The notes under the pieces are model-generated. The model worked only from the letters and a program-made list of their open reading frames with translations. It did not search any database and was not told where the DNA came from. 64,000 nucleotides of DNA from Myxococcales bacterium (GTDB lineage: Bacteria; Myxococcota; Myxococcia; Myxococcales; Myxococcaceae), in the NCBI GenBank assembly GCA_020846875.1, contig JADLDB010000056.1:1-64000 (forward strand), read 5' to 3'. The first letter of the stretch is position 1, and the number at the start of each line of letters is the position of its first letter. The position numbers and the translations under genes are program-made. This document shows positions 1 through 64,000 of the stretch, piece by piece.

Positions 1-1514
<1,514 letters not shown>

Positions 1515-1610
1515 GAGCCCAGGAGGCTACCCCAGTCGGGGACCTTCTCCTCAAGACGATTCGGGTGAGTGCTTCAGGCCTTGCACGAAACGGCTAAGGT
1601 GCGCGCCGCC

Positions 1611-2592
<982 letters not shown>

Positions 2593-2600
<8 letters not shown>

Positions 2601-4689
2601 GCTGCTGTTCGAGCTGGGCAGCGAGGAGCTGCCCGCGCGCTTCGTGGCGCCCGCGCTGGACGACGTGGAGCGCGTCTTCACCGAGCAGTGCAGGGCGTTG
2701 GGCATCACCCACGGCGCGATCCGCCGCTTCGGCACGCCGCGCCGCCTGGCGCTCTACGTCAAGGACGTCGCCGAGAAGACGCCCGACGTGACGAAGCAGG
2801 TGCAGGGCCCGTCGGTGAAGGCCGCCTTCGACGACAAGGGCGCGCCGAAGGTCCCGGCCGCGAAGTTCGCCGAGAGCGTCAAGCTGCCCGTCGAGAAGTT
2901 GAAGCGCGTCCAGACGCCGAAGGGCGAGTACCTGGCCGCCGACGTGGAAGAGAAGGGCCGCCGCGTCATCGAGCTGATGCCCGAGGTGCTGTCCGCCTGC
3001 GTGCGGAAGATCGGCTTTCCCAAGTCGATGCGCTGGGGCGACGTGGACCAGGCCTTCGGGCGCCCGCTGCACTGGATCGTCGCGCTGCTGGGCCAGGAGG
3101 TGGTGCCGGTCGTCTACGCCGACGTCAAGAGCGGCCGGGTGACGAAGGGCCACCGCTTCCTCGCGCCGGGGGCGATCACCATCGACAAGCCGGCCGACTA
3201 CGAGGCGCTGCTGGAGAAGGCGCAGGTGGTGCCGGATCTCGCGAAGCGCCGCGCCCAGCTCGTCGAGCGGATCGAGGCCGCGGCGAAGAAGGCCGGCGGC
3301 GCGCTGCTCAAGGACGAAGAGCTCGAGGCGCAGGTGGTGAACCTGGTGGAACTGCCCTCGCCGGTGGTGGGCACCTTCGAGGAGCGGCACCTGGATCTGC
3401 CTGCCGAGGTGCTGATCCAGGAGATGAAGAGCCACCAGCGCTACTTCTCGCTCACCGGGGCCGGCGGGAAGCTGTTGCCGAAGTTCATCGCCGTCTCCAA
3501 CACGCCGGTGAAGGACGAGAGGTTGTCGGTGAAGGGCTACGAGCGCGTCTTGAGGGCCCGCCTCACCGACGGCCGCTTCTTCTTCGACGAGGATCGCCGC
3601 GTCCCCTTCGCCGATCGGGTGACGCGCCTGCACCGCCGCACCTGGGTCGCCGCCCTGGGGAGCATGGCGGAGAAGACCGATCGGATCCGCGCCCTGGGCA
3701 TCCTCCTGGCGGAGCTGACCGGGAAGGGCAGCGTGCGGGCCACCGTCGAGCGCGCGGCGTCCCTGTGCAAGGCCGATCTCGAGACTGGCATGGTGGGCGA
3801 GTTCCCCGAGCTGCAGGGGGTGATGGGCCGGGAGTACGCGCTGGCCTCGGGTGAGCCGAAGGAGGTGGCGCTGGCCATCTTCGAGCACTACCTGCCGCGC
3901 GGCGCCTCCGACGGGCTGCCCACGCAGGATCCCGGCGCGCTGATCGGCCTGGCGGATCGCCTCGACTCTCTCTGTGGGTTGTTCGGCATCGGCAAGAAGC
4001 CCACCGGCGCGAAGGACGACTTCGCCCTGCGCCGCGCGGCGATCACCTTCATCCGCATCGTCACCGCGCGCGCGTACCGCTTCTCGCTGGGCGCGGCGAT
4101 CGACGGGTCCTTGAAGCTGCTCGCCGCGAGGCACGCCGAAGCGAAGAAGAAGCCCGGTGAGGCCCCGGTGAAGGACCAGGTGCTCGACTTCTTCAAGGGC
4201 CGCCTCGACTCGCTCTGGCGCGAGGCCCACCGCGCCGACGTGGTCGACGCCGTGTTGTCCGCCGGCTTCGACGATCTGGTCGCCGCCCACCGGCGCCTCG
4301 AGGCCCTGTCCACCTACGTCAGCCGCCCCGACTTCTCTGCCCTGGCCGGCACCTTCAAGCGCGTGGCCAACATCGTCGAGAAGCAGGCGAAGGACGTCAC
4401 CCGCGCGCCGGTGGACGAGCAGCGCCTCGTCGATCCCGCCGAGAAGGCCCTGTACGGCGACGTCTCGAAGGTGCGCGACGCGGTGCAGGCCGCGCTCTTC
4501 GCCGACGACTACGCGGGCGCGCTCGCGAAGGTGGTGCCGCTCAAGGTGCCCGTCGATCTCTTCTTCGACAAGGTGATGGTGATGGCGGAGGACAAGGCCT
4601 TGCGCGAGAACCGCGTGCGCCTGTTGATGGACATCGGCGCGCTCTTCGGGACGGTGGCCGACTTCTCGAAGCTCCAGTCGGAATCCTGA
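2593..4689 (+). CDS. glyS: Glycyl-tRNA synthetase beta subunit
   Basis: Beta subunit of the alpha2-beta2 glycyl-tRNA synthetase, which supplies tRNA recognition. The 698-residue product starts at GTG 2593 ([17 protein letters not shown], the typical family N-terminus) inside the end of glyQ. Recognisable family stretches include [51 protein letters not shown] and a C-terminal DALR-type anticodon-binding region ending [20 protein letters not shown]. An open frame extends upstream to 2494 but encodes nothing GlyS-like. Split alpha/beta GlyRS is usual in Proteobacteria-like groups. Length and motifs are normal and nothing is broken. Confidence 0.97.
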
Positions 4690-4703
4690 GGAATTTCTTT
4701 GTG

Positions 4704-4733
4704 TTGCTTGCCATGGGTGGCGCGGCCTAGGGT
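4704..4733 (+). promoter_or_regulatory. Candidate promoter of the lipoprotein/Tad-like cluster
   Basis: TTGCTT (4704-4709) and TAGGGT (4728-4733) are separated by 18 bases in the 57-base gap after glyS. The -10-like hexamer ends 13 bases before the ATG at 4747, predicting a leader of only a few bases. Inferred from hexamer resemblance only. Confidence 0.4.
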
Positions 4734-4746
4734 GCGCCGCCTTCGC

Positions 4747-6231
4747 ATGCGGTTCTTGAGCGCCAGCCTCTTCGCGGTCATGCTGTCGGGCTGCCCGACG
4801 ACGGGCGCGTACAGCGGGCCGCCGATCAACCAGCTCTATTACCCGACGGGGATCGTCCACGTCGATCGCCCGGGCAACCCGCACGGGCTGCTCTTCGTGG
4901 CCAACGCGAACTTCGACAAGCGCTTCGCCACCGGCAGCGTGGTGGGCTTCGACTTGAATCGCATCCAGGGCATTCCGCCCTTCGGCGCCTTCGATCCGGC
5001 CATCGGCGCGCCGCAGCTCACGGGGCTCAACATCGGCTCTGAGGCGGTGGTGCAGGTGGCCAGCTTCTCGGGAGAGATGGCCGGCCTCGAGACGCGGGAC
5101 GGGGGCGTGCGCCTCTTCGTGCCCACCCGCAGCGAAGGCAACCAGCTCCACGCGATCGACGTGGAGATCGGCCCCGACGATCGGCCCAGGCTGACCTGCG
5201 TGCTGCCGCCCAACGCGCCGGAGGGGGCCAGCCTGACCGACTGCCCTTCCACCGCGCCGTCGCTCACCGAGCTCGAGTTCAACGAGACCGGAGTGCCGCG
5301 CGCCCCGTCTCCCTTCGGGGTCTCGGTCCGCGCCCGCAGCTGCACCAGCGCAGACGACTGCGAGGCCGGCCGGACGTGTGACAACGGGACCTGCCGCGCG
5401 GCCAACGGCGATGTCTTCGGCGACGTGTGGGTGACGCACCTGACCCAGGCCGACTCGCCGCTGGCCAGCGGGAAGGATCCACGCGGCTACGCGGTCCGCA
5501 TGGACACCGACGCGCTGGCCCTGTCGGAGTCGAACTACGTCAACCTGGGGCAGGGCGCGACCAGCAGCGTGGTGCAGGGCAGCCGCTGGGCGTACGTCAC
5601 TGGCCGCGCCTACGCCTCCAACGCGCCCGCGCACCTGGTCCGCCTGGTGCGTCAGGCCCTGACGACGGGGACCGGCGAGAGCGGCCTGCGGAGCTACGTG
5701 GTGAGCGCCGGCCTCGAGTCCACCTACCGGGTGGCCGAGGCCCGAGGGGTGGCGCTGTCGTCGGACGAGCGCCGGCTGTACCTGGTGGGCCGCGGACCGG
5801 ACACCCTGGTGGTGGTGAACATCAGCGATCCCACCGCCGAGGCGCCGCTGCTGGACGTGGTGCGCGCCATCCCCCTGCCCGAAGGCTCGAATGAGATCCG
5901 CGCCATCCCTCGGCCGGGGCGCAGCGACCTGGTGGCGATCACCTGCACCGGGCAGGGCGTGGTGGTGCTGTACGACGACGACGTGGGCGATCTGGTCGCG
6001 CAGGTGCAGGGCGTGGGGCTGCAGTCCTTCGGGCTCGCCTATGCGCTGCGGCCGCCCGGCGCCCGGCTCTTCGTCACCAACTTCTCTGACGGGCGCGTGG
6101 CGTTGATCGACATTCCCGATCTTGATCGCCCCCAGGAGGCGCGCATCGCGGGCTACCTCGGCTTGCAGCAGCTCTGCCTGACGCGGGGGACGACGACGCC
6201 GGGCTGCATGACCACCGGGGTCACCCCATGA
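4747..6231 (+). CDS. Secreted lipoprotein, YncE-like beta-propeller type
   Basis: Unnamed 494-residue lipoprotein. The N-terminus MRFLSASLFAVMLSGC is a lipoprotein signal with lipobox LSGC, which is why the ATG at 4747 is chosen over one at 4699. The body contains repeated blades such as LYYPTGIVHVD, LFVANANFDKRF, RLYLVGRGPDTLVVVNISDP and LFVTNFSDGRVALIDI, which resemble YncE/lactonase-like propellers. A small Cys motif (SCTSADDC, GRTCDNGTC, roughly residues 198-217) recurs in another lipoprotein of this window (30974-33460). Its stop overlaps the next start by 4 bases (ATGA), so the two lipoproteins are made together. Position just before the Tad-like genes suggests an envelope part of that apparatus; function is not known from sequence. 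Confidence 0.85.
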   Translation: MRFLSASLFAVMLSGCPTTGAYSGPPINQLYYPTGIVHVDRPGNPHGLLFVANANFDKRFATGSVVGFDLNRIQGIPPFGAFDPAIGAPQLTGLNIGSEAVVQVASFSGEMAGLETRDGGVRLFVPTRSEGNQLHAIDVEIGPDDRPRLTCVLPPNAPEGASLTDCPSTAPSLTELEFNETGVPRAPSPFGVSVRARSCTSADDCEAGRTCDNGTCRAANGDVFGDVWVTHLTQADSPLASGKDPRGYAVRMDTDALALSESNYVNLGQGATSSVVQGSRWAYVTGRAYASNAPAHLVRLVRQALTTGTGESGLRSYVVSAGLESTYRVAEARGVALSSDERRLYLVGRGPDTLVVVNISDPTAEAPLLDVVRAIPLPEGSNEIRAIPRPGRSDLVAITCTGQGVVVLYDDDVGDLVAQVQGVGLQSFGLAYALRPPGARLFVTNFSDGRVALIDIPDLDRPQEARIAGYLGLQQLCLTRGTTTPGCMTTGVTP

Positions 6232-8459
6232 GGCGCCTGTTGCTCCTCGGGGCGCTGGCCCTTTCGTCCGCGTGCTCGCAGGCGCCGACCGCCAACCTGG
6301 CAAAGCTGGCGGGCTCGCAGGATCTGGTGCTGGTCGACAAGCTCCCCGAGGGCGGCGGGCTTGCGGACGTGAGGGTGGAGGACGGAAACACCAAGAGAGC
6401 GGGCATGCCGTCGCAGTACCTCTTCGTGACCTCGGTGGACACCAACGAGCTGCGGGTGCTGCAGATGTACCGGGAAACCGAGCTGGGCCGCACCTTCGTG
6501 CCGGCGCCCAACCCGATCGAGACGCTGTCCATCCCGGTCATCGCCCGGCCGTCCATGTTGGCGGTCGACGAGGGGCTGAACGACCTGGGCCGACGCGTCA
6601 CCGGCAGCTACGTGTACGCGGCGCGGCCGGGCAGCTCGGTCATCTCCATCGTGGGCGCCGCGGAGCAGGAGCTGCGCGTCATCACGCCCAGCCCCATCCC
6701 CATGCCGGGGCCGGTCACCGCCATGGCCACCTGGATGGGCACCGGCCTGACGAAGCTGCCGGACACCACCGAGCTCTTCGTGGCCACCTTCGACGGGAGC
6801 CGCGGCGCGGTGTACCGCATCCCCCTGCCGTCTTCGCCCGCCACGCTGCGGGCCGCGCTCGCCGCCGCCACGCCACAGGATCCCGCCATCAAGGCGCAAG
6901 TGCTCTTCGACGTCGACGCAGAGGCGGTGATGGCGCTGCAGCTTCTCCCGCCTTTGGCCGGGCGCACCGCCGACGGCCAGCCCTTCTGCGACACCACCGC
7001 CTGCCTCGCCATCGCCACGCGCCGCGCGGCCGGCAGGGAAGGCCGCAACCTGCTCATCGATCCGGTGTCCCTCAAGTCGGTGCCGATGGACTTCCAGGCG
7101 CCGATCCGCGACTACGCGACCGCCGGCAACGGCTCACGCCTCTTCGGGGTGCTGGATGAAGAGGCCTGCGGCAGTCCTGCGTGTGGCGGGGTGGTGGCGG
7201 TCGACGTCTTCACCGCCCTAGGGACCGCCGGCTTCCCCCGATCGCCCGACTTCTCCGGGCAGCCGATGCAGACCATTCGCACGGGCGACGCGCTCCCCAC
7301 TGGGCTGGCGCTGGGGCAGGGGGCGGTGCTGCGGCAGAGCTACGAGACGTACGACGCCGGCTCGATGACGCGGGAGGTGGGCCTGGCGCTGGTCACCTAC
7401 GAGCTGCTCGGCGTGGTGGCCTCGTCCACCGGGGAGCTGGCCTTCTTCGACGCGCTGGCTGCGACCCCCATCGACTATGACGCGCGGCGATCCACCGTCA
7501 CCAAGGCGACCGTCCTGGTGCCGGGGGTGCAGGAAGACGGAGGGCTGGGCTACACGGGGCCCGACGGCGGCTTCCTCGGCTACGAGGAGGACGGGCCGCT
7601 CAGTGAGACGATCCCCCTGGTGCAGGACGGCGGCGCCACCACCGAGCCCTGGCGCGTGGTCTCGGTGGCCAACGCGGACGGTGGAGGTGGTGCGCCCTAC
7701 GTGCTGGACGTCTCCGACGGGTACCTGCCTTCCCAGGACCTGGTGGTCATCTACCAGGGGTACTTGCCAGGGCTGGTCCGCCAGCCCACCACCTACTCCG
7801 ATGGCACCTCATTGCCCGTCACCACGGGCCAGGAAGGCCGCGCCGCCCCGGGCGATCACGTCTTCTTCTATGTCGACTCCGAGCCCTCTGGCGGCTTCTC
7901 GGACGGGGGCATCACCCAGGTGGGCGAGTGCGGGCAGGCCGAAGTCGTCTCGATCGACGCGGGTGTGCTGGAGGTCGACCAAACGCCTCCGGCCTGCCTG
8001 GATCGAACCAGCTACAGCGTGCGGGCCGCCGGCGCGAAGCCTTACGTCGCCGCCGCAGACCTCGAAGGGTACCTGGGCCGGGCGGCGGTGGGTGACACTC
8101 TCACCTACACGAAGCGCTACCTGGCGAAGCCGCTGGGGTGGCAGGAAGCACGGCCGGCGCTGCGGGTGACGCTGGGCGATTCCCTGCCTCTGGTGACCGG
8201 GGCCTACTGGAGCTTCACCATCGACGGCGCACTTGCCAGCTACCGGCTCAGCCTGGATCCGGCGAGCTGCGCTTCCCCGTATCTCCCCGGGCGGCTGGTG
8301 CTGGCGCAATTGCCGACCCTGTCCGAGACGGCGGGCCTCACCTTCCCGTGGACTGCTGCAGGGGTGTTGCCCTCGGGGAACTCTGTCTTCGAGGTGCCGC
8401 TGTCGGGGGCCTTCCGGGGGGTCGTCACCACCGGAGACGGGCTGCGCTGCCATCGGTAG
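6228..8459 (+). CDS. Large secreted lipoprotein, propeller-like, unknown function
   Basis: A 743-residue protein, translationally coupled to the lipoprotein before it. It begins MRRLLLLGALALSSAC, a short signal ending in a loose lipobox (SSAC). The first half again has propeller-like stretches (QYLFVTSVDTNELRVLQMYR, SYVYAARPGSSVISIVGA, TTELFVATFDGSRGAVYRIP). The second half is rich in Gly, Asp and Thr and contains scattered Cys pairs (CDTTAC, ACGSPACGG), suggesting disulfides outside the cytoplasm. No enzyme motif was recognised. Paired lipoproteins of this size before a secretin/ATPase gene set could be surface or outer-membrane accessories of the Tad-like machine; that is inferred from gene order only. 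Confidence 0.82.
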   Translation: MRRLLLLGALALSSACSQAPTANLAKLAGSQDLVLVDKLPEGGGLADVRVEDGNTKRAGMPSQYLFVTSVDTNELRVLQMYRETELGRTFVPAPNPIETLSIPVIARPSMLAVDEGLNDLGRRVTGSYVYAARPGSSVISIVGAAEQELRVITPSPIPMPGPVTAMATWMGTGLTKLPDTTELFVATFDGSRGAVYRIPLPSSPATLRAALAAATPQDPAIKAQVLFDVDAEAVMALQLLPPLAGRTADGQPFCDTTACLAIATRRAAGREGRNLLIDPVSLKSVPMDFQAPIRDYATAGNGSRLFGVLDEEACGSPACGGVVAVDVFTALGTAGFPRSPDFSGQPMQTIRTGDALPTGLALGQGAVLRQSYETYDAGSMTREVGLALVTYELLGVVASSTGELAFFDALAATPIDYDARRSTVTKATVLVPGVQEDGGLGYTGPDGGFLGYEEDGPLSETIPLVQDGGATTEPWRVVSVANADGGGGAPYVLDVSDGYLPSQDLVVIYQGYLPGLVRQPTTYSDGTSLPVTTGQEGRAAPGDHVFFYVDSEPSGGFSDGGITQVGECGQAEVVSIDAGVLEVDQTPPACLDRTSYSVRAAGAKPYVAAADLEGYLGRAAVGDTLTYTKRYLAKPLGWQEARPALRVTLGDSLPLVTGAYWSFTIDGALASYRLSLDPASCASPYLPGRLVLAQLPTLSETAGLTFPWTAAGVLPSGNSVFEVPLSGAFRGVVTTGDGLRCHR

Positions 8460-8460
8460 A

Positions 8461-8490
8461 TTGGCCCTGTTGGCAAAGGGCTGGTATCGT
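8461..8490 (+). promoter_or_regulatory. Candidate promoter before the FHA/prepilin peptidase genes
   Basis: TTGGCC (8461-8466), 18 bases, then TATCGT (8485-8490) preceded by TGG as in extended -10 elements. It lies in the 74-base gap before the FHA gene and would give a leader of about 37 bases. Sequence resemblance only. Confidence 0.35.
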
Positions 8491-8533
8491 TGGATCAAAG
8501 TCGCACACGAAGCAGGGGTAACGAGCGCCCGAC

Positions 8534-9277
8534 ATGATGGACCCAGCCAGCCGTCCACCGCGGAAAGTCGCCATCGCCGATCACATCTGGCAGGCCTTCG
8601 AAGACATGGCCAGCCAGATGGGCTCGGAGCGCGATGCGTTGATCAACCAGGCGATGTTCATGTTCGCGCGGCTCAACGGCTTCCTCGAGGGAGCCGGCGG
8701 GAGCGGCGCCGGAGCTTCGGCGCGCTCAGCCAACGGGACTCCGCCGCGCGCGCCACAGCGCCCAGGGGCCGCGCCACCGCAGCTCAAGCCCGTCCAGCAG
8801 CCCCCAGGCTCGCTCGACGACGATCCGGTGCGGCGCCAGGTGCAGGAGAAGGTGCTGGAGACCGCCGCCGAGCTCGAGCGCCTCATCAAGTCGAAGAACC
8901 AGGGTGGCCAGGCGCCTGCCGAGGCTGCCGAGGGCGGCGACGAGGGCTTCGACAACGACGTGGACGTGGACGTGGGCGCATCGGATCAGGGCGGGGCGCC
9001 GGCGCTGTACATGATGCTGGAAGGCGGGGAGCTCGATCGGATCGCCAAGGAGCGCTTCGTCATCGGCCGCGGCAAGCACTGCGACTTCGTGATCAACTCC
9101 GGCAAGGTGTCGCGCGAGCACGCGGTGATCGTCCGCGACGGCGGCGAGTACTTCATCGAGGATCTCGGCTCTTCCAACGGCACCTGGTTCAACAAGCAGC
9201 GGATCAAGCGCCGCAAGGTGGAAGACGGCGACGAGTACTTCATCTGCAGCGAGAAGGTGAAGTTCGTCTACCGCTAG
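8534..9277 (+). CDS. FHA-domain protein with N-terminal RHH-like helix pair
   Basis: A 247-residue cytoplasmic protein. Residues about 10-50 (VAIADHIWQAFEDMASQMG, RDALINQAMFMFARLNGF) look like a ribbon-helix-helix type dimerisation/DNA-binding fold. A Pro/Ala/Gly linker and an acidic stretch follow. The C-terminal 90 residues form an FHA domain with the phosphothreonine-binding signature: VIGRGKHCDF, VSREHAVI and SSNGTWFN. FHA domains read phosphothreonine made by Ser/Thr kinases. The gene sits directly before the CpaA-type peptidase, secretin and CpaF ATPase, so it probably regulates or scaffolds that Tad-like system; a FHA-domain protein is likewise reported with the M. xanthus Kil apparatus. 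An ATG three bases downstream (8537) is an equally good start. Confidence 0.9.
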   Translation: MMDPASRPPRKVAIADHIWQAFEDMASQMGSERDALINQAMFMFARLNGFLEGAGGSGAGASARSANGTPPRAPQRPGAAPPQLKPVQQPPGSLDDDPVRRQVQEKVLETAAELERLIKSKNQGGQAPAEAAEGGDEGFDNDVDVDVGASDQGGAPALYMMLEGGELDRIAKERFVIGRGKHCDFVINSGKVSREHAVIVRDGGEYFIEDLGSSNGTWFNKQRIKRRKVEDGDEYFICSEKVKFVYR

Positions 9278-9296
9278 AGGCGCTGGGAACGGCGCT

Positions 9297-9830
9297 GTGC
9301 CCCTCAAGCTCACCCTCTTCGTGCTGCTCGGCGCCGCGCTGGTGATCTGCGTGGTGACCGACTTGAGGAACCGCCGGATCCCCGACGTCGTGACGCTGCC
9401 GGCGGCGGCCGCGGCGCTGGGGCTGCGCGCGTACTTCGAGGGCGTGGGCGGGCTGGAGGGCGGGCTGTTGTCCGGCCTCTTGGGGCTCATCGCCGCGCTG
9501 GTGCTCTTCGGGGCGTTTGCCCGCTTCGGCAAGGGCCTGGGCTGGGGCGACGTGAAGCTGGCGGCGGCGGTGGGGGCGGCCCTGGGCTTCCCCCTGGTGC
9601 TGGGGGCGCTCATGTTCATCACGCTGGCGGGGGCGGCCCAGGCCGTGATCTCTTTGCTCTGGCAAGGCGCGGTGTCTGATACGTTGAAGTCCTGGGCGGG
9701 GAGGTTCCGGAAGGGCAAGGGGAGCCAGCAGGCGCAAGCCCCAAGGCGGCAGATCCCCTACAGCGTGGCGATCGCGCTGGGCAGCTTCTGGGCGATGTGG
9801 TGGGACCGGCTGGGCGGCGGGGGTGGGTGA
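9297..9830 (+). CDS. CpaA/TadV-type prepilin peptidase
   Basis: Membrane aspartic peptidase (family A24) that cleaves the leader of Tad/Flp-type prepilins at the cytoplasmic membrane face. The 177-residue protein has the two catalytic aspartates in their usual contexts: D22 in VVTDLRNRRIPD and D85 in GLGWGDVKL (the GxGD motif). It has several hydrophobic helices and lacks the N-terminal methyltransferase domain of PilD, which marks the short CpaA/TadV class. Translation starts at GTG 9297, 20 bases after the FHA gene. A basic, Gln-rich loop precedes a last hydrophobic helix. The prepilins it would process are not encoded in this window. Confidence 0.9.
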   Translation: MPLKLTLFVLLGAALVICVVTDLRNRRIPDVVTLPAAAAALGLRAYFEGVGGLEGGLLSGLLGLIAALVLFGAFARFGKGLGWGDVKLAAAVGAALGFPLVLGALMFITLAGAAQAVISLLWQGAVSDTLKSWAGRFRKGKGSQQAQAPRRQIPYSVAIALGSFWAMWWDRLGGGGG

Positions 9831-9884
9831 AAGCAGCGGTGGGTTTCTTTCACGTTGAGATGCGCGCGAGGAGGAGAGTCAAAG

Positions 9885-11324
9885 ATGCGCACGGGTCTTG
9901 TCCGCGGGGCAGTGGTGCTGGCCATGGTGCTGGGCTTGCCGGCCCTCGCGCAGGAAGGCGGCAACATCAGCCTCGGCGTCGGCACGCAGAAGGTGATCAA
10001 CGTGCCCGGTATTCAGCGGGTGGCGGTCGGCGACGCCGCGGTGGCCGACGTCAAGACGATCGGTAACAACCAGCTCCTGATCATCGGCGCGGCCGAAGGC
10101 AAGACGACGCTGCTCCTCTGGAAGACGTCGGGGCAGCGCGTCAGCTACCTGGTGTCGGTGCGCCGGCAGGATCCCAACGAGATCATCAGCGAGATCAAGA
10201 AGCTCCTCGGGGAGATCGAAGGCGTCAACGTGCGCATGGTGGGCGATCGCATCTACCTCGACGGCCAGGCCTACACGCAGGCCGACGCGGATCGGATCGA
10301 TCAGGTGGTGGGCCTGTACCCCAACGTGAAGAGCTTCGTGAAGATCGCCCCCAACGCGAAGAAGCTGGTGGCGCAGAACCTCAACGCCGCGTTCCAGAAG
10401 GCGGGGCTCAAGAACGTGCAGGCCACGGTGGTGGGGTCCACCATCTTCCTCGAGGGCTCGGTGGAGTCGCAGCAGGATCTGCAGAAGGCCGAGCTGATCA
10501 CCAAGGCCATCGGCGAGAAGGTAGAGAACCTGCTGGTGGTCGGCATCAAGCGGATGATCCTCTCCGAGGTCCAGTTCGTGGAGATCCGCCGCCAGGGCAC
10601 CGATCGCTACGGCATCAAGTACCCGACGGACATCTCGGGCACGGCCACCGCGACCATCAACATCACCAAGGAGCTCTTCCCCGGGAACTTCGCGCAGGGC
10701 GACCTGTCGGCGTTGGCCCGCGGCAGCTCGCAGTTCGCGATCGGCTTCCAGAACAACGACGGCTACGGGCGGCTCTTGGCCCAGCCCAAGCTGGTGTGCG
10801 CGTCGGGTGAGAAGGCCGAGTTCCTGGCGGGCGGAGAGATCCCCATCCCCCTCATCACCAACAACCAGTTCGCGGTGGAGTTCAAGCCGTACGGGGTGAT
10901 CCTGCGCCTGCGGCCCACCGCCGACCGGAACGGCAACATCCAGACGGAGATCGAGGCCGAGGTGTCGGAGGTCGATCAGTCGGTCGCCGTGTCCACCGGC
11001 GGTGGCGCGTCCGTGCCCGGCTTCCGCACCCGCAAGGTGAAGACCAACGTCACCGTGCGCCACGGCGAGACGATCGTGCTGTCCGGCGTGTTCGCCCACG
11101 ACGAGCAGAAGTCGGTGTCGAAGATCCCCGGCCTCGGCCACATTCCGATCATCGGCGAGCTGTTCAAGAACCGCGCGTTCGACTCCAACAAGCGCGAGCT
11201 GGTGATCTTCGTCACCCCGCGAATCGTCAACCCGGACTCCGACAAGATCCGCACCATCATCGACGACGTGAAGAGCCGGTATAAGCAGGCCCGCAGCGAG
11301 GTCAGCTTCGGCATCTTCGACTGA
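9885..11324 (+). CDS. Tad-type outer-membrane secretin (CpaC/RcpA-like)
   Basis: Forms the outer-membrane ring of a Tad-like secretion or pilus system. The 479-residue product starts at ATG 9885 behind a GAGGAGAG ribosome site and has a signal peptide ending LPALA. Residues about 25-110 match the pilus-assembly N-terminal domain (LGVGTQKVINVPG, VGDAAVADV, GKTTLLLWK); two BON-like stretches follow; the secretin domain occupies the last 250 residues with LLAQPKLVCASGEKAEFLAG, VPGFRTRKVKTNV and SKIPGLGHIPIIGELFK. Gene order peptidase-secretin-ATPase is that of Tad loci. In this gene 7 of 9 Asp codons followed by C are GAT, while all 13 others are GAC. Confidence 0.95.
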   Translation: MRTGLVRGAVVLAMVLGLPALAQEGGNISLGVGTQKVINVPGIQRVAVGDAAVADVKTIGNNQLLIIGAAEGKTTLLLWKTSGQRVSYLVSVRRQDPNEIISEIKKLLGEIEGVNVRMVGDRIYLDGQAYTQADADRIDQVVGLYPNVKSFVKIAPNAKKLVAQNLNAAFQKAGLKNVQATVVGSTIFLEGSVESQQDLQKAELITKAIGEKVENLLVVGIKRMILSEVQFVEIRRQGTDRYGIKYPTDISGTATATINITKELFPGNFAQGDLSALARGSSQFAIGFQNNDGYGRLLAQPKLVCASGEKAEFLAGGEIPIPLITNNQFAVEFKPYGVILRLRPTADRNGNIQTEIEAEVSEVDQSVAVSTGGGASVPGFRTRKVKTNVTVRHGETIVLSGVFAHDEQKSVSKIPGLGHIPIIGELFKNRAFDSNKRELVIFVTPRIVNPDSDKIRTIIDDVKSRYKQARSEVSFGIFD

Positions 11325-11437
11325 CGGCCTGGCGCGCCCCGAGGTGCGATGGGTGCTGGCCGATCGGTCAAGTGGACCGAAGGCCGGGTTTTCTCTTCGC
11401 AAACCGACGGGTTGCCGCGTCTGCTAGAGTCCCACCC

Positions 11438-13264
11438 ATGTTTTTCATCACCATGGCTGAGAAGGGCGGCGACACCCAGGAGCTGCTCTTCGAGAAGCCC
11501 GAGGTCACCATCGGCCGGCTGGCGGGCAACGACATCGTGCTCAACAAGGGCAACGTGTCGAAGTACCACACCAAGCTGGTGCTGAAGGACGGCAAGTACA
11601 TCGTGGTCGACTTGAAGTCGACCAACGGCACCTTCGTCAACGGCAAGAAGATCGCCGCGCCGCAGGTGGTGAAGCCCACCGACAAGATCTACATCGGCGA
11701 CTACATCTTGAACGTCGACGCGCCGCCTGAGGACCTGGAGCAGGAGGCGGCGCCCGACGGCGGCGAGGAGGGCGGCGAGGAAGGCGAGTACGAGGAGGAG
11801 GCGGCCGAGGAGGGTGGCGAGGAAGGCGGGGAAGAAGGCGAGTACGAGGAGGAGCAGGAGGAGGCGGCGCCCGAGGAGGAGGAGGAGGAGGAGGAACAGG
11901 AAGCGCCCCCCGAGGAAGAGCGCAAGAACATGCCCGCGTCGCTGCAGAACGCGATGCGCCGGCGCCAGCGCCACATCGATCCGCGGGTCGAGGCGTACGC
12001 CAACCTGCAGAAGGACATCCACGATCGGCTGATCGAGTACCTGGACCTGCGCCGCCTGGACATGGATCGCCTGGGCGACGAGGAGCTCTGGCGCCGCACC
12101 GAGAAGGCGATCCGCGACATCCTCGCGCAGATGGACGGGGATGGAGAGATCCCCGAGGAGGTCGACCAGGAGATGCTGCTGGTCGACGTCTTGAACGAGG
12201 CGCTCGGCCTGGGCCCGCTGGAGGCCTTCCTCGCTGACGACGACATCAGCGAGATCATGGTCAACCACGCCAACCAGATCTACATCGAGAAGAAGGGCAA
12301 GCTGCGCCTGTCCGAGAAGATCTTCTCGTCCAACCAGGCGGTGCTGGGCGTCATCGAGCGGATCGTCGCCCCCATCGGCCGCCGCATCGACGAGTCGAGC
12401 CCTCTGGTGGACGCGCGCCTCAAGGACGGCAGCCGCGTCAACGCGATCATCCCCCCGCTGGCGCTCAAAGGGCCGTGCATCACCATCCGCAAGTTCAAGC
12501 GCGACAAGCTGCAGGTGGCCGACCTGATCAAGTACAAGTCGATCACCCCGCAGATGGCCGAGTTCATGGAGATGTGCGTCAAGGCGCACAAGAACATCGT
12601 CATCTCGGGCGGCACCGGCTCCGGCAAGACGACGCTGCTCAACGTGATCAGCTCCTTCATCCCCGAGGGGGAGCGGATCATCACCGTGGAGGACGCCGCC
12701 GAGCTGCAGATGCACCAGGAGCACTGGGTGCAGCTCGAGTCGCGCCCGCCCAACCTCGAAGGCAAGGGCGCGATCACCATTCGCGACCTGGTGAAGAACT
12801 GCCTGCGCATGCGGCCGGACCGGATCGTCGTCGGAGAGTGTCGATCGGGCGAGGCGCTCGACATGCTCCAGGCGATGAACACCGGCCACGACGGCTCGCT
12901 GACTACGCTGCACGCCAACACGCCGCGTGACGGCCTCGCGCGCCTCGAGACGATGGTGATGATGGCGGGCATGGAGCTGCCCATCAAGGCGATCCGCGAG
13001 CAGATCGCGAGCGCGGTGCACATGATCATCCAGCAGACCCGCTTCAGCGACGGCAGCCGGAAGGTCAGCTACATCACCGAGGTGTCGGGTATGGAGGTCG
13101 ACATCGTCACCCTCCAGGACATCTTCTATTTCAAGCAGGAGGGCTTCACCGAAGACGGCAAGGTGCGCGGCCGCTACGTCGCCACCGGCTTCGTGCCCCG
13201 CTTCTACGACGAGCTGCAGCGGCGCGGCATCCCCGTCAACATGGGCATCTTCCGCGAGGAGTGA
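11438..13264 (+). CDS. FHA domain fused to CpaF/TadA-type secretion ATPase
   Basis: Hexameric ATPase that powers Tad-type assembly, fused to a phosphothreonine reader. The 608-residue protein has an FHA domain at residues 1-95 (TIGRLAGNDIVL, SKYHTKLVL, KSTNGTFVNG), a linker of almost pure Glu/Gly at about 98-165, then the CpaF core with N-terminal helices, Walker A GGTGSGKTTLLN (K397), a Walker B/Asp box (IITVEDAAELQ), MRPDRIVVGECR and the His box TLHANTPRDGL. Start ATG 11438 (MFFITMAEKGG) is chosen because FHA homology begins there; ATG 11453 is possible. A TAGAGT hexamer ends 7 bases upstream, suggesting a leaderless message. Kinase-dependent control of the motor is a natural inference. Confidence 0.95.
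   Translation: MFFITMAEKGGDTQELLFEKPEVTIGRLAGNDIVLNKGNVSKYHTKLVLKDGKYIVVDLKSTNGTFVNGKKIAAPQVVKPTDKIYIGDYILNVDAPPEDLEQEAAPDGGEEGGEEGEYEEEAAEEGGEEGGEEGEYEEEQEEAAPEEEEEEEEQEAPPEEERKNMPASLQNAMRRRQRHIDPRVEAYANLQKDIHDRLIEYLDLRRLDMDRLGDEELWRRTEKAIRDILAQMDGDGEIPEEVDQEMLLVDVLNEALGLGPLEAFLADDDISEIMVNHANQIYIEKKGKLRLSEKIFSSNQAVLGVIERIVAPIGRRIDESSPLVDARLKDGSRVNAIIPPLALKGPCITIRKFKRDKLQVADLIKYKSITPQMAEFMEMCVKAHKNIVISGGTGSGKTTLLNVISSFIPEGERIITVEDAAELQMHQEHWVQLESRPPNLEGKGAITIRDLVKNCLRMRPDRIVVGECRSGEALDMLQAMNTGHDGSLTTLHANTPRDGLARLETMVMMAGMELPIKAIREQIASAVHMIIQQTRFSDGSRKVSYITEVSGMEVDIVTLQDIFYFKQEGFTEDGKVRGRYVATGFVPRFYDELQRRGIPVNMGIFREE
11728..11934 (+). repeat. Acidic low-complexity linker with internal tandem repeats
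   Basis: Codons here are almost all GAG, GAA and GGC. The peptide repeats EEGGEEGEYEEE twice and then runs into consecutive Glu residues. It joins the FHA and ATPase domains of the CpaF-type protein and is expected to be disordered and strongly negative. Confidence 0.8.
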
Positions 13265-13273
13265 GAGCAAGCG

Positions 13274-15589
13274 ATGCCGACCCTGGTCATCCGCAACCCC
13301 GACGGGAGCCAGCAGGAGCAGGAGGTGGCCGGCCAGTTGACGGTCGGCCGCGCCGACGGGAACGACCTGGTGTTGTCGGAAGGCGGGGTGTCCCGCAACC
13401 ACGCCCGCTTCTTCCTGGAAGGCGCCGACGTGTTGCTGGAGGACGTGGGTAGCGCCAACGGGACGTGGGTGGACGGCGAGAAGATCGAGGCGCCCGTCAA
13501 GCTGAGCTCGAAGAGCCAGGTGGTGATCGGCGACTACGAGATCTCCCTCAAGGTGGGTAGCAAGGCCCTGCCCAGGCCCAACAAGGCGGCGGCCAAGCCT
13601 TCGAAGGAGCCCACCGCCGCCAGAGGCAAGCCGATCAAGGCCGGGGCGCCGCGCTCGACGCGGGTGGTGCAGGCGGTGAAGCCCAGCGGCGGGAGCGCGC
13701 TGGTGAAGCGGCCCGGTCCTCAGCGCGCCGCCGGGCCCCAGCTGCGCGGCCTCACCGGGCCGGTGACGGCCCAGACCTTCTCGTTGTCCGGGACGATGCT
13801 GGTGGGGCGGGTCGCGGGCGTGGATCTGCAGGTGGACGACGACTCGGTCAGCCGGCGCCACGCCGAGGTGGTGGTGAACGGCCGGGAGATCGTCCTGCGC
13901 GATCTCGGCAGCGCCAACGGCACCACGGTCAACGGCGCGCCCATCTCCGAGGACACGATCCTCAACCCGGGCGACATCATCCAGTTCGGGATCGTCGAGC
14001 TGATGTTCGAGACGGGTGGCTCCTCGGGCTCCCGCGCGCCGGTGAAGCGGCCCGGCAGCTCATCGGAGCGGCCCGGGCGGCCCCTGCGCAGCCGCGACGA
14101 CGACGAGGATCTGCGCAACGTGCCCACGGGCGAGGCCAGCGGCCCGCCGATGGATCCGAAGAAGAAGCGGCTCTTCATCATCGGCGGCTCGGTGGTGGGG
14201 CTGCTCTTCGTGCTGGTGCTGGTGAAGGCGCTCACCGCACCTCCGGACGTGGTGGACACTGGCCCGGTGTCGATGGGACCGGGGACGAGCAAGGGCCCTG
14301 CGGTGGCGGCCGACGATCCCGTCACCCAGATCGAGTCGCTGCTGGCCGAGTGCCGCCAGTACTCGTCGGCGGACACCGGGCACCCGGACTGGGCGCGCGC
14401 CCAGGCGGCCTGCGATCAGATCATCGAGCTCGAGCCGATCCACGAGGAAGCCAACCAGCTCCTCAAGAAGATCCGGGTGGAGAAGCTGTGCGAGGAAAAC
14501 CTGAACAAGGCGAGGGAGCTCCAGGCCTCCGGCCGCCTCGAGGAAGCGCTCGACGCCTACGCCAGGGTGAAGCCCGACTGCCCGGTGTACTTCCTGCGCG
14601 CCCTGTCTGGATCGAGGGAGCCGGTGGCCGAGGTGAAGAAGCTGGCCGCCGCCGACTGCAAGACCTACGCGACCAACGCCAAGTGGGAAAACGCCTTCCT
14701 GCGCTGCGAGGTGTACGCCCGGCTGGCCTGCCAGACGATGGAGCCGTCCGAGCTGTACCCGCCGGCGCTCACCAGGCTGAAGCTGGACGGGCCCCTGGGC
14801 AAGGCCGACTGGCGCCCGAAGGATCCGCTGTACATCAACTTCCTCAAGGCCCGCGAGCGGGTGAAGCCCGGCGAGCCGATGTGGCAGTGCCCGGAGATCC
14901 CCGCCTTCCGCCCGCCGCCGCCTCCGCCCGATCCAGGCAAGGCCTTCAAGGAGGAGCTGGTGCGCCGGTTCCCCGAGAGCGAGCTGGGCCGGGCGTTGAC
15001 GCTGTACTTCGACGGGAAGTTCAACGAGGCGCCGGTGCCGATCCAGAAGGTGCTGGAGAACGTGAGCAAGGCCCAGCACCACCAGAGCGCGCGCGCCCTG
15101 CTGCTCGACGTCAACAACGTCATCAACTACTACCAGAACGGCGTCACCGAGCTGACCAACGAGCGGCCCGACAAGGCCGAGGAGCCCTTCAAGAAGGCGC
15201 TCACGCTCGACGAGAAGCTGATGCTGGGGGACCGGGCCGCGAAGATGAGCGAAGAGGATCGCCGCCGCGAGGTCGATCGCCGGCCGTCCTTCGTGCGCCG
15301 CACCATCGTCGAGACCATGTCGTCGAACTGCTACCAGCGCGGCAAGGCGCTCGCCGATCGCAAGGACTTCCGCCAGGCGTGCAAGATCTGGAAGCTGGGC
15401 GCCTCCTTCAGCCGCGGCAACATCGATCTGCTCAAGGCGCTCACCAACGTCTGCACCCAGAAGGCGCGCACCACGCTGGATCAGGCGTCGAACTGCGCGC
15501 AGCTCCAGCAGGTGCTGGACTTCGCGGTGGACGGCGACGGCTTCAAGCAGCAGGCCGAAGCCGCCATGGCCGAGCAGGGCTGCAACTAG
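13274..15589 (+). CDS. Double-FHA, single-span membrane protein with helical-repeat C-terminus
   Basis: A 771-residue protein with FHA domain 1 at residues 1-98 (TVGRADGNDLVL, VSRNHARF, GSANGTWVDG) and FHA domain 2 at about 155-255 (LVGRVAGVDLQV, SRRHAEV, GSANGTTVNG). A basic KKKR stop-transfer and one transmembrane helix lie near 296-318. The remaining 450 residues are helical and TPR-like (AQAACDQIIELEPIHEEANQLLKKI, ASGRLEEALDAYARV) and would lie across the membrane in the periplasm. It follows the FHA-CpaF gene by 9 bases with GAGGAGTGAGAG overlapping that gene's end, so it belongs to the Tad-like operon. It could couple cytoplasmic phosphothreonine signals to the periplasmic machine; this role is inferred. 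Confidence 0.9.
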   Translation: MPTLVIRNPDGSQQEQEVAGQLTVGRADGNDLVLSEGGVSRNHARFFLEGADVLLEDVGSANGTWVDGEKIEAPVKLSSKSQVVIGDYEISLKVGSKALPRPNKAAAKPSKEPTAARGKPIKAGAPRSTRVVQAVKPSGGSALVKRPGPQRAAGPQLRGLTGPVTAQTFSLSGTMLVGRVAGVDLQVDDDSVSRRHAEVVVNGREIVLRDLGSANGTTVNGAPISEDTILNPGDIIQFGIVELMFETGGSSGSRAPVKRPGSSSERPGRPLRSRDDDEDLRNVPTGEASGPPMDPKKKRLFIIGGSVVGLLFVLVLVKALTAPPDVVDTGPVSMGPGTSKGPAVAADDPVTQIESLLAECRQYSSADTGHPDWARAQAACDQIIELEPIHEEANQLLKKIRVEKLCEENLNKARELQASGRLEEALDAYARVKPDCPVYFLRALSGSREPVAEVKKLAAADCKTYATNAKWENAFLRCEVYARLACQTMEPSELYPPALTRLKLDGPLGKADWRPKDPLYINFLKARERVKPGEPMWQCPEIPAFRPPPPPPDPGKAFKEELVRRFPESELGRALTLYFDGKFNEAPVPIQKVLENVSKAQHHQSARALLLDVNNVINYYQNGVTELTNERPDKAEEPFKKALTLDEKLMLGDRAAKMSEEDRRREVDRRPSFVRRTIVETMSSNCYQRGKALADRKDFRQACKIWKLGASFSRGNIDLLKALTNVCTQKARTTLDQASNCAQLQQVLDFAVDGDGFKQQAEAAMAEQGCN

Positions 15590-15615
15590 CAGAGGCCCGT
15601 GCTACCTCGCCCCCC

Positions 15616-18348
15616 ATGGTCTCGCGCCAGGGGGAACTCTTCTCGGTGGATCCCGCGCCTGCACCGCGGGCGAGCGCCGAGCCCCAACAGCCGCAGCCAG
15701 CGCCGAAGAGCGCCGGCCCGAGGACGATCACCCTGGTGGACGCGTCAGGCTTCATCTTCCGCGCGTACCACGCGCTGCCGCCGCTCACGACCTCGAAGGG
15801 CGTGCCCACCCACGCGGTGCTGGGCTTCGCCCGCATGCTGCTCAAGCTGTTGCGCGAGCGGCAGCCCACCCACCTCGCGCTGTGCTTCGACAAGGACAGC
15901 CGCAAGGGCCGCCTCGCCATCGATCCGCAGTACAAGGCCAACCGGGAGGCGCCGCCCGCCGACCTCGTCAGCCAGTTCTCGCTGATCCGCAAGGTGGCCG
16001 GCGTGTTGAACCTGCCGATCATCGAGGTCGAGGGCTGGGAGGCGGATGACGTGATCGCCACCCTGGTGGACCGCGCGCGGGCGAAGGGCTTCCAGGTCGA
16101 GATCGTCTCCAGCGACAAGGACCTGCTGCAGTTGTTGGCGGACGACGTTCGCCTGTTCGATCCCGTCAAGGACAAGCCGATCACCGAGGCGGACGCGCTG
16201 GAGAAGTACGGAGTCGCCGCGGCGCAGCTGCGCGACTACCAGGCGTTGGTGGGCGATCCGATCGACAACATCCCCAAGGTGCCGGGGATCGGCCCCAAGA
16301 CGGCCGCCGAGCTGCTCAAGCAGTTCGGCTCGGTGGACGCGCTGCTCGCCCGCCTCGACGAGGTGGCGAAGCCGAAGACCCGGGAGGCGATCAAAGCGAA
16401 CCGGGAGCAACTGCTGCGCGCGCTCCAGTTGGTCAGCTTCCGCCGCGATCTGCCCGTGGAGGCGGATCCCGAAGCGTTGGCCCGCCGCGAGCTGCACCAG
16501 GCCGAGGCCCGCGCGCTCTTCACCGAGCTCGAGTTCTTCCGGTTGATCGGCGAGATGCCGGCCCCGCCGCCCACGCCCCTGCAGCAGGAGGCGAAGGTGG
16601 TGGCCGACGCGGCGGGCCTGCGCGAGGTGGCCGACGCGTTGGCGCGGGCGTCGCGCGCGTCCTTCGCGCCCGCCTTCGAGGGGGAGCCGCACTCGGCGAC
16701 GCTGGCGGGTCTGGGGGTGCTGGCCGCGGGCAGCTGCTTCTACGTGGACGTGGCGGCGGCGGGCGGACCCGCGGTGCGCGAAGCGCTGGGCCATTCGCTC
16801 AAGCGCGAGGGCCTGGAGGTGGCGGCGCACGACGGGAAGGCGCTGCTCCACCTGCTGCGCTCCGTGGGCATCGAGGGCGTCCACCTGGCCACCGACATCG
16901 AGCTGCTCTCGTACCTGATGAACCCGTCGCGCAAGGAGCACGCGCTGGCGGACCTCGCCCGGGAGCGGCTGCGCACGGAGCTGCCCGCCTGGCCGGACGG
17001 AGTGGCGGGCCGGGGGAAGGCGGCGCTGGTGGAGGTGCCGGTGCCTCGCCGGGCCGCCGTCTTCGGAGCCGCGGCGGACGCCATCGATCGCCTCGCTCCC
17101 GAGCTGTGGACCGAAGCGGAAGGGGTGGGACTGGCCGGGCTGGCGCGGGAGCTGGAGCTGCCGCTGGTGCCGGTGCTGGCGAAGATGGAGGCGGCGGGGG
17201 TGCTGGTGGATCGCGGGGCGCTGGCGGAGATCTCCACCCAGGTGGACCATGCCTGCGGCGCGCTGCTCCAGGCGGTGTACAAGCACGCCGGCCGCGAGTT
17301 CAACGTCGGCTCCCCGCTGCAGCTCGCGCAGGTGCTGTACGAGGACTTGAAGCTGCCGATCCTCAAGAAGGGCAAGACGGGACCGTCCACGGATCACGAG
17401 GTGCTGGAGAAGCTGGCCGAGCAGCACCCGCTGCCCGGGGCGATCATGGAGTACCGGGAGGTGGCCAAGCTGAAGAGCACCTACCTGGACACGCTGCCCG
17501 GGCTGATCGGCGCGGACGGGCGGATCCGCACCACCTTCCACCAGGCGGCGGCGGCCACCGGGCGGCTGTCGTCCACCAACCCCAACCTCCAGAACATTCC
17601 CATCCGCACCGAGGTGGGGAAGCAGATCCGCCGGGCCTTCGTCGCCGCGCCGGGCCAGGTGCTGGTGTCGGCGGACTACAGCCAGGTGGAGCTGCGGATC
17701 CTCGCCCACATCTGTGGGGACGAGGGGCTCGTCCGCGCGTTTGCCGAGGAGGCCGACGTGCACGCGCGCACCGCGGCAGAGGTCTTCGGGGTGGCGATCG
17801 ACGCGGTGACGGCGGATCAGCGGCGCGCGGCGAAGATGGTCAACTACGGGATCGCCTACGGGCTGTCGCCGCACGGGTTGTCCACCCGCCTCAACATCCC
17901 CGTGGAGGAGGCGAGGTCGATCATCGATCGCTACTTCTCCCGCTTCCCGGGCATCGCGCGGTACGTGGACGAGACGATCGAGAAGGCGAAGCGCTCGGGC
18001 TACGTCGAGAGCCTGTTCGGCCGGCGCCGGTACATGCCGGACCTGGTGTCGCGCAACCGCAGCGTGGCGATGGCCGCCGAGCGCGCGGCGATCAACATGC
18101 CGATCCAGGGCACGGCGGCGGATCTGGTGAAGCGCGCCATGCTCGAGCTCGATCGCGCGATCCCCCGGGCGGGCCTCGGGGGACGCATGCTGCTGCAGGT
18201 GCACGACGAGCTGCTCTTCGAGTCGCCCGAGGGCGAGGCGCAGCAGTTGGCCGAGCTGGCCAGGCGGGCGATGGCGGAGGTGGCGAGCCTCAAGGTGGCG
18301 CTGGTGGTGGACGTGGGGATCGGGCGCAGCTGGGCAGAGGCGCACTGA
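15616..18348 (+). CDS. polA: DNA polymerase I
   Basis: Repair and Okazaki-fragment polymerase, 910 residues. A Pro/Ala-rich leader of about 35 residues precedes the 5'-3' nuclease domain (TLVDASGFIFRAYHALPPL, EADDVIATL, VSSDKDLLQLL, GDPIDNIPKVPGIGPKTA). The middle domain has the 3'-5' exonuclease fold but not its metal ligands: the usual DxE reads AFEGEP and the two later Asp positions read L and A by my alignment to E. coli Pol I, so proofreading is probably lost, as in Thermus and Bacillus enzymes. The polymerase domain is intact: motif A DYSQVELRILAH, motif B RRAAKMVNYGIAYG, motif C QVHDELLFE. Start ATG 15616 was chosen because the open frame upstream lies inside the previous gene. Confidence 0.96.
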   Translation: MVSRQGELFSVDPAPAPRASAEPQQPQPAPKSAGPRTITLVDASGFIFRAYHALPPLTTSKGVPTHAVLGFARMLLKLLRERQPTHLALCFDKDSRKGRLAIDPQYKANREAPPADLVSQFSLIRKVAGVLNLPIIEVEGWEADDVIATLVDRARAKGFQVEIVSSDKDLLQLLADDVRLFDPVKDKPITEADALEKYGVAAAQLRDYQALVGDPIDNIPKVPGIGPKTAAELLKQFGSVDALLARLDEVAKPKTREAIKANREQLLRALQLVSFRRDLPVEADPEALARRELHQAEARALFTELEFFRLIGEMPAPPPTPLQQEAKVVADAAGLREVADALARASRASFAPAFEGEPHSATLAGLGVLAAGSCFYVDVAAAGGPAVREALGHSLKREGLEVAAHDGKALLHLLRSVGIEGVHLATDIELLSYLMNPSRKEHALADLARERLRTELPAWPDGVAGRGKAALVEVPVPRRAAVFGAAADAIDRLAPELWTEAEGVGLAGLARELELPLVPVLAKMEAAGVLVDRGALAEISTQVDHACGALLQAVYKHAGREFNVGSPLQLAQVLYEDLKLPILKKGKTGPSTDHEVLEKLAEQHPLPGAIMEYREVAKLKSTYLDTLPGLIGADGRIRTTFHQAAAATGRLSSTNPNLQNIPIRTEVGKQIRRAFVAAPGQVLVSADYSQVELRILAHICGDEGLVRAFAEEADVHARTAAEVFGVAIDAVTADQRRAAKMVNYGIAYGLSPHGLSTRLNIPVEEARSIIDRYFSRFPGIARYVDETIEKAKRSGYVESLFGRRRYMPDLVSRNRSVAMAAERAAINMPIQGTAADLVKRAMLELDRAIPRAGLGGRMLLQVHDELLFESPEGEAQQLAELARRAMAEVASLKVALVVDVGIGRSWAEAH

Positions 18349-18414
18349 AACGGCTCAGCGCAGCCGGGTTCTGGCGCTACACTCCCGCGCTCCCAAGGGG
18401 GAGATCACCACCAC

Positions 18415-20202
18415 ATGGCGCGCAACGCGGTGAAGACGGATCCGGGGTCCCTGGTGTCGGGGCTGGCGAGCAGCCTGAACGCGCTGGAGGCCTCGGTGGC
18501 GCGGCAGTCCGAGCGCTTCACGGCGCTGATCGAGATCGGCGCAGAGATCAGCCGCGCGCGCGACGTGGACGGCCTGCTCGCCACGGTGATGGACCGGCTC
18601 ACCGGGCTGCTCGGCGCCGAGGCGGCCACCCTCTTCATGTACGATCCGGAAGCCGACGAGCTGTGGAGCCGGGTGCTGCGCGGCACCAGCTTGAAGGAGA
18701 TCCGCTTCGCCGCCGACCTGGGCATCGCCGGCTACGTCTTCAAGTCCGGCAGGACGCTGCTGCTTGGCGACGCGTACTCCGACATCCACTTCAACCCCGA
18801 GATCGACAAGCGGACCGGCTTCCGCACCCGCTCGGTGATCGCCACCCCGCTGCGCCACATGAGCGCCGGGGTCAACGGGGTGCTGCAGGTGCTCGATCGC
18901 CGAATCGACGTCTTCAACGGCGAGGACAAGGCGCTGGTGGAAGGCGTGGCCTCGCAGGTGGCCGCGGTGCTCGATCACGTGCTGCTGGTGGAAGAGCTCA
19001 AGGCCCGTAGCGCCGAGCTGGCCCGCCGCGCGCACGAGCTCGACGTGCTGTTCGAGGTGGAGCAGGGGCTCTCGGGCACCGGGGAGCAGGCCGATTTGCT
19101 GGACGGGATCCTCGCCCGCGCCTCCGAGGTGATCGGCGCGAAGGCGGGCAGCGTGCTCCTTCTGGAGGACGACCGCGACAGTCTGTACTTCCGCTCGGCA
19201 CGCGGCGAGAAGAGCGAGGCGCTCAAGGCGGTGCGGCTGAAGGCGGGGCAGGGCATCGCCGGCTACGTCGCGGCCTCGGGCGAGGTGGTGCGGGTGGACG
19301 ACGCCGACGCCAGCGATCACTTCGACAAGGCCCTGGCGAAGAAGCTGGGCTACCCGGTGGGCTCGGTGCTGTGCGTGCCGATCCAGGTCCAGGGGAAGAG
19401 CGTGGGCGCGCTGGAGCTGCTCAACAAGCCTGGTGGCTTTCGCGCGGGGGACGAGCGGCTGGCGGTGCTGCTGGCCGGGCAGGTGGGGCGGGCGCTGGTG
19501 CTGCGGCAGTCGCGCGAGGAGGCGGAGCGCAAGGCGCGGCTGGCGGCGATCGGCCAGCTGATGGCCGGCGTGCTGCACGATCTGCGCACGCCGATGACGG
19601 TGATCGCCGGCTACGCCGAGATGATGGCGGTGGAGGACGACGCGCAGACGCGCGCGGAGATGTCGAAGGCGATCCTCGCTCAGCTGGAGAACATGGCGGT
19701 CATGCAGCGCGAGACCCTGGCCTTCGCCCGCGGCGAGCGGACCGTCTTCGTCCGCAAGGTGTACCTGCACGCCTTCATGAAGGACCTGGACGAGCAGCTC
19801 CAGCAGGAGTTCTCTGGCTCGCAGGTCGAGTGCAAGGTGCAGGTGGGCTACACCGGGCTGGCGCGCTTCGACGAGGCCAAGCTGCGGCGGGCGATCTTCA
19901 ACCTGGCGCGCAACGCGATCGACGCCATGCCCGGCGGCGGTCGCTTCGTGGTGTCGGTGGAGCGCGAGGGCGGCGAGCTGATCTTCCGCGCCCAGGACAA
20001 CGGCCCGGGCATTCCCCCGGAGATCGCCGGCAAGCTGTTCGAGTCCTTCGTCACCGCCGGGAAGAAGCACGGCACCGGGCTGGGGCTGGCGATCGTCCGG
20101 AAGATCGCCCAAGAGCACGGCGGCGGCGCGGCCTGCAAGTCGAAGGTCGGCAAGGGCAGCACCTTCGAGATCCGGATCCCCGCCGGCACGCCCAACGACT
20201 GA
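18415..20202 (+). CDS. GAF-GAF sensor histidine kinase
   Basis: Soluble 595-residue sensor kinase with no membrane span. Two GAF domains (about residues 35-185 and 215-360) each end in typical stretches (SVIATPLRHMSAGVNGVLQVLD; SVLCVPIQVQGKSVGALELLN) joined by a coiled helix. The HisKA box GVLHDLRTPMTVIAGYAEMM has phospho-acceptor H388. The ATPase domain shows the N box (NLARNAIDAMPGG), G1 DNGPGIPPE and G2 HGTGLGLAIVRKI. The ligand of the GAF domains cannot be told. No response regulator is adjacent, so it is an orphan kinase. The start at ATG 18415 has GGGGAG upstream. Its stop lies four bases from the convergent transporter gene. Confidence 0.94.
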   Translation: MARNAVKTDPGSLVSGLASSLNALEASVARQSERFTALIEIGAEISRARDVDGLLATVMDRLTGLLGAEAATLFMYDPEADELWSRVLRGTSLKEIRFAADLGIAGYVFKSGRTLLLGDAYSDIHFNPEIDKRTGFRTRSVIATPLRHMSAGVNGVLQVLDRRIDVFNGEDKALVEGVASQVAAVLDHVLLVEELKARSAELARRAHELDVLFEVEQGLSGTGEQADLLDGILARASEVIGAKAGSVLLLEDDRDSLYFRSARGEKSEALKAVRLKAGQGIAGYVAASGEVVRVDDADASDHFDKALAKKLGYPVGSVLCVPIQVQGKSVGALELLNKPGGFRAGDERLAVLLAGQVGRALVLRQSREEAERKARLAAIGQLMAGVLHDLRTPMTVIAGYAEMMAVEDDAQTRAEMSKAILAQLENMAVMQRETLAFARGERTVFVRKVYLHAFMKDLDEQLQQEFSGSQVECKVQVGYTGLARFDEAKLRRAIFNLARNAIDAMPGGGRFVVSVEREGGELIFRAQDNGPGIPPEIAGKLFESFVTAGKKHGTGLGLAIVRKIAQEHGGGAACKSKVGKGSTFEIRIPAGTPND

Positions 20203-20206
20203 AGCT

Positions 20207-21103
20207 TCACCGCACCCGGGGCTCGACGTGCACCACCACGTCGACGATCTCTGGGAAGGCCTGGGTCAGCGCTTCTTCCACGGCGTCCGACAGCCGGTGG
20301 GCGTGCTCGACGGTGGCGGCGGAGTCGACGTCGATCTTCAGGTCGACGTACACGCTGCCTTCCATGCCGCGGCTGCGCACGTCGTGCACGGCGAGCACCT
20401 CGGGGAGCGCCAGCACTGCCTCGCGGATCTTCTGCGGCTCGATCCGCGCCGTGTCCGCGAGGATCCCCACCGCCTGGCGGAGGATCGTCCACCCGGTCCA
20501 GGCCACGAAGACCAGCACGGCCAGGGCCACCACCCCGTCGACGCGGCGCACCCCCAGCCAGCTGAGCGCCAGGGAGCTCAGCACGGCCGCGGTGACGAAG
20601 ACGTCGGACAGGGTGTGCCGGGCGTCGGCGAGCAAGAGCGCGCTCCCCAGCTTCTCGCCCCAGGACCTCTCCACCCGCGTCACTACCAGGTTGATCGCCA
20701 GGGTGCCGAGCATCACCCCCACCGCCAGCGGCCCCACGGTGGGGTGGGTGCCGTGGACGATCGCCCCCCACGCCATGCGGCCCAGCTCCAGCACGCCCAT
20801 ACCGATCATCACCCCGATGGCCAGCGCCGCCAGGGCCTCGAACTTCTGGTGCCCGTAGGGGTGCTCTCGGTCCGGAGGCTGGGAGGCGAAGTGCATCGCC
20901 ACCAGGCCGATCACGTTGGAGCCGCCGTCGATGAAGGAGTGCAGCCCGTCGGCGGTCATCGAGGTGGAGCCGATCGCCAGCCCCAGCGCCACCTTGGCTG
21001 CGGCCACCGCCCAGTTCGCCGCGAGGATCGACCAGAGCACCACGCGGATCGCCCGGCTCCGCTCCGCCGCGCGCTCCTGCCGGGCCTGCCGGGCCTCCGT
21101 CAT
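20207..21103 (-). CDS. Cation diffusion facilitator family divalent metal efflux transporter
   Basis: Inner-membrane metal/proton antiporter, 298 residues, with about six membrane helices and a C-terminal cytoplasmic metal-binding fold. The paired HxxxD metal sites are present: H55/D59 in ADGLHSFIDGGSN and H163/D167 in ADARHTLSDVFVT. The C-terminal domain ends with the usual His/Asp-rich pattern (DVVVHVEPRVR). HxxxD in helix 2 is typical of zinc, iron or manganese carriers; the exact metal cannot be told. Start ATG at 21103 (MTEARQARQ) is preferred because the longer open frame upstream is low-complexity. It follows the TonB-like gene by 43 bases on the same strand and may be cotranscribed. 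Confidence 0.93.
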   Translation of the reverse strand: MTEARQARQERAAERSRAIRVVLWSILAANWAVAAAKVALGLAIGSTSMTADGLHSFIDGGSNVIGLVAMHFASQPPDREHPYGHQKFEALAALAIGVMIGMGVLELGRMAWGAIVHGTHPTVGPLAVGVMLGTLAINLVVTRVERSWGEKLGSALLLADARHTLSDVFVTAAVLSSLALSWLGVRRVDGVVALAVLVFVAWTGWTILRQAVGILADTARIEPQKIREAVLALPEVLAVHDVRSRGMEGSVYVDLKIDVDSAATVEHAHRLSDAVEEALTQAFPEIVDVVVHVEPRVR

Positions 21104-21146
21104 CGCCGCACCCGCGTCCAATGCGCGCCGGGCACCCCGCCCCGCG

Positions 21147-22379
21147 TCAGTCAGCCGATCGGAACAAGCGCATCCCCGGGCGTCCAGACATTTCGAGGAA
21201 GAAGCCGAACTGGAAGCGCACGGTGGCGTCGGCCGCGAGGATCCCCGGCGGCGGGTTGGGGAAGGGCTGCGCGCGCTCGAAGGCCTTGATCGCCTCGAGG
21301 TCGAGGAAGTCGAGGCCCGAGCTCTTGTCGACGAAGGCGTCCTTGAGCCGCCCCTGGTCGTCGAGGGTGATGGTGAGCAGCGTGTAGCGATCGCGCCCGC
21401 CATAGACGTTGCCGGTGGGATCCCGCAGGCGCAGTTGGCCGGCGGGGTTCCACTGCTGGCCCACCGACTGCTTCACCCGGTTGAAGAAGCTGGCGTACCG
21501 CCACTCGCGCGTGGAGAGGAAGGTGCCGTCGCCTTCCTCCACGTCCTCGAGGTGATCGTTCGCGGCGGCGCCGGTGATCTTGTCCAGCACCGCGGGGGAC
21601 GGCAGCAGGCTGGGCGCGCCTGGGGTGCCCTTGCGGCCGGAGGAGCCTTCCTCACCGTCGGGGTTCACCAGCCCGGGTGCCACGTTGAGGCGGTGGGAGT
21701 TGCCCCTCGTCTCCTCGGCCTCCTCGCGGTTGGCGACCGCTACGCCGGGCCCACCGACCGACGGCTTGATCGTCACCTCCTGCTGGCGCTTCACGTCGGG
21801 GAACTCGAAGGCCAGCTTCGCGGGGCTGTCCCGCAGCGGGCGATCGTCGTCGCCCAGTCCGTCGTTGCCAGCGCGGGAGGCCTTCGTCACCGGGTCGGTC
21901 CCGGCGCCTTCGATCTTCTGGGGGGCGGTCCGCTGGGGCATGGCGTTGCGGTAGAAGGCCGTCTGCTCCTTCGCCCGCGTCTGCTTGTCCGCCTTGTTGT
22001 TGGTCTCGGCGACGTACTTCGCGTTGGGATCGAGCTCCTTGTTTCCCGGCGCCACGTCGACGACCTGCCCGGTGGGCATGTCCTCGGGCTTCTTGACGTC
22101 CTTCTTCGGGACGTCGTTCTTCGCCAGCCTGCGCGAGTCGCGGGAGTCCGCGGGCGCGTCAGGGCCGCGGTTCTTCGCCCATTGCTCGTTGCTCAACCCC
22201 CGCAGCACCACCGGCTTGTCGCTTGCGGGTTGGCGTGGAGGCGTCGTCCACCCCATCAGCGCGGTGAGGACGACGAGGCCCACCACGGCCAAGTGGGCGC
22301 CCACCGCCAGCACCAGGGCGAGCAGCGCCAGCCACCACCCGCTGCGGCGCGTCCTGGAAGGGCGAGGGACCAAGATCAC
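21147..22379 (-). CDS. TonB-like energy transducer protein
   Basis: A 410-residue protein with a basic N-terminus and one membrane anchor (about residues 14-45, GWWLALLALVLAVGAHLAVV), a long periplasmic segment rich in Asn, Lys, Asp and Pro, and a TonB-like C-terminal domain (TLLTITLDDQGRLKDAFVDKSS, DLEAIKAFERAQPFPNPPP). TonB proteins pass energy from ExbB/ExbD to outer-membrane receptors, or in myxobacteria may act as linkers in other envelope machines. No exbB or exbD and no TonB-dependent receptor is nearby, so its partner is unknown. The start at 22379 faces the divergent PilZ gene across about 130 bases. Confidence 0.85.
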   Translation of the reverse strand: MILVPRPSRTRRSGWWLALLALVLAVGAHLAVVGLVVLTALMGWTTPPRQPASDKPVVLRGLSNEQWAKNRGPDAPADSRDSRRLAKNDVPKKDVKKPEDMPTGQVVDVAPGNKELDPNAKYVAETNNKADKQTRAKEQTAFYRNAMPQRTAPQKIEGAGTDPVTKASRAGNDGLGDDDRPLRDSPAKLAFEFPDVKRQQEVTIKPSVGGPGVAVANREEAEETRGNSHRLNVAPGLVNPDGEEGSSGRKGTPGAPSLLPSPAVLDKITGAAANDHLEDVEEGDGTFLSTREWRYASFFNRVKQSVGQQWNPAGQLRLRDPTGNVYGGRDRYTLLTITLDDQGRLKDAFVDKSSGLDFLDLEAIKAFERAQPFPNPPPGILAADATVRFQFGFFLEMSGRPGMRLFRSAD

Positions 22380-22510
22380 GGCTCCACTCTAACCAGCCGG
22401 CAACCCGTGTGCATTCCGAGGGTTGGAAATGCCGCGGCGCACATTGCATCTGCCAGCAGGACGGTTCATCCTCTAGACCTTCTTCAGTCGCCACAGTGGG
22501 GGGCGTCAAC

Positions 22511-22858
22511 ATGCAAGCCGTCGAGTTCTTCGTGGTGAAGGGGGCGAGGTATTCGCAGGAGCGCCGGCACCAACGAGTCCCGGCTGACTTTCCAGTCATC
22601 CTGAAGACGGACGGGTTCCGGATCAGCGATCGGGCCCGGGACGTCTCGGAGTGCGGGGTGGGCCTGGAGACCACCCAGCCGCTCCCGGTGATGGCGCTGG
22701 TGGGCTTGCGGCTCGAGCTGCCGTACGGCGGGCCGATCGACGTGATGGGCCGGGTGATGTGGTCGTCGCCGCAGGCGATGGGGGTGCGCTTCGAGCAGCT
22801 CGACGAGCGCTTGTCGGACTCGGTGGCGAAGCTGCGCAGCGAGTTCCAGCGGCCGTAG
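22511..22858 (+). CDS. PilZ domain protein (c-di-GMP receptor)
   Basis: A 115-residue single-domain protein. Both c-di-GMP-binding signatures are present: RxxxR within ERRHQRVPADFPV and DxSxxG within ARDVSECGVGLE. It therefore probably acts as a cytoplasmic c-di-GMP effector. An in-frame ATG at 22409 exists, but the extra 34 residues are not conserved-looking and the PilZ fold begins near MQAVEFF at 22511. It stands between the divergent TonB-like gene and the porin gene. A diguanylate cyclase gene lies about 12 kb away, though no specific pairing can be claimed. Confidence 0.9.
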   Translation: MQAVEFFVVKGARYSQERRHQRVPADFPVILKTDGFRISDRARDVSECGVGLETTQPLPVMALVGLRLELPYGGPIDVMGRVMWSSPQAMGVRFEQLDERLSDSVAKLRSEFQRP

Positions 22859-22912
22859 GCTCTTTGCGCGCTTCAGGGCGGTGAGGTGCGTGGTACAAGG
22901 CGCGCCCTCCCC

Positions 22913-24406
22913 GTGAAGCGCACTCTGTTCCTCTTCGTGGTGTCGGCTGGGTGGGCGGCGCAGGCCCAGGCGCCCGACAGCCGCTTCAGCGCGGGCGGCT
23001 ACTTCCGGGTGATGGCGCGGCCGGACTTCCAGGGGGGGAACGGCCGGCTGGGCTATTGGAACCTCTACGGCCGGCTGATGAACGAAGGGCCGTACGCGGC
23101 GCTGGAGATGAAGCTCGATCTGCTCCAGGCGCCGCCGGGCACCAACGAGATCTGGGCCAGCCTGCACGCGCGCATCGAGGGCGGCTCGGTGAACGCGGCG
23201 GATCCGTTCAACGGCAGCTTCCTCTTCTTCCGCCTCTCGCAGCTGTACGCGCGCGCGGGGAACATCATCGCGCCGAGGCTGGTGTGGCAGTTGGGCACGC
23301 AGCAGTACTACTTCGGCGATCTGGGCCTGTACGACTTCCGCCCCGCGCAGTTGCTGGAGGACACCATCGGCCTCTCGGTGCGCTACCTGGGCGATCGGGT
23401 GGACGCGCTGCTCGCGGTGGGGGACTCGGGCTTCTTCAACCGGTCGACCCAGTACGTGCCGTTCCTCACGGTGGGCGGGGCGGTGCGCCTGCGCCTGGGT
23501 GATTACGTCGAGGTGGGCGGCGGAGGGCAGTTGGCGGTGGAGCCGCTGATCGTCGGCAACCGCTTCTCGTCGTACGTGACGCCGGGCGTGAGCTACGAGG
23601 ACTACGCGCGCAAGGAGGTGCTGCGGCGCTACCTCGAGGACAACCCGATGGGCGGCGTGGACTCGTTCCCCCTGCCGGCGCCGGCGACGCAGACCAGCCT
23701 CTCGTACCGGGTGGTGGGCTACCTGGGCTTCGGCAAGCTGGGGCCGCTCAAGTGGAACAACCTGTTCGCGCGCTACCAGCGGCTGCACCCGCAGAACTTC
23801 TACACCGACACCTGGCAGCAGCAGGCGGTCCAGGTCTACACGGCGGATCTGTCGCGCGATCGCTACGTCTTCAACGTGGGCGACGAGGCGCAACTGCAGC
23901 TCATCCCCGAGTGGCTGGACGCGGCGGTGGCCTTCTTCTACGGCTTCGACCGCGACTTCGCGAACACCATCCAGGCGTCGGAGGCGAACCGCACCTACGT
24001 CTCCGGCGTCCTCCGGCTGCAGCTCTACCTGACGCGGGTGGTGCACGTGCTGCTCGAGAACTCGCTGGCGGAGGAGCGGAGCCTCAACGGCAACCTCTTC
24101 CGCAGCAACTACGACTCGATCTTCGAGAGCACCGGGGGGCAGGCCGACTCGCGGGGCCTGGAGTACGGCGACTCGCCGGTGCGGAGGACGTGGCAGCTCA
24201 AGACGGGGGTGGTGCTGAACCCGACGGGGCGCGGCCTCTACACCCGGCCGTCCATTCGCCTGCTGTACGGCTTTCAGTACTCGACGCAGCACGCGGCCTT
24301 CGGCAACGGCTTCGCCACGCGGCTCGATCAGTACGACGCCTTCACCCCTACGGGCACCATTTCGTGGCACCACCTCGTGTCGCTGGAAGCGGAGGGCTGG
24401 TTCTAG
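22913..24406 (+). CDS. Outer-membrane beta-barrel porin next to amylase
   Basis: A 497-residue secreted protein starting at GTG 22913 with a clear signal peptide (FLFVVSAGWAAQAQA). The mature part is rich in aromatic and alternating residues typical of barrel strands (YFRVMARPDF, YWNLYGRLMNEGPYAALEMKL, LFFRLSQLYARAG, LVWQLGTQQYYFGDLG) and ends in an aromatic residue (LEAEGWF), the usual barrel signature. The next gene, an alpha-amylase lipoprotein with a starch-binding domain, begins at the base after this stop, so the barrel may take up malto-oligosaccharides. Clear homology to LamB is not evident by eye; a general sugar porin is the cautious call. Confidence 0.83.
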   Translation: MKRTLFLFVVSAGWAAQAQAPDSRFSAGGYFRVMARPDFQGGNGRLGYWNLYGRLMNEGPYAALEMKLDLLQAPPGTNEIWASLHARIEGGSVNAADPFNGSFLFFRLSQLYARAGNIIAPRLVWQLGTQQYYFGDLGLYDFRPAQLLEDTIGLSVRYLGDRVDALLAVGDSGFFNRSTQYVPFLTVGGAVRLRLGDYVEVGGGGQLAVEPLIVGNRFSSYVTPGVSYEDYARKEVLRRYLEDNPMGGVDSFPLPAPATQTSLSYRVVGYLGFGKLGPLKWNNLFARYQRLHPQNFYTDTWQQQAVQVYTADLSRDRYVFNVGDEAQLQLIPEWLDAAVAFFYGFDRDFANTIQASEANRTYVSGVLRLQLYLTRVVHVLLENSLAEERSLNGNLFRSNYDSIFESTGGQADSRGLEYGDSPVRRTWQLKTGVVLNPTGRGLYTRPSIRLLYGFQYSTQHAAFGNGFATRLDQYDAFTPTGTISWHHLVSLEAEGWF

Positions 24407-26570
24407 ATGCGGCGCGCGATGCGGTGGACAGCCCTGGGGCTGGTGGTGGCGGTGGCCTCTGGCTGCATTCCGAAGATCCCCAGGCAGCGCCTGGCGGAGC
24501 GGGCGAAGGTGGCGGTGGTGTACGTGGTGGATCCGTCGCGCGCGGGCGAGAGCTGGTCGCCGCCGGATGGACTCAAGAAGGCGGTGGCGGGCGAGCTGGA
24601 GCAACGCAACCTCGAGGTGGTGGAGCTGCCGATGGACGCGCTGGGTGGGCAGCGGCTCACCGACGCGCGGGTGGAGGCGCTGCGCCGGGCCGGAGGCGAC
24701 GCTCCCTTCGTCGTGCTGATCGAGCAGAAGGTGACGTTCTTCTCGCAGCTCGACGGGCGGTTCCGCTGGGAGGTCGGCACCGCGGTGAGCGCGGGGCGGC
24801 CTTCGGGCGCGGTGGCGAAGGACACGTTCGAGCACCCGGTGGTGCTGCTCTACGATCACGAGCGCGAGAAGGAGGCGATCGCCCAGTCTGCGCCCGACGT
24901 CGCGGCGCGGGTGGGGGCGCTGCTCGACGGCCTGTTGGCTGGTGCCACCGAGCTCCCGAAGGCGACGCCGGCGGGCGCGGGGAACGAGAAGCCCAAGGGC
25001 TCGATGGGGCGGCCGAGGGCGATCTACTTCGTGATGGTGGACCGCTTCGCGAACGGTGATCGCTCGAACGACGGTGACGCCGACCCGGCCGATCCGCAGG
25101 CGTTCCACGGAGGAGATCTCCAGGGGTTGATCGACCGGCTGGGCTGGGTCCAGGCGTTGGGCGTGGACACGGTGTGGCTGTCGCCGATCTCGAAGATGCG
25201 CACCCAGCCCTGGCACGGGTACGGGGCCTTCCACGGGTACTGGACCTGGGAGCTCGGCGCGGTGGAGCCGCGCTTCGGCGACGAGGCGGACGTGAAGGCG
25301 CTGCGCGCCGCGCTCGATCGCCGCGGGATGAAGCTGGTGTTGGACGTGGTGGTGAACCACGTGGGCCCGGACGCGCCGCTCTTGGCGGAGCACCCCGACT
25401 GGTTTCACAAGAAGGGCGGGGTGACGGACTGGACCAACCCGCAGCAGCTCGTCGATCACGACGTGCACGGGCTGCCGGATCTGGCCACCGAGAATCGCCA
25501 AGTGTACCGCTACCTGGTGGACGGCACGCGGAGGTGGCTTCGAGCTCGCCCGGCCTGAAGGCCTCCGCCTCGACGCGGTGAAGCACGTGCCGCTGGACTT
25601 CTGGGCGCGCTTCAACGCGGAGCCAGGGGTGGCCGGCCTCACGCGGCTGGGGGAGCTGCTGGAGGGCGATCCGTCGGAGGTGGCGCGCACCTGGAGCCGG
25701 GGCGGCTTCACCGCGATGTTCGACTTCCCCTTGGGCTTCGCGATCGCCGACGTGTTCTGCCGGGGCGAGCCGCCGGCGAAGCTGGCCGCCACCTTGACGA
25801 ACGATCGCCGCTATCCGGATCCGGCGGCGCTGGTCACGCTGGTGGACAACCACGATCTCCCGCGGCTGATGAGCGTGTGCGGGAAGGACGAGGCGAAGGT
25901 GGCGGAGGCGCTCACCTTCCTCCTCACCGCGCGGGGCGTGCCGTCCCTGTCCTGGGGCACGGAGGTGGGCCTGGACGGAGAGAAGGAGCCGGACAACCGC
26001 AAGTCGATGCGCTTCGTGGAGCACCCGCTCCGGACGTTGATCGCCTCGTGGCTGAAGGCGCGGAGGGAGCGGCCTTCGTTGAGCGAGGGCGCCACGCTGA
26101 TCCTCGAGGCCACGGACGAGAAGCTGGTGGTGGCGCGCGTGGCCCAGGCCGAGGCGTCGGTGATCTACGTGAATCACTCCGGAGCGCCGGCGGTGGCCGC
26201 GCTGCTCGACGGCCAGCAGAAGCCGGACGTGACGCCGGTGCCGGCGGGGGTGACGGTGCGGACGGTGAAGGGTGACTTCGCAGCGCTCCAGGCGCGGGCG
26301 GCGAGCGAGTCGAAGGGTGAGAAGGCACGCGCCGTCACCTTCGACGGCGAGGGCTACGTGGTGGGCTCCGGCCCGGAGCTGGGCGACTGGAAACCGGATC
26401 GCGGCGTGCGACTACCGGCCACCCTGCTGCTGCCCGTCGGCGGAGTGTTCGAGTTCAAGCGGCTGACGCGCGACACCGCCGGGGTGCGCTGGGAGCCGGG
26501 CGTGAATCGACTGCTCACGGTGACTCCGGGGAAGGAGCCGCTGCACGTGACGCTCGCCCCGCGCGGCTAG
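24407..26570 (+). pseudogene. GH13 alpha-amylase lipoprotein with CBM20, split by an apparent +1 frameshift
   Basis: Starch-degrading surface lipoprotein read in two frames: 24407-25558, then a second frame open through the shift region to the stop at 26570. The first part has a lipobox signal (VAVASGC), a novel N-terminal domain (about residues 22-185), and GH13 regions GVDTVWLSPI and DVVVNHVG. The second frame continues with GLRLDAVKHV (the nucleophile Asp at 25572-25574), the acid/base Glu in RLGELLEGDP, VDNHDLPRL, and a C-terminal CBM20 starch-binding domain (VVGSGPELGDWKPDRG, GVNRLLTV, about 26335-26560). Both halves are intact and all catalytic residues exist, so a single extra base near 25538-25541 explains the break. 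It may be a recent inactivation, a sequencing error, or recoding at CTT-C. It abuts the porin gene without a gap. Confidence 0.85.
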
Positions 26571-26657
26571 AGAACGCTCACGGCCGATCGCCGGATTCCC
26601 CCGACTGGGGCCAGCGCCTGCGCTGTTTGCCACTCGCGCGGCCGGGCGACGCGTTGC

Positions 26658-26697
26658 GTCAAATTGGTTTGACCCCCGAATCAATCCTCCTTAGGAA
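26658..26697 (+). promoter_or_regulatory. Promoter with palindromic operator upstream of fadI-fadJ
   Basis: GTCAAATTGGTTTGAC (26658-26673) is a perfect 6-4-6 inverted repeat. Its right arm runs into TTGACC (26669-26674), a good -35; TAGGAA (26692-26697) sits 17 bases further as a weak -10. A repressor bound to the palindrome would block polymerase, as expected for a fatty-acid regulator of the FadR/TetR type. The gap (26571-26727) is otherwise without features and ends with GAGGAGG before the fadI ATG. Confidence 0.55.
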
Positions 26698-26727
26698 GCT
26701 CCCTCGTCTCTGCGCGAGGAGGTCGTC

Positions 26728-28032
26728 ATGGCGAAGGCGAAGGTCCCGGCGAACGGGCACCGGCGAGTGGCAATCGTCGGAGGTCTGCGCACGCCGTTCG
26801 TGAAAGCCAACACGGTGTTCAACGACTTGAGCGCGCTCGATCTGGGCCGCCTGGTGGTGCAGGAGCTGGTGCAGCGCACGGAGCTCGACGCGAAGGAGCT
26901 CGACCTGGTCGTCTTTGGTCAGGTGATCCCGACGCTGACGGCGCCTTCGGTGGCGCGGGAGATCGTCCTGCTCACCGGGCTGCCGCGCCGCGTGGAAGCG
27001 CACACCGTGATGCGCGCCTGCGCCACGTCGATCCAGTCGATGGTGGCCGCCGCCAATGAGATTTCGCTGGGCAACGCCGACGTCGCCATCACCGGCGGCA
27101 CCGAGTCCATGTCCGATCCGCCGCTCTTCACCTCGCGGCCTCTGGCGCAGGCCCTGGTGAGCGCGTCGAAGGCGAAGAACCTGCCGGCGAAGCTCAAACC
27201 CTTCCAGAAGATCAAGGCGAAGGATCTGCTCCCCGTGCCGCCGGCCATCGCCGAGTACACCACCGGTATGTCCATGGGCGACTCGGCGGAGAAGATGGCC
27301 AAGGAGAACGGCATCTCCCGGCGCGAGCAGGACGAGATCGCGCTCGCCTCGCACCAGAACGCCGCGCGCGCATGGAAGCAGGGCGCCTTCGCCGACGAAG
27401 TGATGCGCGTGCCGGTGCCGCCCCGGTACAAGGAGACTGCCTCCACCGACAACATCGTCCGCGAGGACAGCACCCTGGAGGCGCTCGCGGCGCTCAAGCC
27501 GGTGTTCGATCGCCGCTACGGCACCGTCACCGCCGGCAACGCCTCGCCGCTGACCGACGGCGCCGCCGCGCTCCTGCTCATGAGCGAGGAGAAGGCGAAG
27601 GCGCTCGGCTACCAGCCCCTCGGCTTCCTCCGCAGCCACGCCTTCGCCGCCACGGATCCCGGCGATCAGCTGCTCCAGGGGCCTGCCTACGCCGCGCCCA
27701 TCGCGCTCGATCGCGCCGGCATGTCGCTCAAGGACATCGATCTGGTCGACATGCACGAGGCCTTCGCCGTCCAGGTGGCGTCGAACCTCCAGGCGCTCGC
27801 CTCGAAGGCCTTCGCCGAGAAGCTGGGGCGGCCCGGGCCCGTGGGCGAGGTGGATCGCAGCCGGCTCAACGTGCACGGCGGCTCCATCGCGCTGGGCCAC
27901 CCCTTCGCCGCCACCGGCGCGCGGATCATTCACCAGGTGCTGCGGGCGCTGAAGCGGAAGAACCTCGGCACCGCCCTCGTCACCGTCTGCGCCCAGGGTG
28001 GAAATGGCGCGGCCGTCGTCCTGGAGCGCTGA
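26728..28032 (+). CDS. fadI: 3-ketoacyl-CoA thiolase (acetyl-CoA C-acyltransferase), FadI type
   Basis: Last step of fatty-acid beta-oxidation: cleaves 3-ketoacyl-CoA to acetyl-CoA and a shortened acyl-CoA. The 434-residue protein has the nucleophile C98 in MRACATSIQSM, the HEAFA loop, the GHPFAATGA His and the C-terminal acid/base Cys in TVCAQGGNG. The pairing with a long FadJ-like protein and the extended loop after the active Cys fit FadI rather than FadA. It has a strong ribosome site (GAGGAGG) and begins the fadI-fadJ operon, two bases before fadJ. A palindrome over its promoter suggests fatty-acid-responsive repression. Confidence 0.95.
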   Translation: MAKAKVPANGHRRVAIVGGLRTPFVKANTVFNDLSALDLGRLVVQELVQRTELDAKELDLVVFGQVIPTLTAPSVAREIVLLTGLPRRVEAHTVMRACATSIQSMVAAANEISLGNADVAITGGTESMSDPPLFTSRPLAQALVSASKAKNLPAKLKPFQKIKAKDLLPVPPAIAEYTTGMSMGDSAEKMAKENGISRREQDEIALASHQNAARAWKQGAFADEVMRVPVPPRYKETASTDNIVREDSTLEALAALKPVFDRRYGTVTAGNASPLTDGAAALLLMSEEKAKALGYQPLGFLRSHAFAATDPGDQLLQGPAYAAPIALDRAGMSLKDIDLVDMHEAFAVQVASNLQALASKAFAEKLGRPGPVGEVDRSRLNVHGGSIALGHPFAATGARIIHQVLRALKRKNLGTALVTVCAQGGNGAAVVLER

Positions 28033-28034
28033 CA

Positions 28035-30239
28035 ATGGCTACTGCCTCGAAGAACTTCTCGTACGTCGTCGACTCCAGCGTGGCGGTGATCACCTTCGAC
28101 CTGGAAGGCGAGCCGGTGAACACCCTGGCCCCCGCCATCTCCGCCGAGTTCGAAGCGCTGATGACGAAGGCCGCCAGCGATCAGGCCGCCAAGGCGATCG
28201 TGATCATCTCCGGCAAGAAGGACAGCTTCATCGCCGGGGCGAAGATCGACCTGCTGCAGGCCGTGAAGTCCCCGGCCGAGGGGACCGGGCTCTCCCGGCA
28301 GGGGCAGACCAGCTTCGATCGCCTCGACGCCTTCGAGAAGCCGGTGGTGGCGGCGATCCACGGCGCGTGCCTGGGCGGCGGGCTGGAGTGGGCGCTGGCC
28401 TGCGACTACCGCATCGCCACCGACAGCCCGAAGACGTCGCTGGGCCTGCCCGAGGTGCAGTTGGGCCTCATCCCCGGCGCGGGGGGCACGCAGCGGCTGC
28501 CGCGGCTGATCGGCGCGCAGGCCGCGCTCGACTTGATCCTCACCGGCCGGAACCTGAAGGCGAAGAAGGCGCTCAAGCTGGGCGTGGTCGACGAGGTCGT
28601 CCCCGCGCCGATCCTCCTCGAGGTCAGCAAGCAGCGGGCGCTGGAGCTGGCCAACGGGCTCCTGAAGCCCGAGCGCACCCGCGGGCTCGCCACCGCCGTC
28701 GCCGGCAAGAAGTCCTTCACCGAGCTGCTCAAGGGCCTCACCGACTCCGGCGCCTGGGCCGAGCTCGCGCTGGAAGAGAACCCGGTCGGGCGCAAGCTGC
28801 TCTTCGATCAGGCCAGGAAGCAGCTCCTCAAGAAGACGCGCGGCAAGTACCCCGGGCCCGAGAAGGCGCTCGAGGTGGTGAAGGTGGGCCTCGAGAAGGG
28901 CATGAAGGCGGGCCTCGAGGCGGAAGCCCAGGCCTTCGGCGAGCTGGTGATGAGCGACGTGTCCAGGCGCCTGGTGGAGATCTTCTTCGCCACCACCGCG
29001 CTCAAGAAGGACAACGGCACCAAGGATCCGTCGGTGAAGCCACGGCCGGTGCAGAAGCTGGGCGTGCTGGGCGGCGGCCTGATGGGCGCGGGCATCGCCT
29101 ACGTCGGCTCGGCGTTGGAGGACGTGCCGGTCCGCATCAAGGACAAGGACGACGAGGGCGTGCGGCGGGCTCTGGCCCACGTGCGCGGTCTGTACGACGA
29201 GCGGGTGAAGAAGCGCTCGATGACCTGGCGCGACGCCGAGAAGAAGATGGCGCTGGTTACCGCGTCCACCGACTACTCCGGCTTCAGGCGCTGCGACGTG
29301 GTGATCGAAGCCGTCTTCGAGGATCTCAAGCTCAAGCACCAGATGGTGAAGGACGTGGAGGCCGCCTGCGGGCCGCACACCATCTTCGCGTCCAACACCT
29401 CGTCGCTGCCGATCACCCGGATCGCCGAAGTCGCCAAGCGCCCGGAGAACGTCATCGGGATGCACTACTTCAGCCCGGTCAACAAGATGCCGCTGCTGGA
29501 GATCATCACCCACAAGGGCACCGCCGACTGGGTGACCGCCACCTGCGTGGAGGTGGGCAAGAAGCAGGGCAAGACGGTGATCGTCGTCAACGACGGGGTG
29601 GGCTTCTACACCTCGCGGATCCTCGCGCCGTACCTGAACGAGGCGGCGTACCTGCTGGCCGAGGGGGCGGACGTCGCCGAGCTCGATCGCGCCCTGGTGG
29701 ACTTCGGCTTCCCCGTCGGCCCCATCACCTTGCTGGACGAGGTGGGCATCGACGTGGCCGCCAAGGTGGGGAAGATCATGCACGAGGCCTTCGGCGACCG
29801 GATGCTGGCGCCCGACACCACCGACGCGCTGGTGAAGGACGGCCGCCTGGGCCGCAAGGCGAAGAAGGGCTTCTACACCTACGACGACGCGAAGAAGAAA
29901 GAGGTCGACGAGACCGTCTACGCGCTGCTGCCACACGGCAAGGAGCGCAAGCGCTTCGACCGCTACGAGATGGCCGAGCGCTGCGTGCTGCAGTTCGTCA
30001 ACGAGGCCGTGCGCTGCCTGGGCGAAGGCATCCTGCGCAGCCCGCGCGACGGGGACATCGGCGCCATCTTCGGCCTGGGCTTCCCCCCCTTCCTGGGCGG
30101 GCCGTTCCGCTACGTCGACGCGCAGGGCCCGGGGAAGATCCTCGAGCGCACCGAGCACTACCAGGAGCGCTTCGGCAAGCGCTTCACGCCGGCGCCGCTG
30201 CTCACCGAGTACGTCAAGGCCGGGCGCCGCTTCTACTGA
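28035..30239 (+). CDS. fadJ: Fatty acid oxidation complex: enoyl-CoA hydratase / 3-hydroxyacyl-CoA dehydrogenase
   Basis: Bifunctional beta-oxidation enzyme, 734 residues. The N-terminal crotonase domain (residues 1-190) has the oxyanion-hole stretch FIAGAKIDLL, CLGGGLEWALACDYRI and GLPEVQLGLIPGAGGTQRLPRL with the catalytic Glu pair. The Rossmann NAD domain starts near residue 335 (KLGVLGGGLMGAGIAYVG), followed by SNTSSLPITRIA, GMHYFSPVNKMPLLEII and the C-terminal dehydrogenase domain (DFGFPVGPITLLDEVGID). The start ATG 28035 lies two bases after fadI; upstream open frame belongs to that gene's shadow. Together FadI and FadJ convert enoyl-CoA to acetyl-CoA. Confidence 0.96.
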   Translation: MATASKNFSYVVDSSVAVITFDLEGEPVNTLAPAISAEFEALMTKAASDQAAKAIVIISGKKDSFIAGAKIDLLQAVKSPAEGTGLSRQGQTSFDRLDAFEKPVVAAIHGACLGGGLEWALACDYRIATDSPKTSLGLPEVQLGLIPGAGGTQRLPRLIGAQAALDLILTGRNLKAKKALKLGVVDEVVPAPILLEVSKQRALELANGLLKPERTRGLATAVAGKKSFTELLKGLTDSGAWAELALEENPVGRKLLFDQARKQLLKKTRGKYPGPEKALEVVKVGLEKGMKAGLEAEAQAFGELVMSDVSRRLVEIFFATTALKKDNGTKDPSVKPRPVQKLGVLGGGLMGAGIAYVGSALEDVPVRIKDKDDEGVRRALAHVRGLYDERVKKRSMTWRDAEKKMALVTASTDYSGFRRCDVVIEAVFEDLKLKHQMVKDVEAACGPHTIFASNTSSLPITRIAEVAKRPENVIGMHYFSPVNKMPLLEIITHKGTADWVTATCVEVGKKQGKTVIVVNDGVGFYTSRILAPYLNEAAYLLAEGADVAELDRALVDFGFPVGPITLLDEVGIDVAAKVGKIMHEAFGDRMLAPDTTDALVKDGRLGRKAKKGFYTYDDAKKKEVDETVYALLPHGKERKRFDRYEMAERCVLQFVNEAVRCLGEGILRSPRDGDIGAIFGLGFPPFLGGPFRYVDAQGPGKILERTEHYQERFGKRFTPAPLLTEYVKAGRRFY

Positions 30240-30240
30240 A

Positions 30241-30900
30241 GTGGCGCTGTCCTTCCTTCACCCGGCGCTGCGCGTCTTCGATCGCCTGTCCGTGGGCGAG
30301 CGGCTCTTCGTCCGCGCCCGGCTCCTCTCCGCGCCGCTGGAAGAGGTCGCCCGCCGGGTGGAAGGCCCGCGGGTGCTGGACGTGGGCTGCGGCCATGGCG
30401 TGCTCTGCGCGCTGCTGGCCGTGGGCTTTCCGGATCGACTCGTGGTGGGCATCGATCCCGATCCACGCAAGGTGGACTGGGCCCGCGCCTCGGTGGGTCG
30501 CCTGCCCCACACCCGCTTCGAGGCCGTCACCGTGGACGCGCTGGCGCAGCGCGAGCCCGCGTCCTTCGACACCGTCACCGTCGCCGACGTGCTGTACCTG
30601 CTGCCGTCTTCCGGGTGGCCCGACTTCTTGCGCGCCTGTCACCGCTCGCTGAAGCCCGGCGGCCAGCTGCTCCTCAAAGAAGCCGAAGACGACGGCTCCT
30701 GGCGCGTGAGGAAGGCCTTGCTCCAGGAGAAGGTGATGGTGGGACTTGGGCGTACACGCGCCAGCGGAGGTCTGGGTTTCCAGCCTCGCGAGGTGACGCT
30801 CGAGGCCTTGAGAGGGGCCGGGTTCCGGGTGAAGGAGGTCCTCAAGCTCAGCCGCGGCTCTACCACCCCGCATGTGCTTTTCGAGGCGCGCTCCGTGTAG
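30241..30900 (+). CDS. Class I SAM-dependent methyltransferase
   Basis: A 219-residue enzyme with the Rossmann SAM-binding motif I VLDVGCGHGVLCALLA near residue 43, motif II GIDPDPRK and a post-motif typical of small-molecule or lipid methyltransferases (LPSSGWPDFLRACHRSLKPGGQLLLKEAE). Start GTG 30241 follows the fadJ stop by one base, so it is the third gene of the fad operon. Its substrate is not visible; a lipid or quinone-like acceptor would suit the context but is only a guess. Its last codons overlap a -10-like TAGGAT for the next gene. Confidence 0.87.
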   Translation: MALSFLHPALRVFDRLSVGERLFVRARLLSAPLEEVARRVEGPRVLDVGCGHGVLCALLAVGFPDRLVVGIDPDPRKVDWARASVGRLPHTRFEAVTVDALAQREPASFDTVTVADVLYLLPSSGWPDFLRACHRSLKPGGQLLLKEAEDDGSWRVRKALLQEKVMVGLGRTRASGGLGFQPREVTLEALRGAGFRVKEVLKLSRGSTTPHVLFEARSV

Positions 30901-30973
30901 GATGCGGACCGCTCAAGGGGGGCCGCTGGTACCACGGGGCCTTTGTTTTGACCGTCCGGGAGAACACCTCGTC

Positions 30974-33460
30974 ATGAAACGACTCTTCTTGTTGGCGCTC
31001 GGTAGCGCCTGGCTGACCTCGTGCGCGTGTGGGACGCCGGCGAAGAAGTGCACCACGCAGGCCGAGTGCGATCCCGGCCAGATCTGCTCGATGGGAGAGT
31101 GCCGCGCGGGCAACACCGGCGGTGGCGGAGGGGGCGGCGGGGGAGGCGGCGGCTCCGGCGGGGGCGGGACGATCGTCACCGGCTGCGATCCGACGGCCTT
31201 CGACAACGCCACGCGCGACACCGACTGCGACGGCCTGTCCGATCTCGAGGAGTACGGCACCGACTTCGGCAACAACGCCAAGACGGATCCCTGCAACGCA
31301 GACACGGACGGGGACGGCGTGCGGGACGGCGTGGAGTACGGCAAGACCATGTCGGTGTCGGCGGCCTGCAGCGCTACCTTCGTCGCCGACGCGCAGCCCG
31401 GCACGAAGACGAACCCCACCGTGCCCGACACCGACGGCGACGGGCTGTCGGACGGCGAGGAAGACGCCGACAAGAACGGCCGCGTCGACGCCAACGAGCC
31501 CAACCCGCTCAAGAAGGACTCGGACTGCGACGGCTACTCCGACAAGGAAGAGCTGGACATGGGCGCCGGCTGCGCCACCAACCCCACGCTGCGCGACACC
31601 GACGGCGACGGCCTGCCGGACGGCGTGGAAGGCGGGCTGCAACCCACCGGCGCGGATCCGATGGCGTGCACGTACACCGCCGCCACCTTCGACTCCGATC
31701 CTTCCGTGCGCACCAATGCGTGCAACCCCGACTCGGACGGCGACGGGATTCAGGACGGCGCGGAGGACACCAACAAGAACGGCAAGGTGGACCCGGGCGA
31801 GCTCGATCCCGGCAACATGAGCGACGGCACCGGCGTGGCCCAGCAGGCCTGCGCCACCGTCAACCTGCGGCCGATCAGCTTCCACGTGGCCGGCGCCCCA
31901 GACGTGCAGGTCGCCCTGGTGCCGTCCTTCAGCGAGCTCTCCCGCTTGTCCGACTCCACCGGCGAGCGCGGCTTCGCCTTCTTCGATCCGGCCAGCAAGG
32001 TGGCGGGCATCGCGATCTCCAAGACGCCTCAGGGCAACGACGCCACCGCCGAGGAGTCCAACGGGCGCGGGCGGATCGGCAACGTCTCGGCCCCGCTCAC
32101 CCAGACCTTCACCACCTGGGACGGCTTCGCCGGCAGCGTGCGCGCCGTCTACGACGTGAGCGGCAACCAGGACGTGAAGGCCCGGATCAACACCATCGCC
32201 CAGAACTACCTGGGCATGAACGCCACGGGGCTGCTCTCGGGCACCGGCGGCGTCACCGGCCCCTTCAAGGTGGTGGCCGAGTACGTGTGGCGCACCTCGA
32301 CGCGCGCGGTGGTGGTGATCGCCATCGTCCCGGCCAACCTGTACACCGGCCAGGCGCTCTTCCAGGTGGACGACGCCGCGGGCGGCACCGCGCTGGCGCA
32401 GGTGGGCGACTACGCCAACACCCAGTGCGAGGTCTTCGCGGCCACGGTGAACCAGAAGGTCGACTTCCTGTGGGTGGTGGACGACAGCTGCTCCATGGCC
32501 AGCAGCCAGGCAGCCACTGCGGCCGCGGGCTCGCTCTTCGGCAGCCGGCTGCAGAACGCCGGGCTCGACTGGCGTGCGGGCGCGGTCACCACCGGCTGGT
32601 ACCCGAGCACCTACGACGGCGCGTTCCAGGATTGGACCACCAACGTAGCCACCATGCAGGGCTGGTTCTCGGCCTTCGGCACCGGGGGCAGTGGCAGCGA
32701 GCGCGGCTTCTCGGGCCTGCAGACCTACGTGGGCCGCACCGGCCCGTCGAACCCCGGGGCCTTCCGCACCGACGCCCAGGCGCACTTCATCTTCCTCACC
32801 GACACGCTCGAGCAGTCCAGCATCACGCCGCAGGCGATGGTGACCTACTTCGGGCAGCGCTTCCCGGGTCAGCGGACGGTAGCGCACGGCATCCTCTGCC
32901 CGGAGGGCGCCAACTGCGACGACGACTCGGAGACCAACCCCGGCAAGTACCACACGCTGATCCGCCTCACCGGCGGGGTGGTAGGTAACATTGAGGTCTT
33001 CAAGCCGACCAACCCCTCGGCCGCCCAGCGCACCCAGCAGGCCAACACCATCGACGCGATCCTCTCGGCGGTGATCGGCGGCACCGGCACCCAGCTTCAG
33101 CGGCCGCCCATCTCCGCCACCATCAAGGTCGCGGTGGCCACCACCCGCGGCATGTGCAACGCCTCCGACGTGCCGCGCGATCGCACCAACGGCTGGGACA
33201 TCGATCCCGCCACGCGCCGGATCGTCTTCTTCGGCAACTGCATCCCCTCCGCGGCGGGCGTCCAGGTGGCCGTCTCGTACAAGTACTGGAACGATGGATC
33301 TCCGGATCCGGGCGGCGATCCCTGCGGCTCCACCTGCGTCGCTCCGCTGGTGTGCGATCCCGGTCAGCGCAGCTGCGTCTGCCCGATGAACTGCGGCGGC
33401 TGCGGCGCGGGGCTGACCTGCAACGTCGGCACCTGCAGCTGCGAGCCGACCATCAACTGA
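30974..33460 (+). CDS. Surface lipoprotein with Ca-binding repeats and a von Willebrand A domain
   Basis: An 828-residue secreted lipoprotein (MKRLFLLALGSAWLTSC, lipobox LTSC; start ATG 30974 chosen for this signal). A Cys motif (CTTQAEC, QICSMGEC) and a poly-Gly linker follow. Residues about 75-290 carry DxDxDG loops (DTDCDGLSDLEEYG, DTDGDGVRDGVEYG, DSDCDGYSDKEELD, DTDGDGLPDGVEGG, DSDGDGIQDGAED), the thrombospondin type 3/calcium-loop pattern. A von Willebrand A-like domain begins near residue 500 with the metal site DDSCS (D503, S505, S507). A Cys-rich tail ends the protein. Such proteins often bind matrix or other cells; here adhesion is inferred, not shown. Confidence 0.87.
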   Translation: MKRLFLLALGSAWLTSCACGTPAKKCTTQAECDPGQICSMGECRAGNTGGGGGGGGGGGGSGGGGTIVTGCDPTAFDNATRDTDCDGLSDLEEYGTDFGNNAKTDPCNADTDGDGVRDGVEYGKTMSVSAACSATFVADAQPGTKTNPTVPDTDGDGLSDGEEDADKNGRVDANEPNPLKKDSDCDGYSDKEELDMGAGCATNPTLRDTDGDGLPDGVEGGLQPTGADPMACTYTAATFDSDPSVRTNACNPDSDGDGIQDGAEDTNKNGKVDPGELDPGNMSDGTGVAQQACATVNLRPISFHVAGAPDVQVALVPSFSELSRLSDSTGERGFAFFDPASKVAGIAISKTPQGNDATAEESNGRGRIGNVSAPLTQTFTTWDGFAGSVRAVYDVSGNQDVKARINTIAQNYLGMNATGLLSGTGGVTGPFKVVAEYVWRTSTRAVVVIAIVPANLYTGQALFQVDDAAGGTALAQVGDYANTQCEVFAATVNQKVDFLWVVDDSCSMASSQAATAAAGSLFGSRLQNAGLDWRAGAVTTGWYPSTYDGAFQDWTTNVATMQGWFSAFGTGGSGSERGFSGLQTYVGRTGPSNPGAFRTDAQAHFIFLTDTLEQSSITPQAMVTYFGQRFPGQRTVAHGILCPEGANCDDDSETNPGKYHTLIRLTGGVVGNIEVFKPTNPSAAQRTQQANTIDAILSAVIGGTGTQLQRPPISATIKVAVATTRGMCNASDVPRDRTNGWDIDPATRRIVFFGNCIPSAAGVQVAVSYKYWNDGSPDPGGDPCGSTCVAPLVCDPGQRSCVCPMNCGGCGAGLTCNVGTCSCEPTIN

Positions 33461-33472
33461 AGCTGCTCCTCA

Positions 33473-33495
33473 CCCTCTCCCCGATGGGGAGAGGG
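33473..33495. terminator. Perfect hairpin between convergent genes (REP-like / bidirectional terminator)
   Basis: Arms CCCTCTCCCC (33473-33482) and GGGGAGAGGG (33486-33495) pair over 10 bases around the loop GAT. It lies in the 48-base gap between the lipoprotein stop and the convergent deacetylase stop. No T-tract follows, so it is either a weak or Rho-assisted terminator or a copy of a dispersed REP-like palindrome; similar CCCTCTCCCC palindromes are common between genes in many bacteria. Confidence 0.65.
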
Positions 33496-33508
33496 AGACC
33501 CGCTTCGC

Positions 33509-34330
33509 TCAGGTGAGCTCCGCGTAGGTGCAGAGCGTGACGCCGCGATCGCGCAGGGACTGGCGGACGCGGGCGCTGGTCACGGCGGTCAGCTCCTGCT
33601 CCCAGCCGTAGCGCCAGCCGGGCTCCTGCGGCACCACGCCGGGATCCATGCCCGGGTGGGTGACGATCTCGTGGTCGCCGTCGTTGAGGCCGTCCACCAG
33701 GCGCAGCAGCCGCTTCTCGTTGAGCCGCCCCGACTCGAACACCCCGTGGGCGCGCACCCGCGTCACCCCGCGCTCCTGCTTGAAGCCCGCCAGCCCGGTC
33801 AGCACTGCGGCCTTGAGCGCCGAGCGCGGGTACACCAGCCAGCGGGGGCTGGGCCGCGACACCGGCCAGCGCATCGGCACGCCCAGCTCGGCCGCCAGCA
33901 CCTCGACGATCGACGTCATGCCCGGCAGCAGGTGCAGGTGCTGGTGGGTGTCGAGGTGATCGATCTGCGCGCCCAGCTCGCGCGCGCGCCGCACCTGCGC
34001 CCGGAGCTCCAGCACGACTTCCTCCGCCGGCACCAGCCGGGCCAGCCACGCCGCGGACAGCTCGACCCAGTTCTTCCGGAAGCGGCCGCCGGGCGCCAGC
34101 CACCGCACGTCCCGGGCGGGGGCGGCCGGGCTCAGGTGGGTGGTGAGGCACAGGTGCAGCCCCAGGGCCAGCTTCTCGCGGTTGGCGCGGCGCACCGCCT
34201 CGGGCGCGGTGGGCCCGGTGGCGAGCAGCGAGGCCGAGGTCACCACGCCTTCCACGCGGGCGCGGAAGATGCCTTCGTCGATGCGCGGGTGCAGGCCCAG
34301 GTCGTCGGCGTTGATGACGAGGCGGATCAT
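33509..34330 (-). CDS. ChbG/HpnK (YdjC) family carbohydrate deacetylase
   Basis: Metal-dependent deacetylase of the YdjC/ChbG-HpnK fold, 273 residues, soluble. The N-terminal metal motif NADDLGLHPRIDEGI and the His motif HLDTHQHLHLLPGM are complete, and H59 lies in LGLHLCLTTH. Family members remove N-acetyl groups from chito-oligosaccharides (ChbG) or from a hopanoid sugar (HpnK). The gene lies 9 bases after a polyprenyl-phosphate-type glycosyltransferase on the same strand, so the substrate may be a glycolipid made by that enzyme. The exact substrate cannot be read from sequence. Confidence 0.9.
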   Translation of the reverse strand: MIRLVINADDLGLHPRIDEGIFRARVEGVVTSASLLATGPTAPEAVRRANREKLALGLHLCLTTHLSPAAPARDVRWLAPGGRFRKNWVELSAAWLARLVPAEEVVLELRAQVRRARELGAQIDHLDTHQHLHLLPGMTSIVEVLAAELGVPMRWPVSRPSPRWLVYPRSALKAAVLTGLAGFKQERGVTRVRAHGVFESGRLNEKRLLRLVDGLNDGDHEIVTHPGMDPGVVPQEPGWRYGWEQELTAVTSARVRQSLRDRGVTLCTYAELT

Positions 34331-34339
34331 CGCGGGCTT

Positions 34340-35113
34340 TTAGGAGGCGCGGCGCCCCGACAGGGCGGTCACCGAGGCCGGCAGGCGCACGGGCCGCACC
34401 GGAGCGCCCGGCGCCTTCGTCTCGGAGAACAGCGTCATCAGCTCCCCCAGGATGGTGGTGATCACCTGCGGGCTGGCCAGGGTGGACTCGCCGCGCGTGC
34501 GGGGGAAGTAGTCCACCCCCATCTGGAAGACGCGGAAGCCCTTCTTGATCGCCTTCACCACCAGCTCGGCGTCGATGAACGAGCCCTGGCTCTTCAGCTC
34601 GAGCGCCTCCAGCACCCGCCGGTGCACCACCTTGAAGGAGAAGTTCACGTCCTTCACGGCCACCCCGAAGAGAGCGCGGATCAGCGTGTTGTAGACAAAG
34701 CTGTAGACGATCCGCTTCGGCCCCTCGCTGGTGCGATCGAGGCGGAAGGCGCAGATCAGATCCGCCTCGAGGTAGTCCATCAGGTGGAGCGCGCGCTCGA
34801 GCTCGTCGAGATCGAACGGCAGATCCATGTCCGAGTAGACCACCACGTCCTTGGTGCTCGCGGCGAAGCCGGTGCGCATCGCGCCGCCCAGCTTCAGGTT
34901 CACCTCGTGGGACACGCAGCGGATCCGCGCGTCCTGCCTCGCGAGCTCCTCGGCGAGCTCCCGGGTGCGGTCGGTCGACGCGTCGTTGACGACGATGATC
35001 TCCCAGTCGTCCGCGAGCCGCTCCAGCACCGCCTTCGCCCGCGCCACCGTCCGCTCCACGTAGTCCTCTTCGTTCCACGCGGGGAAGAACACGGTGATCG
35101 ACGGTCGAGCCAT
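34340..35113 (-). CDS. Family 2 glycosyltransferase, polyprenyl-phosphate sugar synthase-like
   Basis: A 257-residue GT-A enzyme resembling dolichyl/undecaprenyl-phosphate mannose synthase. It shows the nucleotide-sugar site TVFFPAWNEEDYVERTV, IIVVNDASTDRT, a DxD-type motif in YSDMDLPFDLDEL and the acceptor-loop region DVNFSFKVVHRRVLE. There is no membrane helix in the C-terminus, so it should be a peripheral enzyme. ATG 35113 is chosen; the frame open further upstream is the antisense shadow of the cyclase gene. It probably transfers a sugar to a lipid carrier, and the downstream deacetylase may modify that sugar, similar in logic to ArnC/ArnD modules. Confidence 0.9.
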   Translation of the reverse strand: MARPSITVFFPAWNEEDYVERTVARAKAVLERLADDWEIIVVNDASTDRTRELAEELARQDARIRCVSHEVNLKLGGAMRTGFAASTKDVVVYSDMDLPFDLDELERALHLMDYLEADLICAFRLDRTSEGPKRIVYSFVYNTLIRALFGVAVKDVNFSFKVVHRRVLEALELKSQGSFIDAELVVKAIKKGFRVFQMGVDYFPRTRGESTLASPQVITTILGELMTLFSETKAPGAPVRPVRLPASVTALSGRRAS

Positions 35114-35260
35114 GGCGCCGGCCCGGTTTGTGTCACACCTTGGCCGGTAGGTCCAAGCGGGCCGAGGAGGCCTGGTGAAAACGTGCAGGCTCATCACAAA
35201 GGTGCCGGTCGACGGCGGAGCCGGTGGTGTGGCTTCGGATTTGGCACTATGGAGGCGCGC

Positions 35261-36208
35261 ATGACGGGGGAGCGCTGGCCAGCACTGCTCGTGAGGGATC
35301 CGTCGGGGGACGTGGAGTCCACCCGCGCGGCGCTGGAGGGGCTGGGGGCGCGCGTGCTGATCGCGGCGTCGGTCACCGAGGCCTTGCAGCTCCAGGTGGA
35401 CACGCCGTGTGAGGTGGCGGTGGTGGACCTGGCGCTCGCGCGGGAGAGCGGGCGGGCGGTGCTCGAGGCCTTGCGCGAAGACGGTGGGCGGACCCCGGTG
35501 GTGTTGGTGGCCTCCGCGGACGGCCAGCAGCGGGCCCAGCTCTTCGACGCCGGCGCGGACGAGGTGCTCGCCCCTGTCACCCCACCCGTGGAGCTGGTGG
35601 CTCGGCTGCGGCGGCTGTTGGACCACGCCCGCCACCGGAAGTTTCTCGAGGCGGAGGCGCAGCGGCTCCACGAGCTGAGCGTCACCGACGGGCTCACCCA
35701 GCTCGCCAACCACCGCCACTTCCAGGAGCGGCTGCGGGAGGAGTTCCGTCGCGCCCAGCGCTACGATGATCCGCTGGCGTTGATCCTCCTCGACGTCGAT
35801 CACTTCAAGCAGCTCAACGACGCCCACGGGCACCAGTTCGGCGACGCCGTGCTGCGCGCCTTCGCCGACAGCCTGCGCCGCGCCGTGCGCGAGACGGACT
35901 TCGTGGCCCGCTACGGCGGGGAAGAGTTCGCCGTGCTGCTCCCCAAGACCCACCTCGCCGGAGCGCTGACCGTCGCCGAGCGGATCGCCGCCGATCTCCA
36001 CGGGCTGCGTCTCGGCCCCGAGCAGCGGATCGCCGTCACCGCCTCCTTCGGCCTCTCCAGCTACCCCGGCCGCACCGTCACCGCTCCCGACCAGCTCATC
36101 CGTACCGCCGACGAAGCCCTCTACCGGGCCAAGGGCGAAGGCCGGAACAAGATCAGCCTCCACCAGCCGACCCTCGCCGTCGTCGCCGCTGGCGCGACTC
36201 GGGTCTGA
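35261..36208 (+). CDS. Response-regulator diguanylate cyclase (REC-GGDEF)
   Basis: Makes the second messenger c-di-GMP from GTP. The 315-residue protein has a receiver domain (acceptor D56 in AVVDLALARESG) and a GGDEF domain whose active site reads GGEEF at residues 219-223. The product-inhibition I-site RETD lies at 210-213, five residues before it, as the family requires, so it looks active and feedback-inhibited. The metal-binding stretch LILLDVDHFKQLND is intact. ATG 35249 is also in frame, but 35261 has GGAGG six bases upstream and is preferred. It diverges from the glycosyltransferase across about 147 bases that hold no clear promoter. Confidence 0.93.
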   Translation: MTGERWPALLVRDPSGDVESTRAALEGLGARVLIAASVTEALQLQVDTPCEVAVVDLALARESGRAVLEALREDGGRTPVVLVASADGQQRAQLFDAGADEVLAPVTPPVELVARLRRLLDHARHRKFLEAEAQRLHELSVTDGLTQLANHRHFQERLREEFRRAQRYDDPLALILLDVDHFKQLNDAHGHQFGDAVLRAFADSLRRAVRETDFVARYGGEEFAVLLPKTHLAGALTVAERIAADLHGLRLGPEQRIAVTASFGLSSYPGRTVTAPDQLIRTADEALYRAKGEGRNKISLHQPTLAVVAAGATRV

Positions 36209-36209
36209 A

Positions 36210-36335
36210 TTGACCTCAAACGAAGCGCTGGGTCATGATTGACCCCAACTGAAGGCAGGCGTGTTGTCGAACCCCCTTCATTTGTTGATGTATTTTGGTG
36301 CACCGGTTGGCCGTGAGGTTGCTTTGACCCCGCAA
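36210..36335 (+). promoter_or_regulatory. Sigma-54 promoter with upstream repeats for the kinase-NtrC operon
   Basis: TTGGC (36307-36311), seven bases, then TTGCT (36319-36323) matches the -24/-12 sigma-54 consensus with the invariant GG-N10-GC spacing. Upstream are TTGACCTCAA (36210-36219) and TTGACCCCAA (36239-36248); a third related copy TTGACCCCGCAA lies at 36324-36335. The second copy is part of the inverted repeat GGGTCA-TGAT-TGACCC (36230-36245). These could be activator sites for the NtrC-type regulator. The start point would fall about four bases before the ATG at 36338. Confidence 0.6.
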
Positions 36336-36337
36336 CC

Positions 36338-37908
36338 ATGGAGACGGCGGTGGCGCACGAGCTGACAGCAGGAGCTCCGAGAGGACGGCTCCTCCTCGTC
36401 GACGACGAGGAGAACATCCTCCGTTCGCTGAGGCGGGTGCTGCGGAGCGGCGAGTGGGACATCGAGACGGCGGCGGAGGGGACGCGGGCGCTGGCGCTGG
36501 TGGACTCCTTTGCGCCCGACGTGGTGGTGAGCGACTTCCGGATGCCGGGGATGAGCGGGGTGGAGCTGTTGACGCGGGTGAAGACGCGGCTGCCGCGGAC
36601 GCAGCGGATCCTGCTCACCGGCAACGCGGATCACCTCGCGCTGGAGGAGGCGATCAACCGCTCGGAGATCTTCCGCTTCGTCAGCAAGCCCTGGAACGAC
36701 GCCCAGCTCTTGCTGACCGTGCGCAGCGCCTTCGAGCAGCACCGGCTGATCGGCGAGAACGAGCGCCTGCTGCGGCTCACCCAGGAGCAGAACGTCGAGC
36801 TGCGCCAGTTGAACGCGGACCTGGAGGCGCGGGTCGGGCAGCGCACGCTGATGCTGTCCCGAGCCAAGCGCGACTGGGAGCTGTCCTTCGACGCGATCGA
36901 GACGCCGATGGCGGTGATCGAAGACGGCTTCGTGGTGCGCCGGGCCAACCGGGCCGCCGCCGCGCTCAGCGGGCGGGCGCTGACCGAGATCGAGCGCCGC
37001 CCCCTCTGCCACCAGTTCCTCTTCGGCCGGGACACCCGCTGCGACGGCTGCCCGCTGCACGACGACCTGGCCGAGCCGCGCGCTTCCGAGCTCAAGCACG
37101 GGCACCGGACCTACGTGGCCCAGGCCTTCCCGATGGGCGACGAGCGGGTAGCGGTGTGCAGCTACCGCGACGTCACCGACGAGCGCGCGCTCACCCGGCG
37201 GCTGGTGGAGAGCGAGAAGATGATCGCCATCGGCAACCTGGCCGGCGGCGTGGCGCACGAGATCAACAACCCCCTGGGGGGGATCCTCGCCTTCTCGCAG
37301 TTGATGAAGCGGGAGGTGGGACGCAGCGCGGGCGACCTCGACTCCCTGGGGCTCATCGAAGAGAGCGCGCTGCGCTGCAAGCGGATCGTCGAGAGCCTGC
37401 TCAAGTTCAGCCGCCAGCCGAGGGCAGAGGATCGCCGCGAGCTCGATCTGGCCCGCTGCATGGACGACTCGCTGCTCCTGTTCCGGGCCCAGGCCCACAA
37501 GCACCCGAAGGTGACGCTGGACGTGGATCTGGGGGACGAGGCGCTGGGCGTGTACGCGGACGGGGCGCAGGTGGTGCAGGTGGCGCTCAACCTGCTGCAC
37601 AACGCGCTGCAGGCGCTGCCGGACTTCACCGGGAAGCTCACCGTGACGGCGGGGGTTGAAGACGGCTTCTGCTTCTTCTCCGTGAGGGACACGGGCTGTG
37701 GGATCCCCGAGGCGAACCTCTCGCGCATCTTCGAGCCGCACTTCACCACCAAGCCCCCGGGAGAAGGCACCGGCCTGGGCCTGTCCATCGCGTACCGCAT
37801 CGTCGAAGACCACGGAGGCCACTTTCACGTGGAGTCCACCGTGGGGCAGGGCAGCACCTTCACCGTGAAGATCCCTCGTCACCGCCCCAGCGAAGGTCCC
37901 CCCAGATC

Positions 37909-37912
<4 letters not shown>
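36338..37912 (+). CDS. Hybrid REC-PAS histidine kinase with Cys-rich PAS insert
   Basis: Cytoplasmic 524-residue kinase. An N-terminal receiver domain (acceptor D66 in [12 protein letters not shown]) precedes a coiled-coil (about 140-180) and a PAS domain near 185-285. The PAS domain contains C224, H225, C235, C238 and H241 ([18 protein letters not shown]), a motif seen in many PAS sensors and likely to bind metal or sense redox state. The HisKA box [19 protein letters not shown] has H307; the ATPase domain has [20 protein letters not shown] and [12 protein letters not shown]. The start has no ribosome site and follows the sigma-54 promoter by a few bases. Its stop overlaps the NtrC gene by 4 bases, making the pair a two-component system. 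Confidence 0.94.
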
Positions 37913-39360
<1,448 letters not shown>

Positions 39361-39364
39361 GGCC

Positions 39365-40690
39365 TCATCCGTCCTCGCCCGGCTCCTTCGGGGCCCGCAG
39401 CGCCCGCAGCTCTGCCAGCCGCTCCCGGTGGGCCTTCTCCTCGCCGCTGTCCTTCGGCTCGAAGAAGCGCTGCCCGCGCAGGCCCTCGGGCAGGTACTGC
39501 TCGGCCACCACCTGGCCCGCGAAGTCGTGCGGGTACTGGTAGCCCGCGCCGTAGCCCAAGGACTTCATCAGCCGGGTGGGCGCGTTACGCAGGTGGTGCG
39601 GCACCGGCAGCGGGCCCTGGCTCGTCACCGCCTCGCGCGCCTTCGCGTAGGTGGTGAGCGCGGTGTTCGCCTTGGGGGCCATGGCCAGGTAGGTGACGGC
39701 CTGCGTCAGCGGCAGGGTGCCTTCGGGGAAGCCGACCAGCTCCACCGCGTGCAGCGCCGCCACCGCCACCTGCAGCGCGCGGGGATCGGCGTTGCCCACG
39801 TCCTCGCTGGCGAAGATCACCATGCGCCGCACGATGAAGCGCGGGTCTTCCCCCGCCTCGATCATCCGCGCCAGCCAATAGACGGCCGCGTCGGGATCCG
39901 AGCCCCGCATCGACTTGATGAAGGCGGAGACCACGTTGAAGTGCTCTTCGCCGCCTCGATCATAGAGCAGCGTGCGCTGCTGCACGGCCTCCTCGGCGCT
40001 CCGGCGATCGACGCGGGCGCCTGCGTGCTGCGCCGCCACCTCCAGCGCGGTGAGGGCCCGCCGCGCGTCCCCCGCCGCCACGTTGCACAGGAAGGAAAGC
40101 GCGTCGTCGTCCACCTGCACCCGGCTGGCGAGGCCCCGGGGATCGGCCAGCGCGCGCAAGAGGACCTGCTTGAGCTCGTCTTCCTCCAGGCCCCGCAGGG
40201 TCACCACCCGCATCCGCGAGAGCAGCGCCGCGTTCACCTCGAAGGACGGGTTCTCGGTGGTGGCGCCGAGCAAGGTGATGGTGCCCTTCTCCACGTGCGG
40301 CAACAGCGCGTCCTGCTGGGCCTTGTTGAAGCGGTGGATCTCGTCCACGAAGAGGATGCTGCGTCGCCGGTCGAGCTTCCGCCGCTGCTCCGCCGCCGCT
40401 ACCGCCTCCCGCAGATCCTTCACCCCCGCCAGCACCGCGGACAGGGCCTCGAAGTGGGCGCCGGTGGCGTTGGCGATGATCCGCGCCAGGGTCGTCTTCC
40501 CCGTGCCGGGAGGGCCCCAGAAGATCATCGACGGCACCTGATCCAGCTCGATCGCCTTCCTGAGCAGCCGGCCCGGTCCGGTGAGGTGCTCCTGGCCTAC
40601 GTACTCGTCGAGCGCGCGCGGGCGCATCCGCTCGGCCAGCGGCGCTTCCGCCTTCGTCTCTTCCTGCACGGCGCGATCGAACAGGTCCAC
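39365..40690 (-). CDS. rarA: Replication-associated recombination protein A (RarA/MgsA)
   Basis: AAA+ ATPase acting at stalled replication forks, related to clamp loaders; 441 residues. Walker A GPPGTGKTTLARIIA, Walker B ILFVDEIHRFNKAQQDALLPHVE, sensor 1 GATTENPSFEVN and sensor 2 DARRALTALE are all present. The C-terminal MgsA-type tetramerisation region includes FIKSMRGSDPDAAVYWLARM and NAPTRLMKSLGYGAGYQYPHDF. Length and motifs are normal. Its stop is four bases from the convergent NtrC stop, leaving no room for a terminator. The start diverges from the BKACE gene across 99 bases. Confidence 0.96.
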   Translation of the reverse strand: MDLFDRAVQEETKAEAPLAERMRPRALDEYVGQEHLTGPGRLLRKAIELDQVPSMIFWGPPGTGKTTLARIIANATGAHFEALSAVLAGVKDLREAVAAAEQRRKLDRRRSILFVDEIHRFNKAQQDALLPHVEKGTITLLGATTENPSFEVNAALLSRMRVVTLRGLEEDELKQVLLRALADPRGLASRVQVDDDALSFLCNVAAGDARRALTALEVAAQHAGARVDRRSAEEAVQQRTLLYDRGGEEHFNVVSAFIKSMRGSDPDAAVYWLARMIEAGEDPRFIVRRMVIFASEDVGNADPRALQVAVAALHAVELVGFPEGTLPLTQAVTYLAMAPKANTALTTYAKAREAVTSQGPLPVPHHLRNAPTRLMKSLGYGAGYQYPHDFAGQVVAEQYLPEGLRGQRFFEPKDSGEEKAHRERLAELRALRAPKEPGEDG

Positions 40691-40736
40691 GGCTCTCTCA
40701 AGGGGGCCTCATACGGCAAATCCGGCGCTGGCGCGC

Positions 40737-40766
40737 GTTGACTTGGGAATCAACACTGGCGATACA
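40737..40766 (+). promoter_or_regulatory. Candidate promoter/operator of the BKACE gene
   Basis: TTGACT (40738-40743), 17 bases, then GATACA (40761-40766). The -35 lies in the inverted repeat GTTGA-N8-TCAAC (40737-40754), which could be an operator. GCAGGAGG follows before the ATG at 40790. Confidence 0.45.
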
Positions 40767-40789
40767 GCAGGGCAGGAGGCGGTCGCGAC

Positions 40790-41662
40790 ATGGCGAACAA
40801 GAAGGCGGTCATCACCTGTGCGCTGACAGGGGTGCTGACGGATCCGCAAGCGCACCCGGTGCCGGTGACGCCCGAGCAGATGGCGCAGGAGGCGCGGCGG
40901 GCGCGGGACGCCGGCGCGTCGATCGTCCACGTGCACTTCCGCAGCCAGGAGCCAGGGCTGGGGCGGCTGCCGTCGTGGGATCCAGCCGTGGCGCAGGCGA
41001 TCTGCGACGCCATTCGCGCCGAGGTGCCGGACATTCTCTTGAACCTGTCGACGGGGGTGGTGGGGCCGGACATCTCCGGGCCGGTGGCGTGTCTGGAGCG
41101 GGTGAAGCCCGAGCTGGCGGCGCTCAACGCGGGATCGCTCAACTACCTCAAGCTGCGCTCGAGCAACGACTGGGCCTGGCCGCCCATGCTGTTCGACAAC
41201 CCGGTGGAGAAGATCGAGGCCTTCGAGAAGGTGATGAAGGCGCACGGGATCGTCCCCGAGTGCGAGTGCTTCGACACCGGGATCGTCCGCAGCGTGGCGC
41301 TCTTCGCGCGCAGGGGCATGGTGCCCAACCCGCCACACCTCTCACTGGTGATGGGGGTGGAGTCGGGCATGCCGAACAAGGCGTCGTGGCTGCCGCTGCT
41401 CCTCGAGGAGATGCTGCCCGGCACCCACTTCCAGGTGATCGGCATCGGCCGCCAGGAGGTGTGGGCGCTGCACCGCGCCTGCGCCGAGCTGGGAGGCGAT
41501 CTGCGCACCGGCCTGGAGGACACCTTCTACCTACCCAACGGTGAGAAGGCGTCGAGCAACGGGATCTTGATCGACGCGATGGCGAAGGTGGCGCGGGACG
41601 CGGGGCGGGACATCGCCTCGCCGGCGGAGGCCCGGAAGCTGCTGGGGCTGCGGGCGGCCTGA
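40790..41662 (+). CDS. BKACE-family beta-keto acid cleavage enzyme
   Basis: Zinc-dependent TIM-barrel enzyme of the DUF849/BKACE family, 290 residues. Members condense a beta-keto acid with acetyl-CoA to give acetoacetate and a new CoA ester; the founding member is 3-keto-5-aminohexanoate cleavage enzyme of lysine fermentation. Visible family features are the zinc-ligand region SIVHVHFR, NLSTGVVG, AALNAGSLNYLK, PECECFDTG, LSLVMGVESGMP and the C-terminal LEDTFYLPNGEKASSNG. The actual keto acid is unknown, since no lysine-fermentation genes are near. A clean ribosome site (GGAGG) and a promoter with an inverted repeat precede it. Confidence 0.9.
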   Translation: MANKKAVITCALTGVLTDPQAHPVPVTPEQMAQEARRARDAGASIVHVHFRSQEPGLGRLPSWDPAVAQAICDAIRAEVPDILLNLSTGVVGPDISGPVACLERVKPELAALNAGSLNYLKLRSSNDWAWPPMLFDNPVEKIEAFEKVMKAHGIVPECECFDTGIVRSVALFARRGMVPNPPHLSLVMGVESGMPNKASWLPLLLEEMLPGTHFQVIGIGRQEVWALHRACAELGGDLRTGLEDTFYLPNGEKASSNGILIDAMAKVARDAGRDIASPAEARKLLGLRAA

Positions 41663-41708
41663 GCCGTCGGGTGGGCTGGGTCGTCGTGGACCAGAGGAGG
41701 GGGCCGGC

Positions 41709-43778
41709 GTGTCGGCCCCGGGCGCACCTCTTGAGTCGTTGAAATCCGGGCCGGAGCGGGTCAGAACCGTGGTCTGGATGTCCGACACCGCGCGGAAGAT
41801 CCTGGGGGGCGCTCTGGCGGTCGCGTTCATCATCGCGGCGGCGCTCGTGTCTTCTCAGGTGGGGGCATCGGCGCGGGCGCGGGCCGAGGCCGAGGCGCGA
41901 ACGGCCGTCGAGGAGAAGCTCAGCCCGGCGGCGGATCGGGTCGGCGCGGCAAAGACGGAGCTGGAGACGATCGCCCGCAGCGGCGTGCACAAGCTCAAGG
42001 CCTCCCTCACCCGGCTGGACGAGGCGGCGTTGAACGAGCCCGGAGGCCCGGAGGAGCTGGCGAGGACGATCGACGACATCCTCAAGGACGAGGACTGGTG
42101 GGCGGCCTTCCGCTCCAGCGGACAGAGCGTGCTGTTCCGGCAGGGCGCGCACGTCGGGGAGCTGTCGGAGGCCCTGCGCCCGGTGCTCGCGTCCCTCGCC
42201 GGGCGCGCAGAGACGGGGGGCGTGGTGTCCGAGCTGTTGTCCCTGGCGGGTGTCCCCTCCGTCATCGTGGCCACCCACCTCGATCTGCCCACCAAGGTGG
42301 CGCAGCGGCTGGTGTTGGTCATGTACCGGCCGCTCGATCAGGCGACGGTGACGCGCCAGGCCACCGAGCTGGGTGTCGCGCTGGCGCTCAGCGGCGCGGC
42401 GGCGACCGTGTCCGGCGGGGTGCCGGCGGCTCGGCCCTGGCTGGACGGCTTCCTCGCGGAAGGGACACGCTTCTCTTCCACGTGCTGCGCGACGAGGGAT
42501 CTGGTGGCGGGCCTGAGGCTGGTGGTGGCGAAGGATCCAACCAGCTTCTTGAGCGCGGGGGAGGCGGCGGCCGGGCGCGCGCGGGTGATCAGCTTCGCCG
42601 TGGCCCTGGTGCTGGCCGCCGTGGCCCTCTTCGTCACCTTCCGCAAGCCCACCGGCGAGGTCAGCGAGCGGCTGCTGCGGGAGACGGCGGCGGCGCTCGA
42701 GGCCCAGCGGCAGGAGCTGCAGCGGCTCTCGCAGCACATCTCCAACCCGAACGTCGCGCTCAACCCGGCTGGGGCTACCGGCCAGGGGCAGGCGCAGGCG
42801 GACCTGGGACTGGCCGCCACCAGCGCCTCGGTGGCCCAGTCGCGGTACGAGGAGCTGGCCCCGCTGGGCCAGGGCGGGATGGCGAAGGTGTTCCTGGCCA
42901 TGGTGCGCGGCGCCGAGGGCTTCCGCCGGCTCTTCGTGGTGAAGCGGCTGCGGCCCGAGCTGTCGGGCACCGAGGAGCTGGTCAACCAGTTCATCGACGA
43001 GGCGCGGCTGGGCGCGTCGCTGGTGCACTCCAACGTGGTGCCGGTGCTGGACTTCGGCCGCGACGCAGACGGCTACTACATGGCGCTCGAGTACATCCTC
43101 GGGCGCGACGTGACCGCGGTGGTGGAGGCCTCGGTGAAGAAGCGCGGGCGGGCGCTGGAGGTGCCGGTGGTGCTGGCCCTCGCTCAGGAAGCGCTCAAGG
43201 CGCTGTCCTACGCGCACACCAAGACGGACGACACGGGCAGGCCGCTGGGGCTGGTGCACCGCGACGTGTCGCCCAACAACCTCATGCTGACCGCGCGCGG
43301 TGAGGTGAAGCTGCTCGACTTCGGGATCGTCAAGGGCGAGCACCGCCTGACGAAGACGCAGACCGGCGTGGTGAAGGGCAACCTGTTCTTCATGTCGCCC
43401 GAGCAGGCCAAGGGCCTGACGCTGGACGCGCGCAGCGATCTCTTCTCCCTGGGCCTGGTCCTCTTCTACGCCGCCACCGGAGACACGCTGTACAAGGGCG
43501 GCACCAGCTATGAGCTGCTCACCCGCGCCGCCCTGGGGCTCTCGGAGGCCGACCTCGCCCGGGTGAGGGCGCTACCCGCCGCCGTGTCGGGCCTCTTGCT
43601 CAAGGTGCTCCAGTTCGATCCTGCCGGGCGCTTCGCCGACGCCGACGACTTCGCGCGCGCCGTGGGCGCCACCGGGCAGACGGCGAGCGCCGCGGACCTG
43701 AAGGTGTTGATGGAGGCGCTGCTGAAGGACGAGCTGGCCGAGGAGCAGGCCCGCTTCGCACCGCGGGAGGGCGCGTGA
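41709..43778 (+). CDS. Transmembrane Ser/Thr kinase with N-terminal extracytoplasmic sensor
   Basis: A 689-residue protein with the unusual order sensor-then-kinase. Membrane helix 1 (about 30-50) and helix 2 (about 291-313) flank a 240-residue periplasmic domain of CHASE-like layout; a coiled segment follows; the kinase spans about 378-640 with LGQGGMAKVFLA, VVKRLRPE, HRDVSPNN, DFGIVK and MSPEQ. Ser replaces the usual Lys after HRDV, as in many myxobacterial kinases. GTG 41709 is chosen because AGAGGAGGGGG lies just upstream; ATG 41778 is an alternative without a ribosome site. Its stop overlaps the next gene (GTGA). It may sense the envelope state and control the three exported proteins encoded after it; this is inference. 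Confidence 0.92.
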   Translation: MSAPGAPLESLKSGPERVRTVVWMSDTARKILGGALAVAFIIAAALVSSQVGASARARAEAEARTAVEEKLSPAADRVGAAKTELETIARSGVHKLKASLTRLDEAALNEPGGPEELARTIDDILKDEDWWAAFRSSGQSVLFRQGAHVGELSEALRPVLASLAGRAETGGVVSELLSLAGVPSVIVATHLDLPTKVAQRLVLVMYRPLDQATVTRQATELGVALALSGAAATVSGGVPAARPWLDGFLAEGTRFSSTCCATRDLVAGLRLVVAKDPTSFLSAGEAAAGRARVISFAVALVLAAVALFVTFRKPTGEVSERLLRETAAALEAQRQELQRLSQHISNPNVALNPAGATGQGQAQADLGLAATSASVAQSRYEELAPLGQGGMAKVFLAMVRGAEGFRRLFVVKRLRPELSGTEELVNQFIDEARLGASLVHSNVVPVLDFGRDADGYYMALEYILGRDVTAVVEASVKKRGRALEVPVVLALAQEALKALSYAHTKTDDTGRPLGLVHRDVSPNNLMLTARGEVKLLDFGIVKGEHRLTKTQTGVVKGNLFFMSPEQAKGLTLDARSDLFSLGLVLFYAATGDTLYKGGTSYELLTRAALGLSEADLARVRALPAAVSGLLLKVLQFDPAGRFADADDFARAVGATGQTASAADLKVLMEALLKDELAEEQARFAPREGA

Positions 43779-44932
43779 GATCGACCTGGTGGCTGGGCCT
43801 CCTCACGCTCTGCGCCTGCGCGCCGCCGGCCGGGCTCGAGGCGAAGCTGTGGACGGTGGAGGACTTCCTGCGCCTCGCGCCGCAGCGGAAGGATCTGGGC
43901 GGCTGGCGCGCGGACCAGTTGGTGACGCTGGAGGGCGCGCCGATCCCGTTCCGGAGCCCTCCGCACGGCGCCGTCGAGGTCAAGCAGGGGCGCGGCTACG
44001 GGCTGACGCTCTTCCCGGCCTTCGCGCAGGGCGAGCCCGCGGCCTTCCTGATCACCGAGATCTGGTCTGCCCACCCCAGGCCGTGGCTGCAGCCGGCCTG
44101 GCTGATGGTCAGCTCCTTCTCTGACTACGCGGTGGTCGAGGGCACGAAGGCCGTGTTCCCGGTCGACGCCTACGGCAGCTTCTACTCGCCCTTCTGGGTC
44201 GCCGAGTTCGTGCTGGCGCCGGGCGCGGCAGAGAACCAGTACACGAGCTCGAAGGCGGTGCTCGACGCGCGGCTGCCGATGCAGGCGGGGCCGCTGGTCT
44301 ACAGCGCCGTTGCCCCGGCCGACGGCGGCGCCGTGGTGGGTGAGGGCGAGGCGGGCCCGGTGCACCCGTGGGCGCTGCGCGAGGACGTGGGGCTGGACGG
44401 CGGGGAGCCGATGAGCGCGAAGGCACCGGACAACGGCGTCGCGTGGATCGACGGGCGCGAGGTGCCGTACCTCGGCCTGGGGGCAGGCCGGGTGAAGGGG
44501 TACGGTCAGCTCCCCATGGAGTCCGAGCTGTTCACCTTCGCGGTGGGCGGCTCCGACGGCGGCCGCGAGCTGCTTCCCATTCCCGCGGTGCTCCCCCAGG
44601 AGCCGTTCGCGAGCTCCTACGTGCGGCGCGTGGACGTGCTGCTGCCGCCCACCGCGGCCGTCTTCGTGCCCCAGGATCGCGCGGCGCTGACCGAGGCGCT
44701 GGGGGCGCTAGGGGTGCGGCACGTCTCTGCTCCCGTCGACGCGTCCACCGCGCGCGCGAAGCTGGGGGTGGTGATCCGCGATGTCGCCTGTCTCGGCCTC
44801 GACGCCGGGCTGGGCGCCTGCGCGCTGCTGGACTCCCCGGGCGCGATCGAGCCGCTCGGCCCCGCGTACGTCATCCCGACCGGGACCACGCTGGCCATCG
44901 ACGTCGCCCAGGCCGGCGGGAGGCTCGAGTGA
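43775..44932 (+). CDS. Lipoprotein of unknown function in kinase-cupredoxin operon
   Basis: A 385-residue protein starting at GTG 43775 within the kinase stop. The N-terminus STWWLGLLTLCACAPP is a short lipoprotein signal with candidate Cys13 or Cys15. The rest is mixed beta/alpha with conserved-looking blocks (LWTVEDFLRLAPQRKDL, GYGLTLFPAFAQGEPAAFLITEIWS, WVAEFVLAPGAAENQYTSSKAV, AYVIPTGTTLAIDVAQAGG) but no recognised domain. VDASTARAKLGVVIRDVACLG near the end contains the first of two late Cys. It overlaps the following barrel gene by 4 bases, so kinase, lipoprotein and barrel are translated together. I do not recognise the family. Confidence 0.82.
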   Translation: MRSTWWLGLLTLCACAPPAGLEAKLWTVEDFLRLAPQRKDLGGWRADQLVTLEGAPIPFRSPPHGAVEVKQGRGYGLTLFPAFAQGEPAAFLITEIWSAHPRPWLQPAWLMVSSFSDYAVVEGTKAVFPVDAYGSFYSPFWVAEFVLAPGAAENQYTSSKAVLDARLPMQAGPLVYSAVAPADGGAVVGEGEAGPVHPWALREDVGLDGGEPMSAKAPDNGVAWIDGREVPYLGLGAGRVKGYGQLPMESELFTFAVGGSDGGRELLPIPAVLPQEPFASSYVRRVDVLLPPTAAVFVPQDRAALTEALGALGVRHVSAPVDASTARAKLGVVIRDVACLGLDAGLGACALLDSPGAIEPLGPAYVIPTGTTLAIDVAQAGGRLE

Positions 44933-46239
44933 AGGCGCGGCTGCTGGTGCTGGGGGTGGTGATCTCGGCGGTGGGCGCGCGCGCCCAGGACGCGGGCGTC
45001 GAGGAGGTGGAGATCGTCGACGTCGATGACGTCACCCAGGGCTACACCCCCAGCGAGGAGCAGGCGCACGAGACGTTGCGGCTGACCGGCTACATCGACG
45101 TCGGCTTCGTGAAGGCCACCGGTGACGGCACCAGCTACGTGCCCGACGACACCCGTGCGCCGCTGGACTACGGCGTCGACCCGTTCGCCACGGCCGTCAA
45201 CTCCCGCGGCGACGTCGCCTCCACCTCCTCGGGTGAGCGCTGGACCAACGGCTTCCGCCCGCGCTCGGTGGGTATCGGCGGCAACCCCAGCTTCCTCATC
45301 AACACCGCCAGCGCCGACGTGCGCTTCCAGCCACGCGGCCTGCCGATCTTCGCCTTCGCGCGCGTCCAGTTGATGCCCCGGCTGCTGCCCACGGGCGATC
45401 AGACGCGGATCGAGCTGCAGCAGGCCTTCGGCCGCGTCTCCCCCTTCTCCTCGCAGGAGTTCGCGCTCTTCCTCGGCAAGTTCGACTCGGTGTTCGGCAT
45501 CGAGTACCTGGAGAACGAAGCGAACCTGCGCACCGGCATCACGCCGTCGCTGATCGCCCGCTACACCACCGGCCACTCCCTGGGCGCGAAGGCCTTCTAC
45601 CGGGTGCAGTTGCCTTCGGCGATGTCGGCGCTGAGCGTGAACGCGGCGCTCACCAACAACGGCACGCGGATCGAGGCGCTGGTGCCGCCGGACGGCAGCG
45701 TAGTGGGCGTGCCGGTCCTCTCCGGGCGGGCGGGCTACGAGCTCAACCTGCAGCACGTGCAGGCGAAGGTGGGCGTCAGCGGCCTGTACGGGCCACGGAA
45801 CGATCAGCGCTCGCCGGGGGCCCGGCAACTGGCGCTGGGCGTCGACGCGCGCCTCAACTGGAGCGGCCTGTCCGTCGCCGGTGAGCTGTTGCGGCTCGTC
45901 GACGAGCCTGGGCCCCTCGCCGGCAAGGTGACTGGCCAGGGGCCGGCGGAGCTCGCGTCGGGGTTCCAGGTCTGGGGCGGCTGGGCGCGGGTGGCGTACA
46001 CGCTGCCGTGGAAGAACGAGGTGCTGACCGGGCTGACGCTGTACGGCCGGTACGATCGCCGCCACGCCGCCTTCGAGGGCTACACCGAGGTGCGCACGCA
46101 GCGCTTCACGGTGGGCGCGCGGATCGATCTCTTCGAGCTGCTGGCGCTCAAGGCCGAGGGGGTGCTGAACGCCGAGCTCGGCGGCGCCCCGGCGGTCGAC
46201 AACGACGTCTTCACGGCCTCGGCCGTCTTCACGTGGTGA
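44929..46239 (+). CDS. Outer-membrane beta-barrel protein in kinase-cupredoxin operon
   Basis: A 436-residue exported protein starting at GTG 44929 (signal RLLVLGVVISAVGARA). An acidic segment EEVEIVDVDDVTQGY precedes a barrel with alternating strands (LRLTGYIDVGFVKATG, SADVRFQPRGLPIFAFARVQL, FALFLGKFDSVFGIEYLENE, FRVGARIDLF-like repeats) and a C-terminal aromatic residue (TASAVFTW), the usual sorting signal. The stretch FLGKFDSVFGIEYLENEANLRTG resembles porin or outer-membrane cytochrome-associated barrels. It lies between a lipoprotein and a copper-type cupredoxin gene, suggesting a shared outer-membrane role such as metal or electron handling. Substrate is unknown. Confidence 0.82.
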   Translation: MKARLLVLGVVISAVGARAQDAGVEEVEIVDVDDVTQGYTPSEEQAHETLRLTGYIDVGFVKATGDGTSYVPDDTRAPLDYGVDPFATAVNSRGDVASTSSGERWTNGFRPRSVGIGGNPSFLINTASADVRFQPRGLPIFAFARVQLMPRLLPTGDQTRIELQQAFGRVSPFSSQEFALFLGKFDSVFGIEYLENEANLRTGITPSLIARYTTGHSLGAKAFYRVQLPSAMSALSVNAALTNNGTRIEALVPPDGSVVGVPVLSGRAGYELNLQHVQAKVGVSGLYGPRNDQRSPGARQLALGVDARLNWSGLSVAGELLRLVDEPGPLAGKVTGQGPAELASGFQVWGGWARVAYTLPWKNEVLTGLTLYGRYDRRHAAFEGYTEVRTQRFTVGARIDLFELLALKAEGVLNAELGGAPAVDNDVFTASAVFTW

Positions 46240-46247
46240 CCTGAAAA

Positions 46248-47267
46248 ATGCACGCACTCCTCCTGTCGCTGTTGATCGCCGCGCCGCCGAAGGCCCGCCC
46301 CGAGCCGCCGTCCGCCCCGTGGCTGGGTGAGAAGATGCCGCTGCCGCTGGCGGTGCAGACGCCGGAGGACCTGGCCTTCAAGACCGCCGCCGAGAAGCAG
46401 TACCTCGAGTTCAACCTGCTCGCGTCGGGCAAGGTGGCCTGGGACAGGGAAGACTTCGCCACCGCCGCCGAGAAGTGGGAGTCGCTGTTGAGGATGCCGG
46501 GCCTGCCGGCGGAGCTGGACACGCTGGTGCGCCCGTTGGTGAAGGCCGCGCGCGAACGCGCCGGGGGGGCGGCGGCGGCGCCGTTGCCCATCGCGACCGA
46601 GACCAGCCTGGTGCCAGGCGTCACCATGACCGCGGTGGAGTCGGAGCCTGCACCGGCCGTGCGGCAGGCCGCCGTGGCGGTGAAGGGCGTGATCATGGGC
46701 GGCGGCTCGAATGGGCCCGGCGGGGCGGTGATCTTCCTGCGCCGCGCCGACGGATCGACGCCGAGGCCGCGCGCGTCGCGGGTAAAGGCGGTGGTGCAGA
46801 AGGACAAGCGCTTCGTGCCGCACGTGCTGGCCGTGCCGGTGGGCGCGACGGTGGAGTTCAGAAACGACGACGAGATCTTCCACAACGTCTTCTCGCTCTC
46901 GAAGCCCAACGACTTCGATCTGGGGTTGTACAAGAGCGGCGCCGCGCGCGACTTCGTCTTCAAGAGCCCGGGCCCGGTGAACCTGCTGTGCAACATCCAC
47001 TCGGCGATGGGCGGGTACGTGTACGTGGTGCCGTCGCCGTGGTTCGGCCAGGCCGACGCCACGGGCCGGTTTACGATCAAGAACGTGCCCGAAGGGAAGT
47101 ACGTGCTGGAGATCTGGCACGAGCACAGCTCGAGGGGCGTGACGGCCGAGGTGACGGTGGCGCAGGGCATGGCCGAGCTGTCCTTCACCGTCGACGGCGA
47201 CAAGCGGCCACCGGCCTTCGTGCCGGACAAGGCGGGCAAGCCGCGGCAGCCGCAGCTCGGCTACTGA
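46248..47267 (+). CDS. Exported amicyanin-like cupredoxin with carboxypeptidase-regulatory-like tail
   Basis: A 339-residue periplasmic protein with a short signal (MHALLLSLLIAAPP). An N-terminal helical part (about 25-105) includes a TPR-like FATAAEKWESLLRMPGLP. A type-1 copper domain has ligands H212 (EIFHNVFS) and C248, H251, M254 (CNIHSAM); the C-x2-H-x2-M spacing is that of amicyanin, a blue copper electron carrier. A final beta-sandwich (about 270-325, GRFTIKNVPEGKYVLEIWHEHS) is like carboxypeptidase-regulatory domains. Related proteins are often labelled methylamine-utilisation proteins, but no methylamine genes are here. It starts 8 bases after the barrel gene and may carry electrons or copper for it. 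Confidence 0.87.
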   Translation: MHALLLSLLIAAPPKARPEPPSAPWLGEKMPLPLAVQTPEDLAFKTAAEKQYLEFNLLASGKVAWDREDFATAAEKWESLLRMPGLPAELDTLVRPLVKAARERAGGAAAAPLPIATETSLVPGVTMTAVESEPAPAVRQAAVAVKGVIMGGGSNGPGGAVIFLRRADGSTPRPRASRVKAVVQKDKRFVPHVLAVPVGATVEFRNDDEIFHNVFSLSKPNDFDLGLYKSGAARDFVFKSPGPVNLLCNIHSAMGGYVYVVPSPWFGQADATGRFTIKNVPEGKYVLEIWHEHSSRGVTAEVTVAQGMAELSFTVDGDKRPPAFVPDKAGKPRQPQLGY

Positions 47268-47328
47268 AGCCTCTAGGGTGGGGGGGAAGGCGAGCGAAGT
47301 GTGGGCGGCGGCGTTACCTTCAACGCCG

Positions 47329-47895
47329 ATGAACCACGACTTCCACCGCGCCCTGCTGGCCGGAAGGCGGGACTTCGAGGCCGCGCGCTACCACGCGGCG
47401 CACGAGGCCTGGGAGGCGCACTGGCGGCACGCGCACGGAGACGAGCGGCTGGTGCTGCAGGCGCTGGTGTTGTGGGCGGCGGCGCTGCACCACCACCAGC
47501 ACGGGCGCGAGCTGGGCGCGCACCGGCTCCTCTTACGCGCGCTCGAGCGGCTCACGCGGGCGCGGGAAGGCCTGCGCGACGTCGACGTCGACGCGCTGCG
47601 CGGGGCCCTCGTGGAGAGCCTGGAGGCGACGAAGGAGCCGTTTCGAGCCGACGTCCGGCCGCGGTGGTTCGGCGCCGGGGCGACAGCGCAGGAAGCCACG
47701 GCGCTGGCGCTGGAGCACCCTTCGTCCTGTCCCTACTGCGGCGAGGCGGTGCTGGTGTCGGTGACGGTGGAGGATGCGCTGGGGGCGGCCTACGTCGAGG
47801 ACTGCCCGGTGTGCTGCCGCCCGTGGCAGGTGCAGGTGCAAGAGCACGACGGCGTGGTGCGGGTGGCGCTGGAGCGCGACGACGCGCAGCGCTGA
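47329..47895 (+). CDS. DUF309-domain protein fused to a CPxCG zinc-ribbon domain
   Basis: A 188-residue cytoplasmic protein. Residues 1-100 match the DUF309 all-helical family (FHRALLAGRRDFEAARYHAAHEAWEAHWR, ALVLWAAALHHHQHG), whose conserved His residues suggest a metal or active site. Residues about 130-170 form a CPxCG-type ribbon (SCPYCGEAVLVSV, DCPVCCRPWQVQV) with four main Cys plus an extra one, giving CCR where CG is more usual. The ATG at 47329 is preceded at 8 bases by TACCTT, and no ribosome site is visible. Two families often found as separate small proteins are joined here. Function is unknown. Confidence 0.85.
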   Translation: MNHDFHRALLAGRRDFEAARYHAAHEAWEAHWRHAHGDERLVLQALVLWAAALHHHQHGRELGAHRLLLRALERLTRAREGLRDVDVDALRGALVESLEATKEPFRADVRPRWFGAGATAQEATALALEHPSSCPYCGEAVLVSVTVEDALGAAYVEDCPVCCRPWQVQVQEHDGVVRVALERDDAQR

Positions 47896-47917
47896 AGGCG
47901 CCGGGGCGGGCCCAAGC

Positions 47918-47966
47918 CTGGCGGGGCGACGCCAGCACAAACCGCGTGAAGTCGGCCGTCGGTTTG
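47918..47966 (+). promoter_or_regulatory. Paired inverted repeats upstream of the flotillin operon
   Basis: CTGGCG-N6-CGCCAG (47918-47935) is followed by CAAACCG (47938-47944) and its complement CGGTTTG (47960-47966). Both are perfect and lie in the 113-base gap before the OB-fold gene. They could be an operator or an RNA hairpin; no clear -35/-10 pair was found. Confidence 0.4.
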
Positions 47967-48008
47967 CGTTGCCGCTCCCTGGGGTCCGTGGTGGTGTCCG
48001 CGCCGAAG

Positions 48009-48848
48009 ATGGAGGGGTTCCTTCACAACATCTTGTCCTTCCCGACGGTGCCGCTGACGGTGGCCCTGGGGGTGGTCGTCCTCTACTGGCTCTTCGCGCT
48101 GGTGACGGGGGCGGTGTTCGACGCGGCGGGCGGCGCGGCGGACGCGATCGCCGGCGGGGTGAAGGGCGCGGGAGACGCGGCGGCGGGCGCGTTGAAGGGG
48201 GCGGGCGCCGCGGCGGCGGGCGCGCTGAAGGGGGCGGGCGACGCGGTGGCGGGCGCGGTGAAGGGCGTGGGCGACGCGGTGGCGGGCGCGGCAGACGCGG
48301 CGGGCGACGCGGTGGCCGACGTGCACGACGCGGGCTTCTTGGCGCTGCTGGGCATCGGCCGCATCCCCATCACCGTCACCGCGAGCGCCACCGTCCTCAC
48401 CGCGTGGACCTTGTCGGCGCTGGGCACGGCGCTGCTGCACCCGGACACGACGCTGGTGAAGGTGGGGCTGCTGCTCGCGGCGCTCGTCGCCGGCTTCTTC
48501 GCGACCGCGCTCCTCCTCCGGCCCTTCGGGAAGGCGATGGCGCAGGCCAAGCCCACCCGGCGGCGCGACGTGCTGGGCCAGGTGTGCACCATCACCAGCG
48601 GGAAGGTGGACGCCGGCTTCGGCACGGCGGTGGTGGACGACGGCGGGGCCGGCATCAACGTGATGGTGGTGTGCGGCAGGACCAACGCCCTCAAGAAGGG
48701 CGATCGCGCGCTGCTGGTGGACTTCGATCGCGCGAAGGACACGTACGAGGTGGAGCCGGTCGACTGGCTGCTGCCTGAAGAGTTGAAGGCGCTGGAAGAT
48801 CCAGCGCGCGCGGAGACGGTGCTCTCGTCCCGCGTGCGGCGCCGGTAG
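48009..48848 (+). CDS. Membrane OB-fold protein (YqiJ/NfeD-like), flotillin partner
   Basis: A 279-residue inner-membrane protein. Helix 1 (about 10-35, VPLTVALGVVVLYWLFALVTG) is followed by a segment of 11-residue repeats (GAGDAAAGALK type, about residues 45-100), then two or more helices (ITVTASATVLTAWTLSALG; VGLLLAALVAGFFATALLL) and a C-terminal OB-like domain (DVLGQVCTITSGKVDAGFGTAVV, KKGDRALLVDFDRAKDTYEVEPVDWL). This layout is that of YqiJ/NfeD-type partners of flotillins, and a flotillin gene follows after 49 bases. ATG 48009 is the best start; earlier GTG codons are in frame. It probably anchors or helps assemble the flotillin scaffold. Confidence 0.86.
   Translation: MEGFLHNILSFPTVPLTVALGVVVLYWLFALVTGAVFDAAGGAADAIAGGVKGAGDAAAGALKGAGAAAAGALKGAGDAVAGAVKGVGDAVAGAADAAGDAVADVHDAGFLALLGIGRIPITVTASATVLTAWTLSALGTALLHPDTTLVKVGLLLAALVAGFFATALLLRPFGKAMAQAKPTRRRDVLGQVCTITSGKVDAGFGTAVVDDGGAGINVMVVCGRTNALKKGDRALLVDFDRAKDTYEVEPVDWLLPEELKALEDPARAETVLSSRVRRR
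48141..48327 (+). repeat. Tandem 33-base repeats encoding Ala/Gly 11-mers
   Basis: About five degenerate copies of a 33-base unit encode the 11-residue motif KGAGDAxAGAx. The period matches an 11-residue amphipathic-helix repeat of the type seen in membrane-surface or apolipoprotein-like segments. Confidence 0.7.
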
Positions 48849-48897
48849 CACGAGAGCCTGGAAGTTCGCCGTACCCGCACTGGGAGGAATACACGTC

Positions 48898-50955
48898 ATG
48901 TCACCGGACATCTTGTTCACCGTCGGCGTCGCCATCGGCCTCGGCTTCTTTCTGTTGATCGGCTTCGGCGTCGCGCTCGCGCGCTTCTACAAGCAGGTCG
49001 CCCAGGGCCAGGTGCTGATCGTCAACACCATGAAGAACGAGCCCAAAGTGGCCTTCACCGGCTCGGTGGTGCTGCCGATCATCCACCGCGCCGAGACGAT
49101 GGACATCTCGCTGAAGACCATCGAAATTGACCGCCGCGGGAAGCAGGGGTTGATCTGCGCCGACAACATTCGCGCGGACATCAAGGTGAGCTTCTTCGTC
49201 CGGGTGAACAAGACGGTGGAGGACGTGCTCAAGGTGGCCCAGTCGGTCGGCTGCCAGCGCGCGTCGGACCTGCGCACCTTGCAGGAGCTCTTCGAGGCGA
49301 AGTTCTCCGAGGGCCTCAAGACGGTCGGCAAGCGGCTCAACTTCGAGGATCTCTACAAGGAGCGCGACCTCTTCAAGGATCAGATCGTCCAGGTGATCGG
49401 CAAGGATCTGAACGGCTACAACCTCGAGGACGCGGCGATCGACTACCTGGAGCAGACGCCGATCGAGATGCTGGACAAGGAGAACATTCTCGACGCGCAG
49501 GGGATCCGGAAGATCACCGAGCTGACCACCCAGCAGTCGGTGCTGACCAACGAGTTCCGGCAGACCGAGCGCAAGCAGATCACCAAGCAGAACGTGGAGG
49601 CCGACGAGGCGGTGTTCGCGCTCGAGCGCCAGCGCGCCGAGGCCGCCGCCAAGCAGAAGCGGGAGATCGAGACCATCCAGGCGAAGGAGTGGGCGGAGGC
49701 CGAGAAGGTGAAGCAGGAGGAGCACCTGAAGGCCGAGCTGGCGCGGATCAAGGCGGAGGAGGAGCAGCAGATCAACGAGCAGAACAAGCAGCGCCAGGTG
49801 CAGGTGGCCGAGAAGAACCGCGAGCGCGTGGTGGGGATCGAGACCGAGCGGGTGGCGAAGGATCGCGCACTGGAGGCGATCAACCGGGAGCGGGAGGTCG
49901 AGCTCAACCGGATCGGCAAGGAGAAGGCGCTGGAGGTGGAGCGCAAGGCGATCGCCGACGTGATCTCCACCCGCATCTCGGTGGAGAAGAAGGTCGCCAC
50001 CGAGGAAGAGAACATCAAGCAGTTGCGGCTGGTCGCTGAGGCCCAGCGCAAGAAGGAGGCGACGATCATCACCGCCGAGGCCACCGCGCAGCAGTCGGTG
50101 ATCGAGCGCGTGAAGTCCGCCGAGGCGTCGGAGGAGGTGGCCAAGCACGAGGCGAAGGTGAAGCTGATCGCCGTCGACGCCGAGCTGGAGGCCGCCGACA
50201 AGCACGCCCGCGCCAGGATGCGCGAGGCGGAAGGCACCCAGGCCGAGGTGGCCGCCGAAGGGCTGGCGAAGGCGCGGGTGCTGGAGGCCACCGCGCTGGC
50301 CCAGGAGAAGCAGGGCATGGCCAACGTGCGGGTGAAGGAGGCCGACGCGGTGGCGATCGAGAAGCAGGGCGCGGCCGAGGCCAACGTCCTGAAGCTCCGG
50401 ATGCTCGCGGAGGCGGAGGGCAGCCAGCAAAAGGGCGTGGCCGAAGGCGAGGCGATCCGCGCCAGGGTGCAGGCCGAGGCGGTGGGCGTGCAGGAGAAGC
50501 TGCTCGCAGAGGCGAGGGGGCTCGCCGAGAAGGCCGCGGCCATGGCCAAGCTGCAGGGCGCCACCAAGGAGCACGAGGAGTTCCGCCTGCGGCTGGAGAA
50601 GGACAAGCAGGTCGAGCTGGAGTCGCTGCACGTGCGCAAGGACATCGCGTCGAGCCAGGCCGAGGTGCTGGCCCGCGCGCTCTCCAACGCGAAGTTCAAC
50701 ATCGTCGGCGGCGACGGGCAGTTCTTCGATCAGTTCGTCAAGGCGGTGTCGCTGTCCCACAGCTTCGACGGCGCGGTGACCAACGGCGACTCGCTGCGCA
50801 CGCTGCTCAAGCCCTACCTGGAGGGGAACCGCAGCCTGCCGGAGGATCTGAAGGAGATCCTGTCCCGGCCTGGGCTGACCCAGGACGCGCAGAACCTGGC
50901 GGTGGCCGCGGCCCTGTCGAAGATGGTCAAGAGCGAAGGCAGCCCGAAGAAGTAG
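48898..50955 (+). CDS. Flotillin family protein (YqiK-like, SPFH domain)
   Basis: Membrane-scaffold protein, 685 residues. An N-terminal helix (about 4-28) anchors it; the SPFH domain follows (RFYKQVAQGQVLIVNTM, FTGSVVLPIIHRAETMDISLKTIEIDR, DLNGYNLEDAAIDYLEQTPIEML); a coiled-coil of about 300 residues (230-560) is rich in Glu, Ala and Lys and in AEAE-type repeats characteristic of flotillins; a helical tail completes it. A strong GGGAGGA ribosome site precedes ATG 48898. Flotillins organise fluid membrane domains. The upstream OB-fold gene and downstream giant ATPase form an operon with it (gaps of 49 and 18 bases). Confidence 0.95.
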   Translation: MSPDILFTVGVAIGLGFFLLIGFGVALARFYKQVAQGQVLIVNTMKNEPKVAFTGSVVLPIIHRAETMDISLKTIEIDRRGKQGLICADNIRADIKVSFFVRVNKTVEDVLKVAQSVGCQRASDLRTLQELFEAKFSEGLKTVGKRLNFEDLYKERDLFKDQIVQVIGKDLNGYNLEDAAIDYLEQTPIEMLDKENILDAQGIRKITELTTQQSVLTNEFRQTERKQITKQNVEADEAVFALERQRAEAAAKQKREIETIQAKEWAEAEKVKQEEHLKAELARIKAEEEQQINEQNKQRQVQVAEKNRERVVGIETERVAKDRALEAINREREVELNRIGKEKALEVERKAIADVISTRISVEKKVATEEENIKQLRLVAEAQRKKEATIITAEATAQQSVIERVKSAEASEEVAKHEAKVKLIAVDAELEAADKHARARMREAEGTQAEVAAEGLAKARVLEATALAQEKQGMANVRVKEADAVAIEKQGAAEANVLKLRMLAEAEGSQQKGVAEGEAIRARVQAEAVGVQEKLLAEARGLAEKAAAMAKLQGATKEHEEFRLRLEKDKQVELESLHVRKDIASSQAEVLARALSNAKFNIVGGDGQFFDQFVKAVSLSHSFDGAVTNGDSLRTLLKPYLEGNRSLPEDLKEILSRPGLTQDAQNLAVAAALSKMVKSEGSPKK

Positions 50956-50973
50956 CCGGCGGGGGAGGCCTCC

Positions 50974-53900
50974 ATGTCGACCGAAGCCGACCCGGCGCTC
51001 GCCGGCGGGAGCTACGAAGTCATCCGCGAGCGGCTGCTGGCCACCGCGAAGGCGCTGTCGGAGCGCGCCGAGGCGCTGAACGCGCGGCGGAGGCAGGAGT
51101 TCGGCGGGCAGGAGCTGTCGGTGCTGGGCAGCGATCGCGTGCGCACCGAGAACAACTGCGTGCCGCGCGACGCCGTGCCGGTGGGCCCCTTCCTGCTCCT
51201 GGGCTTCAACGTCTTCATGGGGCTCAAGCAGGAGCGGGCCGTTTCCGACGTGTTCAGCCTGCACCGCTGCGAGCGGGGGGAGGACGGCGCCTTCGACTTC
51301 TCCGAGGTGCCGAAGAGCGAGGCCGGCGGCTTCCTCGAGGATCGCCGCTTCGTGAAGGACTTCGAGGATCTCTTCAAGTTCTACAAGGACGCCCGGCTCA
51401 ATCAGCTGATCAAGACGGAGGCGCGGCTCCTGGCGATCTTCCGGACCGGCCTCACCGAGCGCGACGTGAAGGTGCTGCGCTTTGGCGTCGACGTCAGCGG
51501 GCGCGTCACCTACCTCGACAACCGCGGCGAAGGCGACTGGGCGGCGCCTCCCACCCACGACTTCGAGTGGAGGCGCGCCGGTCACGAGGAGTACGTCACC
51601 GGCCGGCACCCGCACGTGAACATCCTCGACGAGGTGTTCATCGAGACGCTGGGCGGCGATCTCACCGTGAAGGTGGAGAACAACACCGAGACGGGGCAGG
51701 GCATCTACGCCGAGCCGGTGGAGGAGGCGAGCCAGTCGCTGGACGACGCCGAGTTCCACTACGCGAAGGTGGGCGCGCTGATCCTGTTGAAGGTGCTGCC
51801 CTTCCGGGAGAAGGCGTACCGCTACCTCGTCTTCAACACCCGCACCCGCCGGGTGGTGCGCGCCGACGCCATCGGCCAGTCCTGCGTCACCCTGCCCGAG
51901 GAGCAGGGGATCACCTTCCCCGGCGGCTACGTGCTGCAGACGGGCGAGGCCAAGCTGTTCGATCAAGACACGCGGGAGTTCGTCTTCCATCGAGCGCTCA
52001 AGAGCCCCAACGGGGAAGACGTGCTGTTCCTCTTCTTCGCGCGGGAGTCGGGCGCCTACGTGCTCTTCCCGTACAACCTGGTGCGCAAGCAGGTGGCCAA
52101 CCCGCTCCACGCCCACGGCTACGCGACCTTCCCCGACGGGCGCCTGGTGCTGCTCAACGCGCAGGGCAGCGAGCCGTCGCGGGTGCACCCGGTGCAGGTG
52201 TGGCAGACGCCCTTCGTGTCGGCGGAGCACGCCGCGGCGGCGCCGGCCCCGAGGACCGCCCTGGGCAAGCTGGGGAACGCGGAGCTGGTGCGGGGGATCA
52301 GCGAGGTGCTGACGCTCAGGCGCCTCGCCGAGTCGGACTCGCCCACCCGCCGCGGCTACGAGGCGCTGATCGCCGCCTGCACCCGCACCGTCGATCAGTT
52401 CCACTGGCTGGGCCACGCGGAGGTGGGGCTGCTGCCCCAGGTGCTGGAGCTCAAGAAGAGCGCCGAGCTGATCATCGACGAGTTCGAGAAGGTGCTGGTG
52501 ATGCGGCGCCAGGCCGCCGAGGAGCTGACCCGCGCCAGCACGTCCCAGGCCGAGCTGCTGCAGCAGGCTTCCCCCGGGGGGCTCACCAGCACCGGCGACT
52601 TCATGGCCGCCCTGGGGGCCCTGCGGAAGCAGCTCGGGCAGCTGATCACCCTGCAGGAGGTCCGCTACGTCGACCTCGCCCGGGTGGAGGCGATGGAGGC
52701 CGAGGTGAAAACGGCCTTCGACGAGGTGAGCCAGAGCTGCGTGCAGTTCCTGCTCACCCCCGCGGCCTTCGCGCCGCTGCACCAGGGCGTCAAGGAGGTG
52801 GACGCGAGGTGCCAGGCGGTGGGGAAGACGACCGAGCTTGCGCCGCTGGTGGAGGAGGTGGAGCGCCTGAGCCAGGGCCTCTCGCTCCTGGGAGAGATCG
52901 TCGGCGGCCTGGAGGCGGGAGATCCGACCCAGAAGGCGAAGATCCTCGAGGACATCTCCGAGGTGTTCGCGGGGCTCAATCGCGTGCGCGCCACGGTGCT
53001 GGCGAAGCGGAAGGAGTTGCTGGGCAGCGAGAAGCGCGCCGAGTTCGGCAGCCAGTTCAAGCTTTTCGCCCAGTCGATCGACGCGGCCCTGTCGCTCGCC
53101 GACTCCCCAGAGAAGTGTGACGAGCAGCTCACCCGCCTCACCCTGCAGCTCGAGGAGCTCGAGAGCCGCTTCTCTGACTTCGACGAGTTCGCGGCCGACC
53201 TCACCGCGCGGCGCGAGGATCTGCTGGAGGCCTTCGGCAAGCGCAAGCAGTTGCTGGTGGACGAGCGGCAGCGGCGCGCCCAGCAGCTCTTCGACGCGGG
53301 GGAGCGGATCCTCCAGTCGGTGGCCCGGCGCTCGGCCGGCTTCGCCGCAGAGGACGAGCTGAACTCGTACTTCGCGGCCGATCCGATGCTGCAGAAGCTC
53401 AAGCAACTGGTCGCGCAGTTGCTGGAGCTCAAGGACAGCGTGAAGGCCGACGAGCTGGACTCACGGCTGAAGACGGCGAAGCAGGACGCGCTGCGCGGCC
53501 TGCGGGATCGCAAGGATCTCTTCGAGGGCGGCCAGGCGGTGGTGAGGCTGGGCAGCTACCGCTTCAACGTCAACACCCAGCCGCTCGACGCCACGGTGAT
53601 CCCTCGCGACGAAGGGCTGTTCCTCCACCTCACCGGGAGCGACTACGCGCAGCGCCTGGCGGATCCAGACATCGACAGCGCCCGCGCGTACTGGGCGCAG
53701 ACGCTGCCGTCGGAGTCGCCGGAGGTGTACCGGGCCGAGTACCTGGCGGCGTCGATCCTCCGGGCGGCCGAGGCGGGGCAGGGCGGGCTGTCGGTGGCGA
53801 AGCTGCACGAGGCCGGGCGGGGGCCGCAGGGCCTCTGGGCGCTCACGCGAGACTGGGCGCAGGCGCGCTACGACGACGGCCTGGAGCGGGGCGTGCACGA

Positions 53901-56427
53901 CGCCGACGCGGCGGCGATCCTCCAGCACCTGGTGGCGCTGCGGGAAGACTCGGGGCTGTTGCGCTTCCCCGCCTGGCCCCGCGCCCTGGGCACGCTCTTC
54001 TGGGCCGGCTGGCGGGACGAGGCGCAGAAGACGGCCTGGCACCGGCGCGCGCTGTCCTCGGGGCGGCTGAGGGCCCGGTATGCCAGCCGCACCGGCCTGG
54101 ACGCGGTGGCGGGGGAGGTGCTGCCGGCGCTGCGCGCCTTCGCGGAGGCGAGCCGCTTCGAGGTGACCGCCTCGGAGCTGGCGGTGGCAGCGCGCTACCT
54201 GTCGGAGGAGCTGGCCGAGGCGCCGCTGCGCTTCGTGGTGTCGCGGCACGCGGTGGCGCTCAGGGACGATCTGCTGTCCACTCTGGAGGCTGCGGGCCAG
54301 CGGCTCGTCTTCGAGGACGATCTGCGGGCGCTGGACGCAGACATCGCGGCCCGCTTCCGCCTGGTGCGCGCCTGGCTGGAAGCGCACTCCGAGGGGGCCG
54401 GCGATCGCACGGAGGTCTTCACGCGATCCGTCGCGGAGGCCGCCGCGCTGCTGGCCGTGGACGAAGCCGCGCTGTCCCGGGAGGTGTCGAGCGCCGTCCT
54501 CGAGGTCCAGGTGAAGGGCCTGCTGGGCCAGCACCCGCGCATCCAGGGGCAGACGCTCAGCCTGCGGCTCGACGAGTTCGAGCAGCGCATGACCTGGTTT
54601 GTCGAGGAGCGGACGCCCGCCTTCCAGCGCTACCGGACCAAGGTGCGCGGGCTGCTGGACACCGAGCGAGGTCGCCTGCGGCTGGACGAGCTCAAGCCGA
54701 AGGTGCTGTCCAGCTTCGTGCGCAACCGGCTCATCGACGAGGTGTACCTGCCGCTGATCGGCGCCAACCTGGCCAAGCAGCTCGGCGTGGCCGGTGACAC
54801 CAAGCGGACCGATCGCATGGGGCTGTTGCTGCTCGTCTCCCCGCCCGGCTACGGGAAGACGACGTTGATGGAGTACGTCGCCGCACGGCTGGGGCTCACT
54901 TTCGTGAAGGTGAACGGGCCGGCGCTGGGGCACGAGGTGGTCAGCGTGGATCCCGGCGAGGCGCCCAACGCCACCGCGCGCCAGGAGGTGGAGCGGATCA
55001 ACTTTGCCTTCGAGCTGGGCAACAACGTCATGCTGTACCTGGACGACATTCAGCACACCAACCCGGAGCTCTTGCAGAAGTTCATCAGCCTCTGCGACGC
55101 CACCCGCAGGGTGGAGGGCGTGTGGAACGGCCGCTCGCGTACCTACGATCTGCGCGGGAAGAAGTTCTGCGTGGTGATGGCGGGCAACCCCTACACCGAG
55201 GCGGGCGAGCGCTTCCGGATCCCCGACATGCTGGCCAACCGCGCCGACACCTACAACCTGGGCGACATCCTCGGGGGGAAGCAGGAGCTGTTCGCCTCGA
55301 GCTACCTGGAGAACGCGCTCACGTCGAACCCGGTGACGGCGCCGCTGCTGGCCCGGCCGTCGGGTGACCTGCGCCGGATCCTCGACATGGCCGCCGGTGC
55401 CACCGTGTCGGCCAACGAGCTGGAGCACGGCTACTCGGCGGCGGAGCTCACGGAGATCGTCGAGATCTTGAAGCGCTTCCTCTACGTGCAGCGCACGCTG
55501 CTCAAGGTCAACCAGGAGTACATCAAGAGCGCGTCGCAGGACGATCGCTTCCGCACCGAGCCGCCCTTCAAGCTGCAGGGCAGCTACCGGAACATGAACA
55601 AGCTGGCGGAGAAGATCGTCGCCGCGATGACCGACGCTGAGCTCGAGGCGCTGGTGGACGCCCACTACGCCAGCGAGTCGCAGACGCTCACCACCGCGGC
55701 GGAGGCCAACCTGCTCAAGCTGGCGGAGCTGCGGGGACGTCAGGCGCCGGAGCAGAAGGCGCGGTGGGAGGAGCTCAAGCGCGGCTTCAAGCGGGTGCAG
55801 GTGCAGGGGGGAGCGGACGACGATCCGGTGGTGCGGGTGACCGGCAGCATCGCCTCGCTGGGCGAGGAGCTGGGCCAGCTCAAGGACGTGGTGCTGGAGG
55901 CGGCGAAGAAGCCCCTTCCTCCACCGCCCGCTCCGGAGCCGCTGGGCCCGCGCCTCGAGAAGCTGACCGAAGCGGTGATGCTGGGCGCGAAGGCGCCGCG
56001 CCCGTCGGATGTGGGGCCGAAGCTGGACGCGATCGCCCAGGTGCTGGGTCAGGTGGGGCGCGCCCTGGTGCAGCCTCCGGCGCCGCGCGACGAGCTGGGC
56101 CCCTCCCTGGAGCGGATGACCCAGGCCCTGGCGGCGATCGCCAACCGGCCGGTGGCGTCGGCGGCCCTGCCGGATCTCACGCCGGTGCTCGAGAGGCTCG
56201 CCGCGCAGGTCCCGGCCCCGGCAGAGAGCGGCCTGCGCGAGGACGTCGCCCATCAGATGATGCTGATCCAGGAGCGGCTGCAGGAGCTGGCGGCCAACGC
56301 CCGCGCGGCGCTGCAGGGCGATCCCGACGGCGCGGTGAAGGCCACCCTGGTGTGGCAGCACGCGAAGGAGGCGATCGAGCTGCTCAAGGCCCTGCCGTCG
56401 CGGAGCCGCAAGGCGAAGTCGCGCTGA
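50974..56427 (+). CDS. Giant AAA ATPase with DUF3686-type N-terminus (annotated elsewhere as DNA-repair ATPase)
   Basis: An 1817-residue cytoplasmic protein with no signal or membrane span. The N-terminal 430 residues resemble the DUF3686 region of proteins often labelled DNA-repair ATPase (FLLLGFNVFMGLKQERAVSDVF, GEGDWAAPPTHDFEW, GRHPHVNILDEVFIETLGGDLTVK). Coiled-coil regions (about 430-850) and a mostly helical middle follow. The AAA module has Walker A PPGYGKTTL (K1295), Walker B VMLYLDDIQH (D1357, D1358) and GNPYTEAGERFRIPDMLANRADTYNLGDILGG. A Pro/Glu-rich helical tail includes repeated RLE/LEE segments. It is the last gene of the OB-fold-flotillin operon. DNA repair is only a label; the flotillin link suggests a membrane-associated remodelling machine instead. 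Confidence 0.88.
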   Translation: MSTEADPALAGGSYEVIRERLLATAKALSERAEALNARRRQEFGGQELSVLGSDRVRTENNCVPRDAVPVGPFLLLGFNVFMGLKQERAVSDVFSLHRCERGEDGAFDFSEVPKSEAGGFLEDRRFVKDFEDLFKFYKDARLNQLIKTEARLLAIFRTGLTERDVKVLRFGVDVSGRVTYLDNRGEGDWAAPPTHDFEWRRAGHEEYVTGRHPHVNILDEVFIETLGGDLTVKVENNTETGQGIYAEPVEEASQSLDDAEFHYAKVGALILLKVLPFREKAYRYLVFNTRTRRVVRADAIGQSCVTLPEEQGITFPGGYVLQTGEAKLFDQDTREFVFHRALKSPNGEDVLFLFFARESGAYVLFPYNLVRKQVANPLHAHGYATFPDGRLVLLNAQGSEPSRVHPVQVWQTPFVSAEHAAAAPAPRTALGKLGNAELVRGISEVLTLRRLAESDSPTRRGYEALIAACTRTVDQFHWLGHAEVGLLPQVLELKKSAELIIDEFEKVLVMRRQAAEELTRASTSQAELLQQASPGGLTSTGDFMAALGALRKQLGQLITLQEVRYVDLARVEAMEAEVKTAFDEVSQSCVQFLLTPAAFAPLHQGVKEVDARCQAVGKTTELAPLVEEVERLSQGLSLLGEIVGGLEAGDPTQKAKILEDISEVFAGLNRVRATVLAKRKELLGSEKRAEFGSQFKLFAQSIDAALSLADSPEKCDEQLTRLTLQLEELESRFSDFDEFAADLTARREDLLEAFGKRKQLLVDERQRRAQQLFDAGERILQSVARRSAGFAAEDELNSYFAADPMLQKLKQLVAQLLELKDSVKADELDSRLKTAKQDALRGLRDRKDLFEGGQAVVRLGSYRFNVNTQPLDATVIPRDEGLFLHLTGSDYAQRLADPDIDSARAYWAQTLPSESPEVYRAEYLAASILRAAEAGQGGLSVAKLHEAGRGPQGLWALTRDWAQARYDDGLERGVHDADAAAILQHLVALREDSGLLRFPAWPRALGTLFWAGWRDEAQKTAWHRRALSSGRLRARYASRTGLDAVAGEVLPALRAFAEASRFEVTASELAVAARYLSEELAEAPLRFVVSRHAVALRDDLLSTLEAAGQRLVFEDDLRALDADIAARFRLVRAWLEAHSEGAGDRTEVFTRSVAEAAALLAVDEAALSREVSSAVLEVQVKGLLGQHPRIQGQTLSLRLDEFEQRMTWFVEERTPAFQRYRTKVRGLLDTERGRLRLDELKPKVLSSFVRNRLIDEVYLPLIGANLAKQLGVAGDTKRTDRMGLLLLVSPPGYGKTTLMEYVAARLGLTFVKVNGPALGHEVVSVDPGEAPNATARQEVERINFAFELGNNVMLYLDDIQHTNPELLQKFISLCDATRRVEGVWNGRSRTYDLRGKKFCVVMAGNPYTEAGERFRIPDMLANRADTYNLGDILGGKQELFASSYLENALTSNPVTAPLLARPSGDLRRILDMAAGATVSANELEHGYSAAELTEIVEILKRFLYVQRTLLKVNQEYIKSASQDDRFRTEPPFKLQGSYRNMNKLAEKIVAAMTDAELEALVDAHYASESQTLTTAAEANLLKLAELRGRQAPEQKARWEELKRGFKRVQVQGGADDDPVVRVTGSIASLGEELGQLKDVVLEAAKKPLPPPPAPEPLGPRLEKLTEAVMLGAKAPRPSDVGPKLDAIAQVLGQVGRALVQPPAPRDELGPSLERMTQALAAIANRPVASAALPDLTPVLERLAAQVPAPAESGLREDVAHQMMLIQERLQELAANARAALQGDPDGAVKATLVWQHAKEAIELLKALPSRSRKAKSR

Positions 56428-57084
56428 TCAATAGAAGGGCAGGCTCAAGGTGAGCAGGCCCCAGCGGGTCGGCGTCCACAGCCCGTAGAAGTAGAAGGAC
56501 AAGGCGAAGCCGCCCACGTTGACGCCGATCGACGGGCCGAGGTCGAGGACGCGCTCGCTCTGGGCCAGGCGCATGCGCTGGAAGGAGCCACCCACGTTGA
56601 GCCACGACACCACCCGGAACTGCAGCTCGGACCAGGTGTAGAAGAAGCTGGAGGTGAAGTCGGTGAAGTTGAAGAAGTACTCGCCTTCGAACCAGTAGGT
56701 GAAGCGCCAGAACTGGGCCTCGAGCTCCACGCCCGGCGCGATGCCGAAGGAGTTGCCCACCGCGCCGCCGAACATCGGCACCAGGCGCACGAAGTTCGTC
56801 TCATCGCCCCAGCGGAAGGCCCAGCCGAAGTAGGCCGAGGCGGTGTTGAAGTCCTCGTAGTTGAAGCGCGCCTCGAGGTGGATCGGCCCCTTGTCCGCGA
56901 ACACCGTGGGCACCAGGTACCCGGACTCGCCCATCAGCATGTAGCCGTCGAGGTAGAGCGCCACCTGCCAGGGGTGAGGCTCGTCGGCGGGCGCGGGCGA
57001 CGTCGCGACGATCGTGGGCGGTGCGTCCTCGGCCGCGGAGCCCAGGCTGGACAACCCGATGAACAACGCCAGCGCGCGTCCCAC
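56428..57084 (-). CDS. Small outer-membrane beta-barrel-like protein
   Basis: A 218-residue exported protein (signal ALALFIGLSSLGSAAE) starting at GTG 57084. The mature part alternates hydrophobic and polar residues and is rich in Phe, Tyr and Trp (HPWQVALYLDGYMLMGESGYLV, FWRFTYWFEGEYFFNFTDFTSSFFYTW, ALSFYFYGLWTPTRWGLLTLSLPFY), ending in a C-terminal Tyr, as in outer-membrane barrels. No family was recognised. Its stop abuts that of the giant ATPase with no gap, and its start lies one base after the VIT-like gene stop, so it is probably cotranscribed with that membrane protein. Confidence 0.8.
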   Translation of the reverse strand: MGRALALFIGLSSLGSAAEDAPPTIVATSPAPADEPHPWQVALYLDGYMLMGESGYLVPTVFADKGPIHLEARFNYEDFNTASAYFGWAFRWGDETNFVRLVPMFGGAVGNSFGIAPGVELEAQFWRFTYWFEGEYFFNFTDFTSSFFYTWSELQFRVVSWLNVGGSFQRMRLAQSERVLDLGPSIGVNVGGFALSFYFYGLWTPTRWGLLTLSLPFY

Positions 57085-57085
57085 G

Positions 57086-57748
57086 TCAGCCTCCCAGCGC
57101 GATCACCGCGCTCACCAGGGCCACACCCAACAAGAGCAGCACTCCGCCGGACAGGATCGGCCGCGTGCCCGAGTACCGGCCCACCATCAGGCCCAGCACG
57201 AAGAGCAGCAGCAAGGCTATCCCGTTGGAGACGCGCATCGCCACGTACAGGTCCTGAAGGAAGGCGAAGGGCAGGGCGACCGGCAAGGTCCCCACCGCCA
57301 CCCACAGGAAGATCCCCAGCGCGGCGAGGAAGTCGTCGCGGGTGAGGCGCTGGCTGGCGGCCGGGAAGCGTCCGTCGATCAACTTCTGGCGCAGGGCGCT
57401 GAGCTCCTCCACCGTCAGCACGGAGCCGAGCGGGCCCGGCAGCACGTCGAGGAGGACCTTCCGGGACTCCTCCTGCGTGGAGGCGGCCATCGCCGCGACG
57501 AGCAGCCGGTTGCGGGAGCGTTCGAGCAATTGGTTGAGCAGGTACATCACCGCGTCGACCAGCCCCCAGGCGATGTTGCACCCCACCGCCGCCACGAGCA
57601 TCTCCCGCGTCCCTCCGGGCAACTCCGACGCCACCGCCAGCGAGCCGGTGACGCTCAGCGTCATGATGAGCCCGAAGACGAGCTCCGAGAAGCGCTCGTA
57701 GGGGCTGACGAAGCCAGCGCGGGCTCTGGGCACGACGACGGCGCTCAT
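57086..57748 (-). CDS. VIT/CCC1-like membrane protein
   Basis: A 220-residue inner-membrane protein with about five helices. It begins YERFSELVFGLIMTLSVTGSLAVAS and continues GCNIAWGLVDAVMYLLNQLLERSRNRLL, with a soluble middle part and three C-terminal helices (FLAALGIFLWVAVGTLPVALPFAF, ALLLLFVLGLMVG, GVLLLLGVALVSAVIAL). Such proteins are usually annotated as VIT1/CCC1-family transporters, whose founding members move iron or manganese, but key metal residues of that family are not obvious here. It precedes the barrel gene in a two-gene unit. Confidence 0.75.
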   Translation of the reverse strand: MSAVVVPRARAGFVSPYERFSELVFGLIMTLSVTGSLAVASELPGGTREMLVAAVGCNIAWGLVDAVMYLLNQLLERSRNRLLVAAMAASTQEESRKVLLDVLPGPLGSVLTVEELSALRQKLIDGRFPAASQRLTRDDFLAALGIFLWVAVGTLPVALPFAFLQDLYVAMRVSNGIALLLLFVLGLMVGRYSGTRPILSGGVLLLLGVALVSAVIALGG

Positions 57749-57833
57749 GTGCCGGGCACCCTACGACGGAAACCGCGGGAAGACTTCCAAACTCGGATTC
57801 CGGCGTTACCTTGAGGCGAGAGAGGAGGTCGCG

Positions 57834-58952
57834 ATGGGCTCCACTGCGCTGTTGGTGGTGATGCTGCTGGCGGCCGACGCTCCATTGACGGCGCCGGTCG
57901 AGCAGGCGATGCAGGCAAACCTCGCGCAAGTCGCGTCGATCCTCGCCTTTCTGGAGAGCCCCGACGCCTTCCGCGATCCGAAGAACGCGGCGCCGATCTC
58001 GGAGTCGATCGACGTGCTGGCCCGGATGGAGCACGTCGTGCGCCAGCAGGATAACCCGGCGGTCAGCACCATCGGCTCGCTGTTTGGGCAGGAGGTGGCG
58101 AGGACGCGGGCCGACTTCGATCAGGGGCGCCCGGACAGCGCCCGCCACCGGATGATCGGGCTCACGCGCATGTGCATGGGCTGCCACTCCAGCGCGGCGG
58201 TGAACCTGGACTTCCGGGGCCTGGACGGGCTGGTGGACTCGCTCAGGCTGTCGCCCTTGCAGCGCGCGAACTTCTACGTGGCCACCCATCAGTTCAGCCG
58301 CGCGAAGGAGCTGTGGACGAAGGCCCTGTCGATCACCCCGACCAACGACGCGGAGACCTTCGAGCAGGCGCAGGCGCTGCGGCTGGCGGTGGCCACGTTG
58401 ACCCGTACGCAGCAGGATCCCGACGCGGTGTTGGAGGTGGTGGCGCCGCAGCTCAAGCGCCGCGACTACCCCGGCTTCATGCAGCGCGCGCTCAAGCGCT
58501 GGGTCGCCGACGCGTCTGCCTGGCGGGCGGAAGGCTTCGATCCTTCGCGGAAGACGCCCGAGGCGCTGCTGGCGAAGGCCGAGGCGCTCCTCGCGAAGAC
58601 GGGCGCTGCGTCGCGCATGCTCTCGGACGACGAGGGGCTGGTCCTGAACATGCGCGCGGCGGCGTACGTGACGCGGGCGCTCGACGGAAACCCGCCTCCG
58701 GCGCGGGAGGCGCGCGGCCTGTACCTGCTGGCCCTGGCGCACACCACCTCGGTCGAGCCGGCGCTGTGGCAGTTGGACGGCCTGTTGCTCGAGCGCTGCG
58801 TGCAGCTCCAGCCGCACACCGAGCAGGCCCAGGTGTGCGCCAAGCGCCTGGCCGACCGGGTCGGCTTCTCGTACCACGGCAGCGAGGGCGGGCCCGTGCC
58901 GGCCGCGATGGTCCAGCGGATCGGGGAGCTGCGGGCCCTCGCGGTGCCTTGA
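57834..58952 (+). CDS. Exported c-type cytochrome-like protein with one CxxCH site and helical repeats
   Basis: A 372-residue protein with a signal peptide (GSTALLVVMLLAADAP; start ATG 57834 behind AGAGGAGG). The segment at 25-125 is helical and holds a single heme-binding motif CMGCH (C114, C117, H118) in a context like the cytochrome c' type (MIGLTRMCMGCHSSAA). A repetitive helical region follows (FSRAKELWTKALSITPTNDAETFEQAQAL, ARGLYLLALAHTTSVEPALWQLDG), TPR-like. It would act in the periplasm. An electron-transfer role is inferred from the motif alone. It is followed at 13 bases by the isoaspartyl methyltransferase gene. Confidence 0.82.
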   Translation: MGSTALLVVMLLAADAPLTAPVEQAMQANLAQVASILAFLESPDAFRDPKNAAPISESIDVLARMEHVVRQQDNPAVSTIGSLFGQEVARTRADFDQGRPDSARHRMIGLTRMCMGCHSSAAVNLDFRGLDGLVDSLRLSPLQRANFYVATHQFSRAKELWTKALSITPTNDAETFEQAQALRLAVATLTRTQQDPDAVLEVVAPQLKRRDYPGFMQRALKRWVADASAWRAEGFDPSRKTPEALLAKAEALLAKTGAASRMLSDDEGLVLNMRAAAYVTRALDGNPPPAREARGLYLLALAHTTSVEPALWQLDGLLLERCVQLQPHTEQAQVCAKRLADRVGFSYHGSEGGPVPAAMVQRIGELRALAVP

Positions 58953-58965
58953 CACGGCGCGACGG

Positions 58966-59610
58966 GTGATGAGCTTTGGAGGCGTGACGTCCCTTCGCAT
59001 CGCCGACCGTCGAGTGCAGGCCGCCGTGAGCGCGGTGCCGCGCGAGCAGTTCCTCTCCCACGAGCAGCGGCTCTTCCACGCCGACGATCGGCCCATCGAC
59101 ATCGGCCACGGCCAGACGACCAGCCAGCCCTCGCTCATCGCCTGGATGGTGCAGGCGCTGCAGCTTGGGCCGGGGGCGAAGGTGCTCGAGGTGGGCACGG
59201 GCTGCGGCTACCAGACGGCCCTGCTCGCGGCGCTGGGCTGCGAGGTGTACAGCGTGGAGATCCTCGCGCCGTTGGCCGCCCGCGCGGGACTTGCGCTCGG
59301 GCGCCTCGGCTACGCGAACCAGGTGCACCTGAAGGTGGGGGACGGGTACCAGGGCTGGCCGGAGGTGGCGCCCTTCGCCGGGATCGTCGTGGCGGCGGGT
59401 GCCCCGCGGGTGCCGCGGCCGCTGGTCGAGCAGCTGGCACGGGGCGGACGCCTGGTGATCCCCGTCGGGCGGGACGACGACATGCACCTGCGAATCTACC
59501 ACCGAGACCTCGCCGGAGAGCTGTCCGTCGAGACGGCCTTCCCGGTGCGCTTCGTGCCGCTCACCGGCGCCCAGGCCGACGCGGATCGCCGGTCCCTCAC
59601 GGCAGGGTGA
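58966..59610 (+). CDS. pcm: Protein-L-isoaspartate O-methyltransferase
   Basis: Repairs isomerised aspartyl residues by methylating L-isoaspartate with SAM. The 214-residue protein carries the family N-terminus (VSAVPREQFLSHEQRLFHADDRPIDIGHGQTTSQPSLIAWM), SAM motif VLEVGTGCGYQTALLA, VYSVEILAPLA, GDGYQGWPEVAPFAGIVVAAGAP and the tail GGRLVIPVG. GTG 58966 and ATG 58969 are both possible. Its 3' end overlaps the convergent CoA-transferase gene by 14 bases. The cytochrome-like gene lies 13 bases upstream on the same strand. Confidence 0.93.
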   Translation: MMSFGGVTSLRIADRRVQAAVSAVPREQFLSHEQRLFHADDRPIDIGHGQTTSQPSLIAWMVQALQLGPGAKVLEVGTGCGYQTALLAALGCEVYSVEILAPLAARAGLALGRLGYANQVHLKVGDGYQGWPEVAPFAGIVVAAGAPRVPRPLVEQLARGGRLVIPVGRDDDMHLRIYHRDLAGELSVETAFPVRFVPLTGAQADADRRSLTAG

Positions 59611-60898
59611 AGTGCCGGACGCCGGCGAACTGCTTCTTCAGCTCTGCCCGGAAGTCGGGGTGAGCGATGGAGATGAGCCGCTCGGCGCGCTCGCGCAGCG
59701 TCTTTCCGTGAAGGTTGACGGCCCCGTACTCGGTGACGACCCACTGCACGTGGCCGCGGGTGGTGACGACGCCGGCGCCGTCCTTGAGCTGCATGACGAT
59801 GCGGCTCACCTTCCCCCCTGCCGCCGTGGAGGGCAGGGCGATGATCGGCTTACCCCCTTCGGAGCGCGCCGCGCCGCGGATGAAGTCCATCTGTCCGCCG
59901 ATGCCAGAGTAGATGCGGTGGCCCATCGAGTCGGCGCAGACCTGGCCGGACAGGTCGATCTCGATGGCGGAGTTGATCGCAACCACCTTGTCATTCTTGC
60001 CGATCAGCGCGGTGTCGTTGGTGCGATCGCAGGGGTGGAACTCCACCTGCTGGTTGTCGTGCACGAAGTCGAACAGCTTCTTCGTGCCGGTGACGAAGGA
60101 CACCACGCTGCGGCCGGCGTGCACCTTCTTCCGGCGGTTGGTGATCACCCCGTTCTCCACCAGGGGGATGAGGCCGTCCGAGAACATCTCGGTGTGGATG
60201 CCGAGATCGCGCTTGTCGCCCAGGCGGGCCAGCACCGCGTCGGGGATCGCGCCGATGCCAAGCTGCAGGCAACTGCCGTCCTCCACCAGGCCGGCGACCA
60301 ACTCGCCGATCCGCGCCTCCACCGGGCCTGACTCGGCGGGAGGCATCTCGGCCAGGGGGCGATCGCTGGCGGTGAAGGCGGCCACGCGTTGAAGCGGGAA
60401 GACGGAGTGCCCCAGCGTGCGCGGCATCTGCGCGTTGATCTCGGCGATCACCTTCTTCGAGTGCCACGCGGCGGCCAGCGCGGCGTCGACAGAGGTGCCC
60501 AGGGTGCAGTCACCGTGGGTGTTGGGCGGCGACAACTGCAACAGCGCCACGTCCAGGGGGATCGCCTGTGAGCCGAACAGCCTGGGGATCTCCGAGAGGA
60601 AGACGGGCATGAAGTCGGCGCGCCCCTCGGCGATGGGCGTCCGCAGGTGGCTGCCGATGAAGAGCGACACCGAGAAGAAGCGGCCGGCCAGGTGAGGCTC
60701 GGCGTAGGCGCAGTGCCCGGAGGTGTGCAGGTGGTAGAGGGTGACGTTCTCCAGGTCGCCGCGCCGGCACATCGCGTCGAGCAGCGGCGTGGGCGTGGCG
60801 GACGCCCCGTGCACGAAGACTCTGTCACCGCTCTTGACGTGCTTCACCGCGTCGTCGGCGCTGACAGCCTGCTGCTTCCACGAGGAGTCGATCGTCAT
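59597..60898 (-). CDS. Acetyl-CoA hydrolase/transferase family CoA-transferase
   Basis: A 433-residue class I CoA-transferase of the 4-hydroxybutyrate/acetate CoA-transferase type. Visible are the N-terminal SGDRVFVHGASATPTPLLDAM, QLSPPNTHGDCTLGTSVDA, the CoA-binding GIGAIPDAVL, and the catalytic Glu E237 in IHTEMFSDG, followed by GIGGQMDFIRGA and VVTEYGAVNLHGKTLRERAERLISIAHP. It transfers CoA between short carboxylic acids and acetyl-CoA. It lies 60 bases after hemN on the same strand and may be cotranscribed with the heme genes, though no metabolic link to them is evident. The 3' end overlaps pcm. Confidence 0.93.
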   Translation of the reverse strand: MTIDSSWKQQAVSADDAVKHVKSGDRVFVHGASATPTPLLDAMCRRGDLENVTLYHLHTSGHCAYAEPHLAGRFFSVSLFIGSHLRTPIAEGRADFMPVFLSEIPRLFGSQAIPLDVALLQLSPPNTHGDCTLGTSVDAALAAAWHSKKVIAEINAQMPRTLGHSVFPLQRVAAFTASDRPLAEMPPAESGPVEARIGELVAGLVEDGSCLQLGIGAIPDAVLARLGDKRDLGIHTEMFSDGLIPLVENGVITNRRKKVHAGRSVVSFVTGTKKLFDFVHDNQQVEFHPCDRTNDTALIGKNDKVVAINSAIEIDLSGQVCADSMGHRIYSGIGGQMDFIRGAARSEGGKPIIALPSTAAGGKVSRIVMQLKDGAGVVTTRGHVQWVVTEYGAVNLHGKTLRERAERLISIAHPDFRAELKKQFAGVRHFTLP

Positions 60899-60958
60899 GA
60901 GGCGAGTGTATGGCTGCGCTCGCCGCCGTCACTCCCGGAGCGCTTCGTTTCAGCCCCG

Positions 60959-62314
60959 CTACACGGTCCGGCTGAAGATGGGCTTATCGGGCGCTTGCCG
61001 CGCCAGCCGGGCGTCGAGCGCCATGCAGACGTTGCGCACGAAGGGCCGGCCCGCCTCGGTGACGCGCACGCCGTCGCCCGACACCTGCACCAGCCCGTCC
61101 CGCTGCAACTCCGCCAGCTTCCCCGGCACCTCGTCGAGGTACGGCACGCGGCCGCGCGCCCAGAGCGTCTCGAAGCGCGTCATCACGTCGAGGATGAGGC
61201 GGCGCAGCACCAGATCCTCCTCGGTGAGGACGTGGCCCTTGGCCAGCGGCAGCTCGTTCTTCTCCAGCCGGGCGTGCCACCCGGGCAGCGTCTTCTCGTT
61301 CTGCGCGTAGGCCGTCCAGGTGTCGCCGATGGAGGACACGCCCAGCGCGAAGATGGGCATCGTGCTGCGCTCGGTGTAGCCCATGAAGTTGCGGTGCAGT
61401 TGGCCGGCGCGCGAGGCCCGAAGCAGTCCGTCGCCCTCGAGCCCGAAGTGATCGAGGCCGATCTCCTGGTAGCCCGCCTCGGCCAGCGCCTCGCGGCCGG
61501 TCTCGTACAGCGCCCGCCTGGCCGGGCCGCCGGGCACGTCTGAGTCCTCGAACTTCCGCATCACCGGCTTCATCCACGGCACGTGGGCGTAGCCGTAGAA
61601 GGCGATGCGATCCGGCCGCAGCGAGTTGACCGCCTCCATCGTCTGGCGGATCGAGTCCGGCGTCTGCTTCGGCAGGCCGTAGATCAGGTCGAAGTTGACG
61701 CTGTCGAAGCCGAGCGACCGCGCCGCCTCGCTCACCAGCCGCACCTCGTCCACCGTCTGGTGGCGATTCACCGAGGACTGCACCACCGGATCGAAGTCCT
61801 GGATGCCCAGGGAGATGCGGGTGAAGCCCAGCCTCGCCAGCACCTCCAGCTGATCGCGCGTGGTGACGCGGGGATCGACCTCGATGGACAGCTCGGCGTC
61901 GTCGGGCACGTCGGCGCCGGACAGCACGCTGCTCAGCATGCGCTCCAATGGGGCCGCGGGGAGGTGCGTGGGCGTTCCGCCGCCGACGTGCACCTCCTCC
62001 AGCCGGACGCGCCCGACGCGCGCGGTGTACAGCGCCCACTCCTTCTGGATCCCCGCCACGTACGGCTCGATGACGGAGGCCTCCCTGGTGATGAAGGTGT
62101 TGCAGCCACAGTAATGGCAGAGGCTGCGGCAGAAGGGCACGTGGAGGTACAGCGACGCGCCTTCGCCCTTCGCCCGGCTGCGCGTGACGGCCTGCTCGAG
62201 GTGGGTGATCCACTCCTCTTGCGTGGGCGCGGTCGCCCAGTACGGCACGGTGGGGTAGCTGGTGTAGCGGGGGCCGGGGACGTCGTACTTGGCCAGCAGC
62301 TCGGTCGCGTTCAT
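60959..62314 (-). CDS. hemN: Oxygen-independent coproporphyrinogen III dehydrogenase
   Basis: Radical-SAM enzyme converting coproporphyrinogen III to protoporphyrinogen IX without oxygen. The 451-residue protein has the 4Fe-4S motif at C62, C66 and C69 with C71 after it (HVPFCRSLCHYCGCN), the same positions as E. coli HemN. VGGGTPTHLP, SIEVDPR, GIQDFDPVVQSSVNR, LIYGLPKQT and a C-terminal HemN domain (GLVQVSGDGVRVTEAGR) are present. ATG 62314 is preferred; it follows the ferrochelatase stop by one base, with GTG 62323 as an overlapping alternative. Pairing with hemH on one transcript gives the last steps of heme synthesis. Confidence 0.95.
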   Translation of the reverse strand: MNATELLAKYDVPGPRYTSYPTVPYWATAPTQEEWITHLEQAVTRSRAKGEGASLYLHVPFCRSLCHYCGCNTFITREASVIEPYVAGIQKEWALYTARVGRVRLEEVHVGGGTPTHLPAAPLERMLSSVLSGADVPDDAELSIEVDPRVTTRDQLEVLARLGFTRISLGIQDFDPVVQSSVNRHQTVDEVRLVSEAARSLGFDSVNFDLIYGLPKQTPDSIRQTMEAVNSLRPDRIAFYGYAHVPWMKPVMRKFEDSDVPGGPARRALYETGREALAEAGYQEIGLDHFGLEGDGLLRASRAGQLHRNFMGYTERSTMPIFALGVSSIGDTWTAYAQNEKTLPGWHARLEKNELPLAKGHVLTEEDLVLRRLILDVMTRFETLWARGRVPYLDEVPGKLAELQRDGLVQVSGDGVRVTEAGRPFVRNVCMALDARLARQAPDKPIFSRTV

Positions 62315-62315
62315 C

Positions 62316-63377
62316 TCAGGCACCTTCGTGCGCCCAGTGGCGGCGGATCAGCGTCGCCAGCGCCTCGATGAAGGTTGGATCGTCGTTGACGGCGGGCACC
62401 AGGGTGAGGGCGTCTCCGCCGGCGGCCTGGAAGGTGTGCGCGGCGCGCTGGCCGATCTCCTCCAGCGTCTCCAGGCAGTCCGCGACGAAGGAAGGGCAGA
62501 CGATCGCCGCGCGCTTCACGCCCTGCCGCGCCAGCCCGGCCACCGTCTCGTCGGTGTGCGGCCCCAACCACCCGGTGCCCTTGAGGCGCGACTGGAAGCT
62601 GGTGACGCCAGACGCCACCCCGCCCTCGCGCGCGATCGCCCGCGACGTGGCGAAGCACTGGGCCCGGTAGCAGCGCGCGTTGGACTCGCCCAGCGGGCCA
62701 CAGGCCGAGGCCCCGCCCTGGTGCCCGTCACACGCCGCGGTGCAGGCCTGCTTCACCTGGCGCACCGGCAGCCCGTGGTAGCTGAACACCACCGCCTGGG
62801 CCTGCGTCGCGTTGACCACCGCGCGCACCTTCGAGGCGACCGCCTTCACGAAGCCCGGCTCCTGGAAGAAGGCGGAGGTGATCGAGTGCGCCGCGTCGCC
62901 CATCAGCGTCCGGAAGGCGTCCTCGGCGGTGCCGGTGGTGGCGCCAGCGTACTGCGGGTACAGCGGGACGAGCGTCACGTGGGACACGCCCTGCGTCCGC
63001 AGCTCCTCCAGCGCGGCCGGGAGCGACGGGTTGCCGTAGCGCATGCCCAGGGCCACCGGCACGCCCGGCAGCCGCTCCGCCAGCGCCTCCCGCTGGGCCT
63101 TCGAGTGGAGGAGCAGCGGGGACCCGGTCGGCGTCCAGATCTGCTCGTAGGCGCGCGCGCTCCTCCGCGGACGGAAGGGCAGGATGATCGCGTTGAGCAG
63201 CAGCCACCGGCCCGGCGCGGGGAGATCGATCACGCGCGGATCGCCGAGGAACTCGCGCAGGTAGCGGCGCACGGCCGGCGCGGTGGGCGCGTCCGGCGTG
63301 CCCACGTTCACCAGCAACACGCCTCGGCGGCCGGAGGGGCAGGTGACGTGTTGCGAGAGTGCGGGGGCGGCGGTCAT
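62316..63377 (-). CDS. hemH: Ferrochelatase with internal Cys cluster ([2Fe-2S]-type)
   Basis: Inserts iron into protoporphyrin IX to make heme; 353 residues, soluble or peripheral. The catalytic His H201 lies in VVFSYHGLP; the conserved acidic helix is CLETLEEIGQ and GMRYGNPSL is typical. Unlike E. coli HemH it has a Cys-rich segment, C212, C216, C226, C236 and C241 (ACTAACDGHQ, CGPLG, RCYRAQC). A comparable internal segment holds the [2Fe-2S] cluster of the M. xanthus ferrochelatase. ATG 63377 overlaps the response-regulator stop by 4 bases, so both are translated together. Protoporphyrin versus coproporphyrin specificity cannot be read directly, but hemN beside it favours the protoporphyrin route. 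Confidence 0.94.
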   Translation of the reverse strand: MTAAPALSQHVTCPSGRRGVLLVNVGTPDAPTAPAVRRYLREFLGDPRVIDLPAPGRWLLLNAIILPFRPRRSARAYEQIWTPTGSPLLLHSKAQREALAERLPGVPVALGMRYGNPSLPAALEELRTQGVSHVTLVPLYPQYAGATTGTAEDAFRTLMGDAAHSITSAFFQEPGFVKAVASKVRAVVNATQAQAVVFSYHGLPVRQVKQACTAACDGHQGGASACGPLGESNARCYRAQCFATSRAIAREGGVASGVTSFQSRLKGTGWLGPHTDETVAGLARQGVKRAAIVCPSFVADCLETLEEIGQRAAHTFQAAGGDALTLVPAVNDDPTFIEALATLIRRHWAHEGA

Positions 63378-64000
63378 GCCTTCTTGAACAGGTAGCCACG
63401 GCCTCGAACGGTGATCAGTCGAGCGGGCTCTTCCGGGTTGGCCTCGAAGAGGCGGCGTAGGCGCAGCACGAAGTTGTCGATGGTGCGATCGGTGGGGAAG
63501 GCGTCCATACCCCACACCTCCTCGAGGATGTCCGCCCGGGACAGCACCTTGTCCTCGTTGCGGGCGAAGAGCTCCATCAGCTTGAGCTCCTTGTCGGACA
63601 GCGTTACCTCACCCTCGTGAGTCAGCGCGCGGCCGGTGTCGAAGCGGATCCAGAACTTTCCCAGCTCCAACTGCTTCGGAGGCCCGGCCACGGTGCCCGA
63701 GGCCCGCCGCAGCAGGCTGCGCACCCGCGCCAGCAGCTCGGCCACGTCGAACGGCTTGGTGAGGTAGTCGTCCGCGCCGCAGTCCAGGCCCCGCACGCGG
63801 GACTGCACGTCGCTGCGGGCGGTCAGCATGAGGATGGGGACCTTGAGGCCGTTGTCGCGAGCCTGGCGCACCAGCACGAAGCCCTCGCCGCCCGGGAGCA
63901 TCACGTCGACGATCGCCAGGTCGGCCTTCGCCTCGGCCAGGGCTGCCTCACCTTCGGCGAAGGTGCCCGCGGTCCGCACCTCGTAGCCCGCGTGGCGGAG
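63374..64000 (-). CDS. OmpR/PhoB-family response regulator (N-terminus cut by window edge)
   Basis: Two-component transcription factor; the first residues lie beyond base 64000. The visible part has the receiver acceptor in DLAIVDVMLPGGEGF, the Thr switch LMLTARSD, the KPF loop DYLTKPFDVAELLARVRSLLR and a C-terminal winged helix (TLSDKELKLMELFARNEDKVLSRADILEEVW, TIDNFVLRLRRLF, ITVRGRGYLFKK). It is translationally coupled (ATGA) to hemH, so it may regulate or be cotranscribed with heme synthesis genes. The matching histidine kinase is probably upstream, outside the window. Confidence 0.92.
   Translation of the reverse strand, partial: LRHAGYEVRTAGTFAEGEAALAEAKADLAIVDVMLPGGEGFVLVRQARDNGLKVPILMLTARSDVQSRVRGLDCGADDYLTKPFDVAELLARVRSLLRRASGTVAGPPKQLELGKFWIRFDTGRALTHEGEVTLSDKELKLMELFARNEDKVLSRADILEEVWGMDAFPTDRTIDNFVLRLRRLFEANPEEPARLITVRGRGYLFKKA

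What the first reader, a model, noticed from the sequence alone, without database searches (positions are those of the whole stretch)
48009..56427. OB-fold membrane protein, flotillin and a 1817-residue AAA ATPase in one tight operon
Seen: three co-oriented genes with gaps of 49 and 18 bases; the first pair has the YqiJ/YqiK (NfeD-flotillin) layout and the third is a DUF3686-type AAA protein with intact Walker A (K1295) and Walker B (D1357/D1358). Known: NfeD/OB proteins partner flotillins in membrane microdomains. Inference: the ATPase is the motor of a flotillin-scaffolded membrane remodelling or stress system, not a DNA-repair enzyme as homologues are often labelled. This is the strongest candidate for a poorly described system here.
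Basis: partly seen in the sequence, partly recalled or inferred. Interest (0 to 1): 0.75.

Follow-up and report, generated by a model that had tools for sequence, protein, structure and literature searches.

The report
Flotillin–AAA ATPase envelope-stress operon, already described
Three neighbouring genes encode a small membrane protein, a flotillin-like scaffold and a giant ATP-driven motor; the same trio sits together in bacteria of several phyla and probably maintains membrane protein complexes, but the association was published in 2024, so this is a well-preserved member of a known, little-tested system.

Summary
In detail: three co-oriented genes (48009-48848, 48898-50955, 50974-56427; gaps 49 and 18 bases) encode a YqiJ-like membrane protein, a YqiK/flotillin-type SPFH protein and a 1817-residue DUF3686 AAA+ ATPase with intact, invariant Walker motifs. 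The adjacency is not chance. In the phylum, 86 of 93 DUF3686 genes follow this SPFH gene directly; three exceptions are contig breaks and four belong to one family where the ATPase has moved but the SPFH gene persists. Of 80 ATPase loci from several phyla, 71 have all three genes, and the protein trees agree (r = 0.95). No repair gene recurs nearby; PspA and a CesT/Tir chaperone do, in about 25 loci. The ATPase is modelled as beta-propeller, coiled coil and a MoxR-type (NorQ/CbbQ-like) AAA+ module, so a protein-remodelling motor on a flotillin scaffold is likelier than a repair enzyme. However, the trio was described in 2024 (PMC11237479), and an operon that probably carries it, bacABCDEF, was studied in Pseudomonas aeruginosa (PMC10948618). 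Added here: the coupling is quantified, PspA was not found in 5 of 18 trio genomes outside Myxococcota, and the motor resembles MoxR. Function remains untested.

The parts
48009..48848 (+). Gene 1: YqiJ/YuaF-like membrane protein (279 aa), two clear hydrophobic stretches (residues 7-41 and 146-174), Gly/Ala-rich repeat between them, putative OB domain at the C-terminus (about residues 185-250)
   Evidence: OB fold itself not tested by structure
48898..50955 (+). Gene 2: flotillin-type SPFH protein (685 aa): N-terminal membrane segment (residues 1-31), SPFH domain, long coiled coil, C-terminal HEEFR-containing region
50974..56427 (+). Gene 3: DUF3686/DUF7902 AAA+ ATPase (1817 aa)
51106..52212 (+). 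Beta-propeller domain of gene 3 (residues 45-413)
   Evidence: AlphaFold2 model, mean pLDDT 87.5 for residues 1-1190; structure matches over this range are WD40/beta-propellers
52276..53523 (+). Long helical/coiled-coil region of gene 3 (residues 435-850), contains DUF7902
54700..55740 (+). AAA+ module of gene 3 (residues 1243-1589): Walker A G1292-T1297, Walker B D1357/D1358, sensor-1 N1405, candidate arginine finger R1423
   Evidence: NorQ/CbbQ (MoxR) are the best structural matches

Best explanation
This is the abbreviated (PspA-less) form of the flotillin-YqiJ-AAA+ envelope-maintenance operon. Shown: three genes in conserved order, an intact AAA+ site, a beta-propeller and coiled coil on the ATPase (models), coupled inheritance with one SPFH subtype, and recurrent PspA/CesT-Tir neighbours in other bacteria. 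Inferred: the SPFH protein, anchored in the inner membrane and helped by the YqiJ-like protein, forms an oligomeric scaffold; the ATPase docks on its cytoplasmic face through its propeller/coiled-coil arm and, as a hexameric MoxR-type remodeller, extracts, assembles or disassembles membrane-associated protein complexes under envelope stress. PspA, where present, is a further client or effector rather than a required part.
For: Adjacency 86/93 in the phylum, exceptions being 3 contig breaks and one family; 71/80 loci across phyla have the trio. Two SPFH genes without an ATPase in the genome (G194 in the phylum, G316 in the gammaproteobacterial sample) simply end at a contig edge. Tree distances of ATPase and SPFH correlate r = 0.948, permutation maximum 0.131. 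In the family with a split operon the OB-SPFH pair stays together in the two genomes inspected and the ATPase is retained elsewhere. CesT/Tir and PspA upstream in 26 and 25 loci, rhomboid nearby (mostly downstream) in 12. AAA+ core best matches NorQ and CbbQ, Z about 17, 241-251 residues, rmsd 3.3-3.5; NorQ acts on a membrane enzyme (own knowledge). Propeller matches. Published description of the same association (PMC11237479).
Against: No physical interaction, ATPase activity or localisation has been tested. Tree agreement can come from co-transfer and shared taxonomy. A shared AAA+ fold does not fix the substrate. SPFH mutants of P. aeruginosa, including paFlo3 of the bac operon, show only slight phenotypes (PMC13086221). 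One myxobacterial family (f25, four genomes) and locus L116 (Labilithrix) separate the ATPase from the SPFH gene.
Confidence: 0.7

Rival explanations
1. The ATPase is a DNA-repair enzyme, as databases label it, and its position beside flotillin is incidental.
For: Pfam describes DUF3686 as 'ATPase involved in DNA repair' and public records carry the product name 'DNA repair ATPase'; weak RuvB similarity of the AAA module.
Against: RuvB similarity covers about 50 residues around Walker A, far below the RuvB cut-offs; the best fold matches are MoxR ATPases; no repair gene recurs in 80 neighbourhoods; constant flotillin partner.
Confidence: 0.07
2. The trio is only a satellite of the PspA stress response and works solely through PspA encoded in the operon or elsewhere in the genome (suggestion of PMC11237479).
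For: PspA and CesT/Tir are upstream in about 25 of 80 loci; the window genome has a PspA_IM30 protein on another contig.
Against: PF04012 finds no PspA in 5 of 18 trio genomes: a Micromonospora, two Stenotrophomonas, a Xanthomonas and a planctomycete. Draft gaps or very divergent PspA could explain some of these.
Confidence: 0.17
3. The trio is an anti-phage or inter-bacterial conflict module.
For: Patchy distribution in Gammaproteobacteria (4 of 229 genomes), presence on some plasmids, weak PADLOC hits.
Against: PADLOC matches are marginal (E above 4e-4) and fit coiled coil and P-loop only; common across genera of the window's family, which suggests a stable chromosomal trait; no match in 50,697 phage records.
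Confidence: 0.06

Closest known systems
CesT/Tir-PspA / band-7-flotillin / YqiJ / AAA+ (propeller, coiled coil) operons of the PSP comparative survey (PMC11237479)
   Same: Same three protein types in one operon; the survey also notes abbreviated operons without PspA
   Different: The window copy has no PspA or CesT/Tir gene in the operon; the survey's main text does not mention myxobacteria or rhomboid, and calls the ATPase only 'novel AAA+'
bacABCDEF of Pseudomonas aeruginosa (PMC10948618; SPFH gene = paFlo3, PMC13086221)
   Same: CesT/Tir-PspA-NfeD-type-SPFH order plus two further co-transcribed genes; P. composti, which the 2026 paper lists as carrying paFlo3, has CesT/Tir-PspA-OB-SPFH-DUF3686-rhomboid
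   Different: That bacE is the DUF3686 ATPase was not checked by sequence here; the window operon lacks counterparts of bacA and bacB
E. coli YqiJ-YqiK
   Same: Membrane OB-type protein plus flotillin; YqiK 26% identical over residues 3-419, YqiJ by profile
   Different: No ATPase follows yqiK in E. coli K-12
MoxR AAA+ ATPases NorQ and CbbQ
   Same: Closest AAA+ fold by Z and Foldseek rank
   Different: Those are small proteins working with VWA partners; this one is 1817 residues with a propeller and coiled coil, and no VWA partner was noted
HflK/HflC-FtsH
   Same: SPFH scaffold paired with an AAA+ machine at the membrane (working analogy)
   Different: FtsH is a membrane-bound protease; this ATPase has no predicted membrane segment and no protease domain was found

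Membership tests
[quoted passage not shown]
   YqiK alignment, Band_7 in relatives, N-terminal membrane segment
Flotillin-YqiJ-AAA+ (PSP-associated) operon of PMC11237479 | AAA+ ATPase fused to coiled coil and beta-propeller | tested here: met
Flotillin-YqiJ-AAA+ (PSP-associated) operon of PMC11237479 | YqiJ/YuaF-type 3TM OB protein | tested here: inconclusive
   Profile alignment with YqiJ E 4e-7, but no Pfam YqiJ_OB hit; only two hydrophobic stretches pass the threshold in a simple scan
Flotillin-YqiJ-AAA+ (PSP-associated) operon of PMC11237479 | CesT/Tir-PspA dyad in the operon (full form only; the survey also describes abbreviated operons without it) | tested here: not met
   Not in the window operon; the one PspA_IM30 gene lies on another contig. 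So it is filed as the abbreviated form, not the full form
DUF3686 (PF12458) | Score over the curated cut-off | tested here: met
   640.7 bits against 25
MoxR AAA+ ATPases | Best structural match to MoxR clade members | tested here: met
   NorQ/CbbQ rank first, Z 15-17; resemblance of fold, not proof of membership
MoxR AAA+ ATPases | Partner with a VWA domain | not tested
   No VWA gene was noted among recurrent neighbours, but no dedicated search was made
RuvB / DNA-repair helicases | RuvB equivalog score | tested here: not met
   24.4 bits against 282, 22.9 against 299

The most novel reading that the evidence does not exclude
The trio is a stand-alone, PspA-independent machine: a dedicated flotillin subtype obligately paired with a giant MoxR-type propeller ATPase, a further kind of SPFH-AAA+ pairing beside HflKC-FtsH and prohibitin-m-AAA.
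Probability: 0.3. Interest if true: 0.65.

Novelty: new member of a known kind. Interest (0 to 1): 0.42.

Why it matters
Bacterial flotillins have unclear functions and weak mutant phenotypes. A flotillin subtype that almost always travels with one giant remodelling ATPase, over several phyla, gives a concrete partner and a testable activity, and argues against the widespread 'DNA repair ATPase' label.

Tried and rejected
DNA repair role: no recurrent repair neighbour in 80 loci. Defence role: only marginal PADLOC hits and no phage relatives. Pfam YqiJ_OB for gene 1: no hit in three tries; PDB profile searches with genes 1 and 2 found nothing useful. Literature searches for DUF3686 and for 'DNA repair ATPase' with flotillin returned no paper. 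Strong SPFH matches apparently lacking an ATPase (G194, G316) turned out to end at contig edges; G143, G145, G231 and G415 carry only distant, YqiK-like SPFH genes (about 150-170 bits).

Full report
Observation. The window carries three + strand genes at 48009-48848, 48898-50955 and 50974-56427, separated by 49 and 18 bases. Gene 3 scores 640.7 bits against DUF3686 and also matches DUF7902 and AAA. Its Walker A lysine (K1295), Walker B aspartates (D1357, D1358), sensor-1 asparagine (N1405) and a candidate arginine finger (R1423) are invariant in 81 aligned ATPases. Gene 2 has no Pfam hit of its own but aligns with E. coli YqiK (26% identity over residues 3-419, E 5e-36; profile E 1e-27), and two relatives hit Band_7. 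Gene 1 is related to E. coli YqiJ by profile (E 4e-7), though the Pfam YqiJ_OB model does not reach it, so the OB fold remains likely rather than shown.

Conservation of the arrangement. In 195 genomes of the phylum, DUF3686 occurs in 93 and the SPFH family of gene 2 in 96. From the coordinates, 86 of the 93 ATPase genes directly follow the SPFH gene; three others sit at contig ends and four belong to one family (f25) in which the ATPase lies on another contig. In the two f25 genomes inspected, the membrane-protein and SPFH genes are still adjacent. In 80 loci fetched by ATPase similarity (Myxococcota, Pseudomonadota, Actinomycetota, Planctomycetota), 71 have all three genes, six of the other nine are cut by the contig start, L060 and L127 lack a detected gene 1, and only L116 lacks both partners nearby. 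In a few of the 71 other genes lie between the three (L059, L061, L085, L099). Plasmid copies from Pseudomonas, Streptomyces, Deinococcus and Hymenobacter also have the trio in order. In a gammaproteobacterial sample only 4 of 229 genomes have the ATPase and the same 4 have the SPFH gene beside it. The 80 loci were chosen as the best matches to the query, so they are not a random sample; the phylum and class samples are less biased.

Coupling. Tree distances correlate at 0.948 for ATPase and SPFH, 0.898 for ATPase and membrane protein and 0.864 for SPFH and membrane protein, against permutation maxima of 0.09-0.13; 44 of 68 splits are shared by the ATPase and SPFH trees. This shows joint inheritance; part of it follows from shared taxonomy. 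The SPFH subtype carries a HEE[F/Y]R motif near its C-terminus in 69 of 75 copies; the E. coli YqiK sequence lacks it.

Neighbours. The main families that recur beside the trio across loci are a CesT/Tir-type YjfI protein (26 loci), PspA (25) and a rhomboid protease (12). Apart from the Hymenobacter plasmid, PspA and YjfI were found in the operon only in Gammaproteobacteria and Burkholderiales (taxonomy read from the record titles). No DNA-repair gene recurs beyond close relatives: one DHH/RecJ-like gene recurs at a distance in six Pseudomonas-type loci, 5-6 kb beyond the ATPase. The window genome has one PspA_IM30 protein, on another contig. Of 18 trio genomes from other groups, five had no PspA match at all: a Micromonospora, two Stenotrophomonas, a Xanthomonas and a planctomycete. 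Their completeness is not stated, so this is suggestive only. On pQBR103 the trio stands at the end of a run of genes with YjfI, PspA, rhomboid, DUF2491, DUF350, DUF1190 and a glutathionylspermidine-synthase-like gene, which joins the two operon types that the 2024 survey describes as separate groups.

Domain structure of the ATPase. A model of residues 1-1190 (mean pLDDT 87.5) shows a beta-rich region at 49-411, long helices at 435-850 and a helical domain at 920-1165. The beta region matches beta-propellers (Z up to 10.5, about 160-220 residues). A model of residues 1150-1817 (mean pLDDT 78.2) has an AAA+ core whose best matches are CbbQ and NorQ, both MoxR-type (Z 17.2 and 17.2, 251 and 241 residues, rmsd 3.3-3.4), followed by dynein and midasin AAA modules. 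MoxR ATPases remodel or activate partner protein complexes (own knowledge). No membrane segment is predicted in the ATPase by a simple hydropathy scan, whereas genes 1 and 2 have them.

Most likely function. The SPFH protein and its membrane partner would form a scaffold on the inner membrane; the ATPase would be recruited to it and remodel membrane-associated protein complexes, probably in response to envelope stress. The gene arrangement and motifs are shown and the domains are modelled; recruitment, hexamer formation and substrate are inferred. The DNA-repair label finds no support here beyond weak RuvB/P-loop similarity.

Prior knowledge. [quoted passage not shown] The bac operon of P. aeruginosa (bacA CesT/Tir, bacB PspA, bacC NfeD-type, bacD SPFH, then bacE and bacF) is co-transcribed, and in a bacA mutant the other five proteins rise 6- to 13-fold; the mutant is affected in biofilm formation and rhamnolipid secretion (PMC10948618; NfeD and SPFH identities from PMC13086221). 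Deleting its SPFH gene, paFlo3, reduced biofilm by about 20% (PMC13086221). P. composti, listed there as a paFlo3 carrier, has the six-gene order with DUF3686 fifth and rhomboid sixth (L072), so bacE is probably the same ATPase, but this was not checked by sequence.

Verdict. The finding is real and its reading largely sensible, but the system is not undescribed. The additions made here are the quantified coupling, the split-operon family, the apparent independence from PspA in some genomes, and the MoxR-like assignment of the motor.

Noticed in passing
L132 (plasmid pQBR103) 2001-15205: Trio at the end of a long PspA/polyamine-type gene run (YjfI, PspA, rhomboid, DUF2491, DUF350, DUF1190, glutathionylspermidine synthase-like), joining two operon types described separately in the literature.
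   Followed up: partly
12 loci among L067-L130, e.g. L072:15205-15753: A rhomboid protease gene lies near the trio in 12 gammaproteobacterial loci, mostly directly downstream of the ATPase; the PSP survey's main text does not mention rhomboid.
   Followed up: partly
L050, L051, L144, L145 (family f25 genomes): ATPase and OB-SPFH pair are on different contigs, a natural split of the operon.
   Followed up: yes
window 47278-47895: Gene just upstream of the trio combines DUF309 and a Cys-rich CPXCG domain in one 205-residue protein; 113 bases separate it from gene 1.
   Followed up: no
window 41709-43778: Large protein with a C-terminal serine/threonine kinase domain (residues 380-642), upstream of the trio.
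   Followed up: no
window 48120-48330: Gly/Ala-rich degenerate repeat (GAGDAAAGALKGAG...) in gene 1, of variable length among relatives (longer in L048, shorter in L037).
   Followed up: no
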